Assembly: GCA_003017855.1 (NCBI GenBank)
Contig: PYER01000002.1
Span: 1-64,000, forward strand
Reading direction: 5' to 3'
Source: a filamentous cyanobacterium CCT1
GTDB taxonomy: Bacteria; Cyanobacteriota; Cyanobacteriia; Phormidesmidales; Phormidesmidaceae
Length of the DNA stretch: 64,000 nt
Shown: positions 1-64,000 of the stretch, in pieces
Numbering within the stretch: the first letter of the stretch is position 1
Layout of the letters: every line of letters begins with the position of its first letter
The notes under the pieces: generated by a model
Databases searched by the model: none
The model's input: only the letters and a program-made list of their open reading frames with translations
What the model was told of the DNA's origin: nothing
Program-made: the position numbers and the translations under genes

Positions 1-144
1 GTTGGGCTAGCTCCATGCAGAACAGGTTATCTCAGTCTTTCCCCTAACCCTAATTTTTAGTCTTGACGCTGCACTAGGTTGGATCTGCTGAGGTAATGGG
101 CATTCCGATCTAGACTGGAACCACAAGAGGAGGGGACATACCCA

Positions 145-1410
145 ATGACCGACATTCCTCAACCGGGCCACCCACCCATGGAGTGGGCTAACGCTGTGTC
201 TACCTGTCCTTCCCTGGAAGGGGCTGTTAAGGAGGTAGTCGAGCAGCTCCAGGGGCGCTTGACGGCGGCCCCTGACCTGGGGCTGGTGTTTATTTCGTCC
301 TCGTTTACCAGTGAATTTGCCCGGCTGTTGCCCCTGCTGCAAAGCCTGCTGCCGATACCCGCCCTGGTCGGATGCAGCGGCGGCGGTATTGTCGGTACCA
401 GCGCCCAGGGCCGGCCCCAGGAACTTGAAAATACCCCTGCCCTCAGCCTGACTGTGGCCAAACTGCCGGGGGTATCGGTGCGGAGTTTTCATGTGTCGAG
501 CGATGACCTGCCCGATCTTGACAGCCCACCCGGGGCCTGGTCAGAGCTGATTGGGGTCGATCCAGCGCAAAACCCGCAGTTTATTCTGATGGCCGATCCC
601 TTTTCATCGGGCGTCAATGACCTGCTGCAGGGGCTAGATTTTGCCTACCTCAGCGGGGTAAAGATTGGCGGACTGGCCGGCATAGATGGATTTAGTCGCC
701 ACAGCGGGCTATTTTGCGATCGCACCCTATATAGCGAAGGCGTGGTTGGAGTTGCCCTCTCGGGGCCTTTGGTACTTGATACCATTGTGGCGCAGGGGTG
801 CCGGCCCATTGGCCCTGTCTACCGGGTAGACAAAGCTGAGCGCAACATTTTGCTGACCCTGAATACCGCCGATGGCGACGACCCCCGTCCGCCCCTAGAC
901 CTCCTGCAAGACCTGTTTGACACCCTATCGGAAAGCGATCGCAAGCTGGCCCAGAGTTCTCTCTTTATTGGCATTGCCCAGGACAGCTTTAAGCTCACCC
1001 TCGACCAGGGCGATTTTTTGATTCGCACTCTGCTGGGGGTTGACCCCAAAATGGGCGCGATCGCAGTGGGCGATCGGCTGCGCCCCGGCCAGCGAGTGCA
1101 GTTTCACCTGCGCGACGCCCATACCTCCGCGATCGATCTCGAAAACCTGCTGCAGCGCTACCAGCGCCAGGTCTCGGCCTCGACCACAGCCGCCGGAGCG
1201 CTCATGTTTGCCTGCGCTGGGCGAGGCGAAGGGCTCTACGACCAGGCCAACTTTGACTCCAGCCTATTCGCTCAATACCTGCCGGGGCTGCCCCTGGGCG
1301 GCTTTTTCTGCGGCGGCGAAATTGGCCCCGTAGGGCAGACCACGTTTCTGCACGGCTTTACGTCGGTCTTTGGCATTTGCCGCCAGCCGTCGTCGGAAGC
1401 GGAGGGGTAG
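145..1410 (+). CDS. FIST N/C domain signal-transduction protein
   Basis: 421-aa ORF; FIST-like features (FISSSF, LVGCSGGGIVG, IGGLAG, ACAGRGEGLY, GGFFCGGEIGPVG). Confidence 0.85.
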   Translation: MTDIPQPGHPPMEWANAVSTCPSLEGAVKEVVEQLQGRLTAAPDLGLVFISSSFTSEFARLLPLLQSLLPIPALVGCSGGGIVGTSAQGRPQELENTPALSLTVAKLPGVSVRSFHVSSDDLPDLDSPPGAWSELIGVDPAQNPQFILMADPFSSGVNDLLQGLDFAYLSGVKIGGLAGIDGFSRHSGLFCDRTLYSEGVVGVALSGPLVLDTIVAQGCRPIGPVYRVDKAERNILLTLNTADGDDPRPPLDLLQDLFDTLSESDRKLAQSSLFIGIAQDSFKLTLDQGDFLIRTLLGVDPKMGAIAVGDRLRPGQRVQFHLRDAHTSAIDLENLLQRYQRQVSASTTAAGALMFACAGRGEGLYDQANFDSSLFAQYLPGLPLGGFFCGGEIGPVGQTTFLHGFTSVFGICRQPSSEAEG

Positions 1411-1567
1411 TGAGGTGAGGAAGATAAGGGAGATGAGGGAATATAGGCACGGAGCGGCCTCCCGTAGAGTTAGCGAGGAGTGCAAAATTCAAAATTGAGA
1501 ATTCAAAATTTTGCACTTTGAATTTTGCACTTTGCACTCCCCCTTCCTCATTTCCTCACCTTCCTCA

Positions 1568-2500
1568 TCACCTCATCCTCCTCATTTCCTCACCGCCTCC
1601 CAGCTCCGGCGCTGGCGTCACCCCCCGTACCGTCAGCGTGTAGGTCACAGCGCTGGTGCCAATGCCCTGCCAGCCGGTTATAAACCCGCCTTCGTCTAGC
1701 ACGGGCCGATGCTGGGGAGTGGTTACGGCGGCGTAGTAAACTCCTGCAGTAGGTAGAGGTATGTTGTCTAGCTGGGGTTGCAGCACTGAGGTGGTGCGGG
1801 CTTCACCCAGCAGTTTGCCCTGGGTGTCAAATAAGAAGAGGAGGGCACTGTCGTCGGTGTAAAGTATCCCTGGCCGCTGCTGAATGACGTCCAGGTCCAG
1901 GCTGGCGGTATCACCCTCAGCGCCCAGAAAAGCGTACACGTCTACGTAACGGCTCACAGCGCCTGTGGATACACCACTGCCGCTGCGGGTGTTGATGCGT
2001 CGAGCCTCGGCCAGCGGGTCCAGCGGGGTGTCGGCGCTGACGCCCAGCCCGGCCTGCCAGAAAGCTTCTAGCTGTCGAATCGTTTGGTCAGGGATGAGGG
2101 TAGAGCTACTGAGGCCTACGCGGGACGCGGCAGCCCGCTCGAACTGCAGGGGTCGCCCGCTGTAGCCAGGCAAGCCAAACCCCTCCAGCACCGGCTGGCA
2201 GGCGTCAATATTGGTCACAACCGCCTGATTTTGGCGCAAAACCTGCATTTGGCGACGCAGAATTACCAGTTCGGCCTGGGTCTTAATCGGCAGGTCGGGC
2301 ACCTTTTCCAGGTCGCCAGCCCGGGCGATCGCGCTATCCCAGTCGCTCAGGCACACCGCCAGTTGCAGCGACGATCGCAGAATAGCCGTGGATTGAGCCT
2401 GAACGGGAACCGCTGCCACTAGGGCCAGCCCCAGCACAATGGGCAACGCATCCCAAAACCGACCGATTGCCGACAGGCGTATCCATGACCCAACTTTCAT
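1568..2500 (-). CDS. Secreted protein with pre-peptidase C-terminal-like (PPC) beta domain
   Basis: 310 aa; N-terminal signal-like hydrophobic segment; VDVYAFLGAEGDTASLDLDV...LLFLFDTQGKLL pattern. Confidence 0.55.
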   Translation of the reverse strand: MKVGSWIRLSAIGRFWDALPIVLGLALVAAVPVQAQSTAILRSSLQLAVCLSDWDSAIARAGDLEKVPDLPIKTQAELVILRRQMQVLRQNQAVVTNIDACQPVLEGFGLPGYSGRPLQFERAAASRVGLSSSTLIPDQTIRQLEAFWQAGLGVSADTPLDPLAEARRINTRSGSGVSTGAVSRYVDVYAFLGAEGDTASLDLDVIQQRPGILYTDDSALLFLFDTQGKLLGEARTTSVLQPQLDNIPLPTAGVYYAAVTTPQHRPVLDEGGFITGWQGIGTSAVTYTLTVRGVTPAPELGGGEEMRRMR

Positions 2501-2533
2501 TACCGTTGCCTCCTCAAAGCCTACCCGGTGGTA

Positions 2534-3259
2534 TCACTGTACCCACAAGTCTACCGAGGCTCGCCCATAGTGAGCGAAAAAGTCTTCGCAGCCGGTTTCT
2601 TGCCGCCGCTGCCAGGCCCAGAGCTGATCCCCCAGCGAAAAATGCCACCACTCGTTGGGGTGGCGGCGAAACCCGGCTGCTTCCATCACCTGATTGAGCA
2701 GCGTGCGGTGGGCATGAAACTGCTGCTCCGTCGAGATAGGGCTGGCGGCGAAATGGTCGGGGTGCGATCGCGGCGAAACCTCATCAATGGGCGATCCCAT
2801 ATTCACCGCTGCTCCGTCTGTGTCCAAGAGGGTCACATCCAGCGCCGCCCCGGTGCTGTGGGGTGGGGGTGTTACCGGGTCATCGCTGGGCACGGCCCAA
2901 AACTGAATTACTTCGGTCATCACCGCCTCTCGCTGGTCGGCAGTGATGGTCTCGGCCACCCAGCCTCGGGCCTGCACCCGTTCTAAAAAGGTGCGCTCCA
3001 CCATAAACCGCTGCACCGCCAGGGGGCGAAAGGCGTCAAAGACCTGAATGCGCCAGCCCGGATACTGCTGGTGAAGACAGTCTTGAGCCTGCAGTAGGGC
3101 GGCTAACACACCCGCTCGCAGGTAGTAGGGCGACTGGTGGCCGTAGGGTGCCCCCAATACCTGATAGGGGTGGGGCTGGACTAGAGATATGCGATCGCTC
3201 TCAATGGGTACCAGCGGTTCGCCACAGTCGCAGATAGGAATGGCCTGGTAGGGTTTCAT
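2534..3259 (-). CDS. D-alanyl-D-alanine dipeptidase, VanX/DdpX family (M15D)
   Basis: 241 aa; DAFRP, STGAALDVTLLD, EWWHFSLG motifs of VanX-type zinc peptidases. Confidence 0.85.
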   Translation of the reverse strand: MKPYQAIPICDCGEPLVPIESDRISLVQPHPYQVLGAPYGHQSPYYLRAGVLAALLQAQDCLHQQYPGWRIQVFDAFRPLAVQRFMVERTFLERVQARGWVAETITADQREAVMTEVIQFWAVPSDDPVTPPPHSTGAALDVTLLDTDGAAVNMGSPIDEVSPRSHPDHFAASPISTEQQFHAHRTLLNQVMEAAGFRRHPNEWWHFSLGDQLWAWQRRQETGCEDFFAHYGRASVDLWVQ

Positions 3260-3288
3260 AGTGCTCTTTGGCTCAACACCGCAAAGGA

Positions 3289-3411
3289 TTATGGCAGATT
3301 TGACCGGTGCAGATGGCGATCGCGGCGCTCAAAGCGATCGAAGCTGTCCTCAAGACGTGCGCAGCGAGTCATCTCGGCCATAACTTGGCCGCCGCAGTCG
3401 CAACAGGTCAT
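3289..3411 (-). CDS. Small Cys-rich protein (putative zinc-binding microprotein), 40 aa
   Basis: MTCCDCGGQVMAEMTRCARLEDSFDRFERRDRHLHRSNLP; start overlaps LysR stop (ATGA); not in supplied ORF track. Confidence 0.35.
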   Translation of the reverse strand: MTCCDCGGQVMAEMTRCARLEDSFDRFERRDRHLHRSNLP

Positions 3412-4337
3412 ATTTTTGCGCTAAAACCGTTCCGAACATAGTCCAGAAATACCGCTGCTCCTGGAGACAGGCATTTCCCTTTCAGGTAGACCAGGTGCCA
3501 CTGTTTCCTCAGCGAAAATTCTGCAATGGGCAAAATAGCCAGGTCAGTTTCAAGGTCTGTGCGAGACAGCTCTGACGCAGGCAGCACCGCAATTCCTAGC
3601 CCAGCTCGAATGCTGGCCTTGATGGCTTCACTACTGCTCATCTCCAATCGTCTACGAACCTCGATTGCCTGAGCCGTAAAAAAATCTTCCAGCATTTGGC
3701 GACTGGCTGAGCCTGGCTCGTTCAAAATCCATGACTCCTGGGTTAGCTGCTGCGGCGTAACCACCGCCTGCCCTGCGAGGGGATGCTGCTGATGCGCCAC
3801 AATATGCAGCGGTACGTCTATACAGGGCAATACCTCAATCCCGTTCAAAGCTGGCGGCAGGCTAAAAAAGTAAATGTCGTCTTCATTGTTTTGCAGTCGC
3901 TCCAGCAGCTGATGATGATCCCCAATGTGCATCGACAGCTCTAAGCCTGGGTAGCGGTCCATAAACGGTTTGAGCTGCTGAACCAGGGCCGTTTTGCCGG
4001 TTTCAACCGTAGCGACTTTGACAATGCCTTGCTCTAACCCCTGAAACGCCACCAGCGCTTCATCTAGGGTCGAGAGCTGGCCCAAAACCTGGCGGCAGGT
4101 GGTCAGCAGGGCTTCGCCTGCCCTCGTCAGATAAAGCTTTTTGCTAACGGTCTCAAACAGGGGTAGGCCAATCGTTTTAGCCAGCTGCTTGACCTGAATC
4201 GAAACCGTGGGCTGAGTCAAATACAGCTCTTCGGCTGCCTTTGTATAGCTGCCGTGGCGAGCAACCGCCTCAAAAACCTCCATTTGATGGAGGGTAATTC
4301 CCCTGGTGTTGGGCAGTTGCTGATTCATAGCAGACAA
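3408..4337 (-). CDS. LysR family transcriptional regulator (CbbR/RbcR-like)
   Basis: 309 aa; N-terminal HTH (LHQMEVFEAVARHGSYTKAAEELYLTQPTVSIQVKQLAKTIG), LysR substrate domain. Confidence 0.9.
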   Translation of the reverse strand: MSAMNQQLPNTRGITLHQMEVFEAVARHGSYTKAAEELYLTQPTVSIQVKQLAKTIGLPLFETVSKKLYLTRAGEALLTTCRQVLGQLSTLDEALVAFQGLEQGIVKVATVETGKTALVQQLKPFMDRYPGLELSMHIGDHHQLLERLQNNEDDIYFFSLPPALNGIEVLPCIDVPLHIVAHQQHPLAGQAVVTPQQLTQESWILNEPGSASRQMLEDFFTAQAIEVRRRLEMSSSEAIKASIRAGLGIAVLPASELSRTDLETDLAILPIAEFSLRKQWHLVYLKGKCLSPGAAVFLDYVRNGFSAKI

Positions 4338-4362
4338 TGCGCAGTAGAAATACCTACCGAGT

Positions 4363-4384
4363 TTAGCAACATCAATGTTGTTAA
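4363..4384. promoter_or_regulatory. Candidate LysR operator palindrome TTAGCAACA-TCAA-TGTTGTTAA
   Basis: Inverted repeat with one mismatch in the LysR/chrA divergent intergenic region. Confidence 0.5.
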
Positions 4385-4453
4385 AGCAAGAAAATGTGTT
4401 GCTTGATATAGGATTTCGCGCTCGAATCTCGCTACGTTGGCTTCAGCATTGTT

Positions 4454-5722
4454 GTGTTTTCCATGAACCAGCCGCCCAATCTAGACCCTGTAGCTGTAGA
4501 ACCACCCTCAGAAGCGCTATCGGCCCGACTGAAGGAGCTAGCGCTGCTCTTCCTAAAGCTGGGGGCAATCGGCTTTGGTGGTCCGCAGGCTCACATCGCC
4601 ATGATCCACGATGAGGCCGTGGCGCGGCGCGGCTGGTTTGAAGAAGACCAGTTTATTGAAGGAGTGGCGATCTGCGAAATGCTGCCCGGCCCCGCTTCAA
4701 CTCAAATGGGCCTCTACACGGGCTATCTGCGAGCGGGTCAGCTGGGGGCGCTGGTGGCGGGGCTGTGCTTTATTGCTCCAGCCTTTGTCATCCTGGTAGT
4801 ACTGTCCTGGGCCTACTTTCGATTCCAGGGGGTGCCCCAAATTGAAGATTTGTTCCTCGGCATTTCGCCAGTGGTGATTGCCATTATTTTGGGCTTTTGC
4901 TGGAAGCTGAGCAAAAAGGTGATCAAAGACTGGCAGGGGGTGGCGATCGCCCTTGCCGTCCTGCTGCTCTCCCTCGTATTTCGCGTCAATGTGCTGCTGC
5001 TGTTTGTGCTGGCGGGTGTAGCGGGGCTCGTGGTCTATCGACCCGCCTCCTCCAGCGGGCGATCCAGCGCCTGGCTGGCCCCACTGCTGCCAATCACCCA
5101 AAGCGGGCTCACTCTTTTGACTACCGTACCAGGGGAAACCTTGGCCGTCTCTAGCTTTTGGGGCCTAGACCGAATTCAGGACTACGCCCTGCCCCTGTTT
5201 ACCTTTTTCCTCAGAACCGGAGCGTTTATCTTTGGCGGCGGCCTGGTGATCATTCCGCTTCTAGAGTCTGCGGTAGTTGACGACTTTCAGTGGATGACCC
5301 GCAGCGAATTTCTCGACGGTGTGGCCCTGGGGTCGCTGACACCCGGCCCAGTGGTAATCACGGCCGCCTTTGTGGGATTCAAGGTGGCTGGGGCGCTGGG
5401 CGCGTTGGTCGCCACCGTGGCAATTTTCACCCCGTCGTTTTTGTTCATTATGTTTGCCTCGCCCTTCTTGCTGCGGCTGCGGCAAAACCTCTGGGTCAAG
5501 AGCGCTCTCAAGGGCGTCATGCCAGCGGCCCTGGGGGCGATCGCCGCCGCCGCCATTCCCCTGGCCGCCGCGGCGCTGATTCAGCCCACCCTGCCCCGGA
5601 CGGTCGTTGCTTTTACGGTGGGTCTTGCTGCTCTGGTGGCCCTGGTGCGCTTTCGTCGGCCGACCTGGCAACTGGTGCCCGCTGGGGCGATCGCGGGGCT
5701 GCTGGCCGGAGCGGTGGTGTAG
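4454..5722 (+). CDS. chrA: Chromate transporter ChrA (two-domain CHR family)
   Basis: 422 aa; two CHR repeats (FLKLGAIGFGGPQAHIAMIHDE / FFLRTGAFIFGGGLVIIPLLE), PGP motifs. Confidence 0.9.
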   Translation: MFSMNQPPNLDPVAVEPPSEALSARLKELALLFLKLGAIGFGGPQAHIAMIHDEAVARRGWFEEDQFIEGVAICEMLPGPASTQMGLYTGYLRAGQLGALVAGLCFIAPAFVILVVLSWAYFRFQGVPQIEDLFLGISPVVIAIILGFCWKLSKKVIKDWQGVAIALAVLLLSLVFRVNVLLLFVLAGVAGLVVYRPASSSGRSSAWLAPLLPITQSGLTLLTTVPGETLAVSSFWGLDRIQDYALPLFTFFLRTGAFIFGGGLVIIPLLESAVVDDFQWMTRSEFLDGVALGSLTPGPVVITAAFVGFKVAGALGALVATVAIFTPSFLFIMFASPFLLRLRQNLWVKSALKGVMPAALGAIAAAAIPLAAAALIQPTLPRTVVAFTVGLAALVALVRFRRPTWQLVPAGAIAGLLAGAVV

Positions 5723-5793
5723 GCTGCACCGTTCAGGAGGTAACGAGTCTGTGAATATTCTAGATTCGATTGCTTGGAGGTAACGGATGGTGG

Positions 5794-6372
5794 TTAAGCG
5801 CTGAAGATACCTTGGTAGAGATCGTTGAGCGCTAGCTCAACGGGTAATGACGAGATCTGCACGCGGGTGTCTAGACCGCTGTATTCGGTAAACAACCACT
5901 GATGCTCCGATTGCTTTACATACTGTTCTACGTGAGGTCTGTATTGATCGATCAGCAAGTATTCTTGCAGCGTTGCCAACGTGCGATAGGCCTCAAACTT
6001 GTCGCCTCGGTCATATTTTTCGGTAGAGTCTGACAAAACCTCTGCCAGCAACAACGGATTGGTGACCGTATCTTTTCTGCCGGGCTTGAGTTCTACCGGA
6101 TCGGCGGTCACCATACCGTCGGGATAGGTATAGATGTTCATAGCCGGAATCCATAGACGTTGATCGGTAATAAACAAACTGTAGGGTTTTCCTCGCAGAG
6201 CAAACCAGAGCAAGGCATTGAGCGCACTGGCAATTTTGTTGTGCTCAGGGGTTCCCCCAGTCATTGGTATGATTGCTCCGTGGCGGTATTCATGGCGAAT
6301 ATCAGACTCTACCTCTAGAGTCAGATACTCGTCTGCGGTGTAGGTTTTGAGTGAACTAGACGCCAGGGTCAT
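5794..6372 (-). CDS. Uma2 family endonuclease (DUF820)
   Basis: 192 aa; YTADEYLTLE, hydrophilic core with P-D-G-x(n)-LLAEVLSDSTEKYDRGDKFEAYR. Confidence 0.9.
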   Translation of the reverse strand: MTLASSSLKTYTADEYLTLEVESDIRHEYRHGAIIPMTGGTPEHNKIASALNALLWFALRGKPYSLFITDQRLWIPAMNIYTYPDGMVTADPVELKPGRKDTVTNPLLLAEVLSDSTEKYDRGDKFEAYRTLATLQEYLLIDQYRPHVEQYVKQSEHQWLFTEYSGLDTRVQISSLPVELALNDLYQGIFSA

Positions 6373-6465
6373 GGTAGGTTGAGGCCGGTCGAGGTTTAGA
6401 GGCTATTCCCCAGTTTATACCGCTGCTTTCAGCCTGCATTATTCGGGAGGCGACTAAACGGCTCG

Positions 6466-6538
6466 CCATTCCCGCGTAAGCAGGAACCCATTCGAAAGCC
6501 AGTTGTCAAAGCTGGATTCCCGTACTTAGGGGAATGAC
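6466..6538. repeat. REP-like imperfect inverted repeat
   Basis: CCATTCCCGCGTAAGCAGGAACCCA ... TGGATTCCCGTACTTAGGGGAATGAC. Confidence 0.6.
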
Positions 6539-6576
6539 AGCCAATGATTGACGAGTTGACGAGTTAACGAGCTGCT

Positions 6577-6992
6577 ATGGCGACTCAACAAATTACTATT
6601 GAGCTACCAGAGCCGGTGATGCGTCAACTAATGCGTATTGCAGCGAATCCATCGAGGCGCTGGTGGACCAGAGCGTGCTGAGCAATCTACCACCCTCTAC
6701 AGACAATGCTCCTACAGAGTTTCAAGCCGATCTACTGGCTATGCAAACGCTGAGCGTTGAAGAACTGTATGCGATCGCCCAAGCCCAAACCGAACAAGCA
6801 CAGCACAAACGCCACACCAAACTGCTGCAAAAAAAGAAGTCGAGCTACTCACCCTCGAAGAACGCCAAGAACTCTCTGCTATCAGACAATCTGCCGATCA
6901 TCTGATGCTCCGTAAAGCCTACGCCTGGTCGCTGCTTCGCTGGCGAGGCCAAAAAAAATCCTACCCTGGCAGATTTGCCCATTCTAGTATGA
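6577..6992 (+). pseudogene. Frameshifted remnant of a small DNA-binding/antitoxin-like cyanobacterial protein
   Basis: Three frames join into one plausible protein: MATQQITIELPEPVMRQLMRIAA / SIEALVDQSVLSNLPPS...HTKLLQKK / VELLTLEERQELSAIRQSADHLMLRKAYAWSLLRWRGQK / NPTLADLPILV*. Confidence 0.7.
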
Positions 6993-7067
6993 GCACTGCT
7001 GGAAGTCTGCGACGGTTGATGGTCACAGCTCTCCCGCCAAAATTCAAAATCTAAAATCCAAAATTCC

Positions 7068-7766
7068 CTAGGTTGTCACCATTCCATGCTCCAGCGCAAA
7101 CCGCACCAGCTCCGTGCGGCTGTTGGTGCCGGTCTTGCTAAACAGGCGGCTGACGTACTTCTCGACGTTGCGAACGCTGGTGTCGAGGCGGCTGGCGATT
7201 TCTTTGTTCATCAGCCCCTCGGCGACCAGGTCGAGCACGCTCTGCTCGCGGGGGGTAAGGTCGATGCGAATATCGGAGGCCACCTTAGCGATGCCGCCCT
7301 TCTGGCTCAGCATCGCTTTGATTTCTTCAATCTGGCGGGCCATGACGGCGATGTCGGGGATGTCGCCCGAGTCTGGAGTTTGAGCGGCGCGGCGACCGAT
7401 CAGGTTGCTGACCACCGCCACCAGTTCTTCGGGGTCAAAGGGCTTGGAGAGGTAGGCGTCGCAGCCCGAGTTGTAGCCCTGGATGCGATCGCTGGTCATG
7501 CCCCGCGCCGTCAAAAACAGCACCGGCAGCCCCTTAAAGCGCACATCGTCGCGCACCTGGGCCAAAAAGGCGTAGCCATCTACCTGGGGCATCATGATGT
7601 CGGAGATCAGCACGTCGGGGGTTTCCTGCTGGAGCAAATCCCAGCCTTCTTTGGCGTTGCTGGCGGCCCGCACGGTAAAGCCGCTGTCTTCTAGGTAGGC
7701 CTGCACCGCCTCCCGTAGACCGGGCTCGTCGTCTACCAGTAGAATATTTCCGGCTTGATCAGACAT
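7068..7766 (-). CDS. NarL/LuxR-type response regulator (REC + HTH), Ycf29-like
   Basis: REC domain (LLVDDEPGLREAV, LISDIMMPQVDG, YLSKPF) and LuxR HTH (LTPREQSVLDLVAEGLMNKEIASRLDTSVRNVEKYVSRLFSK). Confidence 0.9.
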   Translation of the reverse strand: MSDQAGNILLVDDEPGLREAVQAYLEDSGFTVRAASNAKEGWDLLQQETPDVLISDIMMPQVDGYAFLAQVRDDVRFKGLPVLFLTARGMTSDRIQGYNSGCDAYLSKPFDPEELVAVVSNLIGRRAAQTPDSGDIPDIAVMARQIEEIKAMLSQKGGIAKVASDIRIDLTPREQSVLDLVAEGLMNKEIASRLDTSVRNVEKYVSRLFSKTGTNSRTELVRFALEHGMVTT

Positions 7767-7862
7767 AACACTGTCCCAGATGACCTATTAATGCTCACTT
7801 TAACCCGTAATTGAGAGGCCGGAAGCGGTTCAGCCCCAGAAGGTAGCCAGAAGGCACACAGA

Positions 7863-8267
7863 ATGCAAAACCTGCTGTTTTATTTGGGCTTTGCCACCCT
7901 CATGGCCCACGAACTCGACGCCATGACCCAGGCCGAGTGGCGACTGCTGTTTGTGCTGCGCCGTTTGCCCGACGCTACCGCTGAAGTGGCCTTTGTACTG
8001 GTGCACATTCCTCTGGTGGCGGGGCTGCTGTGGTTAACTAACAGCGACACTCCAGAAATCAAGCGCTGGTCAAGGCTGGCGATCGCTGCTTTCCTCGCCA
8101 TTCATGCCGCTCTGCATAAGCGGCTCGACCATCATCCCCTTTACAGCTTCGATTCGGCTCTTTCTATGGGCTTAATTTACGGCGGTGGCTTGCTGGGCTT
8201 GCTCTATCTGGGGATTGTTTTCGCGAGCAGGCTGAGACAGTCCACGTCAGCTCAAAGCGAGATGTAG
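7863..8267 (+). CDS. Small membrane protein, DUF6713-like
   Basis: 134 aa, several hydrophobic segments, ELDAM near N-terminus. Confidence 0.55.
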   Translation: MQNLLFYLGFATLMAHELDAMTQAEWRLLFVLRRLPDATAEVAFVLVHIPLVAGLLWLTNSDTPEIKRWSRLAIAAFLAIHAALHKRLDHHPLYSFDSALSMGLIYGGGLLGLLYLGIVFASRLRQSTSAQSEM

Positions 8268-8351
8268 CCACCCTGCTCTGACCGGGTCACATTCGAGTCC
8301 TTAGTTCCAAACCGGTCCTCTTTACAAACTTAAATTATCGATCGACTACCA

Positions 8352-9398
8352 TTGAAGACAGACCCCTCCAGGCCAAGGGCGGCTTGGGTTAGCGATCGCA
8401 GGAGTGTTGATATGGACGGGTCATTTCCCCAGGGCCTGCTAAAGAGCGAGTTGCTCAACCAGCTGGCCATTAACCTAGACACCGCCGAAACGGTTGGCCC
8501 CATTACCGAAGTTTGGGTCAACAGCCGCACCCATCAGGTACAGGGCATTGGCTGTAGTGCCGGTGGGCTATTACTCCATCGCCAGAGTCGGCGGTTTCTC
8601 TGGTCTCAAATCGGCGCGATGGGGCGCGACGGGGTGGTGGTTAAAGCAGGGGCGCAGATCGAGTCGATCGACGAGCAGCTGCAAGACTGCCTACCCCTGG
8701 GCACGGTTGAACTGTGGTCTGACCACGGCGATCGCATGGGCCAGCTCACCGACTATCGCTTCGACCCGGCTACGGGCAACATTGTGCAATACCTGTTCAT
8801 TCCGGAGGAAACCAGCGGCCTGGCTCCTGGGCACTACGCCCTGGACCCCATCGGCGTGATCAGCACGGGCCGCCGCCGCATGATGGCCGAAGATACGGCT
8901 CTGCGCCACGCTCCGCTAGTTCAGGCTGGTCTGCCCCAGCCGCCAGAGCCACCGCCACCGCGATCGCCCTTTGACCGCATTCCCCTCGATCGCCTGTCGA
9001 TGGATCGAGTCCCCGACCCCCGTCAAGGCTGGGAGGCCGCCGTTAAGACAACGCGCCAGGCCCAGCAGCAGGTCAGCGATCGCTTCCAGGACCAGCGCCA
9101 AAAGCTAGGGGCCGAAGCTCAAGATCGCCGCCAAAAGCTCCAGGCCGAGGCCCAAGATAAGCTGGGCGGCCTGCTGGGCAACGTCAAAAAGCGGACTCGT
9201 CACCTGCGCAACCAGCTGCGCGAAGCCGTTACCGATGCCACGGCCGGGTTGCCCTCCGGGCCCAACCTGCGCGACGACAATGTGCCTACCATTGACGTCA
9301 ACGCCATGGAACTCTGGCCCGAGGACGATTTCCCCTCAGAACGCCCGGGCGATCGCCCTCCCGATCATCACCCCGACCGACGGCCTCCTCGCCGCTAG
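8352..9398 (+). CDS. PRC-barrel domain protein with charged coiled C-terminal region
   Basis: 348 aa; two PRC-like repeats (VWVNSRTHQVQGIGCSAGG / LTDYRFDPATGNIVQYLF); start codon uncertain (alternative ATG at 8412). Confidence 0.75.
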   Translation: MKTDPSRPRAAWVSDRRSVDMDGSFPQGLLKSELLNQLAINLDTAETVGPITEVWVNSRTHQVQGIGCSAGGLLLHRQSRRFLWSQIGAMGRDGVVVKAGAQIESIDEQLQDCLPLGTVELWSDHGDRMGQLTDYRFDPATGNIVQYLFIPEETSGLAPGHYALDPIGVISTGRRRMMAEDTALRHAPLVQAGLPQPPEPPPPRSPFDRIPLDRLSMDRVPDPRQGWEAAVKTTRQAQQQVSDRFQDQRQKLGAEAQDRRQKLQAEAQDKLGGLLGNVKKRTRHLRNQLREAVTDATAGLPSGPNLRDDNVPTIDVNAMELWPEDDFPSERPGDRPPDHHPDRRPPRR

Positions 9399-9404
9399 AA
9401 CGGG

Positions 9405-9713
9405 CTACAGGTCGCGCTGGTAGTCGGCGATCGCCTCCAGCAGATCGGCCTTGCTCGCGGCTGGAACCAGATCGGCCAGGGTCACCGTTTTTTGGCCGCC
9501 GCCAATCGCTACGGGAGTACCGGCCAGAATATCGGTCACGGCCGCGTCGGTCACCTTATCCCCTACCACCAGCGGGTAGAGCTTTTCGGCCAGCGGTGTG
9601 TGCAGTTTGGCGTCGCGCAGATACAGGTGCCACTTAGCGACATCGAGGTATACGTTATCGCCAATGGCTGCGGCGAGGGCTTCAATGGCCCGGGCGGTAG
9701 ACGCATCAGACAT
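9405..9713 (-). CDS. DUF3181 family protein
   Basis: 102 aa; conserved cyanobacterial pattern (VYLDVAKWHLYLRDAKLHTPLAEKLYPL). Confidence 0.7.
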   Translation of the reverse strand: MSDASTARAIEALAAAIGDNVYLDVAKWHLYLRDAKLHTPLAEKLYPLVVGDKVTDAAVTDILAGTPVAIGGGQKTVTLADLVPAASKADLLEAIADYQRDL

Positions 9714-9715
9714 AA

Positions 9716-9997
9716 TTACTCTCCATTGGGGTCAGGGTTAGCCGAGGGAGACAGCGGCACGGGGGAATAGTCTGCGATCGCAAAGATATAGACGGCCTGG
9801 CCTACCAGCAGGGGCAGCCAGGTCAGGGTTACTTTAGCGACCCAGGGAACCCAGTTGGGGTCTAGGGTATGAAAAAACCACAGCCCAGAATTCACAGCAG
9901 TAAACGCCGCTACGTGCACCGCAAAGTTAATGCGGTCTTCTAACTTGCGGTAGGCAGGATCTTCTCGGGTGGGTTTACGGGGCCAACGGGGCGGCAT
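9716..9997 (-). CDS. 2TM domain-containing membrane protein
   Basis: 93 aa; two TM helices (FAVHVAAFTAVNSGLWF / WLPLLVGQAVYIFAI). Confidence 0.6.
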   Translation of the reverse strand: MPPRWPRKPTREDPAYRKLEDRINFAVHVAAFTAVNSGLWFFHTLDPNWVPWVAKVTLTWLPLLVGQAVYIFAIADYSPVPLSPSANPDPNGE

Positions 9998-10027
9998 AGG
10001 CCAACTTTTGCATTCAAAGCTACACCT

Positions 10028-10576
10028 TCATTCTAAGGGTGCAGGGGCTAAAGAAGTTGGGGCTAAAGGCGACCCGACCATACCCCACTGGCCAATGTAG
10101 GCGTATATGGCCAGAGCGGCCGCCGTTTGCACATTCAGCGACTGCACCACCCCGTACTGAGGAATCATCACCACCTGATCACAAGCCGCCGCTACGGCAG
10201 CAGGAATGCCCGTCAGTTCTCGCCCCAATACCAGCACCGCCCGCTCCGGAAAACGCAGATCAGTTAAGGGCACGGCCTGGGGCTGAAGATCGAGCGCGAT
10301 CGGGGTGTAGCCCCGCTGTCGCTGCTGGTTTAACCACTGGGGCAGGTTCGCAGCCGCGCATTCAGCTAGGGGCTGCCACTGATGGGTCGCCACCGCTCCC
10401 TGGCGAAACTTGCGGTCCTGGGCCAGCTTCAGGTCGCTCAGCACCAGCGCCTCCAGCCGAAAGGCTTCGGCAGTGCGGCAGAGCATACCCAGATTGATCG
10501 GATTTTCCACCAGGGTGGCGCACACCATCAGCGCGTGGCGGGGCAAATTGAGGTAATGGGTACGAACTGGCGCCAT
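10028..10576 (-). CDS. TrmH/SpoU family RNA 2'-O-methyltransferase
   Basis: 182 aa; N-P-x-N-LGMLCRTAEAF, LVLGRELTGIP, IPQYGVVQSLNVQTAAALAIY. Confidence 0.9.
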   Translation of the reverse strand: MAPVRTHYLNLPRHALMVCATLVENPINLGMLCRTAEAFRLEALVLSDLKLAQDRKFRQGAVATHQWQPLAECAAANLPQWLNQQRQRGYTPIALDLQPQAVPLTDLRFPERAVLVLGRELTGIPAAVAAACDQVVMIPQYGVVQSLNVQTAAALAIYAYIGQWGMVGSPLAPTSLAPAPLE

Positions 10577-10703
10577 ACAAAAGACGATGCGCAGATACCG
10601 GCACAGAAGATACCGAAACAGCCGCCCCCAAAAAGTAAATAACCCGCCCCGCCTAGACAGGCAGCGCGGGCCAGGGAGCGTTACAGGTCCAGCAGCTGGG
10701 CGC

Positions 10704-11366
10704 TTAGGCCTCTAGCAAAGCAATGTTAGAGAATACAAACTCCTGCGAGTCTTCCTGCATTTCGGTGCCGTTCTCAATCGTGGTCTCAATGGCGCGGCGA
10801 GAGAGAATGTAGTAGCCGCCCACCTCGGTATACTCGTCTTCAAAGTCGCTGAGGCCGCCCTTTTGCTCGCCCGTTTTGGGGTCGTGGTAGACCGAGTCGT
10901 AGCGGTGAGACAGGTAGCCCGCCCCAGTATCGTGGCTGCTGTAGGTGTGAATGGTGACAACCACGCCGTGAATGTGGCGGTGCACCATTGAGACCTCGTT
11001 GTTTTTGATCTGGTAGCGATCGCCCTCGGCTTTGCCACCCATGAGAATCTCTACCGAGCCATCGGGCAGGGTTTCGCCGTAGCTAAAGGTGTTGTTGCCG
11101 TGGGTGTCTTCAAACCCGCGCCGAACTCGGTGAATGGAGACCTCAAACAGCTGGCCATGGACCGCTTTTTGAGCCGCCTCATCGGCGATGCCCGTCACTT
11201 CGAGCTTGAGGTCAGCGCTGACCTTGACCTGGCCCGTGTGGCTTTGGCCATTGTGGGTAAAGCTGACATCAGCCATATAGCCAGGAAAGGCCGCATCCCA
11301 GGTGTAGCGGTTTTCGTAGGCCGCCCGAAAAAAGTCCCGTGCGGCGAGTTGAGTTCCAACCATCAA
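10704..11366 (-). CDS. DUF3386 family protein
   Basis: 220 aa; TQLAARDFFRAAYENRYTWDAAFPGY...; cyanobacterial conserved family. Confidence 0.7.
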   Translation of the reverse strand: MMVGTQLAARDFFRAAYENRYTWDAAFPGYMADVSFTHNGQSHTGQVKVSADLKLEVTGIADEAAQKAVHGQLFEVSIHRVRRGFEDTHGNNTFSYGETLPDGSVEILMGGKAEGDRYQIKNNEVSMVHRHIHGVVVTIHTYSSHDTGAGYLSHRYDSVYHDPKTGEQKGGLSDFEDEYTEVGGYYILSRRAIETTIENGTEMQEDSQEFVFSNIALLEA

Positions 11367-11472
11367 AAAATCTCCCGGTGAATGTCGGTCGGCAACAGCA
11401 GGGAGCTATTGCACGAGGGCTTCTCTAGCATACCGATTCTAGCCTTCCACCGCCTGCCCCTGAACCTAATCA

Positions 11473-11643
11473 GGGCAACGTCCCATGACGCTGGCGCGTC
11501 ACTCCAAACGATGAAAAGGCTCACAGCCTTTCCCTGAGCGGAGTCGTAGGCTTTGCCGCCCCAAAGGGGCTAGGGAACGGGCTTTCTCCCTTCGGGAGTT
11601 TCACGAACGACTCCGCTCAGCCCTCGGTTATTTTCAGGGCAAT
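11473..11643. repeat. Dispersed hairpin repeat, copy 1
   Basis: Shares ends GCAACGTCCCATGACGCT... and ...GAACGACTCCGCTCAGCCCTCGGTTATTTTCAGRGCAAT with 59909-60109; internal 14-bp perfect arms at 11534-11547 / 11607-11620. Confidence 0.85.
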
Positions 11644-11800
11644 TGGGCCTACACCTCAGAGTCCGCCAAACAATGTAGCCTGGTTTACAGCTTGATTAAA
11701 AGTGCTTTCCTTAAGATAGAAATCCCGAACTTCCATTTAGGTCCGATGCGGCCGAGGATTTTGCTGGCAGACAAGCCTTACAGGCCCCTTTTGGCTGTCT

Positions 11801-11943
11801 TTTTCCACAGGCGCTTGTGTAGCAACGTTTTTGTGGTAGGCGCTTAAACCCTTGCTCAGCCTGATCTTTTGACGGCATACCCAGTCTTAACATGCTAGAT
11901 CAGCACGTTATCCACAGATTTTTTTGCGTCTGTGGATAACGTG
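11801..11943. promoter_or_regulatory. DnaA-box cluster including perfect 15-bp palindrome
   Basis: TTTTCCACA 11801-11809; TTATCCACA 11908-11916; TGTGGATAA 11931-11939; arms CACGTTATCCACAGA / TCTGTGGATAACGTG. Confidence 0.6.
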
Positions 11944-12047
11944 TGATGTCCAGGCAGTAGATAAGGTGCGATCGCTTTCAACTAACATCTAAACGCAACT
12001 TATTCAAACGCGAAGCTTAGACAAGTCTGTCGTCAGTATTGGCTTAA

Positions 12048-13508
12048 TCATGGCGCTTCCACAATGGGTAGAGTCTCAGCACTGAGCTTTACGTATTCAT
12101 CTACGGCCAAAAATAGATCGCTGAGCTGGGTCACCGTAGTGAACGGGTTTAGCAGTACCGCTTTCAGCCACCGCTGTCCCCGAAACACTGGCAGCGACAA
12201 AAACGTATGGTGCTGGTTTAGCAAATACCGTTGCAGGTCAGCATTCCAGCTGTCCCACTGGTCGGGCGGTAGGGCCGCTGGACAGCCCCGAAAGCAGATC
12301 AGGTTCATGTCTGGATCGCTCGCCAGCTCTAGCCAGGGCCGCTGCCGCACCTGGGCTACAAAGTGATCCGTAAGGGCATAGCTGGCATCGACCAGTTCGG
12401 CGCAGCCCACTTTGCCCAGGTGGGCCAGAGTTAACCACAGTTTCAGTATGTCGGTGTGGCGGGTGCCCTGCACCGAAAGTTCGCCCAGGTTGGCCCAGTC
12501 GGCTTCGGTATTCATGTAGGGGGCCGAGACTCGAAAGTGGCTGTGCAGCAGGCTCAGATCGCGAAACAGCACCGAGGCGCAGGTTTTGGTGACGTACAGC
12601 CATTTTTGCGGATTGAATGTGACCGAATTGGCCTGCTCAATGCCCGTCAGTCGGTAGCGGTGGGTGGGTGAGAATGCGATCGCGCCGCCGTAGGCCGCAT
12701 CCACATGCAACCACAGGCCGTAGGCCTGGGCGATGCGGGCAATTTCTGGTAAGGGGTCGATGTTGCCCGTCACCGTTGTCCCTGCCGTCGCCACCACCGC
12801 AAAGGGCTTGTGCCCCTGGGCGATCGCGCCCTGAATCTTGGCCTCCAAAATGCCAATATCCATCTGGCCTTTGGTGTTGGCCGGTATCGGCACCACCCCA
12901 TTCAGCCCCAGGCCCAGCAGCATGCCCGCCTTCTGAATCGAGGTGTGGGCCAGCTCTGAGGCAAAGATCACGGGCGGCGGCCCACCGGCTAGCCCCTCGT
13001 ATAAACTGCCGAGCTGGACATTGCGAGCCACCGTCAGAGCTTGCAGATTGGCCAGCGTACCGCCGCTCGTCAGCAGCCCGCCCGCCCTTTCGCCCAAACC
13101 AAACAGCTGGGCGATCTCTGCCAGCAGCAAAGGCTCCAGCCGCGACAGAGCCGGAGACATTTCAACGCTCAGCATGTTGTTGTTGAGCGCCGCCGCCACC
13201 CAGTCACCAACGATAGAAGCCGTACTGGGCAGCGGGTCCATATGGCCCATATAGCCGGGGTGAGACGGGTTCATCGACTGGGCCATCAGATTGCCCAGCG
13301 CGTCGAGCAGGGGCGCGATCGCCATCGGCTGTTCAGGAATCCCTTGAAAAGGAATGCCTTGAACCGATGGCAGCGGCACGTGGTCACTGGCCCCAGCCAG
13401 ATAGTCGAGAATTTGCGCCGCCACCTGCTGAAACACGGCCTCAATGGCTGCTCGATTGTGGCCCTGGGGGTCAACAAAGGCATCGGCGGACAGAGCAAGA
13501 AAAGCCAA
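12048..13508 (-). CDS. PLP-dependent decarboxylase, group II (aromatic-L-amino-acid/glutamate decarboxylase-like)
   Basis: 486 aa; GGLLTSGGTLANLQAL, HVDAAYGGAIAF, NPQKWLYV PLP-lysine motif. Confidence 0.9.
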   Translation of the reverse strand: MAFLALSADAFVDPQGHNRAAIEAVFQQVAAQILDYLAGASDHVPLPSVQGIPFQGIPEQPMAIAPLLDALGNLMAQSMNPSHPGYMGHMDPLPSTASIVGDWVAAALNNNMLSVEMSPALSRLEPLLLAEIAQLFGLGERAGGLLTSGGTLANLQALTVARNVQLGSLYEGLAGGPPPVIFASELAHTSIQKAGMLLGLGLNGVVPIPANTKGQMDIGILEAKIQGAIAQGHKPFAVVATAGTTVTGNIDPLPEIARIAQAYGLWLHVDAAYGGAIAFSPTHRYRLTGIEQANSVTFNPQKWLYVTKTCASVLFRDLSLLHSHFRVSAPYMNTEADWANLGELSVQGTRHTDILKLWLTLAHLGKVGCAELVDASYALTDHFVAQVRQRPWLELASDPDMNLICFRGCPAALPPDQWDSWNADLQRYLLNQHHTFLSLPVFRGQRWLKAVLLNPFTTVTQLSDLFLAVDEYVKLSAETLPIVEAP

Positions 13509-13636
13509 CGTGCACCTCTAGCGGGGGAACATGGCTTAATTATCTCGCTAATGCGACCTGACCGAGGCGATCGCACGACGCAAAGTAACCCTGCAAAGCA
13601 CCCCTCGGTCTTTCCGATCGTTTGGCTCTCGGCGCT

Positions 13637-14410
13637 CTAAAGGGGCTGAATCAAGATCGGCGACGACAGATGTTCCTGAGGCGCCTCGGCCCTCTCTTGG
13701 GTAATGGCGATCGCCCGCACCAGGCTCGGATCGCGACGGTACACCGGGGGCAGATCAATAGGTTGGGTTACATTGCCCTGCTCATCGACGGTAAACACCG
13801 TCGTCAGAATGGCGTTCTTTTGGTCTACGGTGGCCGGGGCATTGGGGTCTAGCACCGTCCACAGCACATACACGCTGCCCGGCTCCAGCGGCGGCAAGTT
13901 TTCTACCGTTAGCGAACCCGCCAGGGTATTAGGATTGAGCACCACCTGGGCCTGCCCTGAGGTGGCGTCATCGGGCGAGCTCAGGGCAACCGTGAGGGTT
14001 TCGTCGCGACCGGCTCGCTCAAGCTGCAGCGTGCGCCACAGCAACAGATTGCTGAGACTCAACCCCGCTATCAGAGCCATGGCGGCGGCCCAGGCTAGCT
14101 GCCACCGCCGCGATCGCCGAACTGGTTCAGACGCCAATTCACCCGCGATTGCGGCCGCCGACGGTTGAGCTGCAGCCACCTTGCCACTAGCTGCCCCTAG
14201 CACGGCCTGCCTCAGGTGAGCCGGAGGAGAAACCGGATCGCCATCATAGGCTACCTCCAGGGCCTGCTGCATCTGGTCGATGTCCCGTTGCAGGCTAGGG
14301 TCAGCCGCCAGCAGGCGGGCCAGGGTCGCCGACTCCTCCGGGCTGAGGTCGTAGAGAACGTAGCCAGCCAGCAGGTTCTGTAGTTGTTCGGGTGAAATAG
14401 ACCCGGTCAT
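13637..14410 (-). CDS. Anti-sigma factor (RskA-like, single TM)
   Basis: 257 aa; N-terminal anti-sigma-like region, TM (LAWAAAMALIAGLSLSNLLLW), RskA-type C-terminal domain (YVLWTVLDPNAP); directly downstream of ECF sigma gene. Confidence 0.8.
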   Translation of the reverse strand: MTGSISPEQLQNLLAGYVLYDLSPEESATLARLLAADPSLQRDIDQMQQALEVAYDGDPVSPPAHLRQAVLGAASGKVAAAQPSAAAIAGELASEPVRRSRRWQLAWAAAMALIAGLSLSNLLLWRTLQLERAGRDETLTVALSSPDDATSGQAQVVLNPNTLAGSLTVENLPPLEPGSVYVLWTVLDPNAPATVDQKNAILTTVFTVDEQGNVTQPIDLPPVYRRDPSLVRAIAITQERAEAPQEHLSSPILIQPL

Positions 14411-14414
14411 AGTA

Positions 14415-14996
14415 CTAGTTACCCCAGCGATCTTGGAGAATTTGCCGGAGCTTAAGCAGCCCTCGGCGAGAGTGAGTCTTGACGGTACCTAAGGGAGTGT
14501 CGAGCTGCTCAGCAATGGTGGCTTGGGATAGACCTTCATAGTAGGCCAGCCGCAGAATTTGCTGCTGGTTAGCCGAGAGCTGAGCCAGCGCCGCCCTCAC
14601 CTCTTCGGAGCGTTCGGCTTGGGCCAGGGCATCGGCCGGGGTAGGGGTAGGGGGCTGATCACTGGCCTGGAGCCGAGCCATAGAATCGCGGGCCGACTGA
14701 CGCGATCGCAGTCGGTCTATGGCCCGCGATCGCGTCAAAATGGCCAGATAGGTACGAAACGAGCCGCGCTGCGGGTCGTAGGCCGTCGATTGGGCCAGCT
14801 TGACGAAGATGTCCTGGGTCAGGTCCTCTGCCTCCTGGGCCTGGCCTAATACCTTGAGCGCTATTCCATAAACCAGCCCGCTGTGGCGATCGTACAGCGT
14901 TCCCAGGGCGCTGGTCTGCCCGGCCTTCAGGGCCAACCACAGGTCTGCATCGCTCAGCGTTCCGGCATTTGTCGAGGTCTGTTGTTCGAAGTCCAT
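14415..14996 (-). CDS. ECF-type RNA polymerase sigma-70 factor (SigK-like)
   Basis: Region 2 (LYDRHSGLVYGIALKVLGQAQEAEDLTQDIFVKL), region 4 (LSANQQQILRLAYYEGLSQATIAEQLDTPLGTVKTHSRRGLLKLR); start taken at internal Met of ORF 14415-15065. Confidence 0.85.
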   Translation of the reverse strand: MDFEQQTSTNAGTLSDADLWLALKAGQTSALGTLYDRHSGLVYGIALKVLGQAQEAEDLTQDIFVKLAQSTAYDPQRGSFRTYLAILTRSRAIDRLRSRQSARDSMARLQASDQPPTPTPADALAQAERSEEVRAALAQLSANQQQILRLAYYEGLSQATIAEQLDTPLGTVKTHSRRGLLKLRQILQDRWGN

Positions 14997-15154
14997 ATTC
15001 GCCGAAGGCTCAGACACTAGCCTCGCCGTCTCGGTTGCCCTGAGGCGAAGATGTACCACAGTCATTTTCTATACAATGCCATGATTTGTGTCTATTGCCA
15101 TCCCATCGAGCAGCTGCCACAGCCGCCACCCGATAGGACAGCCGGCAATGGAGC

Positions 15155-15820
15155 CTAGGCGGGCATCAGAATGCCGCGCAGCTCGCCGCCTCGATTGCGG
15201 GTAGTGTGCAGATCGATATACAGCATGCCGTTTTGCAGAGCCTGAAGCTGTTCAGGGGTAAGGGTGTAGTCGCCCATAGCGCTGCCGCCCCGCCCGGTGT
15301 CGTCCATGGTCACGTCCAGGGCATACTGAAACGGCCCATTTTCGCTGGGGCTACCTCGATGGACATGGAAGGCTGAGGTGATGTTGGGGTTGGGGGGATC
15401 TACCGGATCGCTGCCGTAGTCGCGCATAGCGCTCGTCAGTTCTCGAAAGCTGCCTCGCACCACCAGGCGATCGCCCGCCAGCGCCGCCCCAACTACCCCA
15501 CGGGCGTCGGTCATCGGCGAATTGGGCACCACATTCTGAGGGCTGAGCATCGCCACGTAGGTAACGATGGAGCTACTAGAAGTCCCCTGGGCCAGCAGCG
15601 GTGCCGTTGCCGCCACCAGGTTGGCGTCAATTTGTGCGCCTAGGGCCAAGCTGCCCGAGGTTGGTGCGGTCACCGCCATCCTCGAGGCCGTCAGGGGCGA
15701 TTGAGCCAACACCCGGCCCACCATCGGAGAATATAGGAGAACCACGAAAAGGCAAGTCACCAGGACGATGAAGCTATTCCGCAGGTTTTTTCGTTCAGTA
15801 AACATAGTGCTTTCATCCAA
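15155..15820 (-). CDS. CHRD domain-containing exported protein
   Basis: 221 aa; signal anchor; PQNVVPNSPMTDARGVVGAAL...YTLTPEQLQALQNGMLYIDLHTTRNRGGELRGIL. Confidence 0.85.
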   Translation of the reverse strand: MDESTMFTERKNLRNSFIVLVTCLFVVLLYSPMVGRVLAQSPLTASRMAVTAPTSGSLALGAQIDANLVAATAPLLAQGTSSSSIVTYVAMLSPQNVVPNSPMTDARGVVGAALAGDRLVVRGSFRELTSAMRDYGSDPVDPPNPNITSAFHVHRGSPSENGPFQYALDVTMDDTGRGGSAMGDYTLTPEQLQALQNGMLYIDLHTTRNRGGELRGILMPA

Positions 15821-16031
15821 CAGATTATTTGATGTCCCTGCAGGTAGAGACTCACATCTAGTACGTCAACCGTTCTCATCTGGATGCGAATACCTCAATA
15901 CAGATCACAATGCACAGGCGGCAAGAGCCAGGTGCAGTACCGATGGGGGATCGCCTCAGCGCCCCTAAACCCTTTCAGAAGCAGGCCAAAGGCGCTATAT
16001 GTGAAATACTCCCTAGCCCTGGCTGCGCCGC

Positions 16032-17087
16032 ATGAAGCTTTTCTGTCAACCCTTCACCGTCCACAAGCGCGTACCGCTTACCATCAGTCGCGGCACCACG
16101 GCTCAGTCCACCAACCTCTGGCTTAGGCTCAGCGCCGAGGGAATCGAAGGCTGGGGAGAAGCGGCCCCGTTTTCGATTGGCACTCACCAGCAGACCCTAG
16201 AGATGTTGCAAGCCGATGTGGTCCGCCTGCAGCAGGCGTTAGAGCCGTTCCATCCCTTTGATCGCCAGGCAATAGAAGCCGTTGTAGTCGAGCTATCCAT
16301 TCACTCCGCCAGTCGCGCCGCCCTGGATGTGTCCCTGTGGGACTGGTGCGGTAAGGCTACCAGGCAGCCAGTCTGGCGGCTGCTGGGGCTAGACCTGAGC
16401 CAAATTCAGCCCACCTCGGTAACCGTCGGTATTTCATCGCCTGAGGCCGCCCAGCAGCGATCGCAGGATTGGCTACAGCAAACCTCAGCCCGCGCCCTTA
16501 AGCTAAAGCTGGGTAGCCCCAGCGGCATCGAGGCCGATCGCGCCATGTTTCAGGCCGTCTACGACCACGTCCCCGCCAGCGTCAGCCTCAGCGTCGATGC
16601 CAACGGCGGCTGGACGCTGGAGGAGGCAAAGGCCATGGCGGCATGGCTGGGCGATCGCCGCGTTACCCACCTCGAACAACCCCTGCCGGTAAGCCAGAAT
16701 GCCGATTTAGCAGAGCTCAGGCAGCACTCGCCCATTCCGGTCTTTGTGGACGAAAGCTGCTTTAGCAGCTCAGATATTCCCTACCTAGCGAATTTAGTGG
16801 ATGGCATTAACATTAAGCTTATGAAAGCAGGCGGACTCAGCGAAGTACTCAGGATGATCCACACCGCCCGGGCCTGCGGGCTGCAGATCATGTTTGGCTG
16901 CTACTCCGACAGCAGCCTGGCCAATGGCGCAATGGCACAGCTTTCGCCCCTGGCCCACTACCTCGATCTCGACAGCCACCTCAACCTGCGCGACGATCCC
17001 TTCACCGGCCTCACGCTGGTCGAGGGTCGCCTGCTGCCCTCCCATCAACCTGGACTTGGACTCAGCCATGTACCTCAAGCCCGATAG
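16032..17087 (+). CDS. Enolase-superfamily dipeptide epimerase / N-acetyl-D-Glu racemase-like (DgcA-like)
   Basis: 351 aa; LKLKLGS (KxK), SVDANGGW, HLEQPLP, VFVDESCF, GINIKLMKAGG. Confidence 0.85.
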   Translation: MKLFCQPFTVHKRVPLTISRGTTAQSTNLWLRLSAEGIEGWGEAAPFSIGTHQQTLEMLQADVVRLQQALEPFHPFDRQAIEAVVVELSIHSASRAALDVSLWDWCGKATRQPVWRLLGLDLSQIQPTSVTVGISSPEAAQQRSQDWLQQTSARALKLKLGSPSGIEADRAMFQAVYDHVPASVSLSVDANGGWTLEEAKAMAAWLGDRRVTHLEQPLPVSQNADLAELRQHSPIPVFVDESCFSSSDIPYLANLVDGINIKLMKAGGLSEVLRMIHTARACGLQIMFGCYSDSSLANGAMAQLSPLAHYLDLDSHLNLRDDPFTGLTLVEGRLLPSHQPGLGLSHVPQAR

Positions 17088-18111
17088 CCGTATCGCCCTG
17101 CTCATGCACCAGGGCACCCAGAGCACGATGGGCAAAACGGGGCTGGCTCTGCTGCGCTTCAGCCAGTCGCCGATTGTAGCCGTGATCGATTACCAGGCGG
17201 CGGGGCGATCGCTGGTTGAGCTAACCGGCATCAATAAACCAATTCCCGTAGTTGAGTCGCTGACAGAAGCGCTTACCTTCACCCCAGACGTGCTCACTAT
17301 CGGCATTGCCCCGTCCGGCGGTAAGCTGCCCGAGGCCTGGTTCCAGGAGATCGAGCAGGCCGTCAAAGCGGGTTTAAGCATCGTCAACGGGCTGCACACA
17401 CCCATGGCCGACCATCCAGCCCTTCAGCCCTGGCTCAGACCGAACCAGTGGATCTGGGATGTGCGGAAAGAGCCCGAGGGCCTCACCGTAGGCAGTGGCC
17501 AGGCCAGTCAGCTAGCCTGCAAGCGCATCTTGACCGTAGGCACCGACATGTCTGTTGGCAAAATGTCTGCCACTCTTGAACTGCATCGCGCCTGTTTGCG
17601 GCGCGGGCTGCGCTCTAAGCTCATTGCCACCGGACAAACCAACCTCATGCTGGGGGATGACGGCGTGCCCCTAGACGCCATTCGAGTTGACTTTGCATCG
17701 GGTGCAGTTGAGCAGCAGGTCATGCGCTACGGCCCCGAGTACGACTTTATTTTTGTAGAGGGGCAGGGGTCGTTGCTCAACCCGGCTTCAACCGCAACGC
17801 TGCCGCTGCTGAGGGGCACACAGCCAACCCATTTGGTGCTGGTCCATCGGGCGGGGCAGAGCCATATTCACAACTTTCCCACCGTTAAAATTCCCGATCT
17901 CCCCAATGTGGTAGCGCTGTATGAGCAGGTGACCACAGCAGCGGGGGCGTTTTACCCGGCTAAGGTGGTCGCGATCGCTCTTAACACCGGCCACCTCACC
18001 GCTGCCGAGGCCGAAGCCGCGGTGCAGGACGTTGAAGCCCAAACAAAACTGCCCTGTGCAGACATCTTCCGTACAGGGGCCGAAAAACTATTGGCGCCAA
18101 TTCTAATTTAG
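17068..18111 (+). CDS. DUF1611 family protein (DgcN-like)
   Basis: ATG at 17068 within ORF 16894-18111; P-loop ILTVGTDMSVGKM; FVEGQGSLLNPA; overlaps upstream epimerase gene by 20 bp. Confidence 0.85.
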   Translation: MYLKPDSRIALLMHQGTQSTMGKTGLALLRFSQSPIVAVIDYQAAGRSLVELTGINKPIPVVESLTEALTFTPDVLTIGIAPSGGKLPEAWFQEIEQAVKAGLSIVNGLHTPMADHPALQPWLRPNQWIWDVRKEPEGLTVGSGQASQLACKRILTVGTDMSVGKMSATLELHRACLRRGLRSKLIATGQTNLMLGDDGVPLDAIRVDFASGAVEQQVMRYGPEYDFIFVEGQGSLLNPASTATLPLLRGTQPTHLVLVHRAGQSHIHNFPTVKIPDLPNVVALYEQVTTAAGAFYPAKVVAIALNTGHLTAAEAEAAVQDVEAQTKLPCADIFRTGAEKLLAPILI

Positions 18112-18117
18112 GCTAGG

Positions 18118-18342
18118 CTACTTTTTGCGAAGGCGGTAGGTAATGCGCCCCTTGGTCAAGTCGTAGGGGGTAAGCTCTACCTTGACGCGATCGCCGGGCA
18201 AAATCTTGATGTAGTTACGACGAATTTTCCCTGAAATGTGGGCCAACACGTTGAACCCATTATCCAAATCAACCCGAAACATGGCGTTCGGCAACGATTC
18301 GGTAATGGTACCCTCCATTTCAATTAGGTCTTGCTTAGACAA
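18118..18342 (-). CDS. infA: Translation initiation factor IF-1
   Basis: 74 aa, canonical IF-1 sequence. Confidence 0.97.
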
Positions 18343-18397
18343 ACTGACTTCTCCCTAAATGCAAATTACCGACTGAACTCTAGCATAACCCCAGCAA

Positions 18398-18952
18398 CTA
18401 CTCGATTACCAGGCGCTTAAGGTCGGCGTGTACGGCCTCCATGGTCTGATTTCCGTCCACCGACACCAGCTGCTGACGGCTGCGATAAAACTCAATCAGC
18501 GGCTCCGTTTGCTGACGGTAAACCTCAAGTCGGTTCAAAATCACCGACTCCTCGTCATCCTTGCGGCCTCGCTGCAGCAGCCGAGCCACAATCACATCAT
18601 CCTCAACATCTAGATTAATAACGAAGTCGGCCGGCTGTTCAATCTGCTCCAGCAGCTTCTGCAAAAATTCGGCCTGGGGCACATTGCGGGGAAAGCCGTC
18701 CAGCAGCCACCCTTTCTGGGCATCGTCTTGAGCCAGTCGCTCCTCAATCAAATCGAGGATCAGCTCATCGGGCACGAGTTCCCCAGCGCTCATGTAGTGA
18801 TCGGCCTTCTGACCTAGCTCACTTCCTGCGGCCACCGCCGATCGCAAAATGTCCCCGGTAGAAATGTGAGGAACCTCACAATCTTTGGCTAGCAGTGCAG
18901 CCTGAGTGCCCTTGCCTGCCCCCGGTGGTCCTAGAAAAATAAGTCGCGTCAC
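18398..18952 (-). CDS. adk: Adenylate kinase
   Basis: LIFLGPPGAGKGTQA, HISTGDILR, GWLLDGFPRN. Confidence 0.97.
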   Translation of the reverse strand: MTRLIFLGPPGAGKGTQAALLAKDCEVPHISTGDILRSAVAAGSELGQKADHYMSAGELVPDELILDLIEERLAQDDAQKGWLLDGFPRNVPQAEFLQKLLEQIEQPADFVINLDVEDDVIVARLLQRGRKDDEESVILNRLEVYRQQTEPLIEFYRSRQQLVSVDGNQTMEAVHADLKRLVIE

Positions 18953-20265
18953 TACTGTTTCACCATTCCTTCGTAGCGCTGGGAAATCACGTAGGTCTGG
19001 ATCTGCTTGGCAGTGTCAATGGCAACCCCGACCAAGATCAGGAGTGAGGTAGCACCAAAACCGCGAAAGGTTTGTACCCGGGTCAGGCTCTCAACAGCGC
19101 TAGGCACAACCGCCACCATTCCCAAGAAAATAGCACCCAGGAAGGTTAAGCGATTCAGGATACGGCTGATGTACTCAGTGGTAGCCTTGCCGGGGCGAAT
19201 GCCAGGAATGCTGGCTCCCATTTTCTTCAGGTTACGGGAAACATCGTCGGGGTTCATCACCAGCGACGAGTAGAAGTAGCTGAAGAAGAGGATTAGCACC
19301 AGGTACAGCGAAACGTAGAACCAGGAGGTCGGGTTCAGGTAGTTGTTCACAAACTGACCGAACGCTGGATTAGACACGTACTGGGTTAGCGAAATGGGCA
19401 GCACCAGTACCGCAGAGGCAAAGATAATCGGCATTACACCGCCCTGGTTGAGCCGCAGGGGCAAATAGTTGCTCTGCTCTAGATACAGCTTGCGACCCAC
19501 CTGGCGGCGAGCAGAGATAATTGGAATCCGGCGAGTGCCCTCTTGGACAAAGACAATGCCGACAATCATGGCCAAGAAGGCCAGCATGAGAATAATGACG
19601 CCGCCAACTAGGCCGCGATCGCCACTTTGAGCCAGCTCAATGGTCTGGCCCAAAGAGCGAGGCAGGGTCGACACAATGTTGAGGAAAATCAGCAGCGAAG
19701 CACCATTACCAATGCCGCGCTCGGTGATGAGTTCACCCACCCACATTACAAACATTGAGCCTGCGGTCAGAGCAATTACCGTTTGAGCAACAAAGGCCGG
19801 GCCTGGAACTTCCGCAAACTGGTACAGCAAAAAGGACGACAGCAGCGTGCTCTGTAGAATGGCCCAGCCTAGAGCCACGTAGCGAGTGATCTGAGAAATC
19901 TTGCGCCGTCCAGCCTCGCCCTCATTCTTCTGGAGGTCTTCCAACTGAGGCAGTGCGGCTGTTAGCAGCTGCATGATGATTGAGGCATTGATGAAGGGCA
20001 AAATCCCCAGGGCAAAGATACCCAGGGCAGACAGACCGCCGCCCACAAAGATATCTAAGAAACCCACAAAACCTGCCAGACTTCCCGACTGAATTGATGC
20101 GGCAAAAGCCTGCCGATCAATGCCCGGAACCGGAATAAAAATTCCCAGCCTGACCAATACCAGCAGACCCAGGGTTACCAGCAGACGACTGCGCAGGCCA
20201 GCGGCCTGCGCCATCTGCATAAACGTTTCCTGCGCGCTGGGATTTTTACCCCGACTTACGACCAT
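18952..20265 (-). CDS. secY: Preprotein translocase subunit SecY
   Basis: 10-TM SecY; start placed at internal ATG MVVSRGKNPSAQE of ORF 18952-20316. Confidence 0.95.
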   Translation of the reverse strand: MVVSRGKNPSAQETFMQMAQAAGLRSRLLVTLGLLVLVRLGIFIPVPGIDRQAFAASIQSGSLAGFVGFLDIFVGGGLSALGIFALGILPFINASIIMQLLTAALPQLEDLQKNEGEAGRRKISQITRYVALGWAILQSTLLSSFLLYQFAEVPGPAFVAQTVIALTAGSMFVMWVGELITERGIGNGASLLIFLNIVSTLPRSLGQTIELAQSGDRGLVGGVIILMLAFLAMIVGIVFVQEGTRRIPIISARRQVGRKLYLEQSNYLPLRLNQGGVMPIIFASAVLVLPISLTQYVSNPAFGQFVNNYLNPTSWFYVSLYLVLILFFSYFYSSLVMNPDDVSRNLKKMGASIPGIRPGKATTEYISRILNRLTFLGAIFLGMVAVVPSAVESLTRVQTFRGFGATSLLILVGVAIDTAKQIQTYVISQRYEGMVKQ

Positions 20266-20370
20266 GCAACAATACCTCAGCCCTACGTTTAGCAATACAT
20301 TTATGGCAGCTGGCACCTATAGACGCTATAGATACCCTCCCTCAGTCTAAGGGATAGGAGAACCATCGCG

Positions 20371-20817
20371 CTATGCGGCCACTTCGCAGGTGCCGCCAGC
20401 TTGCTCAATCTTCTCTTTGGCCGATTTGGTAAATGCGGCAGCCTTAACGTTTAGCGCTACGCTCAAGTCACCGTCACCCAGCACCTTTAGAGGACCATCG
20501 TTAGTGGTCAGAATGCCGGCTTCTAACAGCGACTCAAGGGATACATCTGTACCCGCTGTCAGATCGGCCAAACCTTTTATGTTGATGATGGTGTATTCCT
20601 TCTGGTTGACCAGGGGAAAGTGCTTAAGTTTGGGAATACGGCGGTAGAGAGGCATTTGACCACCTTCAAAGCCGGGTCGAGTACCGCTACCCGATCGCGA
20701 TTTTTGGCCCCGCATACCGAAGCCGCAGCTAGCTCCCTGCCCGGCCGAAATACCGCGACCAACGCGGCGACGGCGGTGCTTAGAACCTGCTTGGGGTTGT
20801 GCGTCGTTGATTCTCAT
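20371..20817 (-). CDS. rplO: 50S ribosomal protein L15
   Basis: canonical L15 sequence and synteny. Confidence 0.97.
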
Positions 20818-20853
20818 GGCTGAGGAAAATAAAAACAGCGATACCGAAAGGAC

Positions 20854-21375
20854 TTAAACGTACAGATTTTCGACCGGAATATCCCGCTCTTCAGCTACAT
20901 CAGCGAAGGTTCGCAGAGAGGCCAGGGCATCTGCAGCGGCCCGGGCGTTGTTGAGGGGGTTGTTAGACCCCAGCTGCTTGGCCAATACATTGCGAACCCC
21001 GGCCAGCTCCAGTACAGTGCGTACGGCACCACCGGCAATTACTCCAGTACCGGGGGCAGCCGGACGCATGAATACCTTTGCGCCACCGCCAATCCCATTA
21101 GAGGGATGGGGAATGGAGTAGGAGCGGGTTAGGGGCACATCGACTAGGTGCTTTTTGCCATCGGCTACGCCTTTCTTCACGGCGCCGATCACATCCCCGG
21201 CTTTGCCAACGCCAACGCCAACCTGGCCCTTCTCATTACCAACCACAACAATGGCCCGGAAGCTGAGCTTTTTACCCCCCTTCACAACCTTAGTGACGCG
21301 ACGAATTTGAACGACGCGCTCTTGCCAGTCGGTTTTTTTCTCTTTAGTACGCGCTTCTTTACGACGGTTTGCCAT
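20854..21375 (-). CDS. rpsE: 30S ribosomal protein S5
   Basis: canonical S5 sequence and synteny. Confidence 0.97.
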
Positions 21376-21444
21376 GCCTTTCCCCAGCCTTGTTTACATC
21401 AAGCAGAATTAGGTGTTTTCGGATCTTAACTAGCGTTTTAAGTC

Positions 21445-21804
21445 TTAGAGGCTCAAGCCAGCTTCCCGAGCCGCATCGGCCAGAGCTGCCACTCGACCGT
21501 GGTAAAGCTTGCCGCCCCGGTCAAAAACAACCTGAGTGATGCCAGCCTTCAGTGCTCGCTCAGCCACCAGTTTACCAACGACGGCAGCAGAGTCCTGAGT
21601 CGCGCCCGTTTCATCCTTCAAAACATCTGGCTCAACAGTCGATGCGGCCACCAGCGTGTGGTGAATCGTATCGTCGATGATTTGAGCATAGATATGCTGG
21701 TTCGAGCGAAATACGGCCAGACGGGGCCGTTCAGGGGTGCCAAACACGCGGCGACGGATGCGGGCGTGACGGCGACGAGTTAATTCTTTACGACTTGCTT
21801 TCAT
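21445..21804 (-). CDS. rplR: 50S ribosomal protein L18
   Basis: canonical L18 sequence. Confidence 0.97.
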
Positions 21805-21807
21805 GGC

Positions 21808-22347
21808 TTACTTCTTCCCTGACTTACCGGCCTTACGTCTGACCTGCTCACCGGCGTAGCGCACGCCCTTACCTTTATAGGGTTCAGGAGGACGGCTCGC
21901 CCGAATGCTGGCCGCAATGTTGCCGACCAACTCTTTATCAATACCGCTGACAACCACGTTGGTGTTGTTCTCCACCGCGAACTCAATACCCGCTGGGGGT
22001 TCAAATACCACAGGATGGCTATACCCCAAGCTGAGGTTTAAGTTGCGGCCCTGTACCTGGGCCCGGTAGCCAATGCCCTGAATTTCCAGACGCTTCTGGT
22101 AACCGTTGGAAACCCCTTCAACCATGTTAGCCACCAGGGTGCGGCAAAGCCCATGACGCTCACGGGCCAGCCGCGAGTCATCTTTGCGGTTTACCAGCAC
22201 GGTGTCACCGTCTTGAACTACTACGACACCGCTGGGCAAGGTGCGAGATAGCTCGCCCTTAGGCCCTTTAACCTGAACATCCTGCCCGTCAATCGTGATT
22301 GACACCTTAGCCGGGACTGGAATTGGCCGTTTGCCAATACGTGACAT
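21808..22347 (-). CDS. rplF: 50S ribosomal protein L6
   Basis: canonical L6 sequence. Confidence 0.97.
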
Positions 22348-22446
22348 GATGCAAAACTCCTAAATCCTTAGCACTCGATAACGCCCTAAATAGCTAACGG
22401 TAGGAGATGGCAACGGTTCGCCGCAGCCCCTACCTGACCAGCCTGA

Positions 22447-22848
22447 CTACCAGACATAGCAAAGCACTTCACCACCAATCCCCTGACGGCGAGCATCGCG
22501 GTCCGTCATGATGCCGCTGGAGGTAGAAACAATGGCAATGCCGATACCGCCCAGCACCCGAGGCAGCTCTTTCCGGTTGGAATACACGCGCAGACCGGGC
22601 TTGCTAACGCGGGTGAGATTACGAATGATGGGCTGACGAGTTTTGCCCTTGTACTTGAGGGCAACCACTAGCTGAGGCCGTTCTTCAACGGTGGTCTCAG
22701 AGTAATCAGTGATGAAGCCTTCCTCCTTCAGTACCTTGGCAATACTCCGGGTCATCCGGGTAGAAGGAATGCCCACGGTTTGGTGCCGCGCTAGATTCGC
22801 ATTCCTAATGCGAGTCAACATATCCGCAATTGTGTCGTTAGCAGCCAT
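22447..22848 (-). CDS. rpsH: 30S ribosomal protein S8
   Basis: canonical S8 sequence. Confidence 0.97.
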
Positions 22849-22874
22849 AGTTCTAGTACGCGTATAAACCTGTG

Positions 22875-23420
22875 TTAGTTGTCACGGAACGGCATACCCA
22901 ATTCCTTGAGTAGCGCTCGGCCTTCTTCGTCGGTGCTGGCGGTGGTCACAATGGTGATGTCCATACCGCGAATCTGATCAATGCTGTCGTAGTTAATTTC
23001 AGGAAAGATTAGCTGCTCCCGCAGACCCAGGGTGTAATTGCCGCGCCCGTCGAAGCTTTTAGGGCTGATACCGCGAAAGTCGCGAATCCGGGGCAGGGTC
23101 AGGTTGATAAGACGATTTAGAAAGGCATACATGCGATCGGAGCGTAGGGTTACCATGATCCCCACAGGCATGCCCTGGCGAATTTTGAACCCCGCGATCG
23201 CCTTCTTCGCACGGGTCACCACAGGGCGTTGACCCGTGATCAGGGCTAGCTCACTCAGGGAGGATTCCAGTGCCTTAGCATTTTGAGAGGCTTCACCAAG
23301 TCCTCGGTTAACCGTCACCTTGACAACTTTAGGCACCTGGTGGATGTTTTCGTACTTAAACTGCTCCATCAGTTTAGGTACGACTGTGTCTTTGTATAGG
23401 GTCTTGAGCTGGTCGGTCAT
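22875..23420 (-). CDS. rplE: 50S ribosomal protein L5
   Basis: canonical L5 sequence. Confidence 0.97.
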
Positions 23421-23482
23421 GGGTCGTTTCTTCTACTTTCCTGGGCTTGGTCAGGACTAGATTTTTAGAGTCAGCTAGGGGC

Positions 23483-23830
23483 CTAGTCGATAATTTCTCC
23501 GGTCTTTTTCAGCATCCGCACCTTACGCCCGTCTTCGGTAAAGGTGTAGGCAATTCGACTGGCTACTTTCTCTTTTTCGGAGTACAGCATGACGTTAGAG
23601 CTGTGGATAGGAGCCTCTTGGGTCACAATTTGTCCCGATTCTCCTTCCTGCTGAGGCTTGACGTGCTTGGTGCGAATGTTGACGCCCTGCACAATCACCT
23701 GACTGGTTTTGGGGATAACACTGAGGATTTCACCGACCTTGCCGCGATCGCGCCCGGCAATCACCTGAACCGTATCTCCCTTGCGTACGTGAACTTTATG
23801 GCGTACGGGTGTCTTAGATGTTGTTGCCAT
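23483..23830 (-). CDS. rplX: 50S ribosomal protein L24
   Basis: [22 protein letters not shown] motif. Confidence 0.97.
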
Positions 23831-24195
23831 TAGAGAACCTCCGGTGCCAGCGACACAATCTTGGTAAAGTTCTTGTCGCGCAGTTCACGGGCAACCGGGC
23901 CAAACACACGGGTACCCTTAGGATTGCCGTCCTGGTTGATGATCACAGCCGCATTGTCATCAAAACGAATGCTCATACCACTGCTGCGGCGCAAGCCCTT
24001 CTTGGTGCGCACGACGACGGCCCGCACTACATCCGATTTTTTGACACCCATGTTGGGTAGGGCATCCTTGACCACGGCGATGATTACATCCCCGACACCG
24101 GCATAGCGACGATTGCCGCCCAGCACGCGGATGCACATGAGCTTCCGAGCGCCGCTGTTATCTGCCACGTTTAAGTACGATTCTTGCTGAATCAC
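23830..24195 (-). CDS. rplN: 50S ribosomal protein L14
   Basis: canonical L14 sequence. Confidence 0.97.
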
Positions 24196-24204
24196 AATCT
24201 CCCC

Positions 24205-24465
24205 CTATGCGTCTGCCGCGCGATTAACAATGTCAGCCACCACCCAGCGCTTGGTTCGGCTCAGGGGACGAGTCTCAAGAATCCGCACCTGATCGCCTTC
24301 CTGGCACGTATTTTCCTCGTCGTGGGCCTTGTAGCGCTTAGTTCGCACCACAATCTTGCCGTACTTAGGATGGGACGTCCGACTCTCCACAGCAACCACG
24401 ACGGTTTTATCCATCTTGTTGCTGACTACCATCCCCACTCGTTCTTTAACCGCCATCTGCTTCAC
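24205..24465 (-). CDS. rpsQ: 30S ribosomal protein S17
   Basis: canonical S17 sequence. Confidence 0.97.
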
Positions 24466-24472
24466 CTATTCC

Positions 24473-24745
24473 CTACACTGATACCGATTCTGTTGTGGCC
24501 GCTGCCGCTGCGTTGGCCTGGGCCACCACCTCTTCTTCTAGGGCGGCTAGCTGACGCTCCCGCTGAACCGTCATCAGCTGAGCCAGGCGATGACGAGCGT
24601 GCTTAAACTGGTGGTTTTGCTTATCTAGCTGCCGGGTAGCCTTTTGAAAGCGCAGTTGAAACAGCTCACGCTTGGTATCGGCGATCGCGCTCAGCAGCTC
24701 CTCATCACTAAGACCGCGGGCGTCTTTAATCTTTGAGAGTGCCAT
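24473..24745 (-). CDS. rpmC: 50S ribosomal protein L29
   Basis: L29 core with C-terminal Ala/Thr-rich extension. Confidence 0.95.
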
Positions 24746-24748
24746 TGC

Positions 24749-25168
24749 CTATGCCTCCTTACTGTCACGCGCGATGAACTTGGTCTTGAAGGGCAGCTTG
24801 AAGGCGGCAAGTCGCATAGCCTCGCGGGCAGTCGCTTCGGGCACACCGGCAATCTCAAAGACGACGCGACCTGGCTTCACCACAGCAACCCAATACTCCG
24901 GGTTACCCTTACCTGAACCCATCCGGGTCTCTGCCGGACGCATGGTCACAGGCTTATCGGGGAAAACGCGAATCCAGATTTTGCCGCCCCGTCGGACGTA
25001 GCGGGTCATCGCTCGACGAGCGGCCTCAATCTGGCGAGAGGTCAACCAGCAGGGCTCAGTAGCCTGGAGAGCAAAATCGCCAAAGTTGATATCGCTGCCC
25101 CGCTGAGCCATTCCGCGCATACGCCCGCGGTGCTGCTTGCGAAATTTAGTTCGTTTTGGACTAAGCAT
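24749..25168 (-). CDS. rplP: 50S ribosomal protein L16
   Basis: canonical L16 sequence. Confidence 0.97.
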
Positions 25169-25240
25169 GGATCGGCACTCGTGAAGTCACAGGTCAAAAG
25201 CAATCAAAAATTGGGGCAATCGAAGAAACGCGGAATGGCT

Positions 25241-25972
25241 CTAGTCTTCGTTAGAGCGGTCTTCAAACTGCTGACGTCGCCGGGGCTGACGTCGCCGAGG
25301 CTGAGCATTGGGGGCCGCCGGAGCCTCTTCCTGTCCAGGAATGATCTCGCCCTTAAAAATCCACACCTTGACACCCAAAATGCCGTAGGTCGTTTGGGCC
25401 GTGGTGTAGGCGTAGTCAACGTCAGCCCGCAGGGTGTGAAGAGGCACTCGACCCTCGCGAGTCCATTCAGTACGAGCGATTTCAGCGCCATTTAAGCGAC
25501 CGCTCACCTGAATCTTGATACCCTCAACCCCAGCTCGCTGAGCCCGCTGAATCGCCTGGCGAACCACTCGACGGAACGAAACCCGGCGCTCTAGCTGCTG
25601 GATGATGTACTCCGCTACCAGAGCGGCATCGGCATCAACCCGATTCACCTCGACCACGTTGACGCGAATTTGACGGCTGGGATCTTTGAGCAGCTTTTGC
25701 ACGCCCACGCGCAGGGCTTCAATACCTGCACCGCCGCGACCTACGACCACCCCAGGGCGGGCCGTTCGCACTTCAAGATCAATCTGGTCAGCCTTGCGCT
25801 CAATACGAATATCGGCAATGCCAGCATTGCTCAAGGTCTTCTGAACGTACTCACGAATGCGGTAGTCCTCCTGGAGCAGATCGGGATAGCGAGTTCCCTC
25901 TGCAAACCAGCGAGAGCGGTGATCTTGAACTACACCAAGGCGAAACCCGGTTGGATGAATCTTGTGTCCCAC
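25241..25972 (-). CDS. rpsC: 30S ribosomal protein S3
   Basis: canonical S3 sequence ([13 protein letters not shown]...). Confidence 0.97.
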
Positions 25973-26044
25973 GAACTAACCCTCTGGAAATAGGTGCTTA
26001 AACAACTGGTGTTTGAACGGCGGTATCAATCTGGCGAAGACTCG

Positions 26045-26401
26045 CTATTCGACAGCCGGAGCTACGGCAATGGTGATGTGACAGGTTGGCTTACGAATCT
26101 GGTAGGCTCGCCCCTGCGCTCGAGGACGAAACCGCTTCAGGGCTGGACCAGCATCGGCAAACGCTTCGCTGACGATTAGACCAGCGGGGTCCAGTCCGTT
26201 GTTGTGCTCAGCATTGGCAACCGCCGAACGCAGCACTTTAATGATCGGCTCACAGGCTTTGTAGGGCATAAACTCTAGGATGATGAGCGCATCCCGATAG
26301 CTCTTGCCGCGAATCTGATCGAGCACTCTTCGCACCTTTCGGGGCGACATGCGCACGTAGCGAGCCACCGCTTTAACCTGCTCTGAGGTATCTACAGCCA
26401 T
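26045..26401 (-). CDS. rplV: 50S ribosomal protein L22
   Basis: canonical L22 sequence. Confidence 0.97.
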
Positions 26402-26425
26402 TTCTCCAGTTCCTCTACCTAATAC

Positions 26426-26704
26426 CTAACGACGAGCTTTCTTATCGGTCTTAGCGTGGCCGCGAAAGGTTCGCGTGGGGGCAAATTCGCCCAGTTTGTG
26501 GCCCACCATCTGCTCAGTGACATAGACAGGCACATGCTGACGGCCGTTGTGCACCGCAATGGTGTGACCAATCATCTGGGGCAAAATTGTCGATGCCCGT
26601 GACCAGGTTTTGATCACCTGCTTATCACCCTTGGTGTTGAGGGCTTCAATTTTAGAAAGCAGGTGATCGGCCACAAAAGGACCTTTTTTCAATGAGCGAG
26701 ACAT
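26426..26704 (-). CDS. rpsS: 30S ribosomal protein S19
   Basis: [11 protein letters not shown]... Confidence 0.97.
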
Positions 26705-26769
26705 GATGCTTCAGCGCCAATAACAATTCAAGAAACAGCCAACCGAGACAGAATATTTGCAGGCAATGC

Positions 26770-27633
26770 CTAGGCGTTACGACCGCCACGACCCCGCTTA
26801 GAGACGCGACGGCGACGACGCACCACGTACTTGTCGCTGTCTTTGTTCTTCTTGCGGGTCTTGTAGCCCAGGGCAGGCTTACCCCAGGGTGTAACAGGGC
26901 CAGAACGACCAATGGGAGCCCGGCCTTCACCGCCACCGTGGGGGTGATCCACTGGGTTCATAACGCTGCCGCGCACCTCGGGACGGCGACCCAGCCAGCG
27001 TTTGCGACCCGCCTTGCCCAGGCTGACGTTGCGCACATCGGCGTTGCCCACCTGACCAATAGTGGCGTAGCACTCCCGGCGCACCATGCGCACCTCGGTG
27101 GAGGGCAGCTTGAGGGTCACATAGTCGCCTTCTTTGGCCACTACCTGAGCCCCGGCTCCGGCGGAGCGCACCATTTGGCCGCCCTTCCCGGCCTGCATCT
27201 CGACGTTGTGAACCGTCGTACCCAGAGGAATCTTGTAGAGAGGCAGGGCGTTGCCCACCTCTAGGGGCGCATCCGGCCCAGAGATTACCGTGCTGCCAAC
27301 GGCTAGCCCACCGGGGGCCAGGATATAGCGCTTCTCGCCGTCTTCGTAGTGAAGCAGAGAGATGCGGGCATTGCGGTTGGGGTCGTACTCAATGGAGGCG
27401 ACCTTGGCGGGAACGCCCAGCTTGTCGCGACGGAAGTCAACGACGCGGTACAGACGCTTGTGGCCACCGCCACGGTGACGACAGGTGATTACCCCACGAT
27501 TGTTGCGTCCCTTGGGACGATGCTTCGACTTGGTCAACGACTTTTCAGGTTCGCTGCGGGTGATCTCGGCAAACTCGGAAACGGTTCGCTCACGAGTACC
27601 AGGGGTATAGGGTCGGTAGGAACGGATGCCCAT
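26770..27633 (-). CDS. rplB: 50S ribosomal protein L2
   Basis: canonical L2 ([18 protein letters not shown]). Confidence 0.97.
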
Positions 27634-27697
27634 GGGATTACTTGCTGGCTACACGGCTAAAGGTCGGACTAGTGAAAACCTCAGTTCTGTCAACCCG

Positions 27698-28003
27698 TTA
27701 GAGGTCGGGGAAGAGGGGGATAGAATCGCCAGCGGCCAGGGTGACCACAGAGCGCTTGTAGTGGGGGCGGTGCCCAACAAAACGACCCATCCGGCGCTTT
27801 TTCTTGGGAGGGTTGTAGGTATTGACCGCAACCACTTTGACATCAAACAGCTCTTCGATCGCCGCCTTGATCTGCAGCTTGTTGGCGCGGGGGTCAACTT
27901 CGAAGACGTATTGGTTGTTCTCCAGCAGGAGCGTAGCTTTTTCGGTTACCAGGGGCCGACGGATTAGATCAGCCAAAGATGGGGTGTTTGCGGCATTAAT
28001 CAC
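27698..28003 (-). CDS. rplW: 50S ribosomal protein L23
   Basis: L23 sequence; GTG start ([23 protein letters not shown]) preferred within ORF 27698-28027. Confidence 0.92.
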
Positions 28004-28628
28004 TGTAAACCTCCTGGATGGCCTCAAGGGCTGGGGATGTAATTACGAGATGGTCGGCGTTGAGCAAATCATGAACATTGAGGTTGGCAGCGGTAATTAG
28101 CTTCACGTTCTCAATGTTGCGAGCCGACAGATAAACTAGCTCCTGCCGTTCGGCAATTACCAGCAAAATTTTGGCGTTCGGGTCAATGCCCCAGCGATCG
28201 ATCGCATTGAGTAGTTCGCGAGTTTTGGGCCGTGAAAACTTTTCCTCAAACCCTTCAACCACTACCAAATCATCAATTCGGCTTTGAAGAACAGTACGTA
28301 GGGCAAGTCGCCGCTCTTTGCGGTTCATCTTGACGCTGTAATCACGGGGCTTGGGGCCAAAAATTACGCCGCCCCCACGCCATAGAGGAGAGCGATTAGA
28401 CCCGGCGCGAGCCCGGCCCGTTCCTTTTTGCCGCCAGGGCTTGCGACCACCACCCCTAACCTCAGCGCGGGTTTTGGTAGAAGCCGTGCCCTGGCGGGCA
28501 TTGTTCATCTGCCGCACGAGGGCACGATGGACGATGTGAGAGGCAGATTCTTCTTTGGCAACCTGAAGATCTAGGGATGCCGTACCTGCCTCTTCGCCCT
28601 CCCAGTTTTTTACAACGCACTCAACCAT
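27996..28628 (-). CDS. rplD: 50S ribosomal protein L4
   Basis: canonical L4 ([31 protein letters not shown]). Confidence 0.97.
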
Positions 28629-28696
28629 TGTCTGAACCTATCCCTTAAAAAGCTTTGAATGCCTAAAGGCCCGAACTGCCTGCCACCTGCTGAGGT

Positions 28697-29332
28697 CTAA
28701 GCCTTAACCCATTGAGCTGGGGCAATGCTCAGCAACCCACCGGGCTTGCCGGGGATAGCGCCTTTGATCAACAGCAGGTTGCGATCGCTGTCTACCCGCA
28801 CCACCTGCAGCTTGCGGATGGTCACCTTGCTGTTGCCGTACTGACCAGCCATGCGCTTACCGGGGTAGATTCGGCCAGGGGTAGTACCAGCCCCAGTCGA
28901 ACCAGGCAGGCGATGGTTTTTAGAACCGTGAGCCATCGGACCACGACGGAAGTTGTGGCGCTTTTGATAGCCAGCAAAGCCGCGACCCATGCTTTTTCCG
29001 GTGACATCCACCAGCTGACCAGCGGTAAAGGTTTCGGCGGTGACCGTTTGCCCCAGCTCAAAGCTATCGGCAGCATCTACCCGGTACTCTTTCAGGTGAC
29101 GCAGGGGAGCGCTGCTAGAACGAGCCAGGTGGCCCAGCTCGGGCTTGTTCAGCGCCTTCTCAGCGACCTCATCAAAACCGAGCTGAATGGCCGCATAGCC
29201 GTCGGTATCTGAAGTTTTGATTTGGGTAACAACGCAAGGACCAGCCTGCACCACCGTTACGGGGATGGCATTACCTGCCTCATCGAATATCTGGGTCATG
29301 CCCAGTTTTTTGCCGAGAATACCGACTGCCAC
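28697..29332 (-). CDS. rplC: 50S ribosomal protein L3
   Basis: canonical L3 ([16 protein letters not shown]). Confidence 0.97.
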
Positions 29333-29806
29333 AGCCCTGTCTCCCTATTAACACACTACGAAATGCGCAGGACTCTCTAAGCTGAGAGCTTTGCGCATCT
29401 ACAACGACATCGACTTTTGAACACCCCACACTGGAGAAACTCACCGGGGTGAGTGCTACCGACACAAGCCGGTCACGATTCAAAAGAAAACTAGCTTGCT
29501 CTGATGGACCTGCCTTGACTCAGACTTCGCGGTCAAAACCGCAAACACCAGCGGTGGTGCGGCATTAGAGCTGCTAAATGCCAGGACTTGGGTAACTCAT
29601 TGAGCCACTCAGTATCCTTTTTGTCGGCGATTTACCATATTACAGTCCTAATCTGGATATGTCTACAGTTTTTCTCTAAAAAGTTTTCTGGCCACAGAAA
29701 TTCCTCTAGACAGTGGACAAATTGAAACGGTAGGGACCCTGTGGCTGCCGCTACTCTGCCCTGGACACAGTACAATGACACCTGTATTGTTTGGCCGAGG
29801 GCAACT

Positions 29807-30274
29807 ATGGCGCTGCTAACAACGGGTAAACCCTTCATTAAAGACTTGGAGAGTAGCGGTGCGATCGCCGTGCGCATGCCCCTGGAAGGTGGGTTCGAAG
29901 GCCGCTACGAGCGCCGCCTTAAGGCCACGGGCTACGAAACGATGAAGCTGACCGCCCGTGGCCTTGGGGATCTATCGTCCTACTTGACGGCTGTTCATGG
30001 CGTCCGCCCGCCCCACCTGGGCAAAAAAACGCTGGGTAGCAGTGCGGCGGTAGGCTACACGTATTTTATTCCCCCCATGCTGACCTATCGTTTAGAGTCG
30101 ATGTCTGCCAAGGCCAAGGGCATGGTGCTCTGGCTGATTGAAGGGCATATCCTGTCGCGCCAGGAGCTGTCTTACCTGGTGAACCTACCTACCATTGAGC
30201 CTCGGGTTAAGGTGGTAGTTGAAGTCGGTGGCGATCGCTACTTCAGCTGGGAGCCGCTGGCCAATTTGATTTAG
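29807..30274 (+). CDS. ndhN: NAD(P)H-quinone oxidoreductase subunit N
   Basis: MALLTTGKPFIKDLESSGAIAVRMPLEGGFEGRYERRL...; start trimmed from ORF 29741. Confidence 0.93.
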   Translation: MALLTTGKPFIKDLESSGAIAVRMPLEGGFEGRYERRLKATGYETMKLTARGLGDLSSYLTAVHGVRPPHLGKKTLGSSAAVGYTYFIPPMLTYRLESMSAKAKGMVLWLIEGHILSRQELSYLVNLPTIEPRVKVVVEVGGDRYFSWEPLANLI

Positions 30275-30450
30275 CTCTGAGCTCTAGCCTCAAGCCGGCC
30301 TGCTACGCTTAAGGTATTCCATCTAAATAAACTTCCCCTTTGAGGCTGCAAATCCGGCCCGTTGGATCTAATGCTGTAAGGCTCTTGATGAGGATTTAGC
30401 TGGATTACCCTTAAACTGCTTGAGAAAAGCTGGACTGCCCCTGTCGGGAC

Positions 30451-31764
30451 TTGCCCTGCATGGATACTGAAACCGCCCCTGGGACTGCTGCCGGGAGCTG
30501 CGCCGTAGAAAACCTATTGCCATCTCCCTACCAATCGCTTCAGGTGGGGAACTGGGTCAAGCTGATCTGCGGTGCCAGCTACCAGGACATGCCAACCGTG
30601 CGGCGTTTGGCTATGCTCTACGCTTTGGCAGGGGTTGATTGCATTGACGTAGCTGCTGATGGGGCTGTAGTAGCCGCTGCCCGCCAGGGACTGGAGGATG
30701 CGGTGTGGTTGGCCCAGCGCTTGGGCGATCGCAGATCTGCGTTGGAAAACTGCGGCCTGCCCTGGCTCATGGTTAGCCTCAACGATAGCGAAGACCCCCA
30801 TTTTCGCAAAGCCTACTTTGATGCGGCCCATTGCCCGCCCGACTGCGATCGCCCCTGCGAAACCGTTTGCCCCACTGCCGCCATTCAGTTCCAAGCACCC
30901 AGTTGTGGCGGGGTTAAGCCAGAGCTCTGCTACGGCTGCGGTCGCTGCATCGCCGTCTGCCCACTAAACGCCATTGAAGCACGGTCTCATCACGCTAGGC
31001 CAGAGGCGTTTCCCAAAGAGCAGCTGGGCCAGATTGATGCTGTTGAAATTCATACTCAGACCGGACATCAGGCTCAGTTTGAGCAGCTCTGGCAGCGGCT
31101 TCAGCCCTGGCGACCTCACCTAAAGCTAATCTCCATCAGCTGCCCTGATCATGCTCAGGTGGTGCCCTATCTGCAAGCCCTTTACAGTATCATGGCTCCC
31201 CTAGAGGTGCCACTCATCTGGCAGACCGATGGCCGCCCGATGAGCGGTGACCTGGGGAAGGGCACGACCCACGCTGCCATTCGCCTAGCCCAAAAAATTC
31301 TACAGGCTGGCTTACCGGGCTATGTGCAACCCGCTGGCGGCACCAATGGCTACACTGTAAGTAAGTTGCTCGATTTTGGCTTGATAAACAACCCGCCTTC
31401 TGCCTCTTCCCTAAACTTTCACCCTAGCGGTTTGGCATCTCCCCAGAGCGGCGGGATGGCCAACTACGATTCAGTCTTACTTCGCAACACAATCTCAGGC
31501 ATTGCCTACGGTAGCTATGGGCGATCGCAGGTGTTACCGCTGCTCGATGCCATTGACCACGAACTTCAGCCCTGGTTAGGAAACGCTTCTCTAAACCAGT
31601 CTTCTAGCGGTCAATGGGACGACGACTCTGAGTCTGACGCAGCCCCCGTTGCCCCTTGGCAGCGGCTTGATGACAGTGCCCTGGGCCAAGGGTTGGTGCT
31701 AGCCCAGCAGCTAGTGGGCCAACTCAAGACGGATAGACATTTTTTACCAGCACGGTATGGTTAG
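30451..31764 (+). CDS. ldpA: LdpA-like iron-sulfur protein (light-dependent period modulator)
   Basis: 437 aa; two 4Fe-4S motifs (CDRPCETVCPTAAI, CYGCGRCIAVCPLNAI), LdpA C-terminal region. Confidence 0.88.
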   Translation: MPCMDTETAPGTAAGSCAVENLLPSPYQSLQVGNWVKLICGASYQDMPTVRRLAMLYALAGVDCIDVAADGAVVAAARQGLEDAVWLAQRLGDRRSALENCGLPWLMVSLNDSEDPHFRKAYFDAAHCPPDCDRPCETVCPTAAIQFQAPSCGGVKPELCYGCGRCIAVCPLNAIEARSHHARPEAFPKEQLGQIDAVEIHTQTGHQAQFEQLWQRLQPWRPHLKLISISCPDHAQVVPYLQALYSIMAPLEVPLIWQTDGRPMSGDLGKGTTHAAIRLAQKILQAGLPGYVQPAGGTNGYTVSKLLDFGLINNPPSASSLNFHPSGLASPQSGGMANYDSVLLRNTISGIAYGSYGRSQVLPLLDAIDHELQPWLGNASLNQSSSGQWDDDSESDAAPVAPWQRLDDSALGQGLVLAQQLVGQLKTDRHFLPARYG

Positions 31765-33658
31765 CTATAGCGACAATGACCGCGTAAGTTACGAAACACA
31801 CGACAAATTGGGCAACAATGCCCCTGCTAAAAGCCCCGCTAACGACATTTTTGCTACTCATCATCGCACCGTGGACTTTTTACCCACCGAACCTGAAGGG
31901 ACAGCCACTCACCAGCCTGCCCCTGCCCAAGCCCCCCCTATCGATGACTTAGACCAGCTCCTGAGCATTTTGCCGCCTGCGATTCGTCTGCGGCTGACCC
32001 AGCACCCCCAGCGCCAAAGCCTAATTGAGGTCATTTTGGACCTGGGTCGCCTGCCCGAGGCCCGGTTTTACAACAGCGTCGAATACTTGTCTGAAGAACC
32101 CGTCACCCACGTTGACCTGGACCACTGCATCAAGCGAGTGGGCACCTTTGGCGGCGATAACCGGGCTGGCATCGAAAAAACTCTGCACCGAATTAGCGCC
32201 ATCCGCAACCGTTCTGGCGAAGTGATAGGCCTCACCTGCCGCGTGGGTCGGGCCATCTTCGGCACCATTGGCATGATTCGCGATCTGGTCGAAACCGGTC
32301 GATCCATTCTCATGCTGGGTCGGCCTGGCGTCGGCAAAACCACTGCCCTGCGAGAGATTGCCCGCGTTTTGGCCGATGACCTGCAAAAGCGGGTGGTCAT
32401 CATCGACACCTCCAACGAAATCGCTGGGGATGGCGATATTCCTCACCCGGCCATCGGTCGGGCGCGACGCATGCAGGTGGCCCGCCCCGAAGAGCAGCAC
32501 CGGGTGATGATTGAAGCAGTGGAAAACCACATGCCTGAAGTCATCGTCATCGACGAAATTGGCACCGAGCTAGAGGCACTGGCCGCTCGCACGATCGCTG
32601 AGCGTGGCGTGCAGCTCGTTGGCACTGCCCACGGCAATCGGCTCGAAAACCTGATTAAAAACCCCACGCTCTCAGATCTGATTGGCGGTATTCAATCGGT
32701 CACCCTGGGGGATGAGGAAGCCCGCCGCCGGGGCAGCCAAAAAAGCGTGCTGGAGCGCAAAGCGCCACCTACCTTTGACATTGCGGTAGAAATGCTGGAG
32801 CGCCAGCGCTGGGCTGTTCATGACGATGTGACGGTCACCATAGATAACTTGCTGCGGGGGCGCCAGCCGGGGCTACAAATTCGCACCGTTGATGAGAACC
32901 AGAAGGTGGTGATCACTCACGAACTGCCGAGTTCAGGCCGAGAGGTCGCCAAGCCCTCGCGCTCGGGCTTGGGCTGGCGAGCGGCAGGGCAAATGGTGCC
33001 GCCTACGAGCAGCTCCGCTGTGGCTCAGCGCACCTTAGGCAAGAGCAGTAATGTTCGTCCCCTGGGGCAGGTATTTAATCCCGAACCGACTACAGACCCC
33101 ATGTTCGCCCATCTGCTAGATACGGTCGATGACGGCGATATTGTCGGTCCCAACGGGGAAGATGCTATGCGTCTCTACCCCTACGGCCTCAGCCGTCACC
33201 AGCTAGAGCGGGTGATTCAGACCCTGCACATGCCGGTGGTGGTCACCAAAGACCTGGATAACGCGGATGCGGTGCTGGCGCTGCGATCGCATGCCAAGGC
33301 TCAGGCCAAGCTCAAGCATATGGCCCAGGGGCGGCAAATTCCCATTCATCTGGTCAAGTCCAACAGCATTCCTCAGATTACCCGCGCCCTACAGCGGCTG
33401 CTGGATATGGACGACAACCCTGCCGCTGTAGATCTGGAACTATTTAGCCACAATGGCGGTGATGATGAGCTGGAAGCCTTAGAAGAAGCTCGCCTGGCGG
33501 TGGAGCAAATCGTGATTCCGAAGGGACAGCCGGTGGAGCTACTGCCGCGATCGGCCCGCATTCGCAAAATGCAGCACGAGCTGGCTGAACACTACCGGCT
33601 TAAGTCTCTCAGCTGCGGCGAAGAACCCAACCGACGGCTGCGCATTTATCCTGCCTAA
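31757..33658 (+). CDS. R3H domain AAA-type ATPase (Ycf45-like)
   Basis: 633 aa; Walker A GRPGVGKTT, Walker B VIVIDEIGTE, C-terminal R3H-like region; overlaps ldpA stop by 8 bp. Confidence 0.9.
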   Translation: MVSYSDNDRVSYETHDKLGNNAPAKSPANDIFATHHRTVDFLPTEPEGTATHQPAPAQAPPIDDLDQLLSILPPAIRLRLTQHPQRQSLIEVILDLGRLPEARFYNSVEYLSEEPVTHVDLDHCIKRVGTFGGDNRAGIEKTLHRISAIRNRSGEVIGLTCRVGRAIFGTIGMIRDLVETGRSILMLGRPGVGKTTALREIARVLADDLQKRVVIIDTSNEIAGDGDIPHPAIGRARRMQVARPEEQHRVMIEAVENHMPEVIVIDEIGTELEALAARTIAERGVQLVGTAHGNRLENLIKNPTLSDLIGGIQSVTLGDEEARRRGSQKSVLERKAPPTFDIAVEMLERQRWAVHDDVTVTIDNLLRGRQPGLQIRTVDENQKVVITHELPSSGREVAKPSRSGLGWRAAGQMVPPTSSSAVAQRTLGKSSNVRPLGQVFNPEPTTDPMFAHLLDTVDDGDIVGPNGEDAMRLYPYGLSRHQLERVIQTLHMPVVVTKDLDNADAVLALRSHAKAQAKLKHMAQGRQIPIHLVKSNSIPQITRALQRLLDMDDNPAAVDLELFSHNGGDDELEALEEARLAVEQIVIPKGQPVELLPRSARIRKMQHELAEHYRLKSLSCGEEPNRRLRIYPA

Positions 33659-33809
33659 GGCAGAGCGTCTCACGCTCAACCCGAAATACTATGACCCCAG
33701 TGCGCTATAGAATAAGAGCACCGAAATGACACCAGCGCAGTCCTAGTGCAGGATTTTATGCCTATCCTTCGGGGCCTGTCGTTCGGCCTAAACTCTTTCA
33801 AAGAAGCCT

Positions 33810-34211
33810 ATGAAACCTTTAATTGCTCGTCTTTTTGCCCTGATACTGGTGGCCGTTATCGGTCTGACAGGGTGCAGTGCAGGCACCAGCGGCAGGCTCA
33901 CTGGCGACTACCGTCAGGACACGCTGATGCTGGTAGATAGCCTCAGAAACTCGATCGCGCTGCCTAACGACGATCCGGCAAAACTTGAGGCTCAAGCCGA
34001 GGCCAAGGCCATCATCAGTGACTTTGCCTCTCGCTATCGTCGAGATGCTTCAGTCGCTAACCTCAGCTCGTTCACCACCATGCGGACTGCGCTAAATGCG
34101 ATCGCAGGGCATTACAGCAGTTACCCAAATCGTCCCCTGCCCGAAAAGCTCAAAACTCGAGTCGAGCAAGAACTTAAACAGGTAGAATCCGCTCTCAACC
34201 GAGGGGCCTAA
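33810..34211 (+). CDS. psb27: Photosystem II assembly lipoprotein Psb27
   Basis: 133 aa; lipobox LTGC; GDYRQDTLMLVDSLRNSI...FASRYRRD. Confidence 0.9.
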   Translation: MKPLIARLFALILVAVIGLTGCSAGTSGRLTGDYRQDTLMLVDSLRNSIALPNDDPAKLEAQAEAKAIISDFASRYRRDASVANLSSFTTMRTALNAIAGHYSSYPNRPLPEKLKTRVEQELKQVESALNRGA

Positions 34212-34242
34212 AAAACCTTTAAGCAAACCGATGAGTCAGCTG

Positions 34243-34268
34243 AAACCGCCCGCAGGCGGTTTCTTTTT
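34243..34268 (+). terminator. Rho-independent terminator after psb27
   Basis: AAACCGCC-CGCA-GGCGGTTT followed by CTTTTT. Confidence 0.85.
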
Positions 34269-34394
34269 GCCTCTATCGTCATTCGCGCCCTCACACCCAG
34301 TCAGCGGCACCCACAGCCTGAGGCAAAATTAGTGATTGACGGGTTAGCATCAGTTTGCTAGCATAGCAATTCTGTAGTAAAGTGCGAGTTGGAC

Positions 34395-34508
34395 ATGAAA
34401 GTCCGTGCGTCTGTGCGCAAGATGTGTGATAAGTGCCGTGTCATCCGCCGCCGCGGTCGGGTCATGGTGATTTGTTCAAACCCTAAGCATAAGCAACGGC
34501 AAGGGTAA
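34395..34508 (+). CDS. rpmJ: 50S ribosomal protein L36
   Basis: [37 protein letters not shown]; absent from the supplied ORF track because of its size. Confidence 0.96.
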
Positions 34509-34710
34509 CGGTACGGTAGCTCTTTTCCGCTGACAAAAGGCTAACGCGCCGAATAGTGATTGAGCAAAAGTAGACGAGCAAGCTAGTTTAAGTAAGTTGC
34601 TTCTTAGTTAGGTAAGGCTTTCTGGGTCTGGGCAGTCGCCCAAGTTAAGTTACTGGGTAGCCGCTATCAGGTTGTTTGGTTGAAACCAAGTATTAGGGGA
34701 GATAGTTAAG

Positions 34711-35094
34711 GTGGCACGGATAGCAGGCGTGGACCTACCACGCGACAAACGAGTTGAAATTGGCTTGACCTATATCTACGGTATCGGCCTCACCCGCTCT
34801 AAGGAGATCCTGGCTAAAACTGGGGTCGATCCTGACGTGCGCGTCAAAGACTTGACGGATAGCGATGTAGCCAAGCTGCGCGACTCTGTCGAAAGCGATT
34901 ACCAGGTAGAAGGTGATCTTCGGCGGCTTGAAAATATGAATATCAAGCGCCTCATGGATATCGGCTCCTACCGAGGTCGGCGGCATCGGGCAGGGCTGCC
35001 GGTGCGGGGGCAACGTACCCGCACTAATTCTCGCACCCGCCGAGGCGGCACTCGTCGCACCGTTGCTGGTAAGAAGAAAGCCCCACGGAAGTAG
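34711..35094 (+). CDS. rpsM: 30S ribosomal protein S13
   Basis: canonical S13. Confidence 0.97.
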
Positions 35095-35270
35095 AGTTAG
35101 TTCTACTTCTTAAACCCCCAGCTACTATTGGAGGGTTGAGGTATGAAAGCTCGCTGACTTTGGTGGCGAGTTTTTCCGACTGTTTAGCGGTGCTTGCCCA
35201 TCTCAACTGTTCACCGACAGTAACGCAATCTAAATCTAAGTTTCCTTGAATTGAGTTTAGTGACAACGCT

Positions 35271-35663
35271 ATGGCCAAACCAACCCGAAAGACCGGACCT
35301 CGCAAGAGTAAAAAGAATGTTCCAAGTGGGGTCGCCCACATCCGCTCAACCTTTAACAACACCATTGTGACCATCACCGATCAGTCAGGGGAAGCTATCT
35401 CCTGGGCTTCGGCAGGGTCTAGCGGGTTCAAGGGAGCTAAGAAGGGCACGCCTTTTGCAGCTCAAACGGCAGCCGATGGCGCGGCCCGACGCGCTATGGA
35501 TCAGGGCATGCGCCAGATTGAAGTTATGGTAAGTGGCCCCGGAGCCGGACGCGAAACCGCCATTCGCGCCCTGCAGGGAGCAGGCTTAGAAATTACGCTT
35601 ATTCGCGACGTCACTCCTATTCCCCACAACGGTTGCCGGCCACCCAAGCGCCGTCGAGTCTAA
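35271..35663 (+). CDS. rpsK: 30S ribosomal protein S11
   Basis: canonical S11. Confidence 0.97.
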
Positions 35664-35738
35664 GCGCTAGATATAGGCATATAAGAATGCAGCTCCATCG
35701 GTGGACAGGGTATTGCGAGGTTTAAGGGAGACAGGATT

Positions 35739-36686
35739 TTGGCACAGTTTCATGTTGATTGCGTAGAGTCTGTCGTTGAAAGCGACCAGAGTCAGTACGG
35801 TCGGTTTGTAATCGAACCCCTGGAGCGTAGCCAGGGGACCACAGTGGGCAACGCCCTGCGGCGAGTGCTGCTCTCTAACCTTGAGGGCATTGCGATTACG
35901 GCCGTCAGAATTGCTGGCGCCACCCATGAGTTCTCCACTATTGTTGGCGTTCGGGAAGACGTCCTCGACATTCTCCTGAACATGAAGGAGATTGTTCTGC
36001 GGAGCTACTCCAGTCAGCCTCAAATCGGTCGTCTGCTGGTGCAGGGGCCGGCCCGAGTCACCGCTGGGCACTTTGAGCTGCCCTCGGAAGTGGAAGTCGT
36101 AAACCCCGAGCAGTATGTGGCGACTGTTGCCGATGGCCACACCCTGGAAATGGAGTTCAGAATTGAGCGAGGCCAGGGATACCGGGCTGTAGAGCGCAGC
36201 AAGGATGATGTTACGGCGCTAGACTTCATTCAGATCGACTCTGTTTTTATGCCGGTCAAAAAGGTCAACTACACCGTGGAAGAGGTAGTTGTATCTGGCT
36301 CCATGCAGCGTGATCAGCTGATTATGGACATCTGGACCAACGGCAGTATCACGCCTCAGCAGGCGATGAGCCAGGCCGCCGACATTTTGGTCAGTCTTTT
36401 TGTCCCCCTAAAAGACGTCACCCTTGAGCCTAAGTTTGACGAAGAGGTGAAGGAAGAAGACCCGAACAATCAAATTCCCATCGAGGAGCTACGGCTTTCG
36501 GTGCGGGCCTACAACTGCCTGAAGCGCGCTCAGATCAACTCGGTGGCAGACTTGCTGGACTTCAGCCAGGAAGACCTGCTGGAGATCAAGAACTTTGGCC
36601 AAAAGTCTGCTGAAGAGGTTATCGAGGCTCTCCAGGAGCGTTTGGGGATTACTCTGCCTTTAGAAAAGGCTTCGAAAACGGCTTGA
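35739..36686 (+). CDS. rpoA: DNA-directed RNA polymerase subunit alpha
   Basis: canonical alpha NTD and CTD. Confidence 0.97.
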   Translation: MAQFHVDCVESVVESDQSQYGRFVIEPLERSQGTTVGNALRRVLLSNLEGIAITAVRIAGATHEFSTIVGVREDVLDILLNMKEIVLRSYSSQPQIGRLLVQGPARVTAGHFELPSEVEVVNPEQYVATVADGHTLEMEFRIERGQGYRAVERSKDDVTALDFIQIDSVFMPVKKVNYTVEEVVVSGSMQRDQLIMDIWTNGSITPQQAMSQAADILVSLFVPLKDVTLEPKFDEEVKEEDPNNQIPIEELRLSVRAYNCLKRAQINSVADLLDFSQEDLLEIKNFGQKSAEEVIEALQERLGITLPLEKASKTA

Positions 36687-36772
36687 TAGCAGGGGTGAGT
36701 TAGGGGTCACCTTAGCATCTCTGCAGTTTTCCTGCACAGCTTTAATTTTGTTGTTCATCTGAGTTCAGTACC

Positions 36773-37123
36773 ATGCGTCACCGTTGTCGCGTTCATCAAC
36801 TTGGGAAGCCTGCAGACCAGCGTAAAGCTCTGCTGCGCTCCCTGACCACGGAGCTAATCCGTCACGGTCGAATCACGACCACCAAAGCCCGGGCTAGAGC
36901 GGTCCGCGAAGAGGCTGACCGCATGATTACCCTAGCCAAGGATGGTTCGCTCTCGGCCCGTCGGCAGGCTCTGGGCTACATTTATGACAAACAGCTCGTT
37001 CATGCCCTGTTTGGTCAAGCGGCTGAGCGCTACGGCGACCGCAACGGTGGCTATACCCGCATTGTTAAAACCGTTCGCCGTCGCGGCGACAACTCCGAAA
37101 TGGCCATCATTGAGCTGACCTAG
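36773..37123 (+). CDS. rplQ: 50S ribosomal protein L17
   Basis: canonical L17. Confidence 0.97.
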
Positions 37124-37199
37124 GCATTTCCTAGCACTTGCCCAGATCACCTGCTTCGTCTGCTAGTTTCCCGTTCTTGTCCCTCCCTGTCCGTGCCCC

Positions 37200-38072
37200 A
37201 TGGAGAAGTCATCACCCATACAGCGCAGTCTGGAGAGCCAGTCCGCCGAGTTTGCCCAGGCAACTCAGCGGATTGCGCTGGTGGTGCAGTACGTGGGCAC
37301 TCATCTGCATGGTTGGCAGTGGCAGCCCAATGCTCGTACGGTACAGGGCGAGATCGAGGCCGCGATTCGTTCGGTGTTGGGTTATGACGTGCGCCTCAAC
37401 GGCGCAGGGCGCACCGATACTGGTGTGCACGCGGCAGCCCAGGTGGCTCATTTTGATGCACCGGGTTTCATGCCAGCCCATCGCTGGGCCGATGTGCTCA
37501 ATGCCCGTCTGCCCGATGATGTTTTGATTCGGGCGTCAGCGGCGGTACCCGATACCTGGCATGCCCAGTTTTCGGCCTGCTGGCGACGCTATCGCTACAC
37601 CCTTTATACTGGGCAGCGACCCAACCTGTTTGTTCGCCCCTTCGTGTGGCACTATTACCATCAGTATTTGGACCAGGGCAAAATCCAAACGGCGCTGGAT
37701 GCCATGGTTGGCCACCACGATATGACCGCTTTCCACCGAGCGCGATCGGGCAAAAGCCACTCCTGGGTAGACTTACAAGTCGCTGAATGCCGCCGTCGAG
37801 ACACCTTTCTGACTGTCGAGCTTCAGGCCAAGGGTTTTTTGTATGGCATGGTGCGATTGATCATGGGGCTACTCGTCAAGGTTGGCAGCGGCAAACTTAG
37901 CCCGACAGAGTTTGGCCATCTTTGGCAGCAGCGTCAGCGTCACCGAGTTAGATACGCCGCCCCGGCTAAGGGGTTGTGTTTACTGCGAGTCGGCTACGAC
38001 CATAACCCCTTTACTCCAGAGGTCTGGTTTGATGCTCAGCCTCACTTTTTCTGGGGAGCAGCGGCAGCCTGA
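37200..38072 (+). CDS. truA: tRNA pseudouridine(38-40) synthase TruA
   Basis: GAGRTDTGVHAAAQVAHFD active-site motif. Confidence 0.95.
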   Translation: MEKSSPIQRSLESQSAEFAQATQRIALVVQYVGTHLHGWQWQPNARTVQGEIEAAIRSVLGYDVRLNGAGRTDTGVHAAAQVAHFDAPGFMPAHRWADVLNARLPDDVLIRASAAVPDTWHAQFSACWRRYRYTLYTGQRPNLFVRPFVWHYYHQYLDQGKIQTALDAMVGHHDMTAFHRARSGKSHSWVDLQVAECRRRDTFLTVELQAKGFLYGMVRLIMGLLVKVGSGKLSPTEFGHLWQQRQRHRVRYAAPAKGLCLLRVGYDHNPFTPEVWFDAQPHFFWGAAAA

Positions 38073-38144
38073 GGCTGGTTAAGGTTTTTCGATTGTTTGT
38101 TTCATTACTGTGGTTCACCCAAAAAGGAAGGCAGCTCAAGCGCT

Positions 38145-38603
38145 ATGACTACTAAGACCTACATTCCTCCCCACGATTCTTTACAGAAACAGTGGCACGT
38201 GATCGACGCTGAGGGTCAGCGCCTGGGGCGGCTGGCCACTGAAATAGCCACTATTCTGCGCGGCAAAAACAAGCCCACCTTTACTCCCCACATGGATACG
38301 GGTGATTTCGTTATTGTGGTGAATGCTGAGAAAGTTGCGGTGACCGGTCGTAAGGCCAGCACCAAGCTCTATCGACGCCACTCCGGTCGTCCCGGGGGTA
38401 TGAAAGTAGAAACCTTCGACAAACTTCAGGCCCGCATTCCTGAGCGCATTATTGAGCAGGCGGTGAAGGGTATGCTGCCGAAAAATTCTCTGGGTCGCAA
38501 GCAGTTCACCAAGCTCAAGGTATACGCCGGGCCAGAGCATCCTCATCAGGCTCAAAGCCCTGAAGTTCATGTTGTCAATACTATTCCTGGAGAAGCGAAA
38601 TAA
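38145..38603 (+). CDS. rplM: 50S ribosomal protein L13
   Basis: canonical L13; start trimmed to MTTKTYIPP from ORF 38097. Confidence 0.95.
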
Positions 38604-39016
38604 TGCAGGCCACTGATCAATCTCAACAGGCTGTGTACTGGGGAACCGGTCGCCGTAAAACCTCTATTGCCCGAGTGCGGTTAGTGCCTGGCAATGGTCA
38701 GCTGATTATCAACAAGCGCCCCGGCGATGACTACTTGCAGTTCAACCCTGCCTACCTAAACGCCACCAAGGCCCCCCTCGAGGTGTTAGGTCTGGAAAAC
38801 TCCTACGATGTTCTGGTGAACGTCAAGGGAGGTGGGTTGACGGGCCAAGCTGATGCGATTCGTCTTGGGGTAGCTCGAGCGCTGTGTGAGCTCGACCCGG
38901 AAAACCGTAAGCCGCTGAAAGTTGAGGGGTATCTTACCCGTGACCCCCGGGCCAAGGAACGCCGCAAGTACGGTCTGAAGAAGGCTCGTAAGGCTCCTCA
39001 GTTCTCCAAGCGTTAA
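38603..39016 (+). CDS. rpsI: 30S ribosomal protein S9
   Basis: canonical S9 ([15 protein letters not shown]). Confidence 0.97.
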
Positions 39017-39132
39017 GGTTTTGGAGCTGGATTTGTTGGCTACGATCTAAGAGTGTTCGGCGAAACCTCTAAATCTAGATCTAGGCTAGAGCTCGTTTCT
39101 TTTTTGTTGATGTTGTTGTTGTAACCATTACC

Positions 39133-39381
39133 ATGGCAAAGTCTGACATTCACCCCACCTGGTATCCCGAGGCCAAGGTGTTCTGTGACGGCAAAGAAAT
39201 TATGACCGTGGGCTCCACCAAGCCTGAGCTGCACGTGGACGTCTGGTCTGGAAACCATCCTTTCTACACCGGCACCCAGAAAATCATTGATACCGAGGGC
39301 CGAGTTGAGCGCTTTATGCGTAAATACGGCATGACCGATACGTCAGCTGCCGCTAGCGATAAGGCTGCCGACAACGATTAG
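39133..39381 (+). CDS. rpmE: 50S ribosomal protein L31
   Basis: MAKSDIHPTWYPEAKVFCDGKEIMTVGSTKPELHVDVWSGNHPFYTG. Confidence 0.95.
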   Translation: MAKSDIHPTWYPEAKVFCDGKEIMTVGSTKPELHVDVWSGNHPFYTGTQKIIDTEGRVERFMRKYGMTDTSAAASDKAADND

Positions 39382-39408
39382 CGCATTCTGCTGTAGCACT
39401 TAGAGTAG

Positions 39409-40545
<1,137 letters not shown>

Positions 40546-40611
40546 GTGCTAGCCTGAGTAGGTTGTGCTGGCCTGGCAGGCCAGTCTTTGGCGGTTACCT
40601 GAGGAAAGCGG

Positions 40612-41907
40612 ATGGCTAAATTTCTCCACATTGCCGATATTCACCTCGGGTTTGACCGCTACGACACCCCAGAGCGCACCAAGGACTTTTTTCGCGCTCT
40701 ACAGACGGTGCTGGAGCGCTATGCGATTGAAGAAAAGGTTGATTTTGTGGCGATCGCGGGCGATCTGTTCGAGCATCGCAATATCAAGCCCGCCACCCTC
40801 AACCAGGCTCAGATCTGCCTCCAGGCGCTGAAGGATGCCGAGATTCCGGTGCTGGCGATCGAGGGCAACCACGACAATCGCCCTTACGGCACCCGCACCA
40901 GCTGGCTCAAGTACCTGGCCGAGTGGGATTTGCTCAAGCTGCTGGAGCCCAACGACGGAGCCGATGCCGAAAATCGCCTGCCCCCCTGGGACGAAGCTAC
41001 TCGCTCGGGGGCCTACATTGACTTGCCCTGCGGGGTGCGCATCGTGGGCTCCAACTGGTACGGTGCTACCGCTCCCCGCGCGATTGAGCTGCTGTCGGGA
41101 GCCATTCGAGAGCTGCCTGCTGGCCCCGACTACACTGTTCTGCTGTTTCACCACGGCTTGGAGGGGCAGATTGCTCGCTACGCCGGGGCGCTGCGTTACA
41201 GCGAACTGCTGCCCCTCAAAGAGGCTGGGGTAGACTACCTGGCCCTGGGCCACATTCACAAGAATTACACGGCTGAGGGCTGGGTGTTTAACCCCGGCTC
41301 ACTGGAGGCGAACAACGTAGAAGAAAGCCGTTTCCATCGGGGAGCTTACCTGGTAGAGCTGTCGCCCCAGGGCATTGACGCACAGCTGCAAACCGACTAC
41401 TTTCAGCGCCCCATCGTGCGGCTGGAGCTGGTAGCAAAAGGTCACGAGAGCCTGGACGGGCTGACCCAGATGGCGCTGGACAGGGCGATCGCGGCCGCTG
41501 CTGAGCACCAGGGTGACACGGCCCCTATTTTAGAGCTGAAGATTACGGGCCAGGTGGGTTTCGATCGCCTGGAACTGGACACGCGCCGTCTTCAGGAGAG
41601 CATCAAAGCGGCCAGCAATGCGCTGGTCGTCCTCGTCAAATACGATGTAGAAGATGTAGCCTACCAGACGCCTCTGAGCGAAGGCCAAAACCGCGCCGAA
41701 ATTGAGCAGTCTATTTTTGAGGACATGCTCACGGCCCACCGCGACTACAAGACTCGGGCTCCAGAGCTGGCTCGTGGGTTGACTGACCTCAAAGATCGTC
41801 AGCTAGCTGGAGCTGATGAGCTCGATCTCTATGGTTTAGTAGAAACTCTATTGGGTCTCGATGAGGCGATCGCCGCGCCACAGCCTCAAGTCGCATCCCA
41901 GGAATAA
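40612..41907 (+). CDS. SbcD/Mre11-like DNA repair metallophosphoesterase
   Basis: 431 aa; HIADIHLGF, AGDLFEHRNI, IEGNHDN, LGHIHKN motifs. Confidence 0.9.
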   Translation: MAKFLHIADIHLGFDRYDTPERTKDFFRALQTVLERYAIEEKVDFVAIAGDLFEHRNIKPATLNQAQICLQALKDAEIPVLAIEGNHDNRPYGTRTSWLKYLAEWDLLKLLEPNDGADAENRLPPWDEATRSGAYIDLPCGVRIVGSNWYGATAPRAIELLSGAIRELPAGPDYTVLLFHHGLEGQIARYAGALRYSELLPLKEAGVDYLALGHIHKNYTAEGWVFNPGSLEANNVEESRFHRGAYLVELSPQGIDAQLQTDYFQRPIVRLELVAKGHESLDGLTQMALDRAIAAAAEHQGDTAPILELKITGQVGFDRLELDTRRLQESIKAASNALVVLVKYDVEDVAYQTPLSEGQNRAEIEQSIFEDMLTAHRDYKTRAPELARGLTDLKDRQLAGADELDLYGLVETLLGLDEAIAAPQPQVASQE

Positions 41908-41937
41908 GCTTCAGGGCACCCTGCCCCAGTTTGTGAG

Positions 41938-42699
41938 TTACATAAACCAAATGGTGAGAAAGTGTCGCTGCTGCCAAATCATAGCCACACCGCTGACAGC
42001 TACAAAGGCAAAAACCAGCTGCCGAAACTGCTGGGCGGACAGTTTCGCCAGCACCTGCTTACCCAACCAGTTGGCCGGTATGGCCCCTAACCCAATCACT
42101 AACCCGTAGGCTAGGTACTCCCCACTCAGACTGCCAAAAGCGGCATAGGCCAGCAGCTTAACGAGATGTAGCACGGCCTTGTTGAAGGCTTTAGTCGCCA
42201 CCATGGCTTCTTTTTCTAACCCATAGTTGAGATACAGCGGGTTCATAATTGGGCCGGTGCTGCCAATCAGTGCAGAGCCAATGGCGTTGATCAAAGACAG
42301 CGGCAAAAAATACCAGGCCTGAATCGTGAAACAGTTTTCTTTGGCAGGCAGCAGGTAGTTAACGACCATGACCAGCAGCCCCGCGCCCAGCAAGAGCTGT
42401 AGGCCCTCAGCGTGAATTTGAGTTAGCCCATAGGAGCCAAGGAGAGCGCCTATAGTGGCACCCGGCACGTACCATGCGGTTACGTTCCAGTCGATATCAT
42501 CCCAAAATACCAATCCCCGCTGCGCATTCCCGATCAGCAGCCCGGTGGTAATAACGGGGGCTACGGCCTGCGTACCCAGCAGCAGCGAAATCATAGGAAT
42601 TAGAATGAACGGGCTACCGCCTCCCGCCAGCATGCTGAGAAACCAGGCCAGAAAACTGGCCACAAATAAGCTCAAGGCGATCATAGGTTGCGGCAACAC
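41938..42699 (-). CDS. TauE/SafE family sulfite exporter-like membrane protein
   Basis: 253 aa; multi-TM with LAGGGSPFILIPM and GSTGPIMNP repeat signatures. Confidence 0.85.
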   Translation of the reverse strand: MLPQPMIALSLFVASFLAWFLSMLAGGGSPFILIPMISLLLGTQAVAPVITTGLLIGNAQRGLVFWDDIDWNVTAWYVPGATIGALLGSYGLTQIHAEGLQLLLGAGLLVMVVNYLLPAKENCFTIQAWYFLPLSLINAIGSALIGSTGPIMNPLYLNYGLEKEAMVATKAFNKAVLHLVKLLAYAAFGSLSGEYLAYGLVIGLGAIPANWLGKQVLAKLSAQQFRQLVFAFVAVSGVAMIWQQRHFLTIWFM

Positions 42700-42996
42700 T
42701 GTGACTAAGATTTTAGTCTAGGGAGACAACAATGCTGTGCAGTAAGCGCGTCTTGCCCATGCTCAAACCCAACAGTTTGATGGCAAAGTCCGGGCAAACA
42801 AAAATAGATCGCAACTACAGCGCTGGCCAGTGCGCTGAGGACAGTAAGGACTGTCTGTAGCTAAACCTGGAACAGTGAACTGGCGCATAGCTCTCGCCCA
42901 CAGACCAGCACCGACGTCTTAACCGTCGTGGCGACGGCTATAGTTGTGTATGCTCAACCTTTTCTCCTCCTGCTTTTCTAGTATTGATAGCGGCGT

Positions 42997-45534
42997 ATGG
43001 CGCAGCCCATAGACTCCAATTCTTCAGCCTCTGGCTCTAAGCGTGCCGGTAAACCGTCGGTTGAGGCCTTTTACCAGCAGGCGATCGCAGCTTTTAAGGC
43101 CCAAGACTATGACCAAGCTTTGGCCCAATTTCAGCGCCTAGAACAGCTCCCAACAACATCGCCCTACTATCTCAAAGCTCTGATGGGCCGAGTGCGCGTT
43201 CACCAGCGTCTTGGCCAGGATGATCAGGTCAAACGACTCTGTCACAAGCTGCTCGACAGCCCTTCACCCCAGGTTCAGCAGTGGGCTCAGCAGGTTTTGA
43301 ACCCGTCTCAATCGACCGCGATCGCTACTGATCCAAACGCTAGTACCCCAAACGCTGAGCCGCCAGCTACCGCTGGGGCAGATTTGAGTGGCTTCGTCCC
43401 CTTAGACAATGCCAAGAACTTGTCGCAGCGGCCCGCCGCCCCCCAGACGCTGACGCCTGCTCCCACCGAGCGGCCCGTTAAACCAGCTCAGCCCGCGCCC
43501 CAGGACGTTGCTGATTCGACGCAGTCTACACCGGTTCAGGACGCTTCGGAACCTGAGGTGCGATCGCTGTTTCACTATCAACAGCTCAATCAGCAGCCTG
43601 ACGCCGAGCCCAAAGATACGCAGACAAAGCCGGTCGGAGATTTCCCTTCAGCGTCCCCACGACCCACACCAGTAGAGTCTGCTGTACCGGAGCCAACCGC
43701 GCTGCCGTCTAGGCCCCAGCAAGTTCGACCCCAGCGCCAGGTGCCCTTACCGAAGCGCCTCCTGGCCCTGTGGCTGGGCCAGGGGCTAACGGCGATCGCC
43801 TTGATCTGGGTGATCAACTGGGCCTTTCATTTCACCTTAAGAACCGTAGATGGACTGCTGCGCTGGGTACGCTGGCCCGTTCAGCTCAGCCTGCCTGGAG
43901 CTTATCAGACCTATACGATTTGGATCGTTATCGGGCTGGTGCTGCTGGCACTGGCTAGCCCCTGGCTGATGGATCTGGCGCTAGCGGCCTGGTACCGTCA
44001 GCGCTCCCTATCTATTCGTCAGCTGCAAACCTATAGCCCTGCCACGCTGCGCCTGCTGCGGCAGGTGTGCCGTCAGCAGGGGTGGCCAATGCCAGAGCTA
44101 AGGCTAATTGCCGACCCGGCGCCCCTGTGCTTTAGCTACGGCTGGCTGCCTCGCAATACCCGAATTGTGGTCAGCCAGGGGCTTCTAGACCGGATGTCAG
44201 ATCAGACTCTGACCACGTTCTACAGTTACGAACTGGTCCGGACGGTCAACGGCAGCTTGCCGGTGCTCTCAGCCGTTGGGCTGTCGCTGCTGCTGCTGCA
44301 TACGGGGTACTACTGGCTGGCTCAGAGGGCAGATGCTCTCAGCCAGCCGATGCTCCGGGGCCTGCTGGGCAGCGGCGCAGGTCTTTTCTATGGTCTATTT
44401 TGGCTGCTGCGACAGGCTGTACTGTGGCTATCGCGGTTGTGCTGTCGCTGGGGCGATCGCCGCGTTGTAGCCCTAACCCAGCAGCCCGATCGGGGCATTG
44501 AGGTCATAGTGGAGGCGACTGCTGCGATCGCAACCTACCTGCAACAGCACGGCACCCTGCATCCGCTCCACACTAGCCTGGAGGTACTGATGCCCGTCAG
44601 CAGCCGTCAATCGATTACACCAGGTCGGCTGCTGGCCACTTCAGAAGGCGCCTCAAAGGGCGTTGGCCCTGAGGGGCCGGTCTCCGACCATCGCGCGGCC
44701 ATTTTTAGCACCCTTTTAGCTGTAGATGGGCTTAACCCCTATCGCCAGTGGCTGCGGGTCAATGCTTCCCACGAACCGCTGGGCGAGCGACTGCTCTGGC
44801 TCCATCAGCAGGCCCTCCTGCGAGGTCAACCTGGCCTTCCTCTCGAATCCGGTGCACCTCAGCGAGCTCCCTCAACCACTATGTCACTTCCCCTGCTGCT
44901 GCTGCAAAAAGGCCCTCTGGCAGGCCTAGTAGCTGGCGGCAGCTTGGCTATGGGCCTGTGGTTTATAGGAGGAGTTGTCAACCGGCTAGGTTGGCAGCAC
45001 CTGAGCTGGCTCTACCAAGACCCCAGCATTTTGATCGGCGGGCTGTGGCTAGGGTTGGGGTTAGGCCTGCTGCTGCGCATAAACGTGCTTTTTCCTGAGT
45101 CTGGCCAATCGCCAGCCAGTCGGCCACCAGAGGAAACGGTCGCCAGCCTGCTGCTGCACCCTGCACCATTGCCGGTACAGGGACAGCCGGTCACGCTACG
45201 GGGCAAGCTGCGAGGCTTGCCCGGGGCCGGTAACTGGGGCTGTCAGGACCTTTACTTAGATGATGAATCAGGCCTGGTAAAGCTAGTTAACCCTGTGCCA
45301 CTGGGGACTTTACAGGGCTTGCTTCAGCCTCAAACCCATCCAGCCGGTTGGGTAGATCGGATGGTTACCGTCACCGGCTGGAGCCGCTACGGTGGTGGCC
45401 TGCTTTGGGTAGATATTGACGAGGTAAAAACCGATCAGCGCCATAGCTTCTCAGCCTATGGACCCATTTGGGCTACCACAATCAGCATTGTCAGCAGCGG
45501 CATTGGCATTTTGACCATTCTTAGAGGCGGTTAG
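42997..45534 (+). CDS. M48-family-like membrane protein with N-terminal TPR region; HEXXH degenerate
   Basis: 845 aa; M48-like LCFSYGWLPRNTRIVVSQGLLDRMSDQTLTTFYSYELVRTVNG; expected HELxH reads YELVR. Confidence 0.75.
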   Translation: MAQPIDSNSSASGSKRAGKPSVEAFYQQAIAAFKAQDYDQALAQFQRLEQLPTTSPYYLKALMGRVRVHQRLGQDDQVKRLCHKLLDSPSPQVQQWAQQVLNPSQSTAIATDPNASTPNAEPPATAGADLSGFVPLDNAKNLSQRPAAPQTLTPAPTERPVKPAQPAPQDVADSTQSTPVQDASEPEVRSLFHYQQLNQQPDAEPKDTQTKPVGDFPSASPRPTPVESAVPEPTALPSRPQQVRPQRQVPLPKRLLALWLGQGLTAIALIWVINWAFHFTLRTVDGLLRWVRWPVQLSLPGAYQTYTIWIVIGLVLLALASPWLMDLALAAWYRQRSLSIRQLQTYSPATLRLLRQVCRQQGWPMPELRLIADPAPLCFSYGWLPRNTRIVVSQGLLDRMSDQTLTTFYSYELVRTVNGSLPVLSAVGLSLLLLHTGYYWLAQRADALSQPMLRGLLGSGAGLFYGLFWLLRQAVLWLSRLCCRWGDRRVVALTQQPDRGIEVIVEATAAIATYLQQHGTLHPLHTSLEVLMPVSSRQSITPGRLLATSEGASKGVGPEGPVSDHRAAIFSTLLAVDGLNPYRQWLRVNASHEPLGERLLWLHQQALLRGQPGLPLESGAPQRAPSTTMSLPLLLLQKGPLAGLVAGGSLAMGLWFIGGVVNRLGWQHLSWLYQDPSILIGGLWLGLGLGLLLRINVLFPESGQSPASRPPEETVASLLLHPAPLPVQGQPVTLRGKLRGLPGAGNWGCQDLYLDDESGLVKLVNPVPLGTLQGLLQPQTHPAGWVDRMVTVTGWSRYGGGLLWVDIDEVKTDQRHSFSAYGPIWATTISIVSSGIGILTILRGG

Positions 45535-45680
45535 CGGTTGATGTAAAGCAATGTTGCAACAAGCTGCTGTCGGTGTTACATTAATTTACAGAAACACATG
45601 CCTGGGTTCCCTGGCCGCTTAAAGAGTTGGCTTCGGGGTTTGTTAGGTATTGGGTTCTCCTACTCTCAACACAGCAAACA

Positions 45681-45709
45681 AACCAGCCCTTCTCGGCTGG
45701 TTTTTATTT
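45681..45709 (+). terminator. Rho-independent terminator
   Basis: AACCAGCC-CTTCTC-GGCTGGTT followed by TTTATTT. Confidence 0.75.
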
Positions 45710-46229
45710 AAAGGCTTAATCTGAGCCAGTAATTTAGCCAAGCAAGGGGCATATACCGTGTTACCTTGATAAGTGGTGTAGTCGGTTGGTACAACTCTGG
45801 CTTTCTGAAAGGTAAGATGCTCAACGTTGTCCAATAGGTTGAAAATGATTCTCTCTTGGGAGAGATGACTGAATCTGGACGGCTTTTATAATGCTTGAGC
45901 TATTTTCTGTAAGGCTCCTTGTTGGGGCGAAATGAGGCCGGTGCTGTGCTGTTTCTGCGATCGCTTTAGGCTGTGTTTAGGTGCTAACGACTGGTAGTGT
46001 ATCTAGGCGGGTTTCAGAGCCAGAATTTGTTAAGCTATTGAAAGACTTAACGCTTGACATTTTGATGCGACCTGATTGGTACTTTTAGGTCAGAGTCTGC
46101 AATCTTAATAATAGTTGGTTAAATTGGCGGCACTGTAGGCAGGTAGCGGTTGGCCTAAAGCTCAAACTTGATTCGGCAAGGTTATCGATCTCGATTCATT
46201 TGCCTTTTAGAACACCAGAGGTATCTTAA

Positions 46230-46670
46230 ATGTCAATTCGCCTTTATGTTGGCAATCTTTCTAAAGACTTAGAACGGCAGGAGTTTGAAAGCGCTTTTGC
46301 TGACTTCAACGCCGATTTAGTATCCGTAAAGCTCATCGCCGACAAGAAAACCGGGAAATGTCGCGGGTTTGGGTTTGTCACCGTCAAGACCGACGAAAAG
46401 GCCGATGAGATTGTTGAGAAGCTGAATGGTCAGGTGTTAGCCGATATGCCCCTCAAGATTGAGAAGGCCCTGCCCCGCACTAAGCCTGAGGGCGAAGCAG
46501 ACGCGCGTCCCAGTGGCGAAGCTGGCAGCAAGCGCTCCGGTAAGGGTGGCGCTCGTAAAGCTACACCAGCAGCGACTACCAGCAGTGGTGCCGTCCAACC
46601 CGATCCACGCTGGGCGGGTGAGCTGGAGAAGCTCAAGCAGATGCTGGCTGCTCAAACTACCTCGAGCTAG
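46230..46670 (+). CDS. RRM RNA-binding protein (cyanobacterial Rbp type)
   Basis: 146 aa; RNP2 LYVGNL, RNP1 KCRGFGFV. Confidence 0.92.
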   Translation: MSIRLYVGNLSKDLERQEFESAFADFNADLVSVKLIADKKTGKCRGFGFVTVKTDEKADEIVEKLNGQVLADMPLKIEKALPRTKPEGEADARPSGEAGSKRSGKGGARKATPAATTSSGAVQPDPRWAGELEKLKQMLAAQTTSS

Positions 46671-46701
46671 GTAAACAGATTTCAACTTCATAAGCTTAGA
46701 C

Positions 46702-46740
46702 AGGCCGTAGAGATGTATCGCTCTGCGGCCTTTGCTTTGT
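46702..46740 (+). terminator. Rho-independent terminator after rbp gene
   Basis: AGGCCGTAGAG-ATGTATCG-CTCTGCGGCCT followed by TTGCTTTGTTT. Confidence 0.8.
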
Positions 46741-46862
46741 TTGAAGCCCGGTTGCAATGGCTCGACACATCAGCGATGGCTGAGAGACTCAGCAGTAGAG
46801 CGCTACCTGGCATACGGGCGTTTCAACCCAGCCAATGGGTGTTTCACCTTGAAAACCTTAAG

Positions 46863-47318
46863 TCAGCAGCGATTTTTTAGGGTTTCAGCTACTTGCTTAA
46901 GGCGACGTAGCTGAGCGGCCATATCGCGTTTTGTCCAATCGGCGGCAAACCAGTTGAATCCAGCTTGCACCACTGGATTAGAAATTTCAAATTCAAACCG
47001 ATTGAGCAGGCTTGTACCGGCTGCGTCGGGGCTGCATTCCCAGCGATCGCGACCGTTAAAAAATCCCTGAAATGACCACACTATAAGCCCTGGCGCTCGC
47101 TCAACTACCGTACTGATGAGGGTGGGTTGCTTAAAGGGCAGCTGAATCAGAAACCGGCTTTGGGCGCCGACATCGGTACTCCAGTCTCCGATCGGTTCAC
47201 AGCGGAGGGCAGGGTTTAGCCAGCGATGCATCAGCTCTAGCCGAGTCAGGCATTGCTCGACGTCGGTAGCGCTAGCGCGCACCGAAATACTGTGTTCAAA
47301 CACGTGATGGGTAGACAT
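46863..47318 (-). CDS. SRPBCC family protein
   Basis: 151 aa; polyketide cyclase/START-like pattern. Confidence 0.75.
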   Translation of the reverse strand: MSTHHVFEHSISVRASATDVEQCLTRLELMHRWLNPALRCEPIGDWSTDVGAQSRFLIQLPFKQPTLISTVVERAPGLIVWSFQGFFNGRDRWECSPDAAGTSLLNRFEFEISNPVVQAGFNWFAADWTKRDMAAQLRRLKQVAETLKNRC

Positions 47319-47517
47319 CCTGACGGTCTCCTGAGAGAATCAGCCCGGGTGGCGGTATAGGAACATTTCCCTGGCGATAGCTAGCGTACCGAACCTTGAC
47401 GGTTTTATGTCTCTAGGCTGACGCGCTGGCCTGCTTGCTCAACTATGCTTGCGTGGGCGGTTTGTCTCCTGTAGTGAATAGCCACTGTCGCGATCGCGCA
47501 AGCTGCCCCCATGCACG

Positions 47518-49227
47518 ATGCTCTTTAACAGCACGCTCTCATCTACAAGGATCATGATTGATTTTTTCTCATTAACGCTGCTCCAGGTGTCACAGCCTGG
47601 GGCTGAACCGGACTATAGCGAGCCCTTGGCTAATCCGGTAACCTCTCCCAACCGCTTTGTGGAGGAAGCCACTGCAAGGTTGGGACAGTTTTTACCCAGC
47701 CTGCTCGGGGCGATCGCGGTGCTGCTGCTGGGCTGGCTGATCGCGACCCTGGTGGCGCTGGCCGTACGCAAGCTGCTGCGCAGTACAAACCTAGACGATC
47801 GATTGGCCAACTGGGCTATGGGCCGCCCGTCTGATAGCCCGGTACAGGTTGAGAAGTGGGTCTCAACGGTGGTGTACTGGGTTATTTTTCTATTCGCCAT
47901 CATAGCAGCGTTAAACGTTCTCAACCTGGCCGGAGTATCGGCGCCATTAAACAACTTCTTAGACCAGATCTTCCTCTACCTGCCCCGTATTGGTGGAGCG
48001 TTGCTGCTGCTGGGGGTAGCCTGGCTGACCGCAACGCTGGTGCGAACGCTGGTTGTCAACGGCCTGGGGCGGTTTAATCTAGACGATCGCCTGGCGGAGC
48101 AAACCGGCGTAGAGCGGGGCAGCAGCCCAATCGTTCTGAACGAAACCATCGGCAACGTGCTGTACTGGTTTATTCTGCTGCTGTTTATTCCGCTGATCTT
48201 AGGCACCCTGCAGCTGCCGGGCCTGCTCGCTCCGGTAGAAGGCTTGATCAACTCCTTCCTGCAGGCTATTCCTCGGATTGTGACCGCGGCTATTGTGCTC
48301 GCCATTGGCTGGGTGATTGCCCGCATTGTGCGCGGCGTAGTGACCAATTTGCTGCTGGCCGCCGGGGCTGACCAGCTGGGCCGCCGTCTGGGGCTGCAAT
48401 CGACCAGTTCGACTACAACCGGCAGTATGTCTCTGTCGAGCCTGGCGGGTACCGTAGCCTACGTGCTGGTGCTGATACCAGCCGTGGTAGCCGCCCTGAA
48501 CGAACTCGATATCGAAGCCATTTCGGCTCCTGCCGTTTTGATGCTGGAGCAGGTGCTTGCCGCCATTCCCCAGATCATTATGGCTGGCGTGGTGATCGCC
48601 GCTGCCTACTTTGTCGGGCGCTTTGTGGCCGACCTGGTTACCAGCCTGCTGCGCGGGGCAGGGTTTGACAACATTATGGGCGCGCTGGGGCTGCCAGAAC
48701 TCAACCTGGGCACCCGAGCAACAACTGTACAGCCCGGCCTCGATGCCGAGGGTCGCCCGATCGCATCTGTGCAGACCCCTGGTCCAACCCCCTCAGAGCT
48801 AGTCGGCATTCTCGCCCTGGTTGGGGTTGTGCTGTTTGGCGTAGTGACGGCCACGGAGATTCTCAACTTTGCCGGACTCACCGATATGGTGCGCGCCATT
48901 CTGCGGATTGGGGCGCGGGTGCTGAGCGGTGTCGTGGTGTTTGCGATTGGTCTCTACCTGGCTAACCTAGCCTTTCGTCTGGTCAATTCGATGGGGTCTG
49001 GCCAGGCCAGAATATTGGCCCAGGCGGCTCGCATTGCCATTTTGATTTTCGTGGGCGCGATGGCCCTGCAGCAAATGGGAGTGGCCCCCGATATTGTCAA
49101 CCTCGCCTTTGGGCTGCTGCTGGGGGCGATCGCAGTGGCGATTGCGATCGCCTTTGGCCTGGGTGGACGCGATGTCGCGGCCAACGAGCTGCGAGAGTGG
49201 CTGGTCTCCTTTAAGCAGCGCCAGTAG
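47518..49227 (+). CDS. Mechanosensitive-channel-like protein with repeated TM helices
   Basis: 569 aa; repeated conserved TM helix units (LLGAIAVLLLGWLIATLVALAVRKLL, IPRIVTAAIVLAIGWVIARIVRG, IPQIIMAGVVIAAAYFVGRFVADLV); start may be ATG 47551. Confidence 0.8.
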   Translation: MLFNSTLSSTRIMIDFFSLTLLQVSQPGAEPDYSEPLANPVTSPNRFVEEATARLGQFLPSLLGAIAVLLLGWLIATLVALAVRKLLRSTNLDDRLANWAMGRPSDSPVQVEKWVSTVVYWVIFLFAIIAALNVLNLAGVSAPLNNFLDQIFLYLPRIGGALLLLGVAWLTATLVRTLVVNGLGRFNLDDRLAEQTGVERGSSPIVLNETIGNVLYWFILLLFIPLILGTLQLPGLLAPVEGLINSFLQAIPRIVTAAIVLAIGWVIARIVRGVVTNLLLAAGADQLGRRLGLQSTSSTTTGSMSLSSLAGTVAYVLVLIPAVVAALNELDIEAISAPAVLMLEQVLAAIPQIIMAGVVIAAAYFVGRFVADLVTSLLRGAGFDNIMGALGLPELNLGTRATTVQPGLDAEGRPIASVQTPGPTPSELVGILALVGVVLFGVVTATEILNFAGLTDMVRAILRIGARVLSGVVVFAIGLYLANLAFRLVNSMGSGQARILAQAARIAILIFVGAMALQQMGVAPDIVNLAFGLLLGAIAVAIAIAFGLGGRDVAANELREWLVSFKQRQ

Positions 49228-49353
49228 CTGTAGCGGCCAACTCAACCGCATCAGGCCGGGGACTGGGTCTCCGACCTGATGCGCGTTAATATGGTTAACT
49301 CGGGCTTAACAATCGAGTTTTTAGGCCACCACCATGCAGCACAAGAGGCACCT

Positions 49354-49590
49354 ATGGACGGCAAAGACTGGGCGAGCTATATCGAAGCTACCGACGGACT
49401 TTCCAAGCCCTGGCTGCTAATTCAATGGCGGCTTCAGCTCCTGCAGGAGCAGCGCCCACAGCTGGACCCTGAAACCTATGCCGCCGAGCTAGCCACGCTC
49501 CACCAGGCGCTGATGGATCTGGGCGAATGGTGGCAGGGGCAGGAGGAGGCCGTATTTGGAGCCGGGGAGTCGTCTTCAGGGGAGGCCTGA
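49354..49590 (+). CDS. Conserved small protein upstream of ppk1
   Basis: MDGKDWASYIEATDGLSKPWLLIQWRLQLLQEQ...; start trimmed from ORF 49279. Confidence 0.55.
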   Translation: MDGKDWASYIEATDGLSKPWLLIQWRLQLLQEQRPQLDPETYAAELATLHQALMDLGEWWQGQEEAVFGAGESSSGEA

Positions 49591-49592
49591 CA

Positions 49593-51854
49593 ATGGCTAC
49601 CACAGAACGTCACAGCGGCGAACGTCACAGCAATAAAGCTGTCCCTAACCTCAGCGCCCCCCAGTACTACCTCAGCCGCGAGCTGAGCTGGCTTGAGTTC
49701 AATCGTCGCGTGCTCCACGAAGCGCTTGACGATCGCACCCCGCTGCTGGAAGCGCTAAAGTTCTTGGCCATTTTTAGCTCCAACCTGGACGAGTATTTTA
49801 TGGTGCGGGTGGCAGCTCTCAAGCAGCAGATTGAGGCCCAGGTCAGTAAGCGATCGCCCGACGGACTCTCCGCCGAGGAGCACCTCAGCGCCATCAGTGC
49901 CGCCCTGCGCCCCATGGTCGAAAATCAGCACGAGTCGTTTACCCACCGTCTGCGGCAGCAGATGGCCGCTCAGGGGATTTGGCTGCTTGACCACGCCGAT
50001 CTTACCGAGACCCAGCAGATTTACTGCCGCGACTACTTCGACGAGCAAATTTTTCCGGTTCTAACTCCGCTAGCGGTCGATCCGGGTCACCCCTTTCCCT
50101 ATATTTCCAATCTCAGCCTGAACCTGGCGGTGGTGGTAGAAGATCCCCGTACCCAGCAAATGCACTTTGCTCGGGTCAAAGTGCCCCGGGTACTGCCTCG
50201 ATTCATTCGGTTGCCCAATTCTGAGGCCCAGGCCCCCAAAGCTCAAGACCCTGATCCTCAAGACTTAGAGGATCGTCCCTGTCACTGGCTGGGGGTGCCC
50301 CTGGAGCAGGTGATTGCCGCCAACCTGACTACGCTGTTTCCCGGCATGGTGGTGCAGGAACACTACGGCTTTCGCATCACCCGTAACGCCGACCTGGCTG
50401 TTGAAGAGGACGAAGCCGACGATCTCATGCTGGCGATCGAGCAAGAGCTGCGCAAGCGCCGCCGCGGCGGGTCAGCGGTGCGGATGGAAATTCAGCGGGA
50501 CACCCCCGGGCCGGTTCGGGCCATGCTGATGGAAGAGCTGGCTCTGGCTGAAACCGACGTCTACGACATTGACGGGCTGATTAGTTTAGGCGATCTAATG
50601 ACCTTTATGGCCCTGCCTCTGCCCGACCTCAAAGCCCCTGTCTGGACAGCCACGGTTCCCCCAGCCATCGAAAGCCTGAGCCCCCCCCGAGTAGACGCTG
50701 ACGATACAACCCTGGAGACCGCCGAAGACCTGTTCTCGCTGCTGCGGCGGCAGGATCAGCTGATGCACCACCCCTACCATTCTTTTTCAGCCACCGTACA
50801 GCGGTTTATTACCCAGGCGGCCCACGACCCGCAGGTACTGGCGATTAAAATGACGCTGTACCGTACCTCGGGCGATTCTCCCATTGTCAACTCCCTGATT
50901 TCTGCGGCCGAAAACGGCAAGCAGGTCACGGTTCTGGTTGAAATCAAAGCTCGCTTCGATGAAGAAAACAACATCAACTGGGCCCGCAAGCTGGAGCAGT
51001 CGGGCGTACACGTGGTCTACGGGCTGGTGGGGCTTAAAACCCACTGCAAAGTGACCCTCGTCGTGCGGCGCGAGGGACAGCAGATTCGGCGTTATTATCA
51101 CGTGGGCACCGGCAACTACAATCCCAAAACCGCCCGCCTCTACACCGATCTGGGCCTGCTCAGCGCCCGAGATGACGTCGGAGCCGATATTTCTGACCTG
51201 TTTAACTACTTGACAGGCTACTCGCGCCAGCAGGTCTATCGCCAGCTGCTGGTGGCCCCCCTCACCCTGCGCCAGCGGCTAGTGGAACTCATCGAGCAGG
51301 AAATTTCCCTACAGGCCAAAGGGAAAGGCGGACGCATTATCGCCAAAATGAACTCGCTGGTCGATCCCGACCTGATTGCTCTGCTCTACCGGGCATCCCA
51401 GGCCGGCGTAGTCATCGATCTCATCATCCGAGGCATCTGCTGCCTGCGGCCTGGGGTGCCAGGGATCAGCGACAATATCCGAGTCATCAGTATCGTCGGG
51501 CAGTTTTTAGAACATTCCCGCATTATTTACTTTCAAAATGGCGGCAAGGAAATTTTCCTGCTGGGCAGCGCCGACTTGATGCCGCGCAACCTCGATCGCC
51601 GGGTCGAGGTCATGGTGCCCATTGCTGAGCCTGTCCTCCGTAAAGAACTCAAGGCCATTTTGACCCTCTGCCTGGAAGACAACCGCCAGGCCTGGGACAT
51701 GGCCGCTGACGGCAGCTACCACCAGCGCCGTCCCCAGGAAGGAGAGGCAACACGCAGCGCCCAAAACCAGCTGATGGAGATGGCCAGCGGTTCCTCAGCG
51801 GGGCGAGCGACTCCAGCGAAACACCAGCGCGCCAAGTCCCGCAAGCAGCGTTAG
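49593..51854 (+). CDS. ppk1: Polyphosphate kinase 1
   Basis: YYLSRELSWLEFNRRVLHEA, SSNLDEYFMVRVAAL, RYYHVGTGNYNPKTARLYTDLGLLS, SADLMPRNLDRRVEVMVPI. Confidence 0.96.
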   Translation: MATTERHSGERHSNKAVPNLSAPQYYLSRELSWLEFNRRVLHEALDDRTPLLEALKFLAIFSSNLDEYFMVRVAALKQQIEAQVSKRSPDGLSAEEHLSAISAALRPMVENQHESFTHRLRQQMAAQGIWLLDHADLTETQQIYCRDYFDEQIFPVLTPLAVDPGHPFPYISNLSLNLAVVVEDPRTQQMHFARVKVPRVLPRFIRLPNSEAQAPKAQDPDPQDLEDRPCHWLGVPLEQVIAANLTTLFPGMVVQEHYGFRITRNADLAVEEDEADDLMLAIEQELRKRRRGGSAVRMEIQRDTPGPVRAMLMEELALAETDVYDIDGLISLGDLMTFMALPLPDLKAPVWTATVPPAIESLSPPRVDADDTTLETAEDLFSLLRRQDQLMHHPYHSFSATVQRFITQAAHDPQVLAIKMTLYRTSGDSPIVNSLISAAENGKQVTVLVEIKARFDEENNINWARKLEQSGVHVVYGLVGLKTHCKVTLVVRREGQQIRRYYHVGTGNYNPKTARLYTDLGLLSARDDVGADISDLFNYLTGYSRQQVYRQLLVAPLTLRQRLVELIEQEISLQAKGKGGRIIAKMNSLVDPDLIALLYRASQAGVVIDLIIRGICCLRPGVPGISDNIRVISIVGQFLEHSRIIYFQNGGKEIFLLGSADLMPRNLDRRVEVMVPIAEPVLRKELKAILTLCLEDNRQAWDMAADGSYHQRRPQEGEATRSAQNQLMEMASGSSAGRATPAKHQRAKSRKQR

Positions 51855-52652
51855 CCCCAGCAATCCGGCCAGGGGGTTGCCATCGAGGCCGGTCACCCAG
51901 GCGGGCACTGTGCCTGTGGGCTGCAGCAGGTTGCCCACTTCCAGCAGGTAATAGCCCCACACCAGTCCGGCGTGCAGGCCGACCGGGTGCCCCAAACCCG
52001 TTTTACCAGGGCCAACCGGAATTCGTCTGGCCCACCCCAGCACCAGGCCCAGCAGCAGCAGCCCCACAAACTGGGGCAGCAGCGCCAGGATGGCGTCAAG
52101 GGGTTTAATAAAGTGGGCGATCGCAAAAATCAAGCTGGTTGCACCCAGGGCGACCGCAGGCACCCAGCCCTGCTCTAGCTCCCGCAGCAGCCAGCCGCGA
52201 AACAGCACTTCCTCTGACCAGCCCACGGCGGTAGCAGCTAAAGCCCCCACCAGGCCAATCTGAAGCAGATTTAGCCCCTGCGCCCTGGCGGGATCAAGGG
52301 CGGCCCACCCTAAGAGCAGCTGCGCGATCGCCAGCACCGCAATACTCAACGCCCCAATCGTGGCTCCGATCGCCATCCCCTGAGCGAGTTCTCGACGTCC
52401 CGCAAACCCTATCTTGATCCAGGGATAGGGCTCGCCGCGCACCTGTCGCTCCCAGCGGGGCAGCACCACCAAAAAAATAAGGTAGAGCAGGGCCGTCGGG
52501 AATAGGTCACCGCCGGGCAGGGCTTCTCGACCGGCCAGCCAGTAGAGCGGTAGCGCCAGGGGCAGCCAGATCACCACCACAATCAGCAAAAAGATCAGCA
52601 CCCGTCCCAGGGGCGGAAAGCCAGCTAGCTTAGGCCAGGGCCACTTATTCAT
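51795..52652 (-). CDS. CPBP family intramembrane glutamic endopeptidase
   Basis: 285 aa; SEEVLFRGWLLRELE, SLIFAIAHF. Confidence 0.9.
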   Translation of the reverse strand: MNKWPWPKLAGFPPLGRVLIFLLIVVVIWLPLALPLYWLAGREALPGGDLFPTALLYLIFLVVLPRWERQVRGEPYPWIKIGFAGRRELAQGMAIGATIGALSIAVLAIAQLLLGWAALDPARAQGLNLLQIGLVGALAATAVGWSEEVLFRGWLLRELEQGWVPAVALGATSLIFAIAHFIKPLDAILALLPQFVGLLLLGLVLGWARRIPVGPGKTGLGHPVGLHAGLVWGYYLLEVGNLLQPTGTVPAWVTGLDGNPLAGLLGLTLLAGLGALVFRWSRSPR

Positions 52653-52932
52653 CCGGTTCGATCGTGCTGCTCAGACCCAGGTTGCACAGCCCTTCGCTAT
52701 AAAACTCGGCGTGCTCCATAGCGCAGGTGATGACTAGAGCGACCCCAGCGGTGTGAGCCTGCATCATAATATCGACCGCCTGGGGCATGGTCAGGCTGGG
52801 CACTACCTTGATCAGCGATTCAACCACGTATTCCATTGAGTTGAAGTCGTCATTGTGAAGCAACACCCGGTAGCGGGGAGCAGGTTTTTTAATCGTGGAC
52901 GTGGTTGTCCGCTCGATGGTCTCAACTGACAC
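52645..52932 (-). CDS. clpS: ATP-dependent Clp protease adaptor ClpS
   Basis: YRVLLHNDDFNSMEYVVESL. Confidence 0.95.
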   Translation of the reverse strand: MSVETIERTTTSTIKKPAPRYRVLLHNDDFNSMEYVVESLIKVVPSLTMPQAVDIMMQAHTAGVALVITCAMEHAEFYSEGLCNLGLSSTIEPDE

Positions 52933-53363
52933 AGCAACACCTCTTTGCCTACTTCAAAGGGCCTATTCAAAGCGCCTGATGGCAGGAGCTTGATATAAGG
53001 GCAAGTGGAGAAGACCCGTTAACAGCATCTCGTCTCTGGCTAATCCCACCCTCATCATAAAACTTCACGATGGCTTTGGCATGGTACTGGGGATGAACCA
53101 GACCAAATCTATAGCCATCACCAGAATGGTTAAGCCCATCTTCATACTGTATTAAATACTGTACTGAGGTTGCCTACCGCTGCCGGTTGGTCGTCCATGT
53201 ATCGGTTGTCCGGTCCGCGACCAGGGGTTAGCTCAGGTAATCTCGCCAATGCTGTCGGGGTAGCGCAGTGGCTACCATAGAGCAGCAGACAGCCGCCGCG
53301 ATCGCTCTGACCTCCCGCGACGGCTCTCACGTAAACCCACGCACGAGCGACCCCTGTTGAGCT

Positions 53364-53753
53364 ATGACATCCCTGGTTGCAGGCCAAATCGTATTTTTAG
53401 AGTGCCGCCAGACTCGCCTCTACGCCGAGGTGATTCAGGTGTTGGAATCTCGGCTCACGGGCTGGATACGGCCGCTAGCCCTGGTCAACGAGACCGAGAT
53501 CATCCCCCTGGGCACAGCCCTCGGCACCACGGCCCCCGACCTCAATCAGGCCGCTGTACCAGATATGCTCTGGCCCCTGGAGCAGCTGCAGCCCGCCCTG
53601 GATACTGAGGTTATTCCTCTGCTGGCGACGCTGTCTGCGAAGGACTCAGCTCCAGGTTACGTGTCCAATCCTGACGGCGAAGCAATGAGCATCGGTGAAT
53701 TTGTGCGATCGCTGTGGGCCGACCGTCAAGCGACGGCGAACTCGTCGGACTAG
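53364..53753 (+). CDS. Conserved hypothetical protein
   Basis: 129-aa ORF with coherent composition (IVFLECRQTRLYAEVIQVLESRLTGWIRPLAL). Confidence 0.65.
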   Translation: MTSLVAGQIVFLECRQTRLYAEVIQVLESRLTGWIRPLALVNETEIIPLGTALGTTAPDLNQAAVPDMLWPLEQLQPALDTEVIPLLATLSAKDSAPGYVSNPDGEAMSIGEFVRSLWADRQATANSSD

Positions 53754-53930
53754 GGGTTGCTCAAAATCGTTCCAAAGCCGCCCGCCTCAAAGATCCGTAA
53801 AAATCCGGATAGATCTTGTGAAGCTTTTACAAAGATGAATGAACCGCCGACAGGAAACCGGAAAAGTGCCCTGACAATGCTAACAGTCGGGTCAGGCTCG
53901 GCATCCCTAGCGCTTCAGTCTTTGTTTGAT

Positions 53931-54164
53931 CTAGCCAGATACTGGCTGCTGCACAGGTTCGCCATAGACGCTCAGCCCTGGAACCAGGCGAATGCGGCCT
54001 TCGTCCATTTCGTACATAAGGAGTTCTAACGCTTCGGAGTCACCAATCGGCAAGTATCCAAGCCGAGTCAGTTCTGAGTTGATGCCCTGCTCAATCTCAG
54101 GGGTCAGTAGCCCGCTGTGGAGGGCTTGCTCTACCAGTCGACGAATGGAAAACGTGGGGGTCAT
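53931..54164 (-). CDS. Small conserved cyanobacterial protein
   Basis: MTPTFSIRRLVEQALHSGLLTPEIEQGINSELTRLGYLPIGDSEALELLMYEMDEGRI. Confidence 0.65.
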   Translation of the reverse strand: MTPTFSIRRLVEQALHSGLLTPEIEQGINSELTRLGYLPIGDSEALELLMYEMDEGRIRLVPGLSVYGEPVQQPVSG

Positions 54165-54245
54165 GAACCATCACCTGAGCGTGACTTGATTACTGACTAT
54201 TGTCGGCCTTTGGCCTCAGCTAGCCAGTGACCAGGTCCTCCAAAA

Positions 54246-54284
54246 CTTGTGAAATCTACCACAAGGAATCGTGATCCAAATCAC
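54246..54284. promoter_or_regulatory. Two adjacent dyads; second matches CRP-type GTGA-N6-TCAC
   Basis: CTTGTG-N8-CACAAG (54246-54265) and GTGATCCAAATCAC (54271-54284). Confidence 0.45.
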
Positions 54285-54479
54285 AAAAGAATTCATCCCT
54301 TGGAGATATGTTCAGTAGATTCACGTAGGTATTTACTTAACAAGGTCTGAATCTATATCAAGTTACGGCCAACAAGGCAATGGAAAATGACCAGGTTCAA
54401 GTAATTCCGATTACCTTCTTAAAGTAGCTTGACGGCTTTAATAGTTTTTAACATTATCCAAATCTGGAGTGTACCCAGT

Positions 54480-54809
54480 ATGCAGACGATGACTAAAGAA
54501 ATGGCTATTTTTCAAGCTCAGGGCTCCCTGAATGCCTCTAACGCCCACGAATTCCACACGTCTCTCATGCAGAACATTCAGTCTGACCTGGCGAGCGGAC
54601 TATTTGTGGACATGAGCCAGGTCGAGTCTCTCGACAGCGCCGGGTTGATCTCCCTGGTATCGGCGCTCAAGCATGCCCGGCAGCTGCAAAAGCGCCTGTG
54701 CCTGTGCTCGGTGCCGCCCACTATCCGCATCGTGTTTGAGCTGACCCAGCTCGACCGCGCCTTTGAAATGGTGGATGAACTACCTCAGTTTGTGCCTGCG
54801 GCAGCCTAA
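54480..54809 (+). CDS. STAS domain protein (anti-sigma factor antagonist-like)
   Basis: FVDMSQVESLDSAGLISLVSALKHA around predicted phospho-Ser; start trimmed from ORF 54429. Confidence 0.88.
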   Translation: MQTMTKEMAIFQAQGSLNASNAHEFHTSLMQNIQSDLASGLFVDMSQVESLDSAGLISLVSALKHARQLQKRLCLCSVPPTIRIVFELTQLDRAFEMVDELPQFVPAAA

Positions 54810-54886
54810 AACCCGATTCTGACAGAGCCTACCCTTCGCCCGCTATAGTATGGAGGTCATACTGTGAGCGTTGGGGCAGCTAGGTT

Positions 54887-57520
54887 GTGTCTGTATCAGT
54901 TAATACATTGGTTGCGGCAGATGTCTCTCGGCCAGGTCGCTACCTGGGCAATGAGTTGGGCGCTGTTCACAAACCCTGGAATCAGGCTGCAGTCCGCTGG
55001 GTGTTAACCTACCCCGAGGTCTACGAGGTTGGGGCGTCTAACCTGGGCCACATTATTCTCTACAGCATCTTAAATGCCCAGCCCAGGCAGCTTTGCGATC
55101 GCGCCTACCTACCCGCCGCTGACCTGGCCGCCAAGCTCAAGGAAACCGAAACGCCGCTGTTTGCCGTCGAATCGCAGCGATCGCTGACTGATTTCGACAT
55201 TTTGGGCTTTAGCCTCAGCTACGAGCTAGGGGCTACCAACATTCTCGAAATGCTCTCCCTGGCGGGTATTCCCCTGACTTGGCAGGAGCGCAGTCAGGCC
55301 GGGAGCTTTGCCGTAGAGGCGGGCTCCTGGCCTTTGGTTTTTGCCGGTGGGCAGACCGCTACCTCCAACCCCGAACCCTACGCCGACTTTTTTGACTTTG
55401 TCGCCCTCGGCGATGGCGAAGAGCTGCTGCCCGAAATTGCCCTGGTAATTGAGGAGGGCAAAGCCGCTGGCCTCAGTCGCGAAGCCCTGCTGCTCGATCT
55501 GGCCCAGGTGCCGGGGGTGTACGTGCCCCGGTTTTACACTATGGCGGACGACGGCTCGGTGCACCCCAACCGACCCGACGTGCCTGCCCGAGTGCTGCGC
55601 CGAGTGGCGACCCCAATCCCCGCCTATGCCATGGGCCTGGTGCCCTACGTCGAAACGGTGCACGATCGCCTGACAGTCGAAATTCGCCGGGGCTGCACCC
55701 GGGGCTGCCGCTTCTGCCAACCGGGTATGCTCACCCGCCCGGCCCGCGATGTGGAGCCGGAGGCGGTGGTCGATGCGATCGAGACCGGCATGCGCAAAAC
55801 CGGCTACAACGAGTTTTCGCTGCTGTCGCTGAGCTGCTCCGACTATTTGGCCCTGCCAGCGGTGGGGGTAGAGGTCAAAAACCGGCTCAAAGACGAGAAT
55901 ATTTCGCTGTCGCTGCCCAGCCAGCGGGTCGATCGCTTTGATGAAAATATCGCCAATATCATCGGCGGCACCCGCCTCACCGGGCTGACCTTTGCCCCTG
56001 AGGCGGGCACCCAGCGGATGCGCGACATCATTAATAAAGGACTGACCAACGAAGAACTGCTGCGCGGCATCAAAACCGCCCACGAGCAGGGCTGGAGCCG
56101 GGTCAAGCTCTACTTTATGATTGGCCTGCCCGGCGAAACCGACGTCGACGTGCTGGGCATTGCCGAAACCGTGCGCTGGCTGCGCCAGGCCTGCAACCTT
56201 CAGGGGCGGCGGCCTTTGTCCTTCAATATCACTATTTCCAACTTCACCCCCAAGCCCCACACTCCGTTTCAGTGGCACTCGGTGTCAACGGAGGAGTTTT
56301 TGCGCAAGCAGCGGCTGCTGCGGGAGGAGTTTAGGGGCCTGCGCTGGGCCAAGGTCAACTTTACCGACGTACGAATTTCAGCCATGGAGGACTTTGTCGG
56401 TCGGGGCGATCGCCGCCTCGGCACCGTGGTGCGCCGCGCCTGGGAACTGGGGGCCGGCATGGACAGCTGGTGGGAAAGCCTGGAGACCGCATTTAACGCC
56501 TGGACCCAGGCGATCGACGAAGCCGGACTGACCCTGAAATATCGTCAGGTTGACCAGGGTGAGTGGAATGTGATGGACACCGCTGAGGGGGCCAGCAGCC
56601 TGGATGACCCCCTGCCCTGGGATCACCTCGATACGGGCATCGATAAAACCTGGCTCAAAGAAGACCTGCACCGCGCCCTGGCCGCGGCCACGGTACCCGA
56701 CTGCTCCTTTGAGGGCTGCAGCCACTGCGGCGTGTGCGGCCCCGACTTTGGTCACAACATTGTGGTAACGCCGCCGCCCATTCCAGCCTTTGCGGGGCAC
56801 AGCCAGCCCAGCCCTGAGCGGGTGCAGCGCCTGCGAGTTACCCTGGGCAAGCTCGGCTCGATGGCGCTGCTGGGCCACCTCGATCTGGTGCGCCTGTTCG
56901 ATCGCGCCCTGCGCCGGGCCGGGTTGCCGATTGCCTTTACCGGCGGCTTTCACCCTGGGCCACGGCTGTCGCCCGCCAATGCGCTACCGCTGGGAGCTAC
57001 CAGCAGCGGCGAGGTGGTCGATTTTGAGCTGACCCGGGCGAGCGCCCCGGCCGACTTTATGCAGCAGCTGGCTGCCCAGCTGCCGCCCGAAATTCCCCTC
57101 TACGACATTGCTGAGGTGCCCCTCGATGAACCCTCAGCCACCAAGCGGTTGGACCGAGCCGAATACTACCTGCGGCTCACCCCAGAGCACGACCATTCCG
57201 CTCCGTGGAGCGGGTGGATCGACGGGGTGATGGCCATGGAAGAATTTCTGTGGGAGAAGAAAACGAAGTCGGGCAAAACCCAGATGGTGAACCTGCGGGA
57301 ACGTCTGCACGAGCTGGCGCTGGTGTCAGCCGAACAACCGCTGCCGCCAGGGCTAGAATATGCTCAGGGAGAATACGGAGTTTGGCTGAGGGCAGTCGGT
57401 AACTGTCGCAACGACGGGAACCTGCTGCGCCCGGAGCAAGTCGTCACCCTAGTAGAGCAGGTGGCGGGCCAGCCCATAGGCCTACAGCACGTGCATCGCA
57501 GCCGCTTAATCTTTAGCTAG
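54887..57520 (+). CDS. B12-binding-like radical SAM protein, TIGR03960 type, fused to DUF2344 domain
   Basis: 877 aa; RRGCTRGCRFCQPGM radical SAM Cys motif; C-terminal RVTLGKLGSMALLGHLDLVRLFDRALRRAGLP (DUF2344). Confidence 0.9.
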   Translation: MSVSVNTLVAADVSRPGRYLGNELGAVHKPWNQAAVRWVLTYPEVYEVGASNLGHIILYSILNAQPRQLCDRAYLPAADLAAKLKETETPLFAVESQRSLTDFDILGFSLSYELGATNILEMLSLAGIPLTWQERSQAGSFAVEAGSWPLVFAGGQTATSNPEPYADFFDFVALGDGEELLPEIALVIEEGKAAGLSREALLLDLAQVPGVYVPRFYTMADDGSVHPNRPDVPARVLRRVATPIPAYAMGLVPYVETVHDRLTVEIRRGCTRGCRFCQPGMLTRPARDVEPEAVVDAIETGMRKTGYNEFSLLSLSCSDYLALPAVGVEVKNRLKDENISLSLPSQRVDRFDENIANIIGGTRLTGLTFAPEAGTQRMRDIINKGLTNEELLRGIKTAHEQGWSRVKLYFMIGLPGETDVDVLGIAETVRWLRQACNLQGRRPLSFNITISNFTPKPHTPFQWHSVSTEEFLRKQRLLREEFRGLRWAKVNFTDVRISAMEDFVGRGDRRLGTVVRRAWELGAGMDSWWESLETAFNAWTQAIDEAGLTLKYRQVDQGEWNVMDTAEGASSLDDPLPWDHLDTGIDKTWLKEDLHRALAAATVPDCSFEGCSHCGVCGPDFGHNIVVTPPPIPAFAGHSQPSPERVQRLRVTLGKLGSMALLGHLDLVRLFDRALRRAGLPIAFTGGFHPGPRLSPANALPLGATSSGEVVDFELTRASAPADFMQQLAAQLPPEIPLYDIAEVPLDEPSATKRLDRAEYYLRLTPEHDHSAPWSGWIDGVMAMEEFLWEKKTKSGKTQMVNLRERLHELALVSAEQPLPPGLEYAQGEYGVWLRAVGNCRNDGNLLRPEQVVTLVEQVAGQPIGLQHVHRSRLIFS

Positions 57521-57543
57521 GGCAACCCTGAAAGGGCGAGATC

Positions 57544-58404
57544 ATGGACAGAGAGACAGGCGATTCATCAGCAGCGGGGCAATTCTCAGGACAGGGTCTG
57601 GGACTAGATCAGAGACAGGGCCGTGCTCAGACCAGCCGCTGGCGGCGCAGACTGCGGCCAGGACGGCGGGTCATGCTCGCGATCGCAGGCGCAAGTCTCC
57701 TTATAACCGCACCACACGCAGTTGAGGCTCAGCCAAACTGCCCCAGCGAGATGCTGACGCCCTACTGGCCTGAGCGATCGCCTCAGCTGCAGCAGACCTT
57801 CTGTGAACTGCTGATGTTTCCTACGGCAACGCTGCCCAACAGTGAAGCCTTTACCGATCGCATTGTCGATGGGTCGCTATCGAGCGATAGCCGCCGCGCT
57901 TCTGCCGACACCATGACTCTGCCCAGCCTGTGGTGGAACCGCGACTCGCTGACCTCGCACCTGGGCGGTCGTCGTCTGGTAGACTCCTGGATCTCGTACC
58001 AGGTCAAAGACTCGGGTACGACCGTCATCGATGTGGTGATCAACCCGCAGATCTGGTCGATCTTGACCTACAACGAGCGCTATGCGGTGCTCAACCAGTT
58101 TGGCACTACCGCCCGTGACTTTGGCTACAACCTGCGCTTCTTCCAGGGCAATTCTCGCAACTACCGCATGATGGGCCTTTATGCCTGCGACTTTGTCAAT
58201 CAGCCCGCCGCGCCCCTGCCCTCATCTCAAGCCTTAGACGACAACGTTCAAACCTGCTCGGCCAACCTGGATGCGGGGTTGATTGTGCTGCTTCAGCGCA
58301 ATTTGCTGGCCGAGAGTGAGCGCCGCCAGCAGGCGGCCCAAGCCGCAGCGGCTGAGAGCAGTCTACAAAGTACCGAGGTAACGTCATCGCCGAGTGCTAA
58401 CTAG
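57544..58404 (+). CDS. Conserved hypothetical exported protein
   Basis: 286 aa; TM/signal (RVMLAIAGASLLITAPHAVEA). Confidence 0.6.
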   Translation: MDRETGDSSAAGQFSGQGLGLDQRQGRAQTSRWRRRLRPGRRVMLAIAGASLLITAPHAVEAQPNCPSEMLTPYWPERSPQLQQTFCELLMFPTATLPNSEAFTDRIVDGSLSSDSRRASADTMTLPSLWWNRDSLTSHLGGRRLVDSWISYQVKDSGTTVIDVVINPQIWSILTYNERYAVLNQFGTTARDFGYNLRFFQGNSRNYRMMGLYACDFVNQPAAPLPSSQALDDNVQTCSANLDAGLIVLLQRNLLAESERRQQAAQAAAAESSLQSTEVTSSPSAN

Positions 58405-58420
58405 CCCGGCATCCCTGACT

Positions 58421-58517
58421 CTCGTTCCAAGCACTGGAATGCTTGTTGGAGGCTATGCTTCCTAAAATGAGCGGCAGAGCTGCAAGACTGAGATGTCCAG
58501 GCAGAGCTAGGGCACCA
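58421..58517. repeat. Cyanobacterial dispersed hairpin repeat (GTTCCnnGCA.../GGCAGAGC type)
   Basis: TCTCGTTCCAAGCACTGGAATGCTTGTTGGAGGCTATGCTTCC ... CCAGGCAGAGCTAGG. Confidence 0.5.
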
Positions 58518-58585
58518 GGGTGGGGCTGTCTCTAGATACTGTATTGGTTGCTCTAGCCTAGATTAAAGTCGACCAGGGTGGGTGC

Positions 58586-59761
58586 TTAGCTGCGCAGGCT
58601 TTGCCACAGCTGGCTGTAGCGGTCTTCGGCGGCGGCGCTGAGGGGCAGCAAAAACTCGCTCTGGTCAGCTACGTCGGGGGCTAGCGCCAGGGCGGGCGGC
58701 GTTTGCAGCGGCTCGGGAAGCTGCGATCGCTCGATTCCCCACAGCCGGGTCGAGGTGCCCTGGCCAAAGATGGCGAGCTGCATGGCAAAGTCGTCATCCA
58801 GACAAAAGTCGAGCCAATTGAGGGCGGTGGATGCAGCCTGCTCTGAGGCCGTCGCGATCGCCTGGGGGCGCACCCAAAGCTGGGCGCTGAGCAGCGTACC
58901 CTCGGGCGGTACGGCCACCGCCAGATTACGGTACTGCTTCAGCAGGGGGAGCGCATCATCGGACCAGACCACAGCGGCGGTGGCATCGCCAATCAGCAGC
59001 ATTTCGAGGTAGTGGTCAGAGTCGTAGACGCGCACCTGATTGTGCAAATCGGCCAGAAAGGGTTCTAAGCCCTCGACAGCTGACGGGTCTTCGGTGTTGG
59101 CCGAAGCGCTCAGCGCCTTTTGGGCCAGCCCCAGCACCAGGCGAGGGTGGTTGGGCAGCACCAACCGTCGCCTGAGTTCGGGGCGCAGCAGATCGGCCCA
59201 GGTGGTGAGTGGGGCGCTGCCGCGGGGAAGGCGATCGCGATCGTACAGCACCACCAAATGGCTCCAGCGGTAGGGCACCGCCCAAACGCTGCCGTCGGGG
59301 CTGGGCCTTCCTTCGGCACTGCGGCGCACCAGCTCGGGCCACACCGCCGCTAGCTCATCCCAGTGGGTGAGGGCTGAGACCTCTAGCGGCTGCACCAGCT
59401 CCTGGCGAATGGCTGGGGCCAGCCAGTAGTCGGCCAAACTTACCCAGTCGGCCCTTGACGCAGCTTCCTCGTCTTCCGTTTGGCCGTGCCACTGCTGCAG
59501 CAGCGCGTACAGCTGCACCAGCGAGTCTTCGGGGGTGACGGCAATGTTGCTGCCCTGGGGCAACTGCTGAAAGGCATTGAGCAGCTGAGCCGGTACAGCA
59601 TTGGCCAACATCGCCAACCGCAGGCTAGGGCCTGATACGCGCTGGCACCCGGCTAGCAGGGTCGTGACGGTCAACCCGCCCGCACCCGCTAAAAAGCTGC
59701 GACGATTCATGAGCATTTGCCCCTCAGCTTCCCTCTCCGGGGGAGAATACTGATCAACCAT
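58586..59761 (-). CDS. Polyamine ABC transporter substrate-binding-like lipoprotein (PotD-like)
   Basis: 391 aa; twin-Arg-like RRSFLAGAGGLTVTTLLAGC lipobox; solute-binding fold motifs. Confidence 0.8.
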   Translation of the reverse strand: MVDQYSPPEREAEGQMLMNRRSFLAGAGGLTVTTLLAGCQRVSGPSLRLAMLANAVPAQLLNAFQQLPQGSNIAVTPEDSLVQLYALLQQWHGQTEDEEAASRADWVSLADYWLAPAIRQELVQPLEVSALTHWDELAAVWPELVRRSAEGRPSPDGSVWAVPYRWSHLVVLYDRDRLPRGSAPLTTWADLLRPELRRRLVLPNHPRLVLGLAQKALSASANTEDPSAVEGLEPFLADLHNQVRVYDSDHYLEMLLIGDATAAVVWSDDALPLLKQYRNLAVAVPPEGTLLSAQLWVRPQAIATASEQAASTALNWLDFCLDDDFAMQLAIFGQGTSTRLWGIERSQLPEPLQTPPALALAPDVADQSEFLLPLSAAAEDRYSQLWQSLRS

Positions 59762-59778
59762 AGCGCTTTAGGACGTCC

Positions 59779-59895
59779 ATGAAAGCTGTTCGAGATATTG
59801 TCAGTGTCTCTATCACCATCATTTTGGTGTCATTTATTGGCCTCAGCCTGGCTCGGCTGGTGTACTTCTTTCTCCACAGCCAGCAACTCATTTAG
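59779..59895 (+). CDS. Small single-TM protein (38 aa)
   Basis: MKAVRDIVSVSITIILVSFIGLSLARLVYFFLHSQQLI; absent from ORF track. Confidence 0.5.
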   Translation: MKAVRDIVSVSITIILVSFIGLSLARLVYFFLHSQQLI

Positions 59896-59908
59896 AGCTT
59901 TGTATTTA

Positions 59909-60109
59909 GAGCAACGTCCCATGACGCTGTCGCGCCACTCCAAACGATAAAAACACTTCAAACCGATCCCTGAGCGGAGTCGTTTGTTCTGTGGACAGGC
60001 TTCGCCAACGCGCTAGCGTCTCCCGTAGGGAGAAAGGGATCGGGCTTTCTCCCTACGGGAGACCTTTCACGAACGACTCCGCTCAGCCCTCGGTTATTTT
60101 CAGAGCAAT
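59909..60109. repeat. Dispersed hairpin repeat, copy 2
   Basis: Same ends as copy 1; perfect 19-bp arms 60018-60036 / 60045-60063 and outer 14-bp arms 59970-59983 / 60073-60086. Confidence 0.88.
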
Positions 60110-60112
60110 GCT

Positions 60113-61072
60113 GTGACATCCCTCTTATTTCCCATCCTGGATGATGTGAAGGCGGCTCGCGATCGCATCACCCCCTACATTCGCCACACGCCGCTGGTGC
60201 CCGCGATCGCCCTCAAGCAGACTATCCCCGGCTGCCCTGACCTGTGGCTCAAGCTCGACTGCCTGCAGGTGACTGGTTCTTTTAAGGCCAGGGGCGCGGT
60301 GAATACGCTCAAAAGCCTCTCTGACGCTGAGCTACAGCGGGGCATTATCACGGCGTCGGGGGGTAACCACGGGCTGGCCGTAGCCTACGCTGGTTGGCTG
60401 GCCCAGGTGCCCGCCACCATTTACCTGGGTCGCAACGTACCCGCCGCCAAGGCAGAACGGCTGCGCCAGTGGGGAGCCCAGGTGGTATTTGAGGGCAACG
60501 ACTGGGATGACGCCAACCGTGCCGCTATGGCCGTCGCTAAAACCCAGGGGCTGACCTACATTCATCCCTTCGACGACCCGCGCGTGATGGCCGGGCAGGG
60601 TACTTTGGCCCTGGAGATTTTGGCCGACCTGTCCCAGGTGGATACGCTGCTGGTGGCGATCGGCGGCGGCGGGTTGATTGCGGGCGTCAGCCTGGCAGCG
60701 AAGGCGCTCAAGCCCGAGATTCGCATTGTCGGCATTGAGCCGGTGGGCGCACCCACGCTTAAAACCAGCGTTGAGGCCGGCTACATTGTTGAGCTAGAGG
60801 CTACCCCCACTTTGGCCAACACCCTCGCCCCACGAAAGACAGAGGCCCTGAACTTTGAGATTATTCGCCGCTGTGTAGACTCGTTTGTGCTGGTCAGCGA
60901 CGAGGCGATGACTGAGGCCTGCCGCTGGCTGTGGTTTGAGCTGGGCATTGCGGCAGAACTGAGCGGGGGCGCGGCGATCGCGGCCCTGATGACCAACCAG
61001 TATCAGCCACAGCCCGGCGAAGTCGTCTGCGCTCTGATCTGCGGTGCTGGAACAGCGGGGTTAGACGGTTAA
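60113..61072 (+). CDS. Threonine/serine dehydratase-like PLP enzyme
   Basis: 319 aa, GTG start; SFKARGAVNTL PLP-Lys motif, SGGNHGLAVAYAG, GGGGLIAGV. Confidence 0.88.
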   Translation: MTSLLFPILDDVKAARDRITPYIRHTPLVPAIALKQTIPGCPDLWLKLDCLQVTGSFKARGAVNTLKSLSDAELQRGIITASGGNHGLAVAYAGWLAQVPATIYLGRNVPAAKAERLRQWGAQVVFEGNDWDDANRAAMAVAKTQGLTYIHPFDDPRVMAGQGTLALEILADLSQVDTLLVAIGGGGLIAGVSLAAKALKPEIRIVGIEPVGAPTLKTSVEAGYIVELEATPTLANTLAPRKTEALNFEIIRRCVDSFVLVSDEAMTEACRWLWFELGIAAELSGGAAIAALMTNQYQPQPGEVVCALICGAGTAGLDG

Positions 61073-61118
61073 GCAGCCCAGGAATGTAATCATTTAGCGT
61101 CTTGGGATAACGCTACAA

Positions 61119-61574
61119 CTATGCTTCTCCAGCAAGCTCCAGTGCCTTGCGCACGATCGCCTCTGAAATTCTAAAATCGGCCTGCAAGAGAGCGTCGAGA
61201 GTAGGCTTGATTTGCGCGATCGCGCCCAGCTGCTTGGCGCGCAATAATACACCAACCGTTCCCATCAAATGGAGGCCAAGCCGTTTAGCCAAACGGCGAG
61301 CTTTTTGGTCATCTAGAACTGTGATGACGTCACCATCTAGCTCAAGCGCAAGGGCGATCGCCTCGGCCTCCCCATCGTCAACCTCTGCCTGAAGCACTTT
61401 GACAAGGCTTTTATTGTTCACCACTTGAACATTTAGCCAATCTGCTTCTAAACCAACCTCCTGGCGCACTGCCTCAGGAATCAGGATGACCGAAAAGACC
61501 TGAGGGAGGATATCTAGTTGCTGAATGCGCTCTAGTCCAATCAGACAACTGCTGTCAAACACAGCACGGTTCAC
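61119..61574 (-). CDS. PIN-domain toxin (DUF3368 family)
   Basis: VFDSSCLIGLERI, DDGEAEAIALALEL, VLDDQKARRLAKRLGL. Confidence 0.88.
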   Translation of the reverse strand: MNRAVFDSSCLIGLERIQQLDILPQVFSVILIPEAVRQEVGLEADWLNVQVVNNKSLVKVLQAEVDDGEAEAIALALELDGDVITVLDDQKARRLAKRLGLHLMGTVGVLLRAKQLGAIAQIKPTLDALLQADFRISEAIVRKALELAGEA

Positions 61575-61789
61575 AATGCTATCTCTTGCTCAAGCTCTTC
61601 AGCGGGGTAGTTGATGACAGGAACGCTCATTTTACCGAGCAGTTCAATATAAGTTCGCTTTGAGTAGCCTGCCAGCTTTGCCGCTTGCCCTAGAGAAAGT
61701 TTGCCTGTCTCAAATAACTTGATGGACATCATCAAGGTAGCTTCTTCAGGAGAAACGTTTAGCGGTAGTTCAACAGTCAGCACATTCAT
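61571..61789 (-). CDS. UPF0175 family antitoxin
   Basis: 72 aa; KLSLGQAAKLAGYSKRTYIELLGKMSVPVINYPAEELEQE; 4-bp overlap with PIN toxin gene. Confidence 0.88.
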   Translation of the reverse strand: MNVLTVELPLNVSPEEATLMMSIKLFETGKLSLGQAAKLAGYSKRTYIELLGKMSVPVINYPAEELEQEIAL

Positions 61790-61864
61790 AGGGTTAGCCC
61801 AGCCATAGGCAGATTTAGGTTAAGCGTAACTCACGACTATCAACAGTAGACAGTTCCCGCCCGC

Positions 61865-62155
61865 TCAAGCCACAACTGGGCCAAGGGTGGATGAAATGCG
61901 CATGGCCAGCTCGGTCAGGTTGTCGCTGTCGGTGCAGAACTGCTCCGCGTGGGAACGGGGCACCCCCGCTTCTACCAAATATTCCACCAGCAGATTAAAC
62001 AGCATGTCTTCGGCGAGTTCGCGCTGGTCGGCCCAGCCCTGCCGGTAGTGCAGATACTCCTGGCAGCGCAGGGCCAGATCGTGATAGGTGGCATCGCTGG
62101 TTAAAAACTGAAGGCTGCTGACAATCATGGCGACCTCAGAGTGCAGGTTAGCCAT
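61865..62155 (-). CDS. Conserved small protein
   Basis: 96-aa ORF; coherent helical composition. Confidence 0.55.
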   Translation of the reverse strand: MANLHSEVAMIVSSLQFLTSDATYHDLALRCQEYLHYRQGWADQRELAEDMLFNLLVEYLVEAGVPRSHAEQFCTDSDNLTELAMRISSTLGPVVA

Positions 62156-62192
62156 AGTCTAACGAAACAGCCTTGACGAAGCGGTTATGGCG

Positions 62193-62855
62193 CTAACCGA
62201 TCGCTCTGAACACCACCGAAAGGTTGTTGGCAGGCATCGCGATGGTCTCGACCAGCGCCAGATTGTGCACCTTGGCGGCGGCGACCACCGCGTCTAAATC
62301 GCGCACGCCCCACTCCGGGTTTTGGGCCTGCAGGCTGGTGTCAAAGGCCGCGTTGCTGGGGGCGGTGTGCTGTCCGTTTTGTTTGTAGGGGCCGTAGAGG
62401 TACAAAATGCCGCCCGGCGGCAAAATTCGCCCCGCTCCGGCCAGCAGCCCCAGGCAGGCTGCCCAGGGCGCAATGTGAATCATATTGATGTTGACCAGGG
62501 CGGTGATCGGGTGCTGCTGCAGGTCTGGCTCGGGTCGCAAATCTTTAAAGTTCCCAGATTCGACGGGCCATAGGGGCGCCGCCGCGTCTAACGCCAGGGG
62601 CGCGTGCAGGTTGGCGGCGGGGGCCACCTCCCGCCAGGCGGCGATGCTGGCTCGGGCACCGGGGTCGAGGTCGGAGGGCAACCACTGCCGGGGAGCCAAA
62701 TGCGGCGCAAAGTACACGGCGTGCTCTCCGGTGCCGCTCGATACTTCGAGGACGGTGCCAGTCGGGGGCAGCACGCGCTGAAGTACGGCCAGAATAGGCT
62801 CGCGGTTGCGCTCAGTGGCGGGGGCGTAGCGACGAGCATCGAAAGAGGTTGACAT
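62193..62855 (-). CDS. DUF938 SAM-dependent methyltransferase-like protein
   Basis: MSTSFDARRYAPATERNREPILAVLQRVLPPTGTVLEVSSGTGEHAVYFA; start trimmed from ORF 62193-63038. Confidence 0.88.
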   Translation of the reverse strand: MSTSFDARRYAPATERNREPILAVLQRVLPPTGTVLEVSSGTGEHAVYFAPHLAPRQWLPSDLDPGARASIAAWREVAPAANLHAPLALDAAAPLWPVESGNFKDLRPEPDLQQHPITALVNINMIHIAPWAACLGLLAGAGRILPPGGILYLYGPYKQNGQHTAPSNAAFDTSLQAQNPEWGVRDLDAVVAAAKVHNLALVETIAMPANNLSVVFRAIG

Positions 62856-63011
62856 GCCAGTTTTGGAGGGTGAACTTGGACGAATGGTATGCCAATCGCT
62901 GAGGCTGGTGCCCAATTGACTGACAAAAATCCTAAAACTTTGTCGCTTCGTGAGCAGTGCTTGTTTCCAGGATTCACCTGGAACTGTCCTTAAAGTGGCT
63001 ATGTCAGCCTG

Positions 63012-63080
63012 TAAAAGGCGGAGCCTTCTCTTATCCATTCCAGGGCAGAGCCGTGGAACGAGCTTAAAGCTCTGGAATGT
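63012..63080. repeat. Cyanobacterial dispersed hairpin repeat (CCATTCCAGGGCAGAGCCGTGGAACGAG type)
   Basis: AAGGCGGAGCCTT hairpin then CATTCCAGGGCAGAGCCGTGGAACGAGCTT...CTGGAATG. Confidence 0.5.
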
Positions 63081-63142
63081 TCTAACGGTCCTGGTGATGG
63101 CTAAGTAGGGTGGCCAAATTAAACTCAGCTTGAGTTTTAGAG

Positions 63143-63225
63143 TTTTCTCCCTCCGGGAGACACTTCGTGAACGACTCCGCTCAACCCTCTACCCAGTAAC
63201 AGATCGAGCATTGAGCGGAGTCGAA
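63143..63225. repeat. Partial/rearranged copy of the dispersed hairpin repeat
   Basis: TTTTCTCCCTCCGGGAGACACTTCGTGAACGACTCCGCTCAACCCTC ... TTGAGCGGAGTCG. Confidence 0.7.
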
Positions 63226-63274
63226 ATGCGTCTTATAGATAAGCAGACCTACTTACTTATAACTATTGCTTCAA

Positions 63275-63655
63275 TCAACCAGGACTATCTTCCTCTACCA
63301 CGGGGGGCTTTTGGCGGCTGGATCGCTTGCGCTTAGATGCTTTGGTGTAGCCAATGGCCTGAATTTCGTCGCTGTTTGGCCCAAACTGCCCCAGAACTGA
63401 CTGCTTCATGGCCAAAACGGCGTTGTGAAAGGCCCACTCCGCCTCGCGGGCGCGATCGCGACCAGCTCTTAATGTCGCTTCCATCAGAACTTCGTCCTGT
63501 TGGCTCTGCCGCATGGCCTGGTAAGCCTGCTGCAAGGTATGATACGACGCCTCTGGCCGCATGGGCGCGTAGTTAGCGATCGCTGCCAAACTGTTTAAGG
63601 CCTGAATATCTTGAGCAATGCGCTTGGGCGCGAGGCGGCGGGTTATGTCGGTCAT
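63275..63655 (-). CDS. Conserved hypothetical protein
   Basis: MTDITRRLAPKRIAQDIQALNSLAAIANYAPMRPEASYHTLQQAYQAMRQSQQDEVLMEATLRAGRDRAREAEWAFHNAVLAMKQSVLGQFG. Confidence 0.6.
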   Translation of the reverse strand: MTDITRRLAPKRIAQDIQALNSLAAIANYAPMRPEASYHTLQQAYQAMRQSQQDEVLMEATLRAGRDRAREAEWAFHNAVLAMKQSVLGQFGPNSDEIQAIGYTKASKRKRSSRQKPPVVEEDSPG

Positions 63656-63761
63656 GGCGGCTGGGGTGGGTGAGTGGAGATGGGGCAAAATGCACGCCGA
63701 TAGCCCGGTGCTGTCTCGCCTAGATTCACAATGCCCAATTGATTAGGCCTTCGCCCAGAGG

Positions 63762-63962
63762 CGAACTGGATTGCGACAGCTGAAAATAGCACTATGGGCG
63801 ATCGCAATGCCATTGCAGCCCATGACAACGCCGTTGTAACGGGTGACAACAGCGTTGCAGGCATGAGAACTGAATTGTGACGTAGAGCAATAGCGTTGTG
63901 AGGATGACGAATTGGGTTTGCGATCGCGACAACGCTATTGCCAGGCCAAACAACGGCCCTAG
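63762..63962. repeat. Degenerate ~21-bp-period array of hyphenated dyads
   Basis: 13-bp dyad cores (ACAACGCCGTTGT, GCAATGCCATTGC etc.) at 63804, 63825, 63846, 63866, 63887, 63929 with weaker units at 63762, 63907, 63950. Confidence 0.7.
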
Positions 63963-64000
63963 CGCTAGAGCCAGGGCTCTACGGACACCGCAGGTAAAGC

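Follow-up and report, generated by a model that had tools for sequence, protein, structure and literature searches.

At the right-hand edge of the window, the 64,000-nucleotide stretch analysed here, imperfect 13-bp dyads recur about once every two helical turns. What kind of element is this? The first-pass annotation offered two answers, a DNA-level array of binding sites or a decayed repeat-protein gene. The first of these is supported, on the constraint seen in the dyad cores, and the second falls with its broken reading frames. The array is real, under selection and non-coding, and it is part of a conserved arrangement of array and gene A across cyanobacteria. The features of the locus, in window coordinates, are as follows.

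63275 to 63655, minus strand: gene A, an open reading frame of 126 aa, helical with a basic tail; an alternative upstream start lies at 63688
63656 to 63745, minus strand: presumed promoter and leader of gene A, between the array and the start codon, with the stretch TTCACAATGCCCA conserved in the orthologue alignment
63762 to 63962, no strand: the dyad array, built of degenerate 13-bp units on the core CAAY-N3-RTTG that step by 20-21 bp over about 9-10 positions, of which two are weak or absent
63762 to 63774, no strand: dyad 1, CGAACTGGATTGC
63804 to 63816, no strand: dyad 2, GCAATGCCATTGC
63825 to 63837, no strand: dyad 3, ACAACGCCGTTGT
63846 to 63858, no strand: dyad 4, ACAACAGCGTTGC
63866 to 63878, no strand: dyad 5, AGAACTGAATTGT, preceded by a 1-nt deletion private to this genome
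63887 to 63899, no strand: dyad 6, GCAATAGCGTTGT
63907 to 63920, no strand: weak unit, ACGAATTGGGTTTG, in the right phase with its core not matched
63929 to 63941, no strand: dyad 7, ACAACGCTATTGC
63950 to 63956, no strand: last half-unit, ACAACGG
64077 to 64316, minus strand: gene B, small, on the 5′ side of the array and just outside the window

The array lies in the gap separating two minus-strand genes, gene B and gene A, and the order along transcription is gene B, a terminator-like inverted repeat, the array, gene A. Dyads were scored as matches to CAAYNNNRTTG at 7 or more of the 8 defined positions, with the first base of the 13-mer taken as the coordinate. The seven dyads that score (63762, 63804, 63825, 63846, 63866, 63887 and 63929) form a single chain with steps of 20, 21 or 42 bp. 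The longest chain of this kind in 300 first-order Markov simulations of the 64-kb window had two dyads, which puts the phased dyads far above chance. The window has nine perfect (8/8) matches, and five of them fall inside the array. The core sequences quoted in the first-pass annotation are all found at the positions it gave, and we agree with its description of the unit at 63907 as weak. The unit expected at about 63783 is absent. The 20-bp step from 63846 to 63866 is due to the private 1-nt deletion, the relatives having 21 bp there. It had been suggested that the array might continue past the window, but in the sequence to the right (contig read to 73713) it stops at about 63962, with its last half-unit at about 63950. 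As to the checks proposed at that stage, Tandem Repeats Finder, run down to a score of 30, missed the array because its units are too diverged, and the comparison with relatives succeeded, finding the orthologous locus and its array in eleven same-genus genomes at 79-88% identity.

The array is not peculiar to this locus, and the decisive evidence comes from gene A, whose link with the array the first-pass annotation was in no position to see. Six further copies of gene A occur in this genome, and five of these have upstream autocorrelation peaks at 21, 42 or 63 bp, with unit sequences that differ among the paralogues. The sixth (L151, G000:C229) has transposase-like sequence upstream in place of an array, perhaps because an insertion displaced it. 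A search of named genomes gave 80 gene A loci in cyanobacteria, among them Nodosilinea, Leptolyngbya, Nostoc, Scytonema, Fischerella, Calothrix and others. Autocorrelation was taken over the kilobase upstream of gene A, and at 73 of the 78 testable loci the strongest lag in the range 10 to 60 is 20, 21, 41 or 42. Downstream of gene A the best lags are scattered, and lags 20/21/41/42 never reach 0.5. At an autocorrelation threshold of 0.45, strong arrays are present in 68 of 77 upstream regions, compared with 7 of 280 flanking segments elsewhere in the gene A loci and none of 248 control segments of the window. Among 20 further homologues, mostly divergent and from other families, 18 have an upstream array of 20/21 bp, some of them weak; one distant homologue has a 20-bp array with units 92-94% alike. 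A gene A copy on a Nostoc megaplasmid also has an array. Between genera the array is conserved and the genes around gene A are not, which makes the array the constant companion of gene A. The arrays are mostly 110-265 nt long, and most of their 3′ ends fall some 90-140 nt short of the gene A start, a minority being 200-600 nt away. In Nostocales the intervening gap holds a conserved block, TTACTGTTA...AATGGGYACATTAAATATAT, which we take to be a putative promoter region.

The gene A family encodes proteins of about 120-130 aa, with one to eight copies per genome. Of 291 genomes sampled from the class, 65 have it. The AlphaFold2 model of the product (pLDDT 84, pTM 0.54) has two helices, one short and one of 54 residues, and a basic tail that is poorly ordered. 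Searches of Pfam, NCBIfam, PHROGs, PADLOC, PDB and fold relatives gave no significant match, and a search of phages found no gene A. Several gene A copies carry one or more stops (for example G022:C12, G046:C824 and G008:C5), indicating that paralogues are lost as well as gained.

What persists in these arrays is geometry. Unit sequences change between lineages and among the paralogues of this genome, but the step stays at 20-21 bp. Two units are the commonest, ACAATGCCATTGT followed by ATCGACTG and GCATTGTTAATGC followed by ATCGRCTT, each a 13-bp dyad with an 8-bp spacer; other lineages have other dyads, such as TTCCC...GGGAA in L276. A perfect dyad with 5-bp arms occurs in 27 of 51 unit consensuses, a score reached by about 3-18% of shuffled units, although the count is indicative only, the loci being related. 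In one paralogue group (L208 compared with L152 and L248), exactly 105 nt, or five 21-bp units, is absent in one species, showing that arrays change by whole units.

What is being conserved at this locus, DNA or protein? In the alignment of 12 Nodosilinea-group orthologues (this genome and the eleven same-genus genomes), the AA/TTG core columns are almost invariant, with a nucleotide diversity (π) of 0.005. The corresponding values are 0.309 at the four-fold sites of gene A, 0.257 in the array spacers, 0.332 at the three central dyad bases, 0.42 at the Y position of the dyad and 0.41 at its R position. The coding alternative is a repeat-protein gene, living or decayed, of the YadA-head-like or hexapeptide kind. 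One frame does read GDRNAIAAHDNAVVTGDNSVA, and within the central 64 nt the third positions of that frame are the most variable. Only one relative (L007), however, keeps that frame open across the array, and in this genome it is broken, as the first-pass annotation had already seen. A TGA in the GDNSVA-like frame is common to six of the relatives' sequences, and several relatives' arrays carry indels of 1-2 nt. In 84 of 84 cases a T stands at the third base of the would-be Val/Ile codon, where a change would be silent or nearly so; this, together with the invariant cores, shows selection acting on the DNA itself. Arrays of other lineages have periods of 20 or 41 bp, through which no reading frame survives, ruling out coding. 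The arrays also occur in both orientations relative to gene A (15 sense, 4 antisense), and the YadA_head profile scores 13.2 bits here, far under its cut-off of 25. We therefore regard a repeat-protein gene as barely credible. An RNA element, in which the transcribed array would form a row of small hairpins as in a leader or sponge RNA, is improbable in our judgement. The array does fold better than shuffled sequence (z of -4.6 on the gene A strand and -2.4 on the other), but good folding is expected of any row of palindromes. The inner Y..R pairs (CG 33, CA 21, TG 21, TA 4) reveal no preference for pairing or wobble on either strand, and no two units covary across species in the 12-sequence alignment. 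The half-sites vary independently of each other, which fits protein contacts and not base pairing. Either orientation relative to gene A occurs, and an Rfam search gave no match, so that a structured RNA family was set aside.

Still less probable is a selfish or neutral tandem repeat, that is, a minisatellite spread by slippage and found near gene A through hitch-hiking. Units are up to 97% identical in some species, one species lacks exactly 105 nt, or five units, and arrays are dispersed in genome G218. The cores, however, are invariant in 12 species while other positions have diverged, the association with gene A is old and dense, and the period stays fixed despite the turnover of sequence.

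We consider it probable that the array is a set of tandem dyadic protein-binding sites, a putative cis element that controls or organises the transcription of gene A. Each site would be an inverted pair of RTTG half-sites (CAAY-N3-RTTG), and a repeat of 20-21 bp, equal to two helical turns, would align all of the sites along one helical face. Their most likely occupant is a dimeric DNA-binding protein that binds cooperatively, and the bound array, just upstream of the gene A promoter, would then control or organise gene A transcription. We infer protein binding and regulation from the dyads, the helical phasing and the position. The binder could be gene A's own product or another regulator; the unit sequences are so widely different that one regulator cannot bind all of the arrays. 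Several observations sit less easily with regulation of gene A. The gene A model has no recognised DNA-binding domain or structural relative, at some gene A loci 200-600 nt separate the end of the array from the start, and arrays also exist apart from gene A: G218 has many of them, and in this genus one adjoins an EF-hand-like gene. The link between array and gene A is thus strong, but not exclusive.

A narrower proposal makes the gene A product itself the binder. Each paralogue would bind its own matched array, acting as an autoregulator or as part of a centromere-like or nucleoid-anchoring nucleoprotein. The array's constant companionship with gene A, the basic tail and long helix of the product, and the different arrays of seven paralogues in one genome are consistent with this. 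We nevertheless think it rather unlikely, as no DNA-binding fold was found, no partition ATPase or motor gene recurs nearby, arrays exist without gene A, and co-inheritance at one locus alone would equally tie array type to gene A subfamily. With similar caution, one may imagine an old cyanobacterial two-part module without earlier description: a small basic helical protein, with up to eight paralogues per genome, and its own array, in which array sequence and binder co-diversify while the two-turn geometry stays fixed. If true, this would be a self-recognising chromosomal nucleoprotein or regulatory system. A gene family of no assigned function accompanied by a cis element that keeps its helical geometry through sequence replacement offers a direct handle on function. 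The arrays make a natural series for the evolution of binding-site arrays and their proteins, and specificity becomes testable in genomes that have seven or eight paralogues, most of which carry an array of their own.

Returning to the tandem binding sites that we favour, the array most resembles, by analogy, a tandem operator array in its putative function. Tandem operator or upstream-activator arrays phased at whole helical turns share with it dyadic sites on one helix face upstream of a promoter, the promoter here being presumed. DNA-level constraint on the dyads (core π of 0.005 against 0.309 at four-fold sites) and helically phased spacing upstream of the putative promoter are both found. 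This array differs from such systems in having 8-12 sites and in the replacement of unit sequence between lineages and paralogues with geometry kept. Plasmid centromere arrays (parC-ParR, tubC-TubR, stbDR-StbA) are tandem repeats beside the gene of a small DNA-binding protein. The likeness lies in repeats of roughly two turns or one turn, set in tandem beside a small protein gene. Unlike those, the arrays described here are mostly chromosomal, and the gene A model lacks a ribbon-helix-helix or HTH fold. A parC-like centromere array was rejected on two grounds: no partition ATPase or filament gene recurs across the loci, and no fold match to the gene A model is significant. The term iterons, used in the first-pass annotation, gains no support in its plasmid-replication sense, since no rep-like gene recurs at the gene A loci and none was recognised among the neighbour genes read here.

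Other repeat families of bacteria also fail to match. REP and REPIN sequences are short extragenic palindromes of bacterial genomes (PMC3733652, PMC3116915). They are dispersed elements of 20-40 bp, whereas this array is ordered, phased and tied to one gene family; many dispersed copies would be expected, and in this genome (G000), where arrays were counted by pattern searches only, pattern pairs occur at the array and two other places only. The HIP1 octamer GCGATCGC is palindromic too and abundant in cyanobacteria (PMC4390886), and it overlaps some spacers of the array. It overlaps only the spacers, however, has no tandem phasing, and differs from the core CAAYNNNRTTG. The STRR heptamer repeats of cyanobacteria are likewise tandem and intergenic, but have a 7-bp unit without dyads and are not tied to gene A here; the period of the arrays is 20-21 or 41 bp, and lags of 7, 14 and 28 are not raised upstream of gene A. 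No description of the array was found in the open-access papers searched. The recurrence of such arrays in front of gene A points to a control or binding element without earlier description.

In Nodosilinea, as in G202/G303, gene B is found on the 5′ side of the array. A profile comparison of the two gene B groups (E of 6e-5, probability 65%) suggests that they may be one family. We considered gene B as a third defining part of the arrangement and dropped it, B-like genes being near only 12 of 80 gene A loci. G202 has about a dozen copies of a 66-aa gene B, not assigned to a family and some of them broken (L126-L146, L083, L086-L088, L063 [G202, G264], L065 [G303]). Most G202 copies are followed by a terminator-like hairpin, GGGGCTAC...GTAGCCCC, and then by a dyad array, and the whole looks like a dispersed gene-plus-array cassette.

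Arrays away from gene A were also seen elsewhere. G218, in which canonical gene A is absent, has about ten intergenic arrays of near-identical 21-bp units (L067-L070, L089-L091). Its L067 array precedes a very distant gene-A-like gene, 0.5 kb upstream of it, and its L069 array adjoins a DUF928-like gene; such a gene neighbours gene A in L250. Within the genus of this genome, a second and more degenerate dyad array (L093:3281-3500, on G000:C540, with L094 and L095) sits 3′ of an EF-hand-like gene (MLTDLQQRKLTKLFSMYDSDYTG) and has no gene A alongside. Heptamer repeats swamped the matches to a broad CAWTG pattern stepping by 21 bp, and this pattern was excluded from the counts. At the other end of the window, short tandem repeats with units of 7, 8, 14 and 17 bp are clustered at 1483-1599.
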